NCBI GenBank assembly: GCA_026692965.1
Contig: JAPLNF010000330.1
Location: forward strand, 800 to 46,730
Reading direction: 5' to 3'
Length of the DNA stretch: 45,931 nucleotides
DNA from: Planctomycetota bacterium
GTDB lineage: Bacteria; Planctomycetota; Planctomycetia; Gemmatales; Gemmataceae
Below, in pieces: positions 1 to 45,931 of the stretch; the stretch's first letter is position 1, and every line of letters begins with the position of its first letter. Both the position numbers and the translations under genes were made by a program. The notes under the pieces were generated by a model that searched no databases, was not told where the DNA came from, and saw nothing but the letters and a program-made list of their open reading frames with translations.

Positions 1-888
1 CATAAAGTAAGAGAAGCTGCTGCCAGAATTTCAGGTAGCAACAATTTAAAACAACTTGGAATGGCTACACTTAATTTTGAATCATCAAATGGGCATATTC
101 CCAATAGCGGTGGGTATGACTATAGTTTGCCAAACAATTCTGTCCCATACACGACACCCAATGCATTCACAACCATTCCCGGTTACGGACAATTTCGCCC
201 CCGTTGGGGGGACCCAAACAAACAAGCAAGAAAACAATTAGGATCTGCTTTTTACTCTCTTTTACCTTATTTAGAACAGGAATCCCTTTTCAGAGATCCA
301 ATCGCCTGCTTCAAAACAGCCGTAAAAACTTTTTATATGCCCATGAGAAGATCAACCCTTCCACAGGTTGTTCCTACAAACGATTCGGTTTATCCAGGGT
401 ATTCCTATAACGATGGAGGGCAAGGGGCGAATGCTCGAACTGATTATGCCGCCAATGATCAGGTTTTTTTCACCACCTACGCAGGTTGGGGCAAAGTATC
501 ATCTTTAACTGGAATCCTTGATGGAACCTCAAATACAGTTTTCTTTGGTGAAAAAGCATTGGCGCAATCAGCTTATAATTCTGGATCTTGGTATTGGGAT
601 GAACCTTACATAATGGGAGGCACAGGAGGAACTGGCAGATGTGGTTCCGAACTTTATTCTGACTCACAATTAAACACTTACCCTGATAGAGTTTCAGGAA
701 CAGGGTGGTCTGTTGCAAATACCGGAGAATCATGCGGTGGCGGAAATTGGGGAAACACCAGTTCTTCAGGAGGGCCACAATTCACATTCGGCGATGGCAG
801 TGTTCGCACTATTAACTACAACACCCCCTCACCCAAAATCCAAATACTGATTCGCCCAACAGACGGCCAATCTGTATTATTGGATTAA
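1..888 (+). CDS. DUF1559 prepilin-like protein, 5' end cut off by the window
   Basis: The reading frame is open from base 1, so the true start lies upstream. The first visible residues (VREAAAR...NNLKQLG, then NGHIP) match the segment just after the N-terminal prepilin-type helix of planctomycete DUF1559 proteins. That helix itself is outside the window. The C-terminal end has the family's (F/A)xDGSVR element (FGDGSVR, near base 800), but the His-Pro usually found about ten residues before it is replaced by Ser-Ser. DUF1559 proteins are secreted pseudopilin-like proteins, present in many copies in Planctomycetota, and their precise role is unknown. The methionine at base 61 is internal and not a start. 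A small lipoprotein gene follows after 12 bases, a pairing common in this phylum. Confidence 0.9.
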   Translation, partial: HKVREAAARISGSNNLKQLGMATLNFESSNGHIPNSGGYDYSLPNNSVPYTTPNAFTTIPGYGQFRPRWGDPNKQARKQLGSAFYSLLPYLEQESLFRDPIACFKTAVKTFYMPMRRSTLPQVVPTNDSVYPGYSYNDGGQGANARTDYAANDQVFFTTYAGWGKVSSLTGILDGTSNTVFFGEKALAQSAYNSGSWYWDEPYIMGGTGGTGRCGSELYSDSQLNTYPDRVSGTGWSVANTGESCGGGNWGNTSSSGGPQFTFGDGSVRTINYNTPSPKIQILIRPTDGQSVLLD

Positions 889-900
889 CAAGATAACAAA

Positions 901-1302
901 ATGAATAATTATAAAATATTACTAACAATAGCAATTGTTTTTTTCATAACATCTTGCAACCAAGATAAACCAAAGCTAGTCAAGGTTAGTGGAAAAATTA
1001 CATTCAATGGACAACCTCTTACTGCTGGGAGTATTAACTTTCATCCTGCATCAACAAACACATTTACCAAAGACAACCCAAGCAGCATCTTGCAAGAAGA
1101 TGGATCATTTACCATGAAAACCTTTCCCTATGGCAATGGTGTTTCACCAGGTGAATATAAAATAACCTTAGCACCTCAACTAGCTTCTAGAATTTCATTA
1201 CCAAACTTAGCATACCCTGAGAAAACGAATGCTAAGATCACGATTCCAGAAACAGGGCTTGAAAATTTCACCCTTGATATTGGAACCTTAAAAATCAAAT
1301 AA
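901..1302 (+). CDS. small secreted lipoprotein, transthyretin/carboxypeptidase-regulatory-like
   Basis: The 133-residue product starts with a lysine and a hydrophobic stretch ending in a lipobox (ITSC, Cys at residue 19), so it should be a lipoprotein. The rest reads as one beta-sandwich: VSGKITFNGQPLTAGSINF is the opening typical of the planctomycete carboxypeptidase-regulatory-like domain, and it ends in a strand-rich segment about 100 residues later. Such lipoproteins are very often encoded directly after DUF1559 genes, as here, and the two probably share a transcript. No enzymatic residues are visible. The molecular role is unknown; a structural or binding role at the cell surface is an inference. 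Confidence 0.8.
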   Translation: MNNYKILLTIAIVFFITSCNQDKPKLVKVSGKITFNGQPLTAGSINFHPASTNTFTKDNPSSILQEDGSFTMKTFPYGNGVSPGEYKITLAPQLASRISLPNLAYPEKTNAKITIPETGLENFTLDIGTLKIK

Positions 1303-1335
1303 AACTAAGTGCTATTCCAAAGGTTTTGGTTTTGA

Positions 1336-1953
1336 ATGCTAGATGCAACGTTTAGAAAATTAGTAGACCCTGCGCTAAATCCAATTGCAACCATATTGGT
1401 AAAAGTTGGATTTAGTGCTAATACCATAACAATAATAGGATTTTTAATTGGTATAGTTGGCTGGATAGCTTTGGCAATGAATCAATATTACTTAGCATTA
1501 GGAATGATTGCTATAAATCGAATTTTTGATGGCCTAGATGGATTAATGGCTCAAAAAACCACCAAAACTGAAATAGGTGGATTCTTAGATATTGTTCTTG
1601 ATTTCTTATTTTATTCCGGAGTACCCTTCTTTTTTGCAGTAGGAAAACCAGAGATTGGATTACCTGCATCATTTTTAATATTTAGTTTTATAGGAACTGG
1701 CAGCTCATTTCTTGCATATTCTGCAATAGCTGCAAAGCACAATAGCATAAATGAAAAGTACAAAAATAAAGCGATCTATTATTTAGGTGGATTAACCGAA
1801 GGAACAGAAACAATAACCTTTTTCGTGTTTATCTGCTTAAAACCAGATAAATTCACAGAAGCAGCATGGATATTCGGTGGTTTATGTTGGATCACAACAT
1901 TCACAAGAATCTACACCGCACTTATAGATTTCAAAAACCTGGAAACCACCTGA
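1336..1953 (+). CDS. CDP-alcohol phosphatidyltransferase family membrane protein
   Basis: The 205-residue product has about six hydrophobic segments and the signature of CDP-alcohol phosphatidyltransferases, which move a phosphatidyl or similar group from a CDP-activated donor to an alcohol in the membrane. The motif D-G-x2-A-R-x7/8-G-x3-D-x3-D is seen at residues 68-89 (D68, G69, A72, G81, D85, D89), with Asp65 also present, so the metal-binding aspartates are intact. The usual Arg after the Ala is Gln73. The substrate cannot be told: phosphatidylglycerophosphate synthase-like and inositol-type enzymes share this fold. It sits between the DUF1559/lipoprotein pair and an ABC importer on the same strand, 24 bases before the binding-protein gene, so it may be in that operon. 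No strong ribosome binding site is visible. Confidence 0.85.
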   Translation: MLDATFRKLVDPALNPIATILVKVGFSANTITIIGFLIGIVGWIALAMNQYYLALGMIAINRIFDGLDGLMAQKTTKTEIGGFLDIVLDFLFYSGVPFFFAVGKPEIGLPASFLIFSFIGTGSSFLAYSAIAAKHNSINEKYKNKAIYYLGGLTEGTETITFFVFICLKPDKFTEAAWIFGGLCWITTFTRIYTALIDFKNLETT

Positions 1954-1977
1954 TCATCAAATAGAGTAAAAAATTAA

Positions 1978-3102
1978 ATGACAAATATTCTTATGAATAA
2001 CAGAAGAACCTTTTTAGCCTCAGTAGCATACCTAAGCAGTAATTTCCTAACAGGCTGCAATGAAAAAATTAAAACGGAAGGGCCTTACTCTGATAAAGAA
2101 ATAAATATTTTTGTTTATGCCGGGGGGCACGAACAAACAATGCGAGAAATTTTTGTCCCAAAATTCGAAAAAACGACTGGAGCAAAAGTAAACCTTCATC
2201 CAGGATGGTGGGAAGGTTTAGCCAAATTAAAAACCGCGCCGGCTAATAATCCGCCTTTTGATCTAATGATTTGCGATGCTACTCAAGGTTACCCTGCGAT
2301 CAGAGAAGGGCTTTTTGCAAAACTTAATCTTAATAATATTCCAAATCACAAAAATCTATATGAATCAACAATAAACAACTGGGTATTTAAAGAAGGGCAC
2401 GGCTTACCTTATCCAGATTCAGTAATGACACTTGCCTACAACAAAAATCTAGTACCGGAAGAACCCTCAAAATGGGAAGACCTAATTAAACCAAACCTTA
2501 AAAACAAAATAGGTTTATACAGTTCATTTTATCTTTCCTTATTTACCTTCGCTTGCATGAAAGCAGGATCTGAAAATCGACATGGTACGGCGCACGAAAT
2601 GATTAACAACAATTTAGACGAAGTTCTTCGCTTTGCCCGGAGCTACAGAGATAACGTTAAATTATGGTGGCCTACATCTAACGACATGATACTCGCATTA
2701 GCAAATAAAGATATCACCGCAGGTAACATGCATAGCCCGGAATACATAAAAGCAATGCGGGAAAAAAGCACATTAGGAGCAAAGATCCCCTTTAGTGATA
2801 GGGCATTTGTTCAAGTTTTTTGGACTATTCCAGCAGAATCTAAAAACAAAGAATTAGCTGAAATAGCAATAAACGAGCTTTTTTCAGAAGAAATCCAACT
2901 CGAATTCTGTCGGAGAGGATCAGCAACTTCCATTCTCGCTGTAGCAGAAACCATGGCAAAAGAAGATTCTTTCTGGAGAAACATTTATCCACACACAAAA
3001 GATCAATTTAAATCGCTCCAATATTATCCTTACGATACATATTCAAAAAATTGGAAAGAAATATCTGAAACCTGGGATCGCACAATTCTGCGAAAAGGTT
3101 AA
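1978..3102 (+). CDS. ABC importer substrate-binding lipoprotein (PotD/AfuA-like)
   Basis: The 374-residue product is a family 1 extracellular solute-binding protein of the spermidine/putrescine or iron type. The N-terminus has NRRTFLAS, a hydrophobic run and a lipobox (LTGC, Cys27), so it is exported and lipid-anchored, possibly through Tat. The mature part begins with the expected first strand (INIFVYAGGHEQ) and contains typical segments such as FDLMICDATQGYPAI and LAYNKNLVPEEPSKWEDL. A second in-frame ATG at 1993 gives a more usual signal length and may be the real start. The gene heads a four-gene importer cluster with the ATPase five bases downstream. The ligand cannot be read from sequence; polyamine, iron, thiamine and phosphonate importers all use related proteins. 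Confidence 0.85.
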   Translation: MTNILMNNRRTFLASVAYLSSNFLTGCNEKIKTEGPYSDKEINIFVYAGGHEQTMREIFVPKFEKTTGAKVNLHPGWWEGLAKLKTAPANNPPFDLMICDATQGYPAIREGLFAKLNLNNIPNHKNLYESTINNWVFKEGHGLPYPDSVMTLAYNKNLVPEEPSKWEDLIKPNLKNKIGLYSSFYLSLFTFACMKAGSENRHGTAHEMINNNLDEVLRFARSYRDNVKLWWPTSNDMILALANKDITAGNMHSPEYIKAMREKSTLGAKIPFSDRAFVQVFWTIPAESKNKELAEIAINELFSEEIQLEFCRRGSATSILAVAETMAKEDSFWRNIYPHTKDQFKSLQYYPYDTYSKNWKEISETWDRTILRKG

Positions 3103-3107
3103 TTAAA

Positions 3108-4056
3108 ATGACAAATAAAATTAGACTTGAAAATCTCACATATTGCTACAGCGATAAGAAAGCTGTAGACAATATAACTTTATCATTACATTCCGGAAAA
3201 TTTCTTACGATTTTAGGGCCATCAGGTTGTGGAAAAACAACAGCGTTAAAACTCATTGGTGGATACCTTTCCCCGACAAAAGGTTCAATTTTTATCGATA
3301 ATATTGATATCACCCTAACGGACGCTTGTTCGAGAAAAATCGGAATGGTATTTCAAAATTACGCATTATTCCCACACCTTAGCGCGCGAAAAAACATTGC
3401 ATTTCCACTTGAAATAAGAAATCACTCAAAAACCGAATGTGAAAAAAAAATTGATGCAATTAGTGAATTAATAGGACTAACCCAAAAAGAGTTAGAACGA
3501 AAACCCTCTGAACTTTCAGGAGGACAACAACAAAGAGTAGCACTTGCCCGAGCTTTAGTTTTTGAACCTCATTTACTGCTTTTAGATGAACCACTTGCTA
3601 ATCTGGATAGAGTGTTGAAAACAAAGCTTCGTAATGAAATACGCAAATTCCGGCCTTATAGGTGTTATGGACCAAGGTAAACTAATACAAATCAATAATC
3701 CAAAAATCATTTACGACAATCCTCACTCAATATTCGTTGCTAATTTTCTTGGTGAAACAAATATAGTCCCTGCTAATTTCTTCAATATCCCAAGAAAGGA
3801 AATGGCTCATATAAGACCAGAAAAAATAAAAATAGAAAATCACGCTAATGGATGTAATTGGAAAAAAAACGGAATTATAACTGCTATCGAATTCATGGGT
3901 CCTGATTTTCTGATCGATTTAAAAATAAACGAAAGCGTTCACTTTAAAATTTTAACAAGAGAACGACCTTTATTTACTACCGGTTCAACTATAACCATGG
4001 GAATTGACATTGATTCCATCTGGTTGATTCCTGATATCCAGAAGGAATTGCAATGA
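3108..4056 (+). pseudogene. ABC importer ATPase (PotA-like), broken by internal out-of-frame deletion
   Basis: This is the energising ATPase of the importer. Residues 1-181 are read in one frame: Walker A GPSGCGKTT (37-45), Q-loop Gln83, signature LSGGQQQR (136-143), Walker B LLLLDE (156-161) and D-loop (164-167). Near base 3650 homology jumps to another frame (open from about 3634), which resumes at IGVMDQGKLIQ and continues with the family's YDNP...FVANFLGETN and the C-terminal TOBE-like domain. The first frame ends at a stop at 3680. By comparison with E. coli PotA about 22 residues are absent, including the H-loop (VTHDQEEA in relatives), equal to roughly 68 lost bases. The sequence as given cannot make a working ATPase, even with ribosomal frameshifting. 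It overlaps the next gene by four bases (ATGA at 4053). A lost segment in the assembly is the alternative to a real pseudogene. Confidence 0.88.
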
Positions 4057-4910
4057 ACAAAAAATCTATACCATACATTTTTATAATACCAGCATTAAGT
4101 TTAATAACACTGACAATTATAACACCTCTAATTTTAATGATTCGGGTCAGTTTATTAAAACCACCTGAAGGAAAAGGGTTCTATATTCCAGATACATTCT
4201 CGTTTCAAAATTACCAATCAGTTTTTGATTCGTATGGAATAAGCATCTTACTTAATACAATTTTTTTCGCATTGGAGGTTTCATTCTTTTCGATATTACT
4301 CAGTTTTGGATTCGCTATATTAATTAAAAAATTATCAAATCTTTGGAGAATCATCTGTTTAATTTGTTTACTCCTACCAAAATTTATTAACCCTTTAATA
4401 ATTGTTTTTGGTTTACAGAGATTACTAGGAAATCATGGCATAATTAATGACTCATTAATCAACACACATTTAATCAATGAACCTCTAGATTTAATTAGAA
4501 CTCATTTTAGCGCATTAATTGGAGAAATATATTTAACTATTCCTTTCACAAGTTTGTTTTTATTTTCTCAATTAAACAGTATTGATAAAGAAATCCATAA
4601 TGCCGCTATTGGATTAGGAGCAAGCAATTATCAAGTGTTCAGAAAAATCACATTACCCTTATGCTATCCTGGAATCTTTATTATTTGGCAGCTTTGCATA
4701 ACATGGAATTTAGGTTCATTTTTAGGACCTTTATTTTTAGGAAACCCATCAGATACAACTATTTCTTGTGAAGTTTATCACCAAGCATTTGAAATCGGAA
4801 ATTGGCCTAAGGCTGCGGCATGGTCAATATTAATGACTGCAATCATAATAGCATTTCTTTTGATTCCAAGATTAACAATTTCATATATGTTCAAAGAGAA
4901 CTCAAAATGA
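4053..4910 (+). CDS. ABC importer permease, PotB-like
   Basis: The 285-residue product is an inner-membrane permease with about six hydrophobic helices. The cytoplasmic EAA loop that docks onto the ATPase is clear near residues 187-206 (AAIGLGASNYQVFRKITLPL). Its place as first permease, and the N-terminal IPYIFIIPALSLI...P with a long periplasmic loop before helix 2, fit the PotB/CysT-type subunit. The start ATG overlaps the stop of the ATPase gene (ATGA), and its own stop overlaps the start of the next permease in the same way, so translation is likely coupled. The gene appears intact although the ATPase upstream is not, which suggests a recent lesion or an assembly fault. It is visibly very A/T-rich. 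Confidence 0.87.
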   Translation: MNKKSIPYIFIIPALSLITLTIITPLILMIRVSLLKPPEGKGFYIPDTFSFQNYQSVFDSYGISILLNTIFFALEVSFFSILLSFGFAILIKKLSNLWRIICLICLLLPKFINPLIIVFGLQRLLGNHGIINDSLINTHLINEPLDLIRTHFSALIGEIYLTIPFTSLFLFSQLNSIDKEIHNAAIGLGASNYQVFRKITLPLCYPGIFIIWQLCITWNLGSFLGPLFLGNPSDTTISCEVYHQAFEIGNWPKAAAWSILMTAIIIAFLLIPRLTISYMFKENSK

Positions 4911-5674
4911 AAAAAATTTCAATCACAATATTTCTACTCAGTGCTTTTGCTTTTATTCTTTCACCAATCGCAACAAGTTTAAGTATTGCGTTTTCACCTG
5001 ATTCATTTTTAACCATTCCAACCAATAACTGGACTTTTAAATGGTTCTATGAATTCTTCAAACAATCCCGTTGGACCGAAGCACTTATACGCAGTTTAAT
5101 AATGGCAATAGGTTCTACATTTTTAAGTTTAGCAACAGGAACACCACTAGCTTACGCAATGACAAGATTAAATATTCCTTTTAAAAATATAATCCATGGA
5201 ACCATTTTGCTCCCTTTAATAATACCGCCGATAATTATAGGCATGGGTGCACTTCCATTGTTTTACATGACGCGACTTAACGGCACATTAATACAAGTAG
5301 TTGTAATGCACAGTTGTTTACTTTTACCAATTATTTATTTAATTATAAAAAACAAAATGCAAAGTATAAACCCAGATCTGGAAAAAATAGCTATGGGGCT
5401 TGGTGCGGGAATTTTCGAAACTTTATGGTTAATCACATTACCCTTATTATTTCCAGCAATAGTTATATCTGGGATTTGTGGCTTCGCCATTTCAATCAAT
5501 GAAACAATGTTAGCTATATTTATGGTTGGCCCGACAAACGAAACAATCGCAACATTAACTTGGTCGGAATTAAAACAAGCACCCACACCACTAATAGTTG
5601 TGGGTTCTATCATTAATTTTGGTGCTATTCTAATTGGAGTCGTAGCTATTAAAATAGCATCAATAAAATCATAA
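4907..5674 (+). CDS. ABC importer permease, PotC-like
   Basis: This is the second permease of the importer, 255 residues from the ATG at 4907, which overlaps the upstream stop (ATGA). The frame is open further upstream but the overlapping start gives the correct N-terminus: MKKISITIFLLSAFAFILSP is a normal first helix. About six hydrophobic helices are present, and the EAA loop reads IAMGLGAGIFETLWLITLPL near residues 163-182. With the preceding gene it would form the heterodimeric channel for the ligand delivered by the lipoprotein at 1978. It is intact and is the last gene of the plus-strand block; the next gene converges on it. No clear hairpin terminator is seen in the 77 bases between them. 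Confidence 0.87.
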   Translation: MKKISITIFLLSAFAFILSPIATSLSIAFSPDSFLTIPTNNWTFKWFYEFFKQSRWTEALIRSLIMAIGSTFLSLATGTPLAYAMTRLNIPFKNIIHGTILLPLIIPPIIIGMGALPLFYMTRLNGTLIQVVVMHSCLLLPIIYLIIKNKMQSINPDLEKIAMGLGAGIFETLWLITLPLLFPAIVISGICGFAISINETMLAIFMVGPTNETIATLTWSELKQAPTPLIVVGSIINFGAILIGVVAIKIASIKS

Positions 5675-5751
5675 AGGAGCAAAACAGAAAACTAAATAAA
5701 TTAAAAACAATCCAATGGATCAACAAATAAAAGAAGAAAGAAACTACAAAA

Positions 5752-6864
5752 TCACTTATCAACAGAAGCTTTTTTTTGGTATTCGGACTTCAAATAAATA
5801 GGATCCAGTAATTTATCTTTAGATTGCCTAGCTCTGATAGGATCATTTTTTACTTTGTCAAACAAGACAGAAAGATGGTAAAGAGCTTTTGCATGCTCAT
5901 CAGTATCTTGATTGTAAAGTGTATCAACAATTAAAAAAGCCCAAAAAGCTTCAGCTTCTTTATTCTTTTTTAAATAAAATTCACCTAGTAAATTAAAAGC
6001 TTTACTTCTAGTAAAAATCTCATCACTTGAATCAATAACTTTGTTTAAATCAACTTCTATAGTATTTAATTGATCATTTAGCAAATTAGCCTGAGTTTTC
6101 ACGAGAAGAACTTGAACCCGCCTTGGATCACCTTCTAATATCAAAGATTCAACCTCTTTTAATTTAGCTTCAGCTTCAGCCATACGATTAGTCCGCATCA
6201 GTAATTTTAGCACTAAAAAGTCAGAATCAGTTTTAATTTCTTTAGGAACGCCTGGGAGTTTGCCAATCCCTTGATACAACTTTAACGCGGCATCAAAATC
6301 GCCTTTAATCTCTTGCAATTCAGCTTCGATTTTAAATGAACTTAAAGTCATCCAGGAATCTGGATTGTCAATTCGAACACTGGTTAAAGACTTAATTGCA
6401 TCCGGTAAAGTTTCAGGTTTTAATTTGGCTAAATCAGCTTTAACCTTGGCAATTCGAAAAATCAGATATTTAGAAAGTCTTGTATCAGATTTAACTTTTG
6501 GCAATAATTCTGATACATCTTTTATTGATTCTTCATAAAGCTTTATACGGTCGGCCTCTTTTGTATTTGCAAGATTAGCCCGAACTTCTTTTCCTAAAGC
6601 ACTTTTTAATTCGATAGAACCAATTACCGTACTAGAATAATTGACATTAATAATATCAACTGAAGGAATAAGTTTGGGAGTCGGCTCTTTTTGAATTTTA
6701 ATTATCAAACCTTTAACACTATCACCAGTAATCAAACCATTTATCTCATTTTCGCCTTTTTTAGTTTTATCAATAAACTTCACAGAATCTTGCGCAGAAA
6801 TAGATAACACAAAAACCGTCATAAAACCAAATCCAATGAAAAGCCTAACACATGTTCTTAGCAT
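5752..6864 (-). CDS. secreted TPR-like protein, hypothetical
   Basis: The 370-residue product has a signal peptide (hydrophobic residues 8-22, cleavage probably after ISAQ) and then a short beta-rich segment (INGLITGDSVKGLIIKI). From about residue 95 onward it is helical, with repeats of the tetratricopeptide kind: EAEAKLKEVESLI, FNLLGEFYLKKNKEAEAFWAFL and AKALYHLSVLFDKVKND. It should lie in the periplasm or on the outer membrane. Its start codon overlaps the stop of the larger TPR gene upstream by one base (TAATG), so the two are surely co-translated. TPR proteins act as scaffolds; the partner is unknown. It resembles the outer parts of planctomycete tol/ybgF-like TPR proteins but I cannot assign it to a named family. 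Confidence 0.75.
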   Translation of the reverse strand: MLRTCVRLFIGFGFMTVFVLSISAQDSVKFIDKTKKGENEINGLITGDSVKGLIIKIQKEPTPKLIPSVDIINVNYSSTVIGSIELKSALGKEVRANLANTKEADRIKLYEESIKDVSELLPKVKSDTRLSKYLIFRIAKVKADLAKLKPETLPDAIKSLTSVRIDNPDSWMTLSSFKIEAELQEIKGDFDAALKLYQGIGKLPGVPKEIKTDSDFLVLKLLMRTNRMAEAEAKLKEVESLILEGDPRRVQVLLVKTQANLLNDQLNTIEVDLNKVIDSSDEIFTRSKAFNLLGEFYLKKNKEAEAFWAFLIVDTLYNQDTDEHAKALYHLSVLFDKVKNDPIRARQSKDKLLDPIYLKSEYQKKASVDK

Positions 6865-9800
6865 TATTTTTTATCTCCCGTCTTGGGTGCTGAATTTCCA
6901 GCATCAGTTTTTGTTCCAGAAGCAGCACGTTTTGCTTTTAATGCTTCGTAAGCCTCTTTAAGTTTATTTTCACTGAAAAACAAATCATTAAATCGTTTTT
7001 TTGAATCAATACTTCCAAAATCAGGCTGCGAAGATTCAAGTTTTTCGATCAAACCAGCAGCATCCGATAAACCCTTAGCAACTTTCGCAGTATCCTTTGA
7101 TGTTTCACCATATTTATAAAGCCCATAAACCATATGGTAGTAAGCTTCCAAATATTTTTCCTTGATTTGATTATCACTAGATTTACCAACTAACGCCTTG
7201 ACTATTTGGCTAGCCATCGACGAAGAAACACTATATTTTTCTTGCGATTCAATTAATTTTACTTTTTCTAATAGAGAATCAATATCTTTATTTCCCCAAC
7301 CCGGCACTTCTTTGGTACCTATGATTTCATCTATTAACTTGTTAGCTTCATCAAACTTTTTTAAATAACGCAATTCACGAACTTGCTGAAGCTGAATACC
7401 CTTGTAAACAGAAACAGCCTTCGCATCGCTAGTATCTTTTGGTTTTTCAGCTTTTCTAAGAAGATCCAAAGCTTTCTCATTCAAACCCATTGTCGAATAA
7501 TTGATTGATATAAGTCTTACGAGGTCGTTGGTAATAGCCTTCTTTTTAGAAGCATCTTCTTTCGTTACATCATCAAGAATAGTAGTAAATCCTTTGACAG
7601 CAGTTTCGAGAGCTTTAGGATCGCCCTTTTTACGAAGATCCTTAATTTGTTCACCAATGAGAGAGTTTAGTTGCAATAAAACGACATTTGCTGTTCCAGA
7701 CGCTTCTGCATCAGAAGATAAATACTGAAGGGCTTTAACAACTTTTCGGGCTTTTTCTATTTCACCTATTGAAATATTCGCCTGTAAAGCCATACCAAAC
7801 AAGGCGGAACCTAGCTGCAAATTCTGTTTAATTTCAGGTGTCTTACCTTCACTTGCCTTTTGAACCAAAGGATCTAACAATACCGAAACATCGGCAAGTT
7901 TTGATTGATTAAAACTAGTATTTGCAAGCCCATATAGAGCGAATAATTTAAGATTTCCAACATTATTAACAATTGCTTTTCTAATCTCATCATCCTTAGA
8001 CTGATCCATATCAAGCCGATTGCTTGGCTTTAATAGTTCGACAGACAAACTTTCAGAAAGTTTTTGCAAATCTACATAACGTTTTGCCAAATAATATTCT
8101 CCACCCAGTTTTGCTTTAGCAATAAAATATACTTTAATCAAAGATGGCTCAGAACCTTCAGAAGGAAACTGAATAGCTTCAAACGCTTTAACTGCTTTTG
8201 CTCTGTTTTTTCCATCTTTAGCTTCTCCTTCAGCAGCAAGCGCAGCATTACCAAGTTCATACATACAAAAAGGAAAACCTTGATAAGTAGGATTCACTTG
8301 TTCAAGGGTTGTAACCGCCTCTGAATATTTTTTATCCTTAACCATAAACATCGCAAGTTGATGGCGAGCATTATCACCAGGTGTATCACTGGGCCATCGC
8401 TCCATCATCATTTTGCCAAACAAAGCCATATCGCTTTGGGCAGATTTAACTTTATCTTCAGTAGCACCCGATTTTTCTAATTCAGCAATTTTTTGAGAAT
8501 AGGCCCCTAAAGTATAAAGGGAAGCAGTAGCAGCTTGTGAAGATCTTGGATCATCAATTACAAATTGCTTACCTACTGCAATTGCTTCATCAAATTGTTT
8601 TTCATTAAAATAATAAAATGCAAGCATTGCACGTGCGTTGTTAACTTCATACTGATTTATCCCCGAACCCTTTTTCATGGTTTCTTTGGCTTCTTTGGTT
8701 TCAAGCCCCTGCTTAAGAGAAGCAATCACGGTATCTGCATGCCCTTTACGCTTCTTTTCTAAATCATCAGGATTAGTATTTTTAGCTTCTTCAGCACCAA
8801 TAAGTGATATTTCGTATTGAGCTCTAGTAAAACAATCTTCAAATGATTTTAATTCAGACACTTTTTTGCTAAAAGCCCCTTGCTCTTTCATGAGGCTAAT
8901 TTTTAAATTCCTAGCTTCATCTGTATACTCATTCTCCGCTTGCTCGATTTCAGTCAATTGTTTACGAGCGAGAGTGAGCAATTCGGCCTTTCTCTGGGGG
9001 TTGGTAGCAACTGCTTTACTTCGATATTGTTCGATATAACTTTTGGCAAGAAGCATACGAATTCCATAACCTTCAGGCGTTTTTACATAGGATTTATAAT
9101 CTTCAAGCCATTTATTGCTGTTATTTTGAATAATCTTATCAACATCTTTTTCAGTAGGATCGGGTGCATCCTTAATAACTTGCAAAAAGAAATAACGGGC
9201 TAAGCGTTTAGCATCATTAGCAGCCTTGTTGGTGGGAGAAACAGTAAGGATTTCAATTAGTTTTGGTCTAGCTTTTTTGGGTTCACCATTCTCCATCAAA
9301 AAAAGTGCAATCCAAGCTTTAGCCTTCCAACTTTGGGGATCAGAATCCCCACGATCAGCCAATTTTTCCATCGCTTTAATTGCTTCGGTAATGATATTAC
9401 CTCTTAAAACTCGATCTTTATCTTTACCTGTATCAATAATTGATTTAGCTTCATCATAAAAAGACAGAGCTACATCCATTTCACCAAGTGATATTTTTTC
9501 TGCCAAAGATTTAGCCTCTGCAAGTTCTGCAGGTGTCATTCCCGTAATAGTGACAAGTTTATCTTGCATTTCTTTGATTGCGCTTTTCATCTGCAACCTT
9601 GAATCAAGAATCAAAGCTTTTGCTTCATTACCTTTTGCCACTTTTTCATCATTAGTTCGAAGAGATGAAATTTCGGAAATCTTGGTTTTCGCCATCTGAA
9701 TAGATAAATTTGCAAGGTCTAATTTAGCCTCTGAAACCCTAGCACTTTTTGGGTTTTCATTAATAAATTTCTTAATCTCAACCATTACACCAAGATATAA

Positions 9801-10061
9801 TTTCTGCCTGCGAACCTTATCAGGTTCTGCAATAGCTTTTGACAACTGAGTTCGAGCGATCTCAAGAGGAATGTTTCCTTTCAACTCTTTTGACGCCATT
9901 TTATCAAGGATCTTTAGATAATCCAAAGCAAGATCGACGTCCCCACGCTTCCTTAATCCATCAACAAAATCCAAATCGATTCGCTCTTTGACCGTTTGAG
10001 CAAAAACTAGAATAGGTGTAACTAATATTAGACAAAGCAAAATCGCAACAATTCTTTTCAT
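6864..10061 (-). CDS. large secreted tetratricopeptide repeat protein
   Basis: The 1065-residue product starts with a signal peptide (MKRIVAILLCLILVTPILVFAQ), and the rest is almost wholly helical with many TPR-like units. Examples are DVDLALDYLKILDKM, FYYFNEKQFDEAIAVGKQF, KKYSEAVTTLEQVNP and EKALDLLRKAEKP. The Lys/Glu/Ala-rich C-terminus (TKTDAGNSAPKTGDKK) looks disordered. It should be exported and act as an extended scaffold. The ATG at 10061 is preceded by only a weak ribosome binding site. The gene lies between the zinc-ribbon/TPR membrane protein (130 bases upstream) and the smaller TPR gene, with which it overlaps, so the three TPR proteins may work as one assembly. That grouping is an inference from position; no function is known. 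Confidence 0.8.
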   Translation of the reverse strand: MKRIVAILLCLILVTPILVFAQTVKERIDLDFVDGLRKRGDVDLALDYLKILDKMASKELKGNIPLEIARTQLSKAIAEPDKVRRQKLYLGVMVEIKKFINENPKSARVSEAKLDLANLSIQMAKTKISEISSLRTNDEKVAKGNEAKALILDSRLQMKSAIKEMQDKLVTITGMTPAELAEAKSLAEKISLGEMDVALSFYDEAKSIIDTGKDKDRVLRGNIITEAIKAMEKLADRGDSDPQSWKAKAWIALFLMENGEPKKARPKLIEILTVSPTNKAANDAKRLARYFFLQVIKDAPDPTEKDVDKIIQNNSNKWLEDYKSYVKTPEGYGIRMLLAKSYIEQYRSKAVATNPQRKAELLTLARKQLTEIEQAENEYTDEARNLKISLMKEQGAFSKKVSELKSFEDCFTRAQYEISLIGAEEAKNTNPDDLEKKRKGHADTVIASLKQGLETKEAKETMKKGSGINQYEVNNARAMLAFYYFNEKQFDEAIAVGKQFVIDDPRSSQAATASLYTLGAYSQKIAELEKSGATEDKVKSAQSDMALFGKMMMERWPSDTPGDNARHQLAMFMVKDKKYSEAVTTLEQVNPTYQGFPFCMYELGNAALAAEGEAKDGKNRAKAVKAFEAIQFPSEGSEPSLIKVYFIAKAKLGGEYYLAKRYVDLQKLSESLSVELLKPSNRLDMDQSKDDEIRKAIVNNVGNLKLFALYGLANTSFNQSKLADVSVLLDPLVQKASEGKTPEIKQNLQLGSALFGMALQANISIGEIEKARKVVKALQYLSSDAEASGTANVVLLQLNSLIGEQIKDLRKKGDPKALETAVKGFTTILDDVTKEDASKKKAITNDLVRLISINYSTMGLNEKALDLLRKAEKPKDTSDAKAVSVYKGIQLQQVRELRYLKKFDEANKLIDEIIGTKEVPGWGNKDIDSLLEKVKLIESQEKYSVSSSMASQIVKALVGKSSDNQIKEKYLEAYYHMVYGLYKYGETSKDTAKVAKGLSDAAGLIEKLESSQPDFGSIDSKKRFNDLFFSENKLKEAYEALKAKRAASGTKTDAGNSAPKTGDKK

Positions 10062-10191
10062 GACAAACTAACCCATACTTAAAAGGTAAAAACAAAAGTA
10101 CTGCGTTCCCAATAAACATCTACAGCACTACTTTATTATTTCAAAAGTAAGCCCATTGTCATAGCAAAAACCAAAAAATCGGGTACAAAGT

Positions 10192-12087
10192 TTATTTCTT
10201 TTTCAAGTTATTATCAGCGGATAGGGCTATTCCCAAATAACCAAAAGACTTTTCAGGTTCAGAAGTTTTTAACAAAGCCTCCTTAAACCAAGTAGATTTT
10301 TTTGAATTTATGCCAACATGACGGTAAGCCATTGCTTTGCTTAAAGAAGCAGTTTCCATTTTATTTGCATCTACGAGTGTTGCAGAAGTAGTATCTTCTT
10401 TAACGAGAAATGATGCGAGTAAAAATCTGGATTTAATCTGTTTGTAATCTTTCATAGCCTGAGGAACTTTATCTGCGGCTTTAAACCAAGATTCGGATGA
10501 AATCTTTAAGTTTTGAGAAATAGCGGAAAGCACCAAGTAGGATTGAACAGTATCAACATTGGGCATCACACCTTCACTAACAATACGATTCAATTCATCT
10601 TTAAGCACTGAAATATCTTTGCCAAGAATTGATGCAAGAAACGAAACCTTGGTTAAGCAATTTAAACGAAAAACTGCATCAGCATTTTTGAAATTTGCTG
10701 ACCCTACCAATGTTTCCAATTTCTCATTTATCAAATCAACACAAAGCAAACAATATATATCAGCTTCATTGTTAGAATCTTTAGTAAAAGCAAAGGGCAA
10801 AGGTTTGTCTTTTTCTGCGATTGTAAAAAATGCAGCAGCATAAGGAGAAACGGGAGTAGTCGGAGCGGAAGTGTAACGGGTTCTAATAGATTCCAAGATC
10901 TGTTTTGAAGCATCAATTTTCTGAGCCTTAAACAACTCCATACCAACCACAGCTAAAAAATCTGAGTGGTCATCGATTTTTTTATCTTTCGAAACAGCAG
11001 AACCAGAAAGAACTTGTGAAGCAAAAGCAAGTGCACGATCTGTTTCACCGCTGGCAACAAATGAAGCCGTGGCCTCTTTCAATGCAATAAGTTTAATCTC
11101 AGGAATGGTAAAAGACTCGAAAGGTTGCTTTAAAAACTTCTGAACTTCATCCCATTTTAATTTTTTATTATCCCGGACATCATCTTTACCCCCACCCAAT
11201 TCGACTATGGATCTGGATAATTCGAGTAATGCAAAATCTTTTTCAAGCAAAGAGCTAGCTTTATCCAAAGAAGCTAAAGCAGATTGAAGAGTTTTTTTTA
11301 TTTTTGCAGCAGGAATTTCAGGATTTTCTGACAAGCGATAAGAGGCAATTCCAGCAAGGAGAACAGCCTTGATTTCACCAGAAGCGTTAGCAAGTTCACC
11401 ACTTTTTATATTAAGTTCGATTTTGGCAATTTGTGCATCCCCGTTAACTTTGCCCTGATAGGAATTATAATAAAGAAACCCTAATAATCCGGAGACAAGC
11501 ACAACTAAAACCGTTACAGCCCGTTTAATTTTTTCAGCACGCGTTAATGGCTCATACTCCTCAACAATTGCACCTGCCTCGAGCAAGGCATCACGGGAAA
11601 CGGTATCCATGGTGGAATTCCATGTACCTTCAAGTTCTGGTTCTTCTTTTCGTAAAGCCCCAGAAGGCCGTTTATCGGGTTGTTTTTTCCAATCGGGGCC
11701 AGCTTTTTTAACAACTGCTGGCATAGGAACCTTAAGAATTCTCCTACACCCAGGGCAGGGCGCCTGTTTTCCACCTAAATCGATAGGCAGGGAAACTTTT
11801 TCATCACAAAAAGTACATTCAAATTGAATGAATTGAGGAACTACATCTTCTTCTTGCTTAGTTTCTTCAAGAGCTAATGCCGCCATCGCTTCGATATCTT
11901 GTTCCGCCTGGCTTTTGGTTTTAACCGAAGCCTGGGGAGAAGTGATTTCAGGAGGTACGCTATCTGCTGGTAATGCAGGTACTATTAAAGGAACTTTGCA
12001 ATTTGGACAAGGAATAGTTTTACCTGCAAATTTATCAGCAGCTTTAAACTTTTTTTTGCAAGCATTACAAGAAAACTGGACAGGCAT
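10192..12087 (-). CDS. double zinc-ribbon, single-helix membrane protein with TPR-like periplasmic part
   Basis: The 631-residue product has two N-terminal zinc ribbons of the planctomycete type: CNACKKKF...CPNC within residues 4-35 and CTFCDEKV...CPGC near residues 92-115. A linker follows, then one transmembrane helix near residues 188-208 (AVTVLVVLVSGLLGFLYY), then about 420 mostly helical residues with TPR-like character. The topology is thus likely cytoplasmic zinc ribbons and periplasmic repeats. The start chosen is the ATG at 12087, with GAGGA nine bases upstream; a TTG at 12096 is only three bases from that site. The gene is upstream of the two exported TPR genes on the same strand. 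The ribbons could bind protein or nucleic acid; no ligand can be read from sequence. Confidence 0.8.
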   Translation of the reverse strand: MPVQFSCNACKKKFKAADKFAGKTIPCPNCKVPLIVPALPADSVPPEITSPQASVKTKSQAEQDIEAMAALALEETKQEEDVVPQFIQFECTFCDEKVSLPIDLGGKQAPCPGCRRILKVPMPAVVKKAGPDWKKQPDKRPSGALRKEEPELEGTWNSTMDTVSRDALLEAGAIVEEYEPLTRAEKIKRAVTVLVVLVSGLLGFLYYNSYQGKVNGDAQIAKIELNIKSGELANASGEIKAVLLAGIASYRLSENPEIPAAKIKKTLQSALASLDKASSLLEKDFALLELSRSIVELGGGKDDVRDNKKLKWDEVQKFLKQPFESFTIPEIKLIALKEATASFVASGETDRALAFASQVLSGSAVSKDKKIDDHSDFLAVVGMELFKAQKIDASKQILESIRTRYTSAPTTPVSPYAAAFFTIAEKDKPLPFAFTKDSNNEADIYCLLCVDLINEKLETLVGSANFKNADAVFRLNCLTKVSFLASILGKDISVLKDELNRIVSEGVMPNVDTVQSYLVLSAISQNLKISSESWFKAADKVPQAMKDYKQIKSRFLLASFLVKEDTTSATLVDANKMETASLSKAMAYRHVGINSKKSTWFKEALLKTSEPEKSFGYLGIALSADNNLKKK

Positions 12088-12143
12088 GTGCAACAATCCT
12101 CGTGAATCAACCTAAATAATAAAGCTGAGACTAAGATAAATGA

Positions 12144-13298
12144 TTATCTAATGACAGGAAGAGCAAATTTCTTTTCATGGGTGCCAAGCCCTTTTTCCAC
12201 TATCAAGTTTCCACTTTGAGCTTCTTCAATTTCCCATTTTTCAACTTCTTCAAGGAGAGCATCCACCATTTCGCTTTCGAGAACATGGCGCACAATTTCG
12301 CCTCTTTTAAAAATAACACCTTTCCCTTTACCAGCTGCAATGCCTAAATCTGCTTCCCGAGCTTCTCCAGGCCCATTAACAATACAGCCAAGGATGCTTA
12401 TTTTAATCGGCGTTGTTTTTCCTGCGAGTCGTTTTTCAACTTGGGCAATAATTCCTTCGAGATCAATTTCAAGTCGGCCACAAGTAGGACATGCGATAAG
12501 TTCAGGCTTTCGGACCCTTCTTTGCGTTGCTTGAAGAATATCAAACGCTGCTTGAATTTCTGGAACAGGATCGCCCAATAAACTAATTCGAATGGTGTCG
12601 CCTATGCCATCAAGCAACAATGGAGCCAATCCACAGGCTGATTTTGTAACGGCATAGGGCGGTTTGCCAGCTTCCGTTATACCAATGTGAGTTGGGTAAT
12701 CTGCTTGTTTTGCAAAAATGCGATAGGCTTCAACAGCCGTAAGAACATCGCTTGATTTTAAAGAAACAATAATATTTTTCACACCTTCAGATTCAGCTAT
12801 TTCAAGATATCGAAGCGCACTTTCAACCATGGCAGGAGGGCAGGGAAAGCCGTATTTTTCAACAAGTTCTTTTTCCAAACTTCCAGCGTTAACACCGATA
12901 CGAATGGGTAAACCTTTATCCTTGGCTTTTCTAAGAACTTGCCTATATCGATCATATCCACCAATATTACCCGGATTAATGCGGATTTTATCAATCGGAT
13001 GATCCATTGCCTGAAGGGCCATTTTATAATCAAAATGAATATCACAGATCAAAGGAATACCAATCTTTTTTCGGATCTCGCCCAAAGCATGAGCATCTTC
13101 AGCCTTAGGCACAGTAACTCGAACTAATTCACAGCCAGCCTCTTCAAGAGCATGAATCTGCTTAATTACTTCTTCCACAAAGTGGGTATCGGGAGTGGTC
13201 ATCGATTGAACAAGAATCGGATTATTACCACCAATAACACGATTACCAATCATTACTTCACGAGTTTTATGCCGAGTAAAAGGGTGCTTATATGACAT
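12144..13298 (-). CDS. ispG: 4-hydroxy-3-methylbut-2-enyl diphosphate synthase (flavodoxin/ferredoxin), IspG/GcpE
   Basis: IspG makes HMBPP from MEcPP in the non-mevalonate isoprenoid pathway, using a [4Fe-4S] cluster in the cytoplasm. The ATG at 13298 is preferred: AAAGGA lies ten bases upstream, while an upstream in-frame ATG at 13343 has no such site. With this start (384 residues) the cluster ligands fall at Cys270, Cys273 (CPTCGR) and Cys305 (GCIVNGPGE) with Glu312, exactly the positions in the E. coli enzyme. The N-terminal TIM-barrel hallmarks NPILVQSMTTPDT and RVTVPKAEDA are present. It is the short bacterial form, without the extra domain of the plant and chlamydial type. Neighbours are the zinc-ribbon/TPR gene downstream and mnmE upstream, with no obvious functional link. 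Confidence 0.97.
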   Translation of the reverse strand: MSYKHPFTRHKTREVMIGNRVIGGNNPILVQSMTTPDTHFVEEVIKQIHALEEAGCELVRVTVPKAEDAHALGEIRKKIGIPLICDIHFDYKMALQAMDHPIDKIRINPGNIGGYDRYRQVLRKAKDKGLPIRIGVNAGSLEKELVEKYGFPCPPAMVESALRYLEIAESEGVKNIIVSLKSSDVLTAVEAYRIFAKQADYPTHIGITEAGKPPYAVTKSACGLAPLLLDGIGDTIRISLLGDPVPEIQAAFDILQATQRRVRKPELIACPTCGRLEIDLEGIIAQVEKRLAGKTTPIKISILGCIVNGPGEAREADLGIAAGKGKGVIFKRGEIVRHVLESEMVDALLEEVEKWEIEEAQSGNLIVEKGLGTHEKKFALPVIR

Positions 13299-13413
13299 AT
13301 GAATGGAGTCCTTTCTATTAGGAAAAAGCCGGGGATCTTCCATGGCTTGAAGTATATACGAAAATAAACATCATCCCAAACACAAACATAAGCTAAGTTG
13401 ATGCAACTACCAA

Positions 13414-14763
13414 TTATTTTCCAACACAAAAACGACTAAACATGCGATCTAAAAGATCATCCGTAAAAACCTGCCCGGTAATCTGGCCTAAATTCTCAAT
13501 TGCTTCCCTTAACTCTAAGGCTAAAATTTCCAAAGGTTCTTCAAAAAGAACACAATGATGAGCCCTGCGTAGATTATCAAGACACAGATTGGCATACCCA
13601 TTTATTCTAGCAAGCCCAGAGGCAGATGCAGAACCATTTTTTTGATGTACAAGTTCAATAATATTTTTCTTCAAAAGATCAATACCATGAGATGTAACAG
13701 AACTAGTATGAATCCAATTATCTGGCCCTTTAGAAACATCAATTTTAGTGGCAACTTTAAGCAATGATTTATCATCAGCCTTTAAAAAAAGATCTAGAAC
13801 TTGCTGGTGATCCTTGTCGGCACAATAAACAATCACATCGGCAAGGCCTATATCTTTAACTGCTAATTTTTGAGCCTGTTGTTCGATAAAATCTCGTCCA
13901 TCTTCAATACCAGGCGCATCAACAAGCTCAAAAAAAGAATCATCCCAATCAATTCTGGAAGTGACCAAATCTCTTGTGGTTCCTGGAATCGGGCTAACAA
14001 GAGATTTTTGCCCACTCACTAAAATATTGAATAATGAAGACTTACCAGCATTCGGAGGACCAACAATTATAACTCGAATTTTTTCATCGCCAACACCCCG
14101 AGACTGAAGCTTTTTGACTAAAACAATTATTTGGGCAAGCATATCGCCAATTATTTTAAGGATCGCATCAGAACTGATAATCTGAATGTCTTCAGTTGAA
14201 AAATCTAGATTAGCCTCCACATCTGCAAGAAGATTAAGTAACTCATCTTTAACCTTATGCAAGGGATCAAAAACACCCCCAGCAAGTTTGCCCAGAGCTT
14301 TATGCAACCCATCTGGAGTTGAAGCTTCAATCACCTGATGAATTGCATCCACTTGCGCAATATCAACTTTCCCATTGAGAAAGGCACGTAGGGTGAACTC
14401 TCCAGGTTTAGCAGGCCTGAAGCCACACTCAAAGAGTTTTGAAAATACTAAGTCCACAATCCAAGAATTAGAAATGAGATGTAATTCGATAACATCTTGG
14501 CCAGTGTAGGAAGCAGGGGATTTCCAAAAATAGAAATCAATTTCAACCGAACGAAAATCATCTAACAAAAAATTGGCAGGAATAAGCCCTTTAGAAATTT
14601 GAAGACCAGCGGTTTTAAATTGAAGAAAAGAAGAAACGCAATCCAAAGCCTTGTCGCCAGTAATACGAATAATCTGCCTAGCACCATAGCCCGAAGGCGA
14701 AGAGCAAGCGCAAATCAAGTCATCCGAAAGAAGTATTTCCCGTTTCAAAATAGGTAACCCCAA
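13414..14763 (-). CDS. mnmE: tRNA uridine-5-carboxymethylaminomethyl modification GTPase MnmE
   Basis: MnmE, with MnmG, modifies the wobble uridine of several tRNAs. The 449-residue length is normal. The N-terminal tetrahydrofolate-binding domain (DDLICACSSPSGYGARQIIRITG) is followed by helices and the G domain: G1 GPPNAGKSS (235-243), G2 GTTRD (261-265), G3 DAPG (282-285) and G4 TKID. The C-terminus is FCVGK, the family's C-x-G-K end with the functional Cys. Two motifs are unusual: G3 is usually DTAG and G4 usually NKxD. No ATG lies near the N-terminus, so a TTG start is needed; the one at 14763 is eight bases after the yidC stop, suggesting coupled translation. A second TTG five codons later is possible. 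Confidence 0.95.
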   Translation of the reverse strand: MGLPILKREILLSDDLICACSSPSGYGARQIIRITGDKALDCVSSFLQFKTAGLQISKGLIPANFLLDDFRSVEIDFYFWKSPASYTGQDVIELHLISNSWIVDLVFSKLFECGFRPAKPGEFTLRAFLNGKVDIAQVDAIHQVIEASTPDGLHKALGKLAGGVFDPLHKVKDELLNLLADVEANLDFSTEDIQIISSDAILKIIGDMLAQIIVLVKKLQSRGVGDEKIRVIIVGPPNAGKSSLFNILVSGQKSLVSPIPGTTRDLVTSRIDWDDSFFELVDAPGIEDGRDFIEQQAQKLAVKDIGLADVIVYCADKDHQQVLDLFLKADDKSLLKVATKIDVSKGPDNWIHTSSVTSHGIDLLKKNIIELVHQKNGSASASGLARINGYANLCLDNLRRAHHCVLFEEPLEILALELREAIENLGQITGQVFTDDLLDRMFSRFCVGK

Positions 14764-14770
14764 CCACGGG

Positions 14771-17134
14771 TTATTTTTTCTCGGCTTGTTTTAGAATATC
14801 ATTAAACCAATCACGCCAACGGTCGAGAGCAGTTTTTTCGGTATTATTCTTTTCTAAAGCCTTATTAGCGAGCTCTTTGCGTAAATTTTTAGCAGACTTC
14901 ACGTTGTTATTGGAATCTAATTTCGAAATATCAGCACCATTGGACGATGCTAACAAAGGCTGTTGGCCAGTTTTAGTTTTAGGCAACAATTTTCTTTCAG
15001 CTAGGCCCCACAAACTACTGGCAATAAAATAAATGCAAAGGCCGGCAGCAACCTTATAAAACATGAATCCCATGAATACCATCATGTAGGTCATCATTTT
15101 TTGTTGAGCTTCTTGCTGTTCATCCGTAGGAGGGGGGGTAAACATTTTTTGCTGTAAAACCATCAAGCTAATAGCAAAAATTGGAAGAAGGTTAAAATAA
15201 GGCCCAAGATAAAAAAAGCCTCCATAATCTTCTGGATTACTGATTAGAGGGATTGAGGCGCCCCAATTAATTAGCATGTCTGGTGCAGCTAGGTTGATAA
15301 TCCAAGTAGGCCAGAAAGTAGCAAGACGAAAATGGATGCTTTCCTGCAAGGCAAAATAAAGACCCATAAAAACAGGCATTTGAATTAGAACCACCCAGCA
15401 AGTACCAAAAGGGTTGACATTATATTTGCGATATAATTCCATTTGGGCCAAACCAATCGCTTGCTTATCACCCTTCAATTTTTCTTGCATCTTTTTCAAC
15501 TCAGGAGCAAGCTCTTGCATCTTAATACTCATGATTGCTTGCTTCCTACTTAAAGGAAACATCAGCCCACGAATTAAAATGGTAAGAAAAATGATACAAA
15601 GCCCAAAATTAGGAAGGATAAGGTAAACTTTCCACAAAATCCAATGCATCATGTTTGTGCATTTGATAACAATATCGGTCCAAAAAATGGAAGCACAAAA
15701 AGATCCAATCCAACCAGGGGATTGATAATCTGTCATGGTGTTTAAACCAAGTTTATTCGTATATCTGGAAACCTGATCAGAATTAACCATTGCGTTATTA
15801 CTAAAATCACCAAGCAAACTAGTTTTTACCGGGCCATTATAAAGCAAATATTTATGGGTTACTGGTTTTCCTGCGACAAGATTGAACTGCTTGGATGTAA
15901 GCCTTACTGTGATGTCATTATCAAATAATGGCTGAGCCTGAGTTTCTTTCCGAACATCAATAACAGCATACATGGGCTTTTTATCAGGAGTGGCTATATG
16001 GCGATAATAAATTGCTATTTGTCTGCCTAACCCAAACTGGGACTCCATCTTCTCGAAAGATTCTTTACTATCGAACCAAAAGGTTTCATCTTTACCATCA
16101 ACACGAAGATTAAGGCTGCGATTTAAGGGATCAATTTTAGAAATACTCCCCCGAGCATAAGTGGCATCAAGTGTGGGACGAACTTTTTCAATAATTTTTT
16201 GATCAGGCTGATCTTCATCAACAACAACCATTGAGGAAAAATACTGGATGGCAACGCCTGCATACCGAAACCAATGATTCAACTGATTATTTACAAGAAC
16301 TTCACTTCCGCCCATCCAACTAGCAATCTGCCTACCATCCTGAAGATCGCGATAAATATTATTGCGGTCATCAACTTGTGCAATTAAAGCGTTTCTAAAA
16401 ATATTTGTATACCAATCACCTTCAACCGGAAGACTTCTAGGGCCTGTAACTTGGTATCTAAATGGAATAACAGCGGTGTCGTCTGTGGAAAAAACCAATT
16501 CCATGCCTACATGGTAATCGTTCTTCGAAAGAGTAAAAGTTTTAGAAATAAGAATGTTCTGCAATTTCGTTTCAAAAACAAGTTTCTGAACTGCAATCCC
16601 TTTAGAATTAATTTCTTCGATTGGACCTGAAGCGATCTTCCAATCAGTTTTACCTAATAGATCCATAGGTTGATCGCCAAATTGATCTTTAAAATCAAAA
16701 TGATAAAGGTAATTTGCACCAGCATGCCAGCGAGATTCTAGGGGTATTAAATCCAAACTTTTGGGTTTTTTCTCAGTTTGATTAATCCAAACAGGTCTGC
16801 CAAGATTATCAGCTTGCTGAAATTTATTAAGTACCACTTTGCGGACACAAGCGCCAAAGGTATCAAAAGTAATTCCGAGATGGAAACCTGACGAGGAATC
16901 TTCGCTGCCAAGGGTTACGAAATTCCCACGTTCTTTGAAAGGAGCTAGGGACAAACCATTATCATTATCTTTCGCATTATCATTTAATTTAACTGGGTTT
17001 TTTTCAACAAAAGGTTCAACAACTTCAGGTTTTTTTTTAGGAGCAGGCCAAAGAGATTCACGGATTTGAATCCATGCTGCAAAAAGCAGAAAAGAAGCTG
17101 TAAAAAACAAAAGGAAATTCTTATTATTCTTCAT
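14771..17134 (-). CDS. yidC: membrane protein insertase YidC/Oxa1
   Basis: YidC inserts and folds inner-membrane proteins, with or without SecYEG. The 787-residue product has an N-terminal transmembrane anchor (residues 7-22), a long periplasmic beta-rich domain (about 60-460) and the C-terminal five-helix Oxa1 core (about 480-720). The core contains the positively charged loop around RKQAIMSIKMQELAPELKKM and the segment YRKYNVNPFGTCWVVLIQMPVF typical of the family. The hydrophilic tail is Lys-rich, as expected for ribosome contact. It is longer than the E. coli protein (548 residues), mostly through the periplasmic domain and tail. mnmE follows after seven bases; the yidC-mnmE pairing is conserved in many bacteria, which supports both calls. 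A terminator-like hairpin stands just upstream, so yidC probably has its own promoter. Confidence 0.96.
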   Translation of the reverse strand: MKNNKNFLLFFTASFLLFAAWIQIRESLWPAPKKKPEVVEPFVEKNPVKLNDNAKDNDNGLSLAPFKERGNFVTLGSEDSSSGFHLGITFDTFGACVRKVVLNKFQQADNLGRPVWINQTEKKPKSLDLIPLESRWHAGANYLYHFDFKDQFGDQPMDLLGKTDWKIASGPIEEINSKGIAVQKLVFETKLQNILISKTFTLSKNDYHVGMELVFSTDDTAVIPFRYQVTGPRSLPVEGDWYTNIFRNALIAQVDDRNNIYRDLQDGRQIASWMGGSEVLVNNQLNHWFRYAGVAIQYFSSMVVVDEDQPDQKIIEKVRPTLDATYARGSISKIDPLNRSLNLRVDGKDETFWFDSKESFEKMESQFGLGRQIAIYYRHIATPDKKPMYAVIDVRKETQAQPLFDNDITVRLTSKQFNLVAGKPVTHKYLLYNGPVKTSLLGDFSNNAMVNSDQVSRYTNKLGLNTMTDYQSPGWIGSFCASIFWTDIVIKCTNMMHWILWKVYLILPNFGLCIIFLTILIRGLMFPLSRKQAIMSIKMQELAPELKKMQEKLKGDKQAIGLAQMELYRKYNVNPFGTCWVVLIQMPVFMGLYFALQESIHFRLATFWPTWIINLAAPDMLINWGASIPLISNPEDYGGFFYLGPYFNLLPIFAISLMVLQQKMFTPPPTDEQQEAQQKMMTYMMVFMGFMFYKVAAGLCIYFIASSLWGLAERKLLPKTKTGQQPLLASSNGADISKLDSNNNVKSAKNLRKELANKALEKNNTEKTALDRWRDWFNDILKQAEKK

Positions 17135-17157
17135 ATTTATATTGAATGGATTTAAGG

Positions 17158-17185
17158 AAAAAAAAGTATAGGGATTCGCCTATGC
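17158..17185 (-). terminator. Rho-independent terminator after the metallophosphoesterase gene
   Basis: Read on the minus strand, a short hairpin (GCATAGG, loop, CCTATAC; seven pairs with one mismatch) is followed at once by eight T residues (plus-strand A run 17158-17165). It lies 5 bases after the metallophosphoesterase stop and 23 bases before the yidC start, so it would separate the two genes. Confidence 0.6.
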
Positions 17186-17190
17186 TTAAA

Positions 17191-17952
17191 CTAGCGACCT
17201 TCCTTAAGACGATCACCCAGAAAATTTTCCAACTCGGGAATCGCATAGATCTTTTTGGCAGTAATCTCAAAGTCATAAGACACTCTGCGATAACTGATAC
17301 GATTATTTTCAAGAATTACATAACAAGACTTTGGATTACTATCGCGAGGCTGGCCAACCGAACCCACATTACAAAGGGTTTTACGATTATCTAGCAAATA
17401 GGAGAAATCAAATTCTTCTGGGCTTTGAAATTGATAAAGGTCGGTGCCTTCCTGCTGCACGAAAATTCCAGGGACATGAGTGTGGCCTTGAAAACAATAT
17501 TTTCCTACGAGAGAAAAGATTCTTTCCATTTTTCTGTTGTTATAAATATCTTCTGGAAAAACGTATTCATTTAAAGGGTTTCGAGCAGAACCATGAACAA
17601 AAAGAAGTTCTTCTTCACGGTGCAAGCGAGGGCGCGCAGATAGAAAATTCCAGCGTTTGGAGCGTTCTTCTGGAGCCCCCCCGGTCTCTAATTGTTTTCT
17701 TGTCCAAAAGATAGCACGCTCGGCCGAAGGATTAAACCCATCGGGATCAAATAATGCGCCCTGATCATGATTCCCTAGGAGAACCACCTTGCAATTCATG
17801 ACTAAATCGACACATTCACAAGGGTTTGGGCCATAGCCCACAACATCGCCCAGGCAATAAATCTCGTCTACACCTTGAGATTTGATGTCTTCGAGTACAT
17901 TACGAAATGCTTCAATATTTCCATGAATATCGCTAATAATCGCTTTTTTCAC
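17191..17952 (-). CDS. calcineurin-like metallophosphoesterase
   Basis: This is a two-metal phosphoesterase of about 253 residues. All family motifs are in order: SDIHGN near the N-terminus, [21 protein letters not shown] and the C-terminal GHTHVP, followed by [10 protein letters not shown]. These bind a dinuclear metal centre; family members cleave phosphomonoesters or diesters, and the closest pattern is the YfcE/MJ0936 type. No signal peptide is present, so the enzyme is cytoplasmic. The start is uncertain: GTG at 17952 puts Met-Lys-Lys directly before the first strand, and a TTG at 17967 would add five residues; no ATG is available. The physiological substrate is unknown. The gene is probably transcribed alone, since a terminator follows it. 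Confidence 0.9.
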
Positions 17953-18081
17953 ATTTTCACCAACCAAATTAGAAACAAGTGCAAGTCAGTATCAATTCTG
18001 TACAAACACTCATCTTAGCTGATTTATACTGTTCTGCCATCGTTTTAAACACAATAAGTCGAGACTTCCCATTAAGTTGCA

Positions 18082-20307
18082 TTAATTCCCGATATTAATT
18101 CTGGTTCCTTGCTCAAAAGATTCGAAAGTAATTTCAGGAAAAATCTCAGTTACCTTATGGGAATCTAACGGGCTTAAGTCGTTTCTATTAGGGACTTTAC
18201 CTTCAATTGCAAGCGCATATACCCCTTCAATTGGGGAATCCAATTCAATTAGGTGTTCGAAAATAGCAAAGGTCTTGCTTCGAAAAATGCAAAAAGGATC
18301 ATTTCCAGTTTCTTTAACTACAGAAAATTGATCTCCAAGATTACGACCAGATAAAGGCTTCTCATTTAAAAGCAATAAAATATTTAGCTTAGCTTTAGCC
18401 TTCGGGGCGGTTTCGCCCTCAACTGTAGCGGTAGACCACTCAACCCCTTCCCGCCAACGAACCCGGACTCTGATCTTTTTCCCTTGTGGAATTTTATCTA
18501 GTATTTTTCCATCTTTTTCAAATTGAATAACAATTCTTTCATCACGCCATCTGTCATTTGATTTACTATTTCGAAATTCCATCATTCCATTGTGGTTAGA
18601 ATCTGAAAAAGGACTACGCCATGAAACTCGTTCGAATAAAGCATCGGGCATAAGCCAAGTTGCGGTTTTAAATTTTGAATCATCTGAAAACAAAGAAAGG
18701 GCCAAATTCTGATATGCAGGAAGTTGGGATGAAACATTTTCTAGAACAACAAACAATTTGTGTGATTTGAAATCCATCAATTGTTCTCGGAGTTTCAGAA
18801 TACGATTGATTTTTTCATGAAGTTCAAAGTTATCCTTATCCCATTTAGCTTTATTTTCTTTATAAACTTCCCTTCGTTTTACAATTTCAGGTTCTTCGCC
18901 AAATTGATCAATTAAATAAGTTCTTTCAGATTGAAGGTATTGGTTAAGTCCCTGAAGAAATCTTTTAGAAACATCAGTTTCAGAATAACGACTTAACAAA
19001 GCATAAGAAGCTTTTAAATCACGGTTAGCAAACCCAGCAACCTCATCCAACATAGTTGGAATTGCAGGATCAATTCTTACTAGCACGATTTTGGTACCAG
19101 GATATATCTTGGCAATTTCAAGAGCTTTTTTTGTATGAAACCCAATGTTTTCTTCGTTTTTCGAGTAGGGCATTTCTTCCATTGCGAAATCTCTCGTTCG
19201 CGTAAGATCAACTAATTCTGCATGTGTTTGAATTTCGCCAAAAGCTTTTTCCCACCCTAAAAATTCAGTCCCAACAATGGCAATGGAGGCTGGCGCTCCA
19301 ACCCCACGCAAATTACGCGCTGGTTGAGATGCCCCTTCATTAGAAAAAATATTCAACAGATTATTCTGCTTGATTGAGTAATTTGTTTTAATTTGAGTTT
19401 CAGCAGTAGTGACAAACATAACCGACGGAAGTGCTGCAAGATTTTTGATGGATGCAGGAGTTGCAAGGATTTCAAATAAAGCACCATTAGCACCTTCAAC
19501 AATAGCGTCATTCAGATTAGAAAATAGTTCATTAATTTCATTTTGGCCGGGAGGTTGATGATTTAAAATCAAAAGCCATTTTTCAAGTTTCGGTTCAGTA
19601 GCTTCAAGTTTTTTTCTAGCAGCAGGGCTCATTTTTCGCAACGAATTTTCTTTGATGTCTTCAATCACTCTTGCCTTTACCAATGGCCAATCAGGATGCA
19701 CCTTGATAACGCGGGGGAAAGCAAAAGGAGTTACAGAAACACCTGCGGTTTTTAATGCTTCTGGAAATATTTTGGTATCTATAACGGGCAAAGATTTCCC
19801 GATAAGATTGCCTGTAATTCGTGTAAACAGTTCTGGGTTGTAAGAAACAGCATCAATAAAACCAACTTTAAATAGGCTGATTTTAAGATCATCCCAAAAC
19901 TCAAGTTGTTTCTTCGCTTGCATATATTGAGGGAACTCAATTTCAATTCGAACAGGCTCTTCGGATTTATAAGGATCTTCACTTCCAACCGGCCAACTTG
20001 TTACAGAATAAATCCACCGCGGATTGATACACTTGCTTTCCTTTCCTATTGGTGCAGTTCCATCAAACGAACTGATAGTTTCATCTTGTAATTTTTCAAA
20101 TAGATTTTCATCAGTAGAAGTGAAGCCTGTTGCTTTAAGAAATTTAAGCAACTCATCGACTTGCCTTAGTCTTTCAACACCATAAACTTGAATTCTAAAT
20201 TTGACCCTAACATTAACTTTATCTAACGAAACGGGCGTATCTTGCCCCATCAACGAAATTGGCAAAACAAGTAGAATCAGAAGAAAGCTTATTAATTTCT
20301 TATTCAT
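18082..20307 (-). CDS. secreted protein with subtilase-like fold, apparently non-catalytic
   Basis: The 741-residue product has a clear signal peptide (MNKKLISFLLILLVLPISLMG) and no obvious close family. Remote similarity to S8 peptidases is visible. ASIAIVGTEFLGW (341-352) matches the strand carrying the catalytic Asp, but Gly346 stands where Asp is expected. His391 followed by ALEIAKIYPGTKIVLVRI matches the catalytic-His helix and next strand. VSWRSPFSDSNHNGMMEF (561-578) with RVRVRWREG (613-621) resembles the strand segment W-x-G-x-F-x-D-x-D-G-D-G seen in bacterial and archaeal subtilase-like proteins. No GTSxAxP serine motif is found. It is therefore probably an exported pseudo-enzyme or binding protein. 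The assignment is mine from motif order and is not certain. It stands alone, divergent from the SDR gene. Confidence 0.65.
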   Translation of the reverse strand: MNKKLISFLLILLVLPISLMGQDTPVSLDKVNVRVKFRIQVYGVERLRQVDELLKFLKATGFTSTDENLFEKLQDETISSFDGTAPIGKESKCINPRWIYSVTSWPVGSEDPYKSEEPVRIEIEFPQYMQAKKQLEFWDDLKISLFKVGFIDAVSYNPELFTRITGNLIGKSLPVIDTKIFPEALKTAGVSVTPFAFPRVIKVHPDWPLVKARVIEDIKENSLRKMSPAARKKLEATEPKLEKWLLILNHQPPGQNEINELFSNLNDAIVEGANGALFEILATPASIKNLAALPSVMFVTTAETQIKTNYSIKQNNLLNIFSNEGASQPARNLRGVGAPASIAIVGTEFLGWEKAFGEIQTHAELVDLTRTRDFAMEEMPYSKNEENIGFHTKKALEIAKIYPGTKIVLVRIDPAIPTMLDEVAGFANRDLKASYALLSRYSETDVSKRFLQGLNQYLQSERTYLIDQFGEEPEIVKRREVYKENKAKWDKDNFELHEKINRILKLREQLMDFKSHKLFVVLENVSSQLPAYQNLALSLFSDDSKFKTATWLMPDALFERVSWRSPFSDSNHNGMMEFRNSKSNDRWRDERIVIQFEKDGKILDKIPQGKKIRVRVRWREGVEWSTATVEGETAPKAKAKLNILLLLNEKPLSGRNLGDQFSVVKETGNDPFCIFRSKTFAIFEHLIELDSPIEGVYALAIEGKVPNRNDLSPLDSHKVTEIFPEITFESFEQGTRINIGN

Positions 20308-20424
20308 CTTAACTTCTCGTTATCAATACAGAACAAACCAAGCTATTATGACATGTTATTTTTAAGTAGAGCTGTCTTAATTTTAGTAATCACAAAGTAA
20401 TTTAATATTTAAAAAGGAAATACC

Positions 20425-21219
20425 ATGAAATTCGGTCTGGGACAAAAAGTTATCATCACCGGTGCTTCAACAGGCATCGGAAAAGCAATAGCTCTAGAAT
20501 TAGCTAAAGCCGGAGCACAGGTGGGACTTATTGCAAGAAGAGAAGAACTACTTTCAGAACTTGCAAATGAAATACAAACCCTTGGTGGGAAAGCTTTTTA
20601 CAGGGTTGCAGACATATCAGAACGAAAAGAAACGTTAATTGGGATTTCGGAATTAATAAACTGCATGGGCGGAATAGACATACTAATTGCCAACGCTGGG
20701 GTTGGGGCCCCAACAACTATCCAACCCTTTAATGTTGAAACTCAAGAAAAAATGATCAAGGTTAATTTGCTAGGTGTTATTTATTGTATTGAGGCTGTTT
20801 TACAAACCATGCTTGATTCAGGAAAAGGACATATTGTTGCGATTTCAAGCCTAGCAGGGTTTAAAGGGTTACCAGGCGAATCTGGTTACACCGCATCGAA
20901 AGCAGGATTGAATACATTCATGGAAGGAATGCGAATACAATTGCGCCCGAAAAACATTTTTGTAAGCACTATTTGCCCAGGATTTATAAAAACACCCATG
21001 ACAGAAGTTAATGATGAAAAGGACATGCCATGGCTGATGGATGCAGAAACCGCAGCAAAGATAATAATTAAAGCAATTCAACGAAAAGCAAAAGTTCTTA
21101 GATTTCCATGGCAAACTTCGCTGCTTATGCGAATTGTAGGTTTCCTTCCAGACTGGTTGATCGAGCGTGTCATGAAAAAGTACAACGAAAACCCGCCCAT
21201 GCCTAAAGCCCCACTATAA
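20425..21219 (+). CDS. short-chain dehydrogenase/reductase (SDR)
   Basis: The 264-residue product is a classical SDR, an NAD(P)-dependent oxidoreductase. It has the nucleotide-binding TGASTGIG (12-19), NAG (90-92), Asn114, catalytic Ser141/142 in ISSLAG, and Tyr155 and Lys159 in YTASK. ARR at residues 37-39 after the second strand suggests a preference for NADP. The C-terminal segment (TSLLMRIVGFLPDWLIERVMKKY) is hydrophobic and amphipathic, as in SDRs that associate with membranes and act on lipid or acyl substrates. The ribosome binding site AAGGA lies six bases before the ATG. The gene is a single plus-strand gene between minus-strand genes: divergent from the secreted protein and convergent with the M20 peptidase, 11 bases away. 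The substrate is unknown. Confidence 0.92.
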   Translation: MKFGLGQKVIITGASTGIGKAIALELAKAGAQVGLIARREELLSELANEIQTLGGKAFYRVADISERKETLIGISELINCMGGIDILIANAGVGAPTTIQPFNVETQEKMIKVNLLGVIYCIEAVLQTMLDSGKGHIVAISSLAGFKGLPGESGYTASKAGLNTFMEGMRIQLRPKNIFVSTICPGFIKTPMTEVNDEKDMPWLMDAETAAKIIIKAIQRKAKVLRFPWQTSLLMRIVGFLPDWLIERVMKKYNENPPMPKAPL

Positions 21220-21230
21220 AAATTCCGCCT

Positions 21231-22637
21231 TTATTTAGGAGATCGAGATGCGATTTCACCAAACAAATGAGCCATCGACTTTATCAATTTTATCCAGTCT
21301 CCTTCATGCAAACTTTCGTTAGGGGCATGAGCGTTACTATCTGGGTCTTCAATACCTAGCAATAGAGCAGGGGCCCCACCAAGCAATTCAACTAATGGTC
21401 GGACAAACCCAATTGTTCCGCCACACCCTATTCCTACAGGTTTCGCTTTAAAGCCTTTTTCAAGGGCAGCAATTGCAGCTTCAAAAGCAGGCCCTTTAGG
21501 GTCGGTCATCCACCAATCAACAGAACTACCATGCGCAGTAACCTTAACCTCTACGCCCCAAGGAGCATCGGCAGAAAGAGCTTTGCGCAATAATTCTTCA
21601 ACATGCTTTGGATCCTGATCTGGAACAATCCTACAGCTTACGAGAGCTGAAGCAGTAGGGAGAACTTGATTAGATGCACCTTTAATATTGCTAGCTTCAA
21701 TAGCTATTACAGTAACTGCGGGGTGGCGCCAAGTTTGTTCATAAATGCTTTTCCCTTTTTGCAAAGCAAACTTAACATGATCGGGAACACCCAAAGATTT
21801 TCTTAAGGCATCTGAATCCACAGGCAAAGATTCAATCACTTTTCTTTCTGAATCAGTCAAAGGTTTGACAGAGTCATTAAAGCCTGGAATTGGAATAGGC
21901 CCATCTTCCCAGCAAAGCCTTGATAAAACCTTGGTGAGTGCAAGTGCGGAATCAGCAAATGCTCCGCCTGCCATTCCAGAATGCACAGGAATCAATGCGC
22001 TTTTAACTTCTACAAGCAAAGTTACAATGCCACGAAGAGAATAAGTGATCGATGGTAAACCGACTCTGATATTTTCGGTATCACAAACAACGATAATATC
22101 TGCCTGGATACGGCTACGGTTTTCACTGAAGAATTTGACAAGGTTTTTGGAGCCAACCTCTTCTTCTCCCTCAACAAGCATTTTTATATTTACAGGAAGT
22201 TTACCAGCAGTTTTAAGCCAAGAAGCAATAGCTGCGAGCTGAGCAACCGAAGCACCCTTATCATCAGCAGCGCCCCGGCCAAAAAGCCGACCTTCTCTTG
22301 CAGTTAATTCCCATGGCGGGCTAAGCCAAAGATGTTCATAATTGATGGGTTGTACATCATGATGTGAATAAAGGAATAGAGTAGGTTGATTTGGAGCCCC
22401 CAACCATTCCCCATAAGCAAAAGGATTGGAATCCCCTGTTCTAAGAATTTCAACATTGTTAAGGCCAGCTTTTTTCATTTGCTGGCAAACAGCTTCGGCA
22501 GAAAGTTCAATTTCTTTTTGATGCTCACCATCAGTACTAATACTAGGAATCTTGACCAAATCCCTTAAATCAGAAATAAGGCTAGCATGATTATTATCGA
22601 TCCATAATTCAGCATTTTTCAACTCATTTTCAAACAT
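21231..22637 (-). CDS. M20 family metallo-dipeptidase
   Basis: The 468-residue product is a zinc-dependent M20 peptidase of the dipeptidase/carnosinase-like branch. Metal and catalytic residues are in order: SHHDVQP (His and Asp, 91-97), GRGAADDKG (120-128, bridging Asp), EGEEEVG (156-162, general base Glu and metal Glu), CDTEN (third metal residue) and the C-terminal SNAHAPNE (metal His). The dimerisation (lid) domain lies between. No signal peptide is present, so it should be cytoplasmic and hydrolyse small peptides or related amides. dgkA is 15 bases upstream on the same strand and the two may be co-transcribed, though no functional link is evident. The length is normal for the family. Confidence 0.93.
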   Translation of the reverse strand: MFENELKNAELWIDNNHASLISDLRDLVKIPSISTDGEHQKEIELSAEAVCQQMKKAGLNNVEILRTGDSNPFAYGEWLGAPNQPTLFLYSHHDVQPINYEHLWLSPPWELTAREGRLFGRGAADDKGASVAQLAAIASWLKTAGKLPVNIKMLVEGEEEVGSKNLVKFFSENRSRIQADIIVVCDTENIRVGLPSITYSLRGIVTLLVEVKSALIPVHSGMAGGAFADSALALTKVLSRLCWEDGPIPIPGFNDSVKPLTDSERKVIESLPVDSDALRKSLGVPDHVKFALQKGKSIYEQTWRHPAVTVIAIEASNIKGASNQVLPTASALVSCRIVPDQDPKHVEELLRKALSADAPWGVEVKVTAHGSSVDWWMTDPKGPAFEAAIAALEKGFKAKPVGIGCGGTIGFVRPLVELLGGAPALLLGIEDPDSNAHAPNESLHEGDWIKLIKSMAHLFGEIASRSPK

Positions 22638-22652
22638 CTTAAATTCCTGTAG

Positions 22653-23042
22653 TTAAAGTCCAAGCATTGCGAGGATCTTTGGAATAAAAACCATACACCC
22701 AATAATAGAGGTAAAAACACTAGCAAGCAAAACGGCTCCTGCCGCAATATCTAAAACCTGAAAATTGTTTGCACGGATGTCTTCAGGCAATATTGCATAA
22801 AGCATCTCAATCGAACTATTCAAAAGTTCTACCACCAGTACAAAACCAATGCAACCAACCAGCAACGACCACTCAACCAAATCGCATCTTAATACAACGG
22901 CAAAAGCTACAACCATGGATGCAAAAAAGAAATGAACAAAGAAACTGGAATGGCCTCGCATTCCGAGTTTCATGCCCTTAAAAGCGCAATGAAATTTATC
23001 TTTCCAAGGCCTACTCAAGTTTTTTCGTTCATCAGCATGCAC
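22653..23042 (-). CDS. dgkA: diacylglycerol kinase, DgkA-like
   Basis: This is a small integral membrane kinase of the DgkA family, which phosphorylates diacylglycerol or undecaprenol to recycle lipid carriers. From GTG at 23042 the product has 129 residues, the normal size. It shows a cytoplasmic N-terminus (PWKDKFHCAFKGMK), three hydrophobic helices, and the active-site segment ELLNSSIE followed by LDIAAGAVLLAS, matching the family pattern E-LLNTAIE...KD-xxAAVLL. The Asp usually paired with an Arg/Lys in VD near the motif is less clear here. A TTG at 23108 would extend the protein by 22 residues, and no ATG exists in the region. It lies between lptD and the M20 gene on the same strand and is probably part of the envelope gene set. 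Confidence 0.85.
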   Translation of the reverse strand: MHADERKNLSRPWKDKFHCAFKGMKLGMRGHSSFFVHFFFASMVVAFAVVLRCDLVEWSLLVGCIGFVLVVELLNSSIEMLYAILPEDIRANNFQVLDIAAGAVLLASVFTSIIGCMVFIPKILAMLGL

Positions 23043-23147
23043 AAGTAAATTATCCCATAATTCTTTGCGTGAAATATAACTTCCACTAACAAATAGATTA
23101 ATTAACAAATAGTAACAGATGATTCACGAAAAAGAAATGACTGCAAT

Positions 23148-26100
23148 TTACCGAGCAAGAATACTACCATTATTACTAAAATTACTTGATGGACCAACAT
23201 AGCGCCCGCCACCTGAAGCAATAGTAGGAAGAATTTCAAAAGTAAAACCAAAATTATCCTGCATTGCGTTATAGGTAAACCCAAGGCTAACCTGAAGATC
23301 GGTACCAACTCTGGTAAGCACAAGGGAATTGCTCACACTCTGAAAAGTAGCAAAATCATAAGTACTACTTGCAGTAACAGCATACTTGGGGCTAAAAATG
23401 TAAGTTGCAGCACCACTTAGCGCCTTACTTTCCACTGGTTCAATACTTCTATAACCAAGATAAAAATTAGTGCGGTCTGATCGGTTTAAATAACCACCTA
23501 GAGTAAATACCCTTGCACCGTTATCCATTGGGTCAATCCATCCGGTGCTTGTAAAGCTAGTACGGTCACCAATATTCCAAAGATAATCGTATTGAAGAAA
23601 AGCAAGATAGTTGCCGAAATTGTCTGTATTCTTTTCAGGGAAGAACGAGCCGGAAAGATCAAGTACCATCCAATCCACAACATGCTGACTACCAGGAAAA
23701 CCACGTTTCGTCTGCAAGCGCTGCCTGATATCTCCCTGAATAACCTGAATCTGGTTAAGCGTATCAATGCGCGTATCTATATTTCTACGAATCGCATAAA
23801 TCTGAGGATCAAAATAAGGATTGTTAGTCGTAAGAAGATTACTGTTAAACGCATTAGGATAGATCGTTGGCTGATTGCGAATATCACGCAATGCTTGATC
23901 AGAAGCGTCATCATTTAATCGATCAAGTTGTGCAAAATTCGAATATTGAGCGGAAGAAGAAGCATTAAAGTATTTGATACTATTTACAACTTTATGATTA
24001 ATTCCATTAACATTAAACAGATCAGATTTAAATTCTGGATATGCTGCAGTAAAAGGCAAGCTGGCACGGATACCACCACCACCCCAAGCCCTGCCTAAGG
24101 TATCCCCTGAAAGATCGTTAGTATAAAGCGCAAGATCACCCTTGATGTATGGGCTTATTTTCAAGCCACCCAAATTAAATGGTGCGCTTAATTCCTCACT
24201 AACATTAAATCTACCTGTACTATTTTCAACATCTGTTAGAGGACTAACAACGGGTGTACCATCATTGGTAATCAACAAATTGCCGTAAGCAGCTCCGCCC
24301 CAAGTACTGGAAGTGAAAATATCAAATAAAGGTTGACCCAAAATAAATCCATCAAGCCGGGGCAACCAATTCGTTTCATTTATCCAAGGGCGTGTTCTGA
24401 CTTCACCCATAACATACCAACCCATGTTCTGATCTGTCTGCCTAAGATAAGCCCAAGTATCTTGATTTATCCCGTTATCCCATTCAGGTTTAAAAAACTG
24501 TTCAATGTAGTTACGGTCGCTTATCCCAGCAGCCTGTCCAAGAAAAGTAAATCCGTTTGACATGTCAGCAATACCCTGACGCCAAAGAATTCTTCCTCGA
24601 TACTCAGGATGCGGTTCACCAACTGTACGGCCACCACCAAGATTATCAGCTCCGTTGTCAATGATGCCATAAACCTTTGCGAGGCCGTTGACTTTACCTG
24701 GAATGCCAAAAAAATCTGGTGCCAGATAATCAAAATCCGAACCTAAACCAGGTCCACGCTTGGTCAAATAATCGATATCGAAACGCCATCTTGTATTTTC
24801 GTAAGGCTGAATACCCAAAAGGTCAAACGCATTGAGTGTAAGGCCGAACTGACCACCAAAAATGTTGTTAAAACCTAAATTAACCCCTTCAATCGGGCCT
24901 AAAGGATCACGGCCATCCCCTTGAAGGTATGGCAGATAAAAGATCGGGAAGTTTTCTAACTCAACAAACATATTTTTGGCACGAACATAACTTTCTTTCT
25001 GATCAAGCTCCTGCTCCGTATTCCTATCAACAAATCGTTTACCAAAGATAGAAAATTTAGGGATTGTTCGTTCCTCGATCGTAGCCTCTGCAACATAAAT
25101 CTTTAAACCTGGATCTGCAGGCATCTTGCTTGAAAAAACTTCTGCTTTAACAACTTTGTATTGATTGGCTGCAAGTTGTTGTATTTCCTTAGCCCGTACA
25201 AATAATGGATCTGAAAGTTTTGGTTGATAAAATTCTAACTCGCCATTCAACGCAACAGCAGTATTACGACCAATATCGTAGTAAACTTCGTCAGCACGTA
25301 TAATCCGAACTTCGCCCGTATCAGGTCCTTTTTTATTCCCTGGCTTTGCAGGATCTTGCTGTCTAACTTCAACATGGCCGGATAAATACAGCTCTAATTC
25401 CTTACCCGATTGATTAGTTTGCTTCTTAAGATTTCCGATAATCTCTTGTGGATTTGCACCTTTAGTCCAAATAACTAAACGATCTGCTTCAATATCAACC
25501 AAGCCAATACCTGTAACATCCTTGACATTCATGATAACACCACCAGAAACAATTACCGCTTGCTCACCATTTCCCAAAGGCTCCATCCTGATATTGAACC
25601 CAGATGAACCACGCGGAGAAACGCTGTACTGACGGGCAGGTGTATCAATACCCGATGCTGTAATTGGTAAAGTAATGCCACCCGGAATTCCAATAGGGGG
25701 AGTAACTGGAACTGTGCCTGGTAGTGGGTTCTGCAAAACCGGGGCAGGATTAGCAGGAACAACTCCTGGATTATTCTGATAAGAAGTTGTGACTAGTGCC
25801 GGGGCAACAGGCACAACAACCGGCAAAGCAATCTCGGGAACATTTTCCGGAGGAATCTGAGATACCGGCTTGGGCTTTTCTTCATTAGGCTTGGCTGGAG
25901 GAATCACTTTCTCAGGGATAATCTTTTGTGATTTTTGCTGCTCAGCAACAGCTTTAGCTTTACCTTCCTGAGCTGCTTTAAAAAGCGGATCTACAGAACA
26001 ATCTTTTTGCTCAACTTTACTTTTAACTGCATTAAAACGAAACTCTCCTCGAGTCGCCAAATCAATAAAAGCAGTTTTAGCATTTCGCACCTCTACGGAA

Positions 26101-26489
26101 CTATCTATTTTGACATTCCCATCCAGATACATGCCAAGTTCCCAAATCCCACGCATTTTGTAAGATTCGATATCAGCCACAATCAATGCTTGATCCCCTC
26201 GGATTTGCAAAACACTTTGCTCGAGGAAGACATGACCTTTTAACAACAAATAATACTTAGATTTATCCGACCAAGAAGAAATAGAATCGGCATCGACTCG
26301 AATAGGCTTTGAATCACCTGGGATTTTGCGTTGAAAAGACGCGAAAGGTTCAATTTGAGCAGAGGTCTTACCTTGAGCTGTTTTTTTATCAGGTGTAATA
26401 ACCTGAAACGCCTGCAACTGCCCAAAGCAGTAAAAAGCAGCAAGCAAAAAAGCAGAAAACAGCAAGTAAGGCTTTTTTCGCAACAACAC
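23148..26489 (-). CDS. lptD: LPS-assembly outer-membrane protein LptD, with LptA-like N-terminal domains
   Basis: LptD forms the outer-membrane barrel that places LPS in the outer leaflet. The start is GTG at 26489, with GGAGG nine bases upstream. The 1113-residue protein has a signal peptide (1-28), a first OstA/LptA-like beta region (about 60-160), a Pro/Val-rich low-complexity linker (about 185-290) and a second OstA-like region (about 300-480). A long C-terminal barrel begins near FPIFYLPYLQGDGRDP, a stretch typical of LptD, and ends in alternating aromatic strands. It is longer than the proteobacterial protein (about 780 residues) owing to the linker and second beta-jellyroll region. A strong terminator stands between the RNase E gene and this one, so lptD has its own transcript. 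Confidence 0.9.
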   Translation of the reverse strand: MLLRKKPYLLFSAFLLAAFYCFGQLQAFQVITPDKKTAQGKTSAQIEPFASFQRKIPGDSKPIRVDADSISSWSDKSKYYLLLKGHVFLEQSVLQIRGDQALIVADIESYKMRGIWELGMYLDGNVKIDSSVEVRNAKTAFIDLATRGEFRFNAVKSKVEQKDCSVDPLFKAAQEGKAKAVAEQQKSQKIIPEKVIPPAKPNEEKPKPVSQIPPENVPEIALPVVVPVAPALVTTSYQNNPGVVPANPAPVLQNPLPGTVPVTPPIGIPGGITLPITASGIDTPARQYSVSPRGSSGFNIRMEPLGNGEQAVIVSGGVIMNVKDVTGIGLVDIEADRLVIWTKGANPQEIIGNLKKQTNQSGKELELYLSGHVEVRQQDPAKPGNKKGPDTGEVRIIRADEVYYDIGRNTAVALNGELEFYQPKLSDPLFVRAKEIQQLAANQYKVVKAEVFSSKMPADPGLKIYVAEATIEERTIPKFSIFGKRFVDRNTEQELDQKESYVRAKNMFVELENFPIFYLPYLQGDGRDPLGPIEGVNLGFNNIFGGQFGLTLNAFDLLGIQPYENTRWRFDIDYLTKRGPGLGSDFDYLAPDFFGIPGKVNGLAKVYGIIDNGADNLGGGRTVGEPHPEYRGRILWRQGIADMSNGFTFLGQAAGISDRNYIEQFFKPEWDNGINQDTWAYLRQTDQNMGWYVMGEVRTRPWINETNWLPRLDGFILGQPLFDIFTSSTWGGAAYGNLLITNDGTPVVSPLTDVENSTGRFNVSEELSAPFNLGGLKISPYIKGDLALYTNDLSGDTLGRAWGGGGIRASLPFTAAYPEFKSDLFNVNGINHKVVNSIKYFNASSSAQYSNFAQLDRLNDDASDQALRDIRNQPTIYPNAFNSNLLTTNNPYFDPQIYAIRRNIDTRIDTLNQIQVIQGDIRQRLQTKRGFPGSQHVVDWMVLDLSGSFFPEKNTDNFGNYLAFLQYDYLWNIGDRTSFTSTGWIDPMDNGARVFTLGGYLNRSDRTNFYLGYRSIEPVESKALSGAATYIFSPKYAVTASSTYDFATFQSVSNSLVLTRVGTDLQVSLGFTYNAMQDNFGFTFEILPTIASGGGRYVGPSSNFSNNGSILAR

Positions 26490-26603
26490 TTAAATCAGCC
26501 TCCCCCGAGATATCGCAAACGCAAGGCAATCCGAATTTACCGAAAAAATACTCTGCGTGGGGGGCGTAATAACTTGGAAAAGAAAAGATGGCAAGCTCAA
26601 AAG

Positions 26604-26642
26604 TAAAAGAAAAAAGCTAGGGGCGAGAAACTCACCCCTAGC
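26604..26642 (-). terminator. strong Rho-independent terminator after the RNase E/G gene
   Basis: On the minus strand a near-perfect hairpin (26616-26642) has a 12-pair stem made of GCTAGGGG, one U-G pair and GAG, with a three-base TTT loop. Six T residues (plus-strand A run 26610-26615), then C and TTTT follow. It begins 28 bases after the RNase E/G stop and precedes the lptD start by more than 110 bases. Confidence 0.9.
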
Positions 26643-26669
26643 CATTTAACCTATTGTACCATAACTAAA

Positions 26670-29225
26670 TTATCGGTCCCGACTACTTCTTCCTCTACGG
26701 AAAGGAGGTTCACCTTGAGGACCTCTATCTGAATTGGAAGGAATAAATCGTCCACCCCTGCGCAATGGTGGCGGTTCAGGAAGAGGATGAATTTTTAGCT
26801 CGTTACCATTGGCATCCACACAAAAGACTTCGAGCAATTCAGGGGGCACACCAATTTCGCCTCGAACAGAAATGCCTACTTTAGCCTCGTCCTCAAGCTT
26901 GCCCAGCTCTTTTCTTTTGTTATTTAATAGATAGTCAGCGGTTTCTGCAGCCACGCGTACTCGAACCGTAGCAACGGCTTCTTTAAAAGCTGCAAGTTGC
27001 ACCAAACGCATAACCTCAATCCCCATACTTTCACTTGTTTTAACTTGAGCCATGCCTTTGCAATATGGGCAATCATGGTAGACACTGCGCTTAAGCGAAG
27101 GCCTGATTCTTTGACGAGTCATTTCGATAATGCCAAAAGGTGAAATCCTAAGGATTTTGGTTTTAGCACGATCCCGCATGACATTATCACGCATAGCATT
27201 TTCAACAGCCCTACGGTGTTTTTCATCCCGCATGTCAATAAAGTCATTGACAATAACGCCCCCAAGATCTCGAAGCCGAAGTTGCCTAGTGATCTCTCTT
27301 GCCGCCTGCATATTCATACGGAAAGCAGTATCTTCAGCGTTACTTTCAGATCTAAAATTCCCACTATTCACATCAATTGCAACTAAGGCCTCGGTTTGTT
27401 CGATGACAATCGATCCACCCATGGGAAGGGGGATTTTTTTCATTTGAATTTTGGCGAGTTCTTCCTCAATTGCATAATGATGGAACAAAGGCCTTTTGTT
27501 GTCGTGAAATTTAACCCTATCAGCAAATCTGGGCATCACAAACTGCAGGAATTCCTGTGCGTGCTCAAATGCGGTTTTCTCATCCACAACAATTTCGTCT
27601 ATATCACTAGTAAAGGTATCGCGTATGGTACGAGTGACCATGTCGCTTTCTTCGTATATTCCCGCAGGGCCTTTTACTTTTACGATGCGCTTTGCAACGA
27701 CCTGCCATAGCCTTGCAAGATAAGCCAAATCTCGCTGAAGTTCGGTTTTATTACGATCAATTCCAGCGGTACGAATAATAAATCCAACACCTTTAGGTGG
27801 TTTAAGGTCTACAAAAATATCTTTAAGCCTTCTGCGCTGATCTTCATCAGTAATTTTTCTTGAAACACCAACCCGATGCAATCCAGGCATAAGAACCAAA
27901 TACCTGCCGGCAATACTAATATAGGTGCTAAGCGTGGGGCCTTTATTTCCAATGCCATCTTTAATTACTTGAACAAGAACTTCCTGTCCCTTCTTGAAAA
28001 CCTCTTGAATCATAGGCTTGGGATTACCCAAAAGCCTCCCGCCTCTGGTGTTACCTCGCATCGGTTTTCCGCTACTTCGGCCCTGATCGCGAGCGCCTTC
28101 CCTAGAACCGGAAGAGTAGCCACCACCCGAAGGCCTGCGCTGATTTCCGCCTCGACTACCACCCCGGCTACGATTATCACCACCGCGCTGATCGCGCTGT
28201 GGACCCCGAGAATCACGCTGCCCGTGGGCGTCGTGAGACTGGGGATCTTGGCCGTCTTCATCCTGATTATCGTCATCCTGTTCAACATTTTCATCTGAGT
28301 CAAATGATTGGTCAACCTCTTGTGTATCCTCTTCAACATCATCATCAAAGTTATCATTTGGGGTAAGAGGTTGTTGGTTTTGCTGAAAAACAGGTTCATC
28401 AAATGAATCAGATTTATCGGGAGAAGATTTATGATCGGGGGGATTGGATCTAGCTGGCCTCGAGAAAAGTAAATCATCACTTTCGGTTTCTCCCGGCCCA
28501 TCGGAATCAGAATCGCCATCACTTGTGATTCTATTTGCAGAAGGCATCACCGGAGGAGTATCGTTATCATCGGGTCCAAAATCGTCTTCATCATCAGACA
28601 ACCCGGCACCAAAAGTAACCGAGTCATCGGAATTCGAACTAATCGAAGAATCCGAATCATGGTCTATAAAGTCGCTTCTGTTTTCAAATGCGAGATCGTC
28701 TTGCTCTTCGAATAACTCTCCGCCAAATTCAGGAGCATTGGAAACGGGAAGGTGCTCTTCCATAGGCAAGTTTTCAACATCTGGAATATTGCCCTTTTCA
28801 AAGGGCTTGCTACGTGGCCCACGGCTTGAACCGCCATTAGAACCACCGCCATTGGAACTCCCACGCCTTGGCCTGCGATCTTCGCGCTCTTCATCATTGG
28901 AGCCTCCGCCATTGGAACTCCCACGCCTTGGCTTGCGATCTTCGCGCTCTTCGTCTTCGTTATCTTCTTTGAATCCATCAAGGTGCTTGTAATAGGTTGG
29001 TTCCACATCGGAAACATGCAAGAAACCATTTCGACCAATACCAAAATCAACAAAGGCAGCCTGAATACTGGGTTCAATATTTACGATCTTTCCTTTATAA
29101 ATATTTCCAACATAACTTTCATGAGTATTTCTCTCAACATAAAGCTCTTCGAGGATACCATTTTCCAGAATTGCAATGCGGCATTCTTCAGGCTGCAAAA
29201 CATTGATTAACATAACTTTTTTCAT
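26670..29225 (-). CDS. rne: ribonuclease E/G with large insertion inside the S1 domain
   Basis: This endoribonuclease of the RNase E/G family processes rRNA and tRNA and starts mRNA decay. The 851-residue product has the S1 domain start (residues 37-80, YVGNIYKGKIVNIEPSIQAAFVDFG), then about 320 residues of low complexity (82-405). The S1 domain then resumes (IQEVFKKGQEVLVQV...STYISIAGRYLVLMPG). The catalytic DNase I-like core follows: VAIDVNSG (616-622, Asp618) and NDFIDM (660-665), with the zinc-link CPYC (719-722). The insertion is acidic in its middle and Gly/Arg/Ser-rich at its ends, and includes a 60-base tandem duplication. E. coli RNase E carries its disordered region at the C-terminus instead. 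The start ATG at 29225 gives the normal MKKVMLINVLQPEECRIAI opening. Confidence 0.94.
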   Translation of the reverse strand: MKKVMLINVLQPEECRIAILENGILEELYVERNTHESYVGNIYKGKIVNIEPSIQAAFVDFGIGRNGFLHVSDVEPTYYKHLDGFKEDNEDEEREDRKPRRGSSNGGGSNDEEREDRRPRRGSSNGGGSNGGSSRGPRSKPFEKGNIPDVENLPMEEHLPVSNAPEFGGELFEEQDDLAFENRSDFIDHDSDSSISSNSDDSVTFGAGLSDDEDDFGPDDNDTPPVMPSANRITSDGDSDSDGPGETESDDLLFSRPARSNPPDHKSSPDKSDSFDEPVFQQNQQPLTPNDNFDDDVEEDTQEVDQSFDSDENVEQDDDNQDEDGQDPQSHDAHGQRDSRGPQRDQRGGDNRSRGGSRGGNQRRPSGGGYSSGSREGARDQGRSSGKPMRGNTRGGRLLGNPKPMIQEVFKKGQEVLVQVIKDGIGNKGPTLSTYISIAGRYLVLMPGLHRVGVSRKITDEDQRRRLKDIFVDLKPPKGVGFIIRTAGIDRNKTELQRDLAYLARLWQVVAKRIVKVKGPAGIYEESDMVTRTIRDTFTSDIDEIVVDEKTAFEHAQEFLQFVMPRFADRVKFHDNKRPLFHHYAIEEELAKIQMKKIPLPMGGSIVIEQTEALVAIDVNSGNFRSESNAEDTAFRMNMQAAREITRQLRLRDLGGVIVNDFIDMRDEKHRRAVENAMRDNVMRDRAKTKILRISPFGIIEMTRQRIRPSLKRSVYHDCPYCKGMAQVKTSESMGIEVMRLVQLAAFKEAVATVRVRVAAETADYLLNNKRKELGKLEDEAKVGISVRGEIGVPPELLEVFCVDANGNELKIHPLPEPPPLRRGGRFIPSNSDRGPQGEPPFRRGRSSRDR
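28836..28955 (-). repeat. two-copy 60-bp in-frame tandem repeat in the RNase E/G insertion
   Basis: Two adjacent 60-base units (28836-28895 and 28896-28955) differ at only a few positions. On the protein level they encode residues 91-110 and 111-130, each reading DEEREDR, K/R, then PRRGSSNGGGSN. A degenerate partial third unit (Gly-Ser-Ser-Arg-Gly) follows. The near identity suggests recent duplication, in keeping with a fast-changing disordered segment. Confidence 0.9.
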
Positions 29226-29251
29226 CAGATTCTAAGCCTTTCGTATTCAAA

Positions 29252-29722
29252 TTAAAATTTGGGATTCAACCCCAACTGCTCCAAAGAGGAATCAGAGGGG
29301 TTCTGGGCATCAAGGCCCAACAAGGAAAATATTTCAGAAGGCTTCACTGTTCCTTTGTCAGTAAACTGAAGCCCCACAGATGATTGGTCAAGAAAAACCA
29401 TGGTCGAATGAAGACCCTGGATAATGCTGCAACTATGTTTCCAAGCGCTCTGGATAAAGCAAAGGGAAGGTTTTGCAAACACAAGCGTTTTAACAAGGGC
29501 GTTTTTTTTAATGTAGCTATCACTAATATTTAAATTCTTATCTACAAAATTAGATTGCAAAGAGAGAGGCTTAACAACCTTGGATTGAAGAACAAAGTGC
29601 TTTAAAATACCTTGACAACGTAAAGGATTAAAATCATTTTTATTTAGCGAACGAGTAGGAACTTTTAAAAAGTTTTTCTGCTGGCTCGCTAGGGGTAAAG
29701 AAATCCCCAGTAATAAGTTCAT
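29252..29722 (-). CDS. hypothetical protein between PTS enzyme I and RNase E/G
   Basis: I do not recognise this 156-residue protein. Its ATG at 29722 has GGAAA about nine bases upstream, and its stop is 26 bases before the RNase E/G start on the same strand, so it may be translated from the same message. The N-terminus (MNLLLGISLPLASQQ) is mildly hydrophobic and could be a short signal sequence without a clear positive region. The middle is basic and mixed. The C-terminus (IFSLLGLDAQNP...LEQLGLNPKF) looks like real protein sequence. No motif, repeat or membrane segment stands out. Because it borders a damaged gene (EI), it could itself be partial. The 195 bases between it and the end of the EI remnant show no other gene. 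Confidence 0.5.
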   Translation of the reverse strand: MNLLLGISLPLASQQKNFLKVPTRSLNKNDFNPLRCQGILKHFVLQSKVVKPLSLQSNFVDKNLNISDSYIKKNALVKTLVFAKPSLCFIQSAWKHSCSIIQGLHSTMVFLDQSSVGLQFTDKGTVKPSEIFSLLGLDAQNPSDSSLEQLGLNPKF

Positions 29723-29917
29723 GCAAAATATTTCCGCACAAGGCGGGAATAAACACTGCAGAAGCTGAAGTAATCCAGAGTTTCTGCACCGTCAGCATTA
29801 ATCTGCCTGAAAATCATCGTCCATTAAGAAAACAGTATCTGCCTAAAATCTTGGTAACAAAATCTTGACGCTCTAGAGGCAAATAGAAGGTTTCCTTGGT
29901 ACAAACTCATTGCTTGT

Positions 29918-31491
29918 TTAATACATCAATGAGTCAGGCAAAAGCTTCCGGGTCTGTTCCCGCAAATAATTGTTTACATCACGCGCAGTCTGTTGGCGCA
30001 TAGCTTCTTTGGCAACATTTTCGGCATCTTTAAGGTTCACCATCCGGATAAATTGCTTTATCTCCGGAATACTATGCGGCGAAACACTTAACTGCCTAAT
30101 TCCTAAGCCAAGAAACCATTTGTGCCAATGGAAAAGAAACTCACTTCTTTTGCCATTAATTCTGAAAGAATGGCAGCAGATGGAACTTCGATCATAGTTC
30201 CTATGGGAATATCCTTATTAAATGGTACTTTTTCCTCAAAAAGGTCTTCTTTGACTTCCGAAACGATCATTTTAGCCTGCCGCAGTTCTAAAACCGTTGA
30301 AATCATAGGGAAAAGCAACTGAATATTTCCATAAACACTAGCGCGCAAAATCGCCCGAAGTTGGGTTTTAAATAAGCCAATATTTCTAAGGCAAAGCCTG
30401 ATACTTCGAAGGCCAAGGAACGGATTCTTTTCGGGGATGTGCAAATTAGAAAAAGCAGCCAATTTGTCGCCACCTAAATCCAAAGTCCGGATCACCACCG
30501 GCCTATCCTTCCCCATGGCTTGAACCACTTCCTTGTAAGCCTCAAATTGCTCATCTTCGGTAGGAACAGCATCTTTTCCCATGAAAAGAAATTCCGTTCG
30601 ATAAAGCCCTATTCCCTGCGCCCCTTTATCAAGACAATGCTTAGTTTCATGTGGAAACTCGATATTTCCAAGCAGCTTAATCTCAACACCATCCTGAGTA
30701 ATTGCAGGAAGATCGCGAAGACTTTCAAGGGAAGCATCTAGCGAAACTATATCTGTCTGAGTTTTTTGGTACCTTCGCAAGGTTTCAGCATCGGGGTCGA
30801 TGATGAGTAGGCCGGCATTACCATCCACAATCACAATATCCCCGCCTGTCACCTCGGAAATAAATTTTCCCAAGCCAACAACAGCTGGTATTTCTAGGGC
30901 ACCAGCCAAAATAGAGGTGTGACTTGTCCTACCACCCGCCTCCGTCGCAAAGGCATGCACCAGTTTGGTGTTTAACTTTGCAGTCTCGCTGGGGGAAAGG
31001 TCATGCGCAAGAATAACGACAGGCTCATTCAAGGAATTAAGCCCTTCCTTGCGTTGCCCAATCAACTTTCCAAGAATTTGTTTTTCGATGTCAAATAGGT
31101 CTGTGGCGCGAGACGCCATTCTTGCATCAGGAAGACTTTGTATTTCTTTAATATGCTTACGCATTACCAAACTAAGCGCATATTCTGCGGTAAAGAATTT
31201 TTTCGAAATCAGTGATTCAATTTCGCCAAGAAGAAATGGATCTTCAATCATCTGGGCATGAGCGCCCAATATAGCACCATACTGCGTACCAACTTTAGCA
31301 GCAATTATAGCTTGATTTGAGCGTACCTCGATTGCTGCGTCTCGGATCCCAATCTTAAGTCGTTCAAATTCTTCTACCACTTCAGAAGCCGTAATAGACC
31401 TTTGGGGAATCAAATACCCTTCGGTGTCAAGCAACAAAGCAGGGCCTATAACAACCCCTGGATAAACTGGTATTCCTCGATAAACTTCCAT
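29918..31491 (-). pseudogene. ptsI: PTS enzyme I (phosphoenolpyruvate-protein phosphotransferase), broken by internal out-of-frame deletion
   Basis: Enzyme I takes phosphate from PEP and passes it to HPr. From ATG at 31491 (AAGG upstream), 462 residues read in frame: the phosphohistidine site GGRTSHTSI (His191) and the start of the PEP-binding barrel (GIGLYRTEFLF, VVIRTLDLGGDK, NPFLGLRSIR, GTMIEVPSA) up to FFSIGTN. The frame then hits a stop at 30103. Another frame (30115 to 29918) resumes with FLGLGIRQLSVSPHSIPEIK and runs 65 residues to a normal C-terminus. Against E. coli EI about 60 residues are missing between SIGTN and LLGMG. The lost part holds the Asp of NDL and the proton-donating Cys of GMCGE. 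As written, the protein cannot be active. Pseudogene or assembly loss are both possible. Confidence 0.92.
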
Positions 31492-31521
31492 CAGCACCTT
31501 GTTCCAAACAAATAAACAACA

Positions 31522-31815
31522 TCAATCCAAAACAGAAACATCTTCCTCCGCGAGAACTTTTTCAAGTTCTTGCAAAGCCAAATGAGAGTCAGATCCAAAA
31601 ACCTCGAGAGTCACTTCGCTATCTTCACCTGCAGCAACAAGCATAAGTTCGAACATGCTTTTGCCATTAAAAACCTGGCCTTCCCAAATCAATTTAACTT
31701 CAGAAACGAAACGTGATGCAGCCTCAACAAATGCAGCTTTAGGCCGCATATGAAACCCATTTGGGTTTTTAATTTTAACAACGCTCTTCAGAAGTTCCTG
31801 GCTCGCATCTTCCAC
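31522..31815 (-). CDS. HPr-type phosphocarrier protein
   Basis: This protein receives phosphate from enzyme I on a histidine and passes it to EIIA. The phosphorylation motif is NGFHMRPKAAF (His22 with the chosen start) in place of the commoner GLHARPA; the key His and Arg-Pro are kept. The second site region, NGKSMFELMLVAAGEDSEV, keeps the Ser that HPr kinase modifies in other bacteria (Ser53). The GTG at 31815 is preferred because GGAG lies eight bases upstream and the length (97 residues) then fits HPr. A TTG at 31854 would add 13 residues and begin two bases from the EIIA stop. The gene lies between EIIA and the damaged EI, consistent with one phosphorelay operon. Confidence 0.9.
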   Translation of the reverse strand: MEDASQELLKSVVKIKNPNGFHMRPKAAFVEAASRFVSEVKLIWEGQVFNGKSMFELMLVAAGEDSEVTLEVFGSDSHLALQELEKVLAEEDVSVLD

Positions 31816-31855
31816 CAAAAGATCTCCAATAATTTCCCCGACCAAAACTGGCAAA

Positions 31856-32314
31856 CTACATTTTCGAGTACTGATTCATCTGCTCAAACAATTGATCAGC
31901 AGTGGTACAGGCCCTTAAAGCCTTAACCAATGGATCATCGCGAAGTACTCTCGAAACAGTTTCGAGAGCTCGCAAATGGACTACAGGTTGGTCAACAGGT
32001 GAAATGATCAGCACAAACACGAAGACTGGTTCTCCATCTCTGCTGCCAAAACTAACCCCTGAAGGAGAAATACCCAAAACCCCAACTAATTTGTCTACGC
32101 CACTGTATTTCGTATGAGGAATAGCAATTCCATCACCAATACCAGTTGAGCCTAGCAATTCTCGTTTTAGCACGGCTTTGATTATGTCTTCAACATCCAC
32201 ATCCTTAAAGCAACCATTGCGACAGAGGCTTTCTAAAAGCTCTCGAATTACGCCTTCTTTATCAGTGGCATTAAGTTCTGGAACTATGGCAGAACGCACT
32301 ATGAAGTCCGACAT
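31856..32314 (-). CDS. PTS EIIA domain protein, PtsN/fructose-mannitol type
   Basis: The 152-residue product is a single EIIA domain of the fructose/mannitol/nitrogen family. The active site is GIAIPHTK (His67 from the ATG at 32314; an ATG two codons upstream at 32320 is equally possible). The usual flanks are present: LLESLCRNGCFKD..I..AVLKRELLGSTGIGDG before it, and VFVFVLIISPVDQPVVHLRALETVSRVL after it, the segment that contacts HPr. No EIIB or EIIC is fused or nearby, so it more likely acts as a regulator (as PtsN does in PTS-Ntr) than in sugar uptake. hpf lies 42 bases upstream and HPr directly downstream. The hpf-ptsN-HPr order is also seen in proteobacteria. Confidence 0.92.
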   Translation of the reverse strand: MSDFIVRSAIVPELNATDKEGVIRELLESLCRNGCFKDVDVEDIIKAVLKRELLGSTGIGDGIAIPHTKYSGVDKLVGVLGISPSGVSFGSRDGEPVFVFVLIISPVDQPVVHLRALETVSRVLRDDPLVKALRACTTADQLFEQMNQYSKM

Positions 32315-32356
32315 TCGCATTTTGATTCACCATCCCTCTCATCTAAAATGCAATAG

Positions 32357-32686
32357 TTAAAGCGATTTAGGAAGTTCACCCATTGGCGGTGTTTTACGAT
32401 GGTCTTGTATCTTTTCCTTATACTTCCGAATCTGATGCTCCACCTTATCGATCACTAAATCAACAGCCGTGTACAGGTCTGGGTTTTCTTCCTTCGCAAA
32501 AAAATCATGCTTATGTTCGGCGTTAACAGCAAGTTCAACCACTTTCATATCTTTTTGATGATCTAATGTTACTTCAATCATGGATATACGAGCAAAAAAA
32601 TGGAGAAGTTTCCCTGCTTTTTCTTGAATATGTTTTTGAACTTCCTCACTAACATGGCCATGTCGAGTCGAAATTTTAATTTGCAC
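32357..32686 (-). CDS. hpf: ribosome hibernation promoting factor (HPF/YfiA family)
   Basis: HPF binds the ribosomal small subunit at the tRNA and mRNA sites and silences or dimerises ribosomes in slow growth. The GTG at 32686 is chosen: AGGAG (32694-32698) lies seven bases upstream, and the protein then begins MQIKISTRHGHVSEEVQKHI, the normal family opening. It has 109 residues, the short form. An open frame upstream to 32749 lacks such a site. The beta-alpha-beta-beta-beta-alpha pattern is visible, with VELAVNAEHKHDFFAKEENPD and DLYTAVDLVIDKVEHQIRKYKEK as the last helix; the tail is basic and Pro-rich. It heads the gene run leading into EIIA, HPr and EI, a neighbourhood known from many bacteria near rpoN, which is not in this window. 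Confidence 0.93.
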   Translation of the reverse strand: MQIKISTRHGHVSEEVQKHIQEKAGKLLHFFARISMIEVTLDHQKDMKVVELAVNAEHKHDFFAKEENPDLYTAVDLVIDKVEHQIRKYKEKIQDHRKTPPMGELPKSL

Positions 32687-32774
32687 AATGATTCTCCTAA
32701 GTTCAGAGTTGCCCAATTCTCTAATATGAGGGCTTACATAAAAGCTCAATCCTATTCAACTTACATTCTATGTC

Positions 32775-32803
32775 ATCTTATTGCGAAACCGCTTACAATT
32801 CAA
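32775..32803 (-). promoter_or_regulatory. possible sigma-70-type promoter for the hpf-PTS run
   Basis: On the minus strand TTGAAT (32803-32798) and TAAGAT (32780-32775) are separated by exactly 17 bases, each matching the sigma-70 consensus at four of six positions. It would give a leader of about 80 bases before the hpf GTG. This is a weak prediction in A/T-rich DNA. Confidence 0.3.
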
Positions 32804-32809
32804 TTCATA

Positions 32810-32858
32810 ACAATATAAACAAAGAAACTCTTTCCTCAAATCAGGAAGAAAGAGTTTC
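32810..32858 (-). terminator. hairpin terminator after the Gfo/Idh/MocA gene
   Basis: Plus-strand GAAACTCTTT (from 32824) pairs with AAAGAGTTTC (to 32858), a ten-pair stem, with further CCT/AGG pairing inside. On the minus strand it is followed by a T-rich tract (TTTGTTTAT). It starts 42 bases after the stop of the oxidoreductase gene and precedes the hpf promoter region. Confidence 0.7.
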
Positions 32859-32899
32859 CTTCATAACACCTTATCTTAAATCAATAGAAGATAAAATCA

Positions 32900-34090
32900 T
32901 CAACTTCGACATGCGGAGTTATTAAGATTTACCCAATTACCATTTTCCGTTGAACTAGAAACACATCTGGTAATAAAGTTCATACCATCAACCCCATCAT
33001 AAACATTAGGGTAAAGGGTGTTCTTTCCTGCAAATTTCTCACCATTCAATTTGCGTATAATATCATCGTAAGTCGCATTATAAATGTTGGCAAATGCCTC
33101 CAAAAAAGCTTCTGGATGGCCACTAGGAAGCCTACACGAGGCTTTCGCCATATCTCCCATAAACGGCGCATTTGGATCTCTTGTAAACAAACGATGCGGC
33201 TGACCGTTTGTTCTTACCCACATTTTATTTGGCTCTTCTTGGTGCCACTCTAAAGACCCTTTAGTTCCGTCAACCTCGATGAAAAGATCGTTTTCGCGAC
33301 CATGTGATATCTGGGAAGCCGTTACGGTTCCCAAGGCACCATTCTGAAAACGAATAACAGCCGTGCCGTAATCATCCAAAGCCCGGCCCGCTTCAAAAAC
33401 TTTTAAATGGCAGGAAATCTGCATGGGCAAAAGGCCAGTCATATAGCGTGCAAGATTATATGCATGAGTTGCGATATCACCAAAACAACCAGATGCGCCC
33501 GATTTTGCGGGGTCAGTCCGCCAACCAGCCTGCTTCTGGCCAGAAACTTCCAACCGGGTTCGAAGCCATCCCTGAATATAAAAAGCCCGGATAGCATTAA
33601 TCTCACCTAATTCACCAGAAAGTATCATTTCTCGAGCTTGGCGAACAAGGGGATAGCCCGTGTAATTATGAGTCAAAGCAAATACCACATTCGACTTCTC
33701 GACCACCTTGACCAACTCTTCAGCTTGCGCCAGGTCAAAAGTCATGGGCTTATCACAAATCACATTAATACCAGCCTCTGCAAAGCTTTTTGCTATTTCA
33801 AAATGCGTATGATTAGGGGTAGCAATTGAAACAAAATCGATTCTCTGGCCAACGGGTAAGGCCAACTCTTTTGAAATCATTTCCTGGTAAGAACCATAAG
33901 CCCTTTCAGGCTTAATATCGTAAACGGAAGCAGAATCTTTGGCTCGCTCTGGATTTGAAGATAAAGCACCCGCAACAAGTGACGCCCTATTATCCAAAAC
34001 GCCGGCAATACTATGGACTTTGCCAATAAATGAACCTTGACCACCACCCACAAGCCCCATGTTTAATTTTCTGCTCAATGGTCCGTTCAT
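32900..34090 (-). CDS. Gfo/Idh/MocA family oxidoreductase
   Basis: The 396-residue product is an NAD(P)-dependent sugar or cyclitol oxidoreductase. The N-terminal Rossmann fold has GLVGGGQGSFIGKVH (12-25), then VSIATPNHTHFEIA and CDKPMTF, where Lys114-Pro115 form the family's catalytic (E/D)KP motif. The second domain carries RTDPAKSGASGCFGDIATHAYNLARYMTG, including the G-x-x-x-D-x-x-x-H pattern. No signal peptide is present at the chosen start, and AAGGAAG five bases before the ATG gives a strong ribosome binding site. Planctomycetes have many such genes, often tied to breakdown of complex sugars, but the substrate here is unknown. The Tat-exported amidase-like gene is 87 bases upstream. A hairpin terminator follows, ending the transcript before hpf. 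Confidence 0.93.
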   Translation of the reverse strand: MNGPLSRKLNMGLVGGGQGSFIGKVHSIAGVLDNRASLVAGALSSNPERAKDSASVYDIKPERAYGSYQEMISKELALPVGQRIDFVSIATPNHTHFEIAKSFAEAGINVICDKPMTFDLAQAEELVKVVEKSNVVFALTHNYTGYPLVRQAREMILSGELGEINAIRAFYIQGWLRTRLEVSGQKQAGWRTDPAKSGASGCFGDIATHAYNLARYMTGLLPMQISCHLKVFEAGRALDDYGTAVIRFQNGALGTVTASQISHGRENDLFIEVDGTKGSLEWHQEEPNKMWVRTNGQPHRLFTRDPNAPFMGDMAKASCRLPSGHPEAFLEAFANIYNATYDDIIRKLNGEKFAGKNTLYPNVYDGVDGMNFITRCVSSSTENGNWVNLNNSACRS

Positions 34091-34177
34091 AACTACTTCC
34101 TTTGTTTAAAGTTCATGATGATGCATTAGTACATTTGCATATCTTGCGATTTTCAGATACGACTTGCAACAATGGAA

Positions 34178-35683
34178 TTACCTCTTTTCGAGGAATTTCT
34201 CAAACAGATTTTTTGTAATTTTCTGCACCCTATCATCAGGCCCCTGGGGCCTGCCATGATGCGAAATCGGAGGCATATGACCAGGCGGTTGGGTCAACCC
34301 CTGTGCCCAGAAAATAGTGGAAGCATTAAATACAAGGTTCCCCTTTTGCCCCGGATAAATCGTGGCTGTATAATGCGATTCCACATCATTTCCCGTATAG
34401 GTAGGGCCTTCTGCTACCACTTCCAACCCTGGGATTGCCGCTGGTTCGCCATGGAACTCCCAACCCACCAAGCCTGAAATCTTATCCCCTTTTTTCATTC
34501 CGGTACCATTAAATAGCCAGTGCTCTGGTTTGGTTACAATCCAATCACCAGAACCATTAAAAGGGGTTACCGTCTGGGCACCAATAAGCGTGGACTCATT
34601 TGGTCCATCAAGATTTAAATCAACCATGAAAGGTTTTTCTTTGGGCCTGACACCGCCATATCTTCCTGCACGGGTTAAAGTCCTGTTAGCAACATTTTTT
34701 GTAGAAGCAGAGTAGGGGGTTACAAAACAAACAGAATTACCCGAAAGAAAAGCTGCATGAACACCTTTGTTCACAGCATTTTTGACATTGTTAAATTGTT
34801 CCAAACTCCAATATTCATCATGCCCTACAGAAAGGAAAGCCTTAACACGGTGCAACTCATCAGCATTGGAATGAACATCTGAATTTGAACAATACGTAAG
34901 ATCGTATCCTTCTTTTTCCATCCAAAATGCTAATGGAAACTCCCAAAGCAAAAACTCACCTGAACCCTGCGACAATGGATTATCAAATATTTGTGCATAT
35001 TTGCCATAAGGCCTGTCAAATGAAACTTTAACCCCCGAAACTAGCACTTTTTTGTCAGGCCTATCATTGGTGTAAAGCGAGTAACCATCAGGCCACTGGT
35101 TATAAGCCTGCCAGGTGTTATCACTACATTGAAAGAGAAAATCTGCTTTACGATTATCTTTAACAACAAACACGATGTAACTCTGATAGCGATGTTGGTT
35201 GCTAGAAATCTTGGCAAGGTAGACACCACTAAGCCAGCCTTCTGGAATTTTTAGGGATGCAGTTTCTTTCCAATTACATTCCCTTAATCGTTGCTCGCCA
35301 ACTGCGGGAGTTTCTTGTTTAAAAATTTCGAAAGGGCCAACTTGCTGAACCAATCTTCCACCTTTCCCAGCATAGAATCCGAGGCGATATATATCGAGAG
35401 TTCCTTTACCAGGTGATAAGGCACTGACAAAAAAAGTAATTGTTTCGCCAGCAGAAACACTGGTACGAGAAGCAAAGCCTTCAATTAAAGGGCAACGAAG
35501 TTTATCCTTGGTATCGGTTCGCGTATAAGTTAATCGCCAATCCAGTGTTCCCGGTTTAAGATTTTCAAGCACGATTGCATTTTGGTTGGAATCCTTAAGG
35601 GCAAAAGCTTCATCGGTAGCACAAAGCGCACCACCTGCCAACAAACTTTTAGTAAGAACTTCTCTACGATTTAAGGGGGACAT
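34178..35683 (-). CDS. Tat-exported protein related to N,N-dimethylformamidase large (beta) subunit
   Basis: The 501-residue product starts MSPLNRREVLTKSLLAGGALCATDEAFA, a twin-arginine signal, so it is exported folded. The ATG at 35683 has AGGCAGG five bases upstream; a GTG at 35707 would add eight residues ahead of the Tat motif. The first part is a beta-sandwich (TITFFVSALSPGKGTLDIYRLGFYAG), followed by the domain seen in N,N-dimethylformamidase large subunits. This domain includes DRPYGKY, FLLWEFPLAFWMEKEGYDLTYCSNSDVH, FLSVGHDEYWS, the segment around VHAAFLSGNSVCFVTPY and the C-terminal ASTIFWAQGL. Those enzymes use iron held by Tyr and Glu residues; several candidates are present, but I cannot assign them. 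Activity on formamides is therefore unproven. The Gfo/Idh/MocA gene follows. Confidence 0.8.
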   Translation of the reverse strand: MSPLNRREVLTKSLLAGGALCATDEAFALKDSNQNAIVLENLKPGTLDWRLTYTRTDTKDKLRCPLIEGFASRTSVSAGETITFFVSALSPGKGTLDIYRLGFYAGKGGRLVQQVGPFEIFKQETPAVGEQRLRECNWKETASLKIPEGWLSGVYLAKISSNQHRYQSYIVFVVKDNRKADFLFQCSDNTWQAYNQWPDGYSLYTNDRPDKKVLVSGVKVSFDRPYGKYAQIFDNPLSQGSGEFLLWEFPLAFWMEKEGYDLTYCSNSDVHSNADELHRVKAFLSVGHDEYWSLEQFNNVKNAVNKGVHAAFLSGNSVCFVTPYSASTKNVANRTLTRAGRYGGVRPKEKPFMVDLNLDGPNESTLIGAQTVTPFNGSGDWIVTKPEHWLFNGTGMKKGDKISGLVGWEFHGEPAAIPGLEVVAEGPTYTGNDVESHYTATIYPGQKGNLVFNASTIFWAQGLTQPPGHMPPISHHGRPQGPDDRVQKITKNLFEKFLEKR

Positions 35684-35736
35684 AATAACCTGCCTTTTAG
35701 ATATCACATAAATTCATGAATCTAAAGTAAGGTTAA

Positions 35737-37023
35737 TCAAGCTGATTTGCGATTAAAAGGAATTTCTGAATCGAAGGGGATTTTCTTTCGTTGGGCAGCA
35801 GTAAGTTGAAATACACTCTGATACAAACGCTCTAGGTCTGGAGATAATTCACGCTGCCTGCGCTGCATAACGACAGAAGCAATCTTCATCAAGATTTCCC
35901 ACGAATTTCCCTGAACTAGCTTCCCATTTTTAGAAGAGGCAAAAGCGGGGACATTTCTAGGCAGCAATCCCCCTGGCAAAAGGTTGGCAAAAGCACCAAT
36001 ATTCGATCCCGTATTTAGCAAAACTCCGATAGAAGTTCGAGAATGGTCACCAAAGAAAACTCCAACTTTATTAAGTCCGGTGCTAATTAATTGCCCATCA
36101 ACTTGAACCCTGACCAAACCATAATCATTACGCAGGTCGCTGGCATTAGTTGCTGCTCCCCAATTGACCCACTCTCCTAGATATGAATGACCTAAAAACC
36201 CATCATGATATTTGTTGGTATAACCAAGAATAATAGAGTTTTCAATTTCGCCACCAACTCTGCAATTTGTACCAATCGATGTACATGCGCGAATTTTCGC
36301 CCCAAAAACTTGAGTGTCTTTACCTATAAAACAAGGGCCTTCCAATCGAGTGAAGGCTTGTATTTTTGCGCCACTTTCAACAACGACTGGCCCTTTTGTA
36401 GTATCAAAAGCTACTAAAGGTTCCACTTCAGCTTCAGGATGAATGAATAACTGATCTAGCGGACCAAACAAACCAGCAGGGAATTCAATTGGGCTGGGAA
36501 ACTCGGAAAAGCCTTTCATATCCGCAATTATTTGTGCGCCATTATTCCCAACCAAATCCCACAAATATTCAAGTACGACACCTTCAACCGTTTTTTCGGG
36601 CAAATCCAACGACCTTAAACTTTCGACCAAATCAAAATTATCTTGTATTTCAGTTATTGAAGTCAGTTTGTTTCGTTTACAGTAATAGTAAACAGGCTTG
36701 CCAGAACAAATTCCAGCGTGAGAAACATCGGGGGCAAATTGAAAATCAAGTGGTGGAATCCATGCCCCATCAATAAACAGAATGTTTTCTCTACCCTCTA
36801 ACCAATCGGATGAATTTACAGCTAAACCCAAATGCGAAGTACGGACGGTTTCTTGCAAATACTTTCGAACAAAACAGGCATTAGGTACAATGCCAACCGT
36901 TGCTGAAATTTTTTCAAATAAGTTTTTCGTACCACACAGTAATGAAAAAACAGGTCTAGTTAAAGCCAAAGGCTCTAACATTCCAGCGTTTTCATTTTCA
37001 TACAAGCACACATCAATTTTCAT
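35737..37023 (-). CDS. GlmU-like putative sugar nucleotidyltransferase with left-handed beta-helix
   Basis: The product has 428 residues from the ATG at 37023; a GTG at 37050 would add nine. The N-terminal part (MLEPLALTRPVFSLLCGTKNLFEKI) matches the alternative bacterial GlmU-like family, whose members are predicted UDP-N-acetylglucosamine pyrophosphorylase/acetyltransferases. The C-terminal third has hexapeptide repeats typical of a left-handed parallel beta-helix: GAKIQAFTRLEGPCFIGKD, GAKIRACTSIGTNCRVGGE and SIGVLLNTGSNIGAFANLLP. The classical GlmU motif LAAGxGTRM is absent, so nucleotidyl transfer is plausible but not proven. A role in cell-wall or LPS precursor supply is an inference. 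It is divergent from the MFS gene, with about 210 bases between the two starts, where promoters for both should lie. Confidence 0.78.
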   Translation of the reverse strand: MKIDVCLYENENAGMLEPLALTRPVFSLLCGTKNLFEKISATVGIVPNACFVRKYLQETVRTSHLGLAVNSSDWLEGRENILFIDGAWIPPLDFQFAPDVSHAGICSGKPVYYYCKRNKLTSITEIQDNFDLVESLRSLDLPEKTVEGVVLEYLWDLVGNNGAQIIADMKGFSEFPSPIEFPAGLFGPLDQLFIHPEAEVEPLVAFDTTKGPVVVESGAKIQAFTRLEGPCFIGKDTQVFGAKIRACTSIGTNCRVGGEIENSIILGYTNKYHDGFLGHSYLGEWVNWGAATNASDLRNDYGLVRVQVDGQLISTGLNKVGVFFGDHSRTSIGVLLNTGSNIGAFANLLPGGLLPRNVPAFASSKNGKLVQGNSWEILMKIASVVMQRRQRELSPDLERLYQSVFQLTAAQRKKIPFDSEIPFNRKSA

Positions 37024-37234
37024 AAACTCTATAGAACCTTTTTTTAACACCTTAAAGGTAAATGTTTGAGGCCTTATAAAGATCCAATCAAATTAAATCC
37101 ATAGCAACACCCGAAAATATTAGGAAAGATGGGGCGTATAGGGCAAGGCCCTTGAAAGCCTGCCTAGATTGAATTTGTCATTTTTGTTTTAAAGGAAACA
37201 GAATAGTATTTGCGTTATTTTTTAGAAAGTTATT

Positions 37235-38605
37235 ATGCTGATTAATCACAAAGCTAAGGCAGCGCTTACGCTTCTCCTCGCAATAAATCTTTTTAACTAC
37301 ATTGATAGATACATACTTTCCGCAACCATCTCTGGAATCGAAAGCGATTTATTACGCAACCATTCGCCGGACAATAAAAAAGCCTTGTTGGGAATACTAG
37401 CAACATGCTTCATGGCAAGTTTTATGATATTTGCACCAATTTTCGGGATATTTTGCACAAAAATCAAGCGCTGGCATCTTATTGGTTACGGTGTAATTTT
37501 TTGGTCGCTTGCCAGTGGATTAAGCGGGCTTTCGGGCACGGTTGCAAAGTTAAACGAGGGATCTACTATCGGTGGACTACCTGTAGGAATAATCATGGCT
37601 TTTGTAGGTTCTTATGCATTTCTTGCGCTAACCCGATGCATGGTGGGGGTTGGTGAAGCTGCATATGGCCCAATAGCGCCAACCATTCTTTCTGATTTAT
37701 ACCCTGAAAAAAGCCGGGGTATGATCATGTCTATTTTTTATGGAGCGATACCTGTTGGTAGTGCACTTGGCTATGCTTTTGGGGGCATTGCAGGCTGGCC
37801 TAATGCGTTTTACTGGGTAATTCCACCTGGTATACTTTTAGGTGTTCTTTGTTTTTTAATGCCAGAACCTGAGATTGGGGCCCAAGATTCATCTCACCTG
37901 CCACCGAAAAAAATTCAGATCAAAGATGCTTTAATACTTTTAAAAACACCGTCAATCATTTTTAACATCCTTGGCATGACCGCCAACACTTTTGCAATTG
38001 GCGGGATCGCCTACTGGTTCCCTTACTATGTGTCTATTTTCAGGCAGAACGGTACCGAACAAGAAGCCGGAATTATTATGGGCTTGCTCATTGTTATTTC
38101 CGGATTACTAGCAACCTTATGCGGGGGATTTGCTGCAGATTACTTTTCTCGTTATCACAAAGGTGCGTATTTCCTTGTGTCTGGCATTGGGATGATTATA
38201 GGTTTCCCTGTGTTTCTTGCTGTTCTTTATGTTCCATTTCCTTTCGCCTGGGTTTTAATTTTCATATCTTGTTTTTGCACCTTTTTGAATACTGGCCCCA
38301 CAAATGCCATCCTTTTGAATGTTTCGCCACCTTTACTACGACCCATGGCCTTTGCAATTACTATTTTCGTGATTCACGCATTGGGAGATGCCATCAGCCC
38401 TTGGATTATTGGCGGAATTGCAGATAGTTTTTCATTTGAAAGAACCATCGCAGTTGAGGGGCAAGATATTGTTGAAAAAGTAGGAAACTTGAACGCTGGC
38501 TTCGTAGCAGTATCCGTCATGTATTTTCTAGCAGGGGTATTCTGGCTACTAGGGGCAAAACATTTAGAAACCGACACTCAAAAAGCTAGTGCAACACCCC
38601 TTTAA
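37235..38605 (+). CDS. MFS transporter, spinster-like
   Basis: The 456-residue integral membrane protein has about twelve hydrophobic helices and looks like a major facilitator of the spinster (Spns) type. The N-terminal NLFNYIDRYILSATISGIESDL is characteristic: it matches the NYxDRxxL opening of these carriers. The loop FGIFCTKIKRWHLIGYGVIFWSLASGLSG fits the A-motif region, and RCMVGVGEAAYGPIAPTILSDLYPEKSRG matches helix 4-5 of the family. Eukaryotic relatives move sphingolipids or lysophospholipids; bacterial substrates are mostly unknown, so none is claimed. The gene is on its own between the GlmU-like gene (divergent) and the beta-propeller genes 170 bases downstream. The ribosome binding site is weak (GAAAGTT). 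Confidence 0.9.
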   Translation: MLINHKAKAALTLLLAINLFNYIDRYILSATISGIESDLLRNHSPDNKKALLGILATCFMASFMIFAPIFGIFCTKIKRWHLIGYGVIFWSLASGLSGLSGTVAKLNEGSTIGGLPVGIIMAFVGSYAFLALTRCMVGVGEAAYGPIAPTILSDLYPEKSRGMIMSIFYGAIPVGSALGYAFGGIAGWPNAFYWVIPPGILLGVLCFLMPEPEIGAQDSSHLPPKKIQIKDALILLKTPSIIFNILGMTANTFAIGGIAYWFPYYVSIFRQNGTEQEAGIIMGLLIVISGLLATLCGGFAADYFSRYHKGAYFLVSGIGMIIGFPVFLAVLYVPFPFAWVLIFISCFCTFLNTGPTNAILLNVSPPLLRPMAFAITIFVIHALGDAISPWIIGGIADSFSFERTIAVEGQDIVEKVGNLNAGFVAVSVMYFLAGVFWLLGAKHLETDTQKASATPL

Positions 38606-38774
38606 ATATCTAGCATCTTGAACCGATACTGTTGTCAATGTTATTGTCCATTGAAACCACACCATAATTCATAGGCTGAAAAGATCTTATAACTCATCTC
38701 TTTTACTTGCAGCAGTCTTATCTTTCCACTATTCTTAAACTAATGGTAAAAGTTCCCACCTAAGAGAAAATATT

Positions 38775-40049
38775 ATGTTTCGAGTTCCTGCATTTTCTTT
38801 AATTTGTGCTTCCTTTTTATTAGTTTCATATTCAATTGCTGAAGACTGGCCTCAATGGCGTGGGCAAAATCGGGACAATATTTCCGCTGAAAAAGGATTA
38901 CTTCAGTCTTGGCCATCTGAAGGCCCGAAATTGCTTTGGACTTTTAGAGATGCAGGCATTGGTTATTCTGGCCCCGCGGTGGTTGGCAATAATCTTTTCT
39001 TGATGGGGGTTCAAAACGATTCTGAATCGATCTTTGCTCTGGATACCAATACAGGCAAACAACTTTGGTCCACTCCTATTGGGAAACCTTATCCAAATAA
39101 ATGGGGTGGCGGACCTCGGAGCACCCCTTCTTTTGATTCGGGCAAAGTTTATGGCATCAGTGGGGATGGTGACCTTATTTGCGTTGACGCAAAGTCTGGC
39201 AAAAAAGAATGGCTCGTGTCACTTGCCAAGGAACTCGAAGGCAAAGTTATGAAAATATGGGGATTCAGCGAATCTCCTCTGATTGATGGAAATAAAGTTG
39301 TTTGCAGCCCAGGCGGAGCTAAGGGTTCGATTGCAGCCTTGGACAAAAACACTGGCAAGGTTCTTTGGCGCACCACTGATATCATAGATGAAGCATCTTA
39401 TTCTTCCATCATCAAGGCCAAGGTTGGCAAGCATGATGTTTACCTTCAAATGACGGCAGGTGGCTTGGTGGGTGTTGATGCTAACACCGGTAAAAAATTG
39501 TTTTCTGAAAAGGTTGGGGTTAATGGCATTGCGATTATCCCAACTCCCATATTCCATGACAACAAGGTTTATGTCACCTCCGATTATGGCACTGGTTGCG
39601 GTTTGGTTTCCCTTACTCCTAATGAATCTGGTATTGCCTCAAAAATTGTTTACGAAAACAAGTTAATGCAAAACCACCATGGTGGCGTGGTCCTATTAGA
39701 TGGCCATATTTATGGCGCATCGGGCAATTGCAACGACAGGGCTGCACGATGGAAATGCCAGAATATGCTCACCGGCGAAGCCAAGTGGGAATCCGAAAAA
39801 CTCAATCAAACCGGTTCACTTACCTTTGCAGGCGGCAGGCTCTATATTTATGGCCAAAATGATGGAACCGTTGTACTTGTCGAACCAAGCACTAAAGAAT
39901 GGATTGAAACTGGAAGGTTTAAAATCCCTGAAACAACCAAGATTGAAAGGCAATCTGGTAAAATCTGGACTCACCCTGTCGTAAGCAATGGCAAGCTTTT
40001 TCTACGCGACTTCGACCTTGTCTTTTGCTTCGATGTATCCTCTAAATAA
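38775..40049 (+). CDS. secreted PQQ-like beta-propeller protein (first of a tandem pair)
   Basis: The 424-residue product has a signal peptide (hydrophobic residues 6-20, cleavage after SIAE) and a beta-propeller of WD/PQQ-like repeats. Each blade ends in a motif such as ALDTNTGKQLW, CVDAKSGKKEW, ALDKNTGKVLW or GVDANTGKKLF. These match the BamB/quinoprotein fold, but the residues and calcium site of real PQQ dehydrogenases are not visible, so it is best seen as a binding or scaffold protein. The opening EDWPQWRGQNRDN is a planctomycete hallmark for this family. The next gene is a paralogue 24 bases away; the two probably form an operon that arose by duplication. Function is unknown. Confidence 0.88.
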   Translation: MFRVPAFSLICASFLLVSYSIAEDWPQWRGQNRDNISAEKGLLQSWPSEGPKLLWTFRDAGIGYSGPAVVGNNLFLMGVQNDSESIFALDTNTGKQLWSTPIGKPYPNKWGGGPRSTPSFDSGKVYGISGDGDLICVDAKSGKKEWLVSLAKELEGKVMKIWGFSESPLIDGNKVVCSPGGAKGSIAALDKNTGKVLWRTTDIIDEASYSSIIKAKVGKHDVYLQMTAGGLVGVDANTGKKLFSEKVGVNGIAIIPTPIFHDNKVYVTSDYGTGCGLVSLTPNESGIASKIVYENKLMQNHHGGVVLLDGHIYGASGNCNDRAARWKCQNMLTGEAKWESEKLNQTGSLTFAGGRLYIYGQNDGTVVLVEPSTKEWIETGRFKIPETTKIERQSGKIWTHPVVSNGKLFLRDFDLVFCFDVSSK

Positions 40050-40073
40050 TTTCCTCTCTCCCGGAGATCTGCA

Positions 40074-41366
40074 ATGAAGAGTAATTACAAATTATCACTT
40101 GGTTTTTTAGTCTTATTTTCCGCAGGTAATTTTTTGCTTGCGGAAGACTGGGCTGGTTTTAGAGGTTCAGATCGCTCGGGTCATTCAAAGGAAACCAAAT
40201 TGCTTGCAACTTGGCCCAAAGATGGCCCAAAGCAAGCTTGGCTTTTTAAAGATTGCGGCACGGGCTACTCCTCACCTGCGATTGTTCAAAACAATATTTA
40301 CATCATGGGAGCGCGCAAAGGGGAAGAACTTCTTTTAAAAATTGACTCTACCGGCAAAGAACTTTGGAATGCCAAAATTGGCCCTGTTTTCGACTTTAAA
40401 GGCAACAAATGGAGTGGTGGACCTAATGGCTCGCCCACCGTTGATGATAATCTCGTTTTTGCTCTCGGCAGTCAGGGTACTTTGATTTGTTCAGACACAA
40501 AAACTGGCCAAATAGTTTGGAAGAAAGATCTTCCTAAAGATTTATCTGCTGAAGTTAATCCTGTTGGTGGGGGGCCAGAAAATTTTGGTTGGGGATATTC
40601 TTGGTCACCTATTGTTGATGGTGACAAACTCATTATTGTTCCTGGTGGTTCGCTTGGGCTACTAGCAGCCCTTAATAAAAAAACTGGCGAACAGCTTTGG
40701 CGCTCTTCTGATGTAAAACTTCAAGCACCTTATGCTTCTCCAACTTTGGCTACTATTGATGGCCAGAAAACAATTATTCAAATCACCCAAAAAGGCTGCG
40801 TTGGTGTTAACCCCGAAAATGGAAAACTCTTTTGGGAATATAAACGCGAAACTGAGTATCATGATGTTGTCTGTACAGCACCTGTTATTTCAGGCAATCT
40901 GATTGCGACTTCCGTTGGTTTTGGCGATGGGATGGATTGCTTCAAAATCGAAAAGTCGGGTTCTTCTTTCCAAGCCAAACAAGTTTACAGCAAAAAAGAA
41001 ATTGCCAACGATAATGGTGGTATCGTTTTAGTTGGTAAACATGTTTATGGTTTTCACATGAAACGATTTTGGGAATGCATAGACATTGAAACAGGCACTG
41101 TCGCCTGGACCTCTGCTAGAAAAGGGATTACTGCAGGATCTGTCATTGCTGCGGATGGCAGGCTTTATGTTTTAGCTGAAGATTCCGGTGAAGTTGCAAT
41201 GCTTGCTGCTTCTCCTGCAGGGTATAAGGAAATCAGCAAGTTTAAGATTCCAGAACTTTCGACCTTACGGAAAGACGGGGGTAAGCTTTGGGCGCATCCC
41301 GCAATTTCTGATGGTAAACTTTTCATCCGAGATCAAGAACTTCTTTATTGTTTCGAAATACGATAA
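40074..41366 (+). CDS. secreted PQQ-like beta-propeller protein (second of a tandem pair)
   Basis: The 430-residue product has a signal peptide (MKSNYKLSLGFLVLFSAGNFLLA) and the same architecture as its upstream neighbour: EDWAGFRGSDRSG, then propeller blades with CSDTKTGQIVW, ALNKKTGEQLW, GVNPENGKLFW and CIDIETGTVAW. The C-termini of both proteins also agree (KLWAHPAISDGKLFIRDQELLYCFE here; KIWTHPVVSNGKLFLRDFDLVFCFD there), so they are paralogues. A CCCGGAG ribosome binding site precedes the ATG. No catalytic quinoprotein residues are seen. It should lie in the periplasm. The ligase gene follows 32 bases later and may be in the same transcript. Confidence 0.88.
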   Translation: MKSNYKLSLGFLVLFSAGNFLLAEDWAGFRGSDRSGHSKETKLLATWPKDGPKQAWLFKDCGTGYSSPAIVQNNIYIMGARKGEELLLKIDSTGKELWNAKIGPVFDFKGNKWSGGPNGSPTVDDNLVFALGSQGTLICSDTKTGQIVWKKDLPKDLSAEVNPVGGGPENFGWGYSWSPIVDGDKLIIVPGGSLGLLAALNKKTGEQLWRSSDVKLQAPYASPTLATIDGQKTIIQITQKGCVGVNPENGKLFWEYKRETEYHDVVCTAPVISGNLIATSVGFGDGMDCFKIEKSGSSFQAKQVYSKKEIANDNGGIVLVGKHVYGFHMKRFWECIDIETGTVAWTSARKGITAGSVIAADGRLYVLAEDSGEVAMLAASPAGYKEISKFKIPELSTLRKDGGKLWAHPAISDGKLFIRDQELLYCFEIR

Positions 41367-41398
41367 TCTAGATTTTCTTTTGCTCGTATCAAAACCAT

Positions 41399-42649
41399 TT
41401 GAAAGAACTTCTTTTGTTAACCGATGCGTTTTTAACTTTCTGGGAATCGGTTCTACCTCAGAATGCTTTTTATCTTAGAAAGCTTCGCATCGGTGCCGGT
41501 AATGTCTCCAAATCTTGGATCAAAGATAACTTTGATTCTTTTGAATTTACCTCGAAATTCGAATTACAAAACAGCCAATCTTCTTATCCCCCTTACGGGG
41601 ATTTTCATTATTTAGATATTGGTCAATACAATCGTTTCCACCAAACTTCTGGGTCTTCCGGGAAACCCTTACTTTTTTTAGACTCCAAAGATGGATGGGA
41701 ATGGCTTCTAAACAATTGGTTGAAAATATTTGTATTAGCTGGTATCGAAAAGGGTGATCGGCTTTTCTTCCCTTTCTCTTTTGGACCTTTTCTAGGGTTT
41801 TGGACAGCCTTTGAAGCTGCATGTAAGGCAGGTTGCTTAAGCTTTCCAGGTGGAGGAATGAGTTCTGAATCCCGACTTGAATTAATTCAAAATCAAAAAA
41901 TCAATGTGGTATTTACCACGCCAAGTTATGCTCTTAGGCTTGGTGAGGTTGCTCGAATCCAAGGTATAAACCTTCAAGATTTGGGACTAAAAAAATTAGT
42001 TCTAGCTGGAGAGCCCGGCGCTAATATTCCTGCTACTCGTTTAAGAATTGAAAAAGATTGGGGCCCGATTGTTGTAGATCATCACGGCATGACAGAAACT
42101 GGGCCAGTCACAGTTGAATGTTCAACCACGCCTGGGCTTTTACACATCATTGAAAATGCTTTTATTGCAGAAGTTATTGATCCAATCACCCAGAAAAACC
42201 TAAACCTTGGCTCGATTGGAGAGCTTGTTCTTAGCTCCATTGGCAGGGCAGGGTGCCCGCTTTTACGCTATCGAACTGGTGACATTGTGCATTTAAATCA
42301 CCAAAAATGTGCTTGTGGTTTTAACGGGCAAAGCCTTAAAGGTGGAATTTTGAGCCGGACGGATGAAATGATATTTCTCAAGGGTAACAACATCTATCCT
42401 TCTGCTTTGCAAAACATGCTTCATTCGATAGAGGGGATACTGGATTTTAGAATCACTTTTTACAAGATTGAAGGTAATCCACACCTATTATTTGAAATTG
42501 AAACTCTTCAAACAGATTCGGAATCAATTAAAAATATGCTTGAAAAAATGATTCAAACTGCATTTTTATTCAAACCAGTTATTAAAATAGTGCCCGCAGG
42601 CACCTTACCCACACAAGAAATGAAATCTAAAAGATTTATACAAATCTAA
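41399..42649 (+). CDS. phenylacetate-CoA ligase-like AMP-forming enzyme
   Basis: The 416-residue product belongs to the ANL (acyl/aryl-CoA ligase) superfamily and is closest in motif style to PaaK. Visible motifs are the phosphate loop HQTSGSSGKP (81-90), DHHGMTETGP (adenylate binding), LLRYRTGDIVHL and LSRTDEMIFLKGNNIYPSAL. The last is the PaaK form of the hinge and corresponds to R-x-D-D-M-L-x-x-R-G-V-N-V-F-P-S. The length is normal. A Lys near the C-terminus (MKSKRFIQI) could be the catalytic one. It would activate a carboxylic acid as its CoA thioester in the cytoplasm; the acid is unknown. No ATG is near the N-terminus, so a TTG start at 41399 is used with modest confidence. Its place among exported propeller proteins is odd. 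Confidence 0.87.
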   Translation: MKELLLLTDAFLTFWESVLPQNAFYLRKLRIGAGNVSKSWIKDNFDSFEFTSKFELQNSQSSYPPYGDFHYLDIGQYNRFHQTSGSSGKPLLFLDSKDGWEWLLNNWLKIFVLAGIEKGDRLFFPFSFGPFLGFWTAFEAACKAGCLSFPGGGMSSESRLELIQNQKINVVFTTPSYALRLGEVARIQGINLQDLGLKKLVLAGEPGANIPATRLRIEKDWGPIVVDHHGMTETGPVTVECSTTPGLLHIIENAFIAEVIDPITQKNLNLGSIGELVLSSIGRAGCPLLRYRTGDIVHLNHQKCACGFNGQSLKGGILSRTDEMIFLKGNNIYPSALQNMLHSIEGILDFRITFYKIEGNPHLLFEIETLQTDSESIKNMLEKMIQTAFLFKPVIKIVPAGTLPTQEMKSKRFIQI

Positions 42650-42804
42650 CAAATATCCTACGTGCAATTCTGATGATTTTTGTTAAAACATAAGTTAATG
42701 TGATTACCTGCCGTTGGCTTTATATATGGTCAAAGTTGATTCAAATACAATTTACCATGAAAAGTCTGCTGATTTACGCTTCGATTGTTGTAAGGAATTT
42801 AAAC

Positions 42805-45288
42805 ATGAATAAGATTCTTCGAACTTTGGCCCTTTCTGCTTTTTTTGCAATTTCTTTTACGGGTTGCGGCGGAGAAAAATCTGCACCAAAGCAAGAAAAG
42901 AAAACTAATTCGGCCCCAACTAACAAACCTGAAGACAAAAAAACTGCTGTTTCAACACCTGCTGTAAAAGAGGAGATCAAGGCAGAAAACAAGGTTGTTA
43001 AATCTTCGGCCCCTTTAGCTGTGGAATGGAGTCACTGGCGCGGCCCGACCCAAAATGGTGTTTCCACTGATAAAAACCTCCCAGAAAAGTGGTCCCCAAA
43101 CCCCGCAACCGCAGACAACAACTTGGTTTGGAAAACCCCTTTTGGCGGTCGTACCACTCCTATTGTTCAAAATGATCGTGTTTACATCATCAATAAAGTT
43201 GGTAAAGGTATTTCCGAACAAGAAAGAGTCATGTGCTTTTCCATGAAAGATGGCAAGCTTCTTTGGGAATACAAGTTTAATGTTTTCCACACAGATATTG
43301 TTAGTGTTCGGCTTGGCTGGACCAATATGACTGGAGACCCAGAAACTGGCAATGTTTATGCCCACGGTACCCAAGGCTTGCTATTTTGTTTTGATAAAGA
43401 CGGCAAAGTTCTTTGGTCGAAATCACTGACAGAAGAGTACGGTAGAATCACTGGGTATGGTGGTCGTGTTACCAGCCCGATAGTTGATGGCGATCTCCTC
43501 ATTATTGGGATGATAAATGCAAGCTGGGGCGATCAAGGGATGGGCCGAAATAGGTTTGTTGCGTTCAACAAAAAAACCGGCGTAATTCAATGGTGGGCAT
43601 CCACCGGTAACCCTATTAAAGATACTTACTATTCTTATCCTGTTGTTGCCAACATCAACGGGCAACGCTTACTTATTAGTGGTGGTGGTGATGGTGGCGT
43701 ACACGCCTTCAAAGTAAACACTGGCGAAAAAGTTTGGAGCCATCTTTTCGGTAGTGGTTCCATCAACTGCTCACCTGTTGTTCAAGATAATTTCGTCTAC
43801 ATTGGGCAGGGTGAAGAAAATATTGGTGCAAATACTCAGGGCAGGGTGCTTTGCCTTGACGCTGGCACTGTAACCAACGGCCAGCCTAAAGTTGTTTGGC
43901 AAGCTGATGGCATCAAAGCAAAATTTGCCTCACCTGTTATTAACGACGGCATTCTTTACATGTGTGGTGAAGTCGGTTCCCTACATGCCTTAGAAGCTTC
44001 TTCAGGCAAAGAACTTTGGAAGTTCCAATACGGTCGAAATACGAAAGGTTCTCCCGTTCTTGCGGATGGTAAACTTTATATTGCCGAAGTTAACTCCAAA
44101 TTTCACATCCTGCAGCCTTCCAAGGAAGGTTGCAAACGACTTCATGCACAACTTTTCAAGGGTAAACCTGGGGAAGACGGCAACGCAGGCGAAGATGTTG
44201 AAATCAATGGCAGCCCTGCAATCATTAACGGCAAAATCATTTTCATGACTAGTGAAGATCTTTACTGCATTGGAAAACCAGATTGGAAGCCTTCTGCTCC
44301 CGAAGTTAAAACTGAAACCAAAGCGGTTACTTTAGGAGAGGCCGCACATTTGCAAATTGTTCCTGCTGACTTTGTTCTAAACCCTGAAGCAAAACAATCC
44401 CTTGCTGCTTATGCTTACGATGCCAAAGGCAACAAAATTGGACCTGTTGAAGTAGAATGGTCGCTTGCTGGAGTAAGGCCGCCAGAAGGCCTGCCACCTG
44501 CACCTCCTGCCGCACCTGGAACTCCTGCTCCAACACCCCCTCCTCCTTTAAATGGGAAGCTAAGTAATGAAAAGGGAATGGATACCGTTCTTGAGATTAG
44601 CAAAGCTCCGCCAGCACAGTTTGGCAGAGTGGTAGCAAAGGCTGGGAAGTTAACTGCTGAAACTAGGGTTAGAGTATCCCCGGTTCTTCCTTATGCGCCA
44701 AACTTCGCCAATATTCCAGAAAAGCGAACTCCAGGTGGTTGGATCAACTGTCAGGGCAAGTTTGAAATGGTTACTGTTGATGGTAAAAAGATTTTGAAGA
44801 AACTTGCTGTAAATCCAAGCCCATTGGTGGCTAGGGCAAATGCATTTATCACGATGCCAGACCTTACTGAATACACAATTCAGGCAGACATGATGGGCAC
44901 CAAGGTTCGCGATGATCTTCCCGATATGGGCGTTGTTGCAAACCGATATACTTTCATGTTAACTGGAAAAACCAAGTCTTTAAGGCTTATTTCTTGGGAT
45001 GCATTACCTAGAGTTGATAAGACTATTTCTTATCCATGGGAGCCCAATGTTTGGTATACCTTTAAACTATCTTTTGAAAAAGCGACAGGTACTGAAGGTA
45101 CAATTCGTGGCAAAATCTGGCCCAGAGATAAGCCCGAACCAGCAGAATGGACCCTTGAGTTCAAAGACCCAGTTGCAAACCTTGAAGGTAGCGCTGGAGT
45201 TTATGGCTACGCTGCTGGTATACTTGAAAATCAACCTGGGACTGAAATCTTTTACGATAATGTAAAGGTTCTCCCAAACAAAAAGTAA
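42805..45288 (+). CDS. large PQQ-like beta-propeller lipoprotein
   Basis: The 827-residue product starts at the ATG at 42805 with AAGGA eight bases upstream; the frame is open earlier, but those 35 residues have no such site and precede a normal lipoprotein signal. The lipobox FTGC (Cys20) predicts a lipid anchor. A Lys/Ala-rich linker is followed by a beta-propeller (about residues 105-500: WSHWRGPTQNGVSTDKNLPEKW, CFDKDGKVLW, AFNKKTGVIQW, ALEASSGKELW). A domain with a Pro-rich loop (near residue 575) and a C-terminal concanavalin/LamG-like domain (about 670-827, ending YDNVKVLPN) complete it. Such combined proteins are typical of planctomycetes and probably bind surface or carbohydrate ligands. 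Function is not known. Confidence 0.88.
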   Translation: MNKILRTLALSAFFAISFTGCGGEKSAPKQEKKTNSAPTNKPEDKKTAVSTPAVKEEIKAENKVVKSSAPLAVEWSHWRGPTQNGVSTDKNLPEKWSPNPATADNNLVWKTPFGGRTTPIVQNDRVYIINKVGKGISEQERVMCFSMKDGKLLWEYKFNVFHTDIVSVRLGWTNMTGDPETGNVYAHGTQGLLFCFDKDGKVLWSKSLTEEYGRITGYGGRVTSPIVDGDLLIIGMINASWGDQGMGRNRFVAFNKKTGVIQWWASTGNPIKDTYYSYPVVANINGQRLLISGGGDGGVHAFKVNTGEKVWSHLFGSGSINCSPVVQDNFVYIGQGEENIGANTQGRVLCLDAGTVTNGQPKVVWQADGIKAKFASPVINDGILYMCGEVGSLHALEASSGKELWKFQYGRNTKGSPVLADGKLYIAEVNSKFHILQPSKEGCKRLHAQLFKGKPGEDGNAGEDVEINGSPAIINGKIIFMTSEDLYCIGKPDWKPSAPEVKTETKAVTLGEAAHLQIVPADFVLNPEAKQSLAAYAYDAKGNKIGPVEVEWSLAGVRPPEGLPPAPPAAPGTPAPTPPPPLNGKLSNEKGMDTVLEISKAPPAQFGRVVAKAGKLTAETRVRVSPVLPYAPNFANIPEKRTPGGWINCQGKFEMVTVDGKKILKKLAVNPSPLVARANAFITMPDLTEYTIQADMMGTKVRDDLPDMGVVANRYTFMLTGKTKSLRLISWDALPRVDKTISYPWEPNVWYTFKLSFEKATGTEGTIRGKIWPRDKPEPAEWTLEFKDPVANLEGSAGVYGYAAGILENQPGTEIFYDNVKVLPNKK

Positions 45289-45348
45289 CCTCGTGTGTAG
45301 TTGATTTCGTTATCTCTTTAATCATTGATTTTTTAACGGAAAGTAAAC

Positions 45349-45931
45349 ATGACCAGCAAAAACAAGACAATTAGGCGCCTTTCTATTCTCGGTATTACCG
45401 CTGCAATTCTTACAGGAGCTGCCTCCCAATATTTTTGGGTCGAACCAAAAGTAGAGGCTGTTGCGCTTCAAGATGCACCTGGGCCCGCTGCAACTACCAA
45501 AGATTGGGCACTATTCGGGGGCTCTGTTAGCAGAAATCTCGTCAATCTCGTTGAAAAAAATCTCCCGGAATCTTGGAGCAATGAAGAAGGCAAAAAGAAA
45601 AATGTTAAATGGGTGGTCGATTTAGGCTCCAAAGCTTACGGCGGACCAATCATTTATCGTGGAAGAATTTATTTAGGCACCAACAATGATGCTCCTCGTG
45701 ATCCTAGCATCAAAGATGACAAAGGCATCATCATGTGCCTTGATGAAAAAACTGGCGAACTTCTCTGGCAATCCGTTCACGACAAATTGCCCGCTGGCAG
45801 GGTTAACGACTGGCCTCGCGAAGGTATCTGCTCAAGTCCCGTAGTTGAAGGCAACCGCCTTTATTATGTTAGCAACCGCTGTGAAGTTATCTGCGCAGAC
45901 ACCGAAGGGTTGATGGATGGCAAAAACGATG
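45349..45931 (+). CDS. PQQ-like beta-propeller protein, 3' end cut off by the window
   Basis: The frame opens with the ATG at 45349 (AACGGAAAG upstream) and stays open to the window end, giving the first 194 residues. A Lys/Arg-rich start and a hydrophobic run (LSILGITAAILTGAASQYFW) form a signal or membrane anchor, and a short linker follows. The propeller begins with DWALFGGSVSRNLVNLVEKNLPESW and the blade motif CLDEKTGELLW. This matches the planctomycete PQQ-like family, and ADTEGLMDGKND near the end is characteristic of a long subfamily. It lies 60 bases after the lipoprotein gene on the same strand and is likely in the same operon. The rest of the protein must be read outside this window. 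Confidence 0.88.
   Translation, partial: MTSKNKTIRRLSILGITAAILTGAASQYFWVEPKVEAVALQDAPGPAATTKDWALFGGSVSRNLVNLVEKNLPESWSNEEGKKKNVKWVVDLGSKAYGGPIIYRGRIYLGTNNDAPRDPSIKDDKGIIMCLDEKTGELLWQSVHDKLPAGRVNDWPREGICSSPVVEGNRLYYVSNRCEVICADTEGLMDGKND

Follow-up and report, generated by a model that had tools for sequence, protein, structure and literature searches.

Gene content of the locus and the interrupted enzyme I frame

The window, by which we mean the whole stretch of 45,931 nucleotides analyzed here, contains a minus-strand gene run in which an enzyme I (EI) frame resembling ptsI is accompanied by genes for an HPr phosphocarrier, an EIIA of the fructose/PtsN class and a protein resembling ribosome hibernation factors (Table 1). 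The HPr is the only one found in the genome, as is the EIIA for its class; the latter matches the TIGR00848 and PtsN models, both below their cut-offs.

Table 1. Features of the EI gene run in the window
Feature	Coordinates	Strand	Remarks
Interrupted enzyme I (ptsI-like) frame, 464 aa from GTG	31497..30103	minus	read and translated
Detached C-terminal 65 EI codons and stop	30115..29921 (entry 29918..30115)	minus	out of frame with upstream part
Junction, 178 bp of congeners missing	30117/30116	minus	AATG/GTTTC on coding strand
HPr phosphocarrier	31522..31854	minus	NPNGFHMRPKA histidine motif intact
EIIA, fructose/PtsN class	31856..32320	minus	GIAIPHTKY histidine motif intact
Ribosome hibernation factor-like protein (S30AE)	32357..32749	minus	same gene run

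Translation bore out the initial annotation, according to which EI reads to FFSIGTN, stops four residues later and leaves a 65-residue tail in another frame: the stump terminates as FFSIGTNGFLA followed by its stop codon, and the tail (LGLGIRQLSVSPHSIPEIK...LPDSLMY, then a stop) is open in a different frame directly at the junction. The stump retains the N domain, including its histidine motif GGRTSHTS, together with the PEP-binding domain up to GTN, and is matched by PF05524, PF00391 and PF02896 (positions 3-205 of 293 in the last). Thus, the N-terminal and phosphohistidine domains expected of PtsI (PF05524, PF00391, with GGRTSHTS) are present in the window, whereas the complete PEP-binding barrel, with the Asp of GTNDL and the Cys of CGE, is absent from it and present in all five congeners in which the gene is whole. 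That automatic annotation would miss such a break had been predicted, and TIGR01417 indeed accepts the stump as a good EI match (453 bits against a cut-off of 341.7, covering model positions 3-454 of 565).

Comparison with six genomes of the same genus

To define what is missing, the genome containing the window (G000) was compared with six further genomes of its genus, one genome per species. In five of these congeners EI forms an uninterrupted frame on a single contig (96-99% identity), with stop-to-stop lengths of 593, 593, 593 and 620 residues and a fifth of 554 residues that is cut by a contig end; the extreme N-terminal end of the G001 gene runs off its contig. The congener gene carries the active site GTNDL...VCGE, and in it the 65 residues that are detached in the window (FLGLGIRQLSVSPHSIPEIK...LPDSLMY) lie in frame. 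Aligned against these five, the window lacks exactly 178 bp at 30117/30116, which gives a precise size to the out-of-frame deletion of about 60 residues proposed from the sequence. In the sixth congener (G004) EI is split over two contigs elsewhere, and the piece that spans the junction is offset by the same 178 bp. The breakpoint is unique, its exact microhomology in the alignment to the congeners is zero, and it carries no Ns; a search for the 178-bp segment across the rest of the window's own assembly did not find it.

Because 178 is 3 x 59 + 1, the loss removes 59 whole codons and one further nucleotide, or about 60 residues (query D461-L520), which correspond to D455-L514 of E. coli EI (2hwg) and include R465 and C502. 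The initial annotation had listed the NDL Asp and the GMCGE Cys as lost; both are, the Asp being the first residue to go, but the Asn of NDL is kept. D455, R465 and C502 have catalytic roles in EI, and a stump devoid of the D455-L514 equivalents is not expected to autophosphorylate from PEP.

The genes of the window show no further frameshift that is private and uncompensated, so this is not a decaying region. A further difference of a single nucleotide, at about 29853, comes after the EI stop codon and has no bearing on EI. At 29501-29510 of the window, G003 has about 141 extra bp within a small ORF downstream of EI that are absent from G001 and G006; being private to G003, this difference was rejected as a lesion of the window. 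When the DNA of the region was searched against a plasmid collection, only short matches of 74-78% were returned. The closest named relative in a contig scan was a Gemmataceae MAG from Lake Baikal (68%), which places the organism among the planctomycetes of this family, and no second copy of the species was found in that scan.

Selection on the remaining EI codons

Private changes, defined as codons at which the window departs from a state shared by three congeners, were counted over the 457 codons upstream of the break, where 32 were silent and 1 was a replacement. Mutation has 2.83 times as many opportunities to cause a replacement as to cause a silent change, so that many replacements would be expected in a stretch evolving neutrally. 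These counts require that a real loss fall in approximately the last 5% of the branch, about 5% being the upper bound for the share of the branch that follows the loss. The gene was under full selection until very recently, or is so still; the relaxed selection after the lesion that would mark a genuine pseudogene is not seen, and the counts are compatible only with a very recent lesion.

A second EI and the phosphotransfer chain

The initial annotation held that the HPr and EIIA could not be phosphorylated from PEP unless another EI exists, and that a second complete EI would tell against its reading. The genome does encode one, a PtsP-type fusion of GAF and EI that is 772 residues long (G000:C291), with GAF, histidine and PEP-binding domains, in which the H, GTNDL and VCGE motifs are intact. 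The gene is whole except for a scaffold gap of 5 Ns with 7 duplicated bp at its flanks, and its product scores 368.9 against the E. coli PtsP equivalog model, below the cut-off of 583. Since a PtsP with intact motifs exists, HPr and EIIA need not be without a phosphoryl donor, and PtsP may phosphorylate the single HPr.

Neither of the two PTS permease families searched for, EIIC (PF02378) and PTS_IIB (PF02302), has a match in the seven genomes of the genus; therefore, the EI-HPr-EIIA chain is probably regulatory. This agrees with published work that assigns planctomycete EI to EI-R, a regulatory group found in organisms that have no PTS transporters (PMC2405797); PTS crosstalk is documented (PMC13104625). 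A search of the genus for HPr kinase gave no match, but no weight is placed on this negative, as the control search also missed the B. subtilis enzyme. Five congeners encode a second, longer protein with an EIIA_2 domain in frames of 241-318 aa (G001:C276, G003:C56, G004:C99, G005:C209, G006:C360), which was found in neither G000 nor G002.

Other breaks and gaps in the same assembly

The G000 draft comprises 3.31 Mb in 360 contigs and is 73.9% complete. Breaks were tallied over approximately 168 kb of it, the window included, aligned to relatives, and comparable private breaks and mis-sized gaps were found elsewhere, including in an essential gene. A private, clean, out-of-frame loss of 91 bp without Ns interrupts miaA (G000:C294 4014/4015; L243 4014/4015), which is whole in G001, G002, G003, G005 and G006, and a histidine kinase gene that is whole in five congeners has a private out-of-frame loss of 40 bp with AATC homology at its ends (G000:C249; L239 about 866). 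In the essential alaS, 30 Ns stand for about 214 bp of the relatives (G000:C331; L244 13461-13490), so that coding losses of such size do arise from assembly here. Other N-runs deviate in the opposite direction (68 N for 30 bp, 59 for 26, 56 for 39); scaffold gaps are thus mis-sized both ways. Three N-runs have duplicated flanks, of 17 bp (L136 8763, C8), 24 bp (L141 2081, C13) and, in ptsP, 7 bp (L033 6123, C291), and these are overlapping contig ends left unmerged.

Blunt N-free breaks of at least 30 bp all fall on the G000 side (178, 91, 72 and 63 bp), with none on the side of the relatives. The EI junction differs from the ten other gaps in the sample, all of which have Ns. The EI and miaA losses both begin right after ACAAATG on the coding strand, a heptamer with a frequency of 0.15 per kb in the sample; chance is an unlikely source of this match, which was noticed after the fact. 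Two candidates were rejected: a hydrolase difference (L148) as an out-of-frame loss, as its 72 bp preserve the frame and there is no third genome to polarize it, and a 40-bp difference at L243 7466 as a G000 loss, as the reference G002 has these 40 bp tandemly duplicated. This duplication, in G002:C127 (L227), breaks a frame that is whole in G000, which means that draft relatives carry lesions too.

Interpretation of the break

The 178-bp loss is most likely not present in the chromosome of the organism, and an unmarked assembly gap is its probable cause. Two assembled pieces would have been joined by scaffolding or gap closing without Ns, and this N-free join would drop 178 bp and shift the EI frame; we infer that the join is artificial. 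We favor this explanation because EI is whole in five congeners, with the same offset in G004, and the missing segment is absent from the assembly; because the remaining EI shows no decay; because the same draft has private breaks in miaA and the histidine kinase gene as well as mis-sized gaps, alaS included; and because the MAG is incomplete (73.9%, 360 contigs) and has blunt breaks on its own side only. The organism would then most likely possess a normal EI-HPr-EIIA chain, as its congeners do, in addition to PtsP. Several observations count against an assembly gap. The EI junction has no Ns, and the breakpoints share no long repeat that might explain a collapse of the assembly graph. Simple chance joining does not predict a common ACAAATG start, and the AATC homology at the histidine kinase loss is of a kind frequent in real deletions. 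Comparable breaks in the sample are few, and natural deletions of this size do occur, one of which a second EI could make tolerable.

A real deletion of 178 bp, very recent and at the level of the strain, is possible but in our view doubtful. Here ptsI would have become a pseudogene whose stump keeps the phospho-accepting histidine domain without autophosphorylation from PEP, while HPr would be served by PtsP, or an unphosphorylated chain would be tolerated as regulatory. A clean junction and an intact second EI agree with this, and neither EIIC (PF02378) nor IIB (PF02302) was found in the genus, so that sugar uptake through those families would not be blocked; the EI-R placement of planctomycete EI (PMC2405797) and the documented crosstalk (PMC13104625) point the same way. 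Selection, however, is not relaxed in the remaining gene, every sampled congener is whole, and several similar breaks in one draft, with an essential gene among them, are better explained jointly as assembly gaps. An extended form of the same idea, in which the ptsI, miaA and histidine kinase deletions are all real and recent, the lineage is passing through a burst of deletions that favor certain sequences to some degree (two follow ACAAATG immediately) and PtsP is now the sole donor for HPr and EIIA, strikes us as improbable. We consider it very improbable that the 464-residue protein functions as a repurposed EI variant, such as a phosphatase or acceptor domain, kept by selection: its histidine domain and most of its PEP domain are open and conserved, but the break lies inside the catalytic barrel, removes the D455, R465 and C502 equivalents, is out of frame and is private to one MAG, and the detached tail is still conserved in sequence, as expected of a gene that was whole until very recently. 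Programmed frameshifting or another form of recoding that restores the tail deserves almost no credence. In its favor, the frame of the tail, which is not that of the stump, is open right at the junction. The alignment nevertheless refutes recoding, as the DNA lacks the codons for approximately 60 residues and the active site could not be restored.

Read literally, the break would point to a planctomycete without the entry enzyme of its phosphotransfer chain, lost by deletion. That the organism lost EI, as first claimed, is not established, given the second EI, the lack of decay and the other breaks in the assembly. The break most likely does not exist in the organism; were it real, it would amount to an ordinary and recent loss of a gene, with the second EI as a buffer. 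A draft genome can yield a convincing pseudogene: the stump still passes the cut-off of the family models, and the likely cause was revealed only by alignment to congeners and inspection of other breaks in the assembly.

Comparison with known systems

The window EI is like PTS enzyme I (PtsI, TIGR01417; E. coli EI, 2HWG) in domain order and in sequence up to GTN, but differs from it in the 178 bp that are missing (the D455-L514 equivalents) and in its out-of-frame tail. EI-Ntr (PtsP), the GAF-fused EI, has its counterpart in the protein of G000:C291, which shares the GAF, histidine and PEP-binding domains and the motifs; this is a gene separate from the window EI, with a score below the cut-off of the E. 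coli PtsP equivalog. With the EI-R group of planctomycetes, Chlamydiales, Chlorobia and Proteobacteria (PMC2405797) the locus shares a planctomycete EI beside HPr and EIIA and the lack of matches to the two PTS permease families searched for, a likeness by gene context that makes it a candidate member. Apart from having no Ns to mark its junction, the EI break resembles the mis-sized or unmarked scaffold gaps of draft MAGs, in that coding sequence is missing, the frame is broken, the neighboring genes are intact and other gaps are mis-sized.
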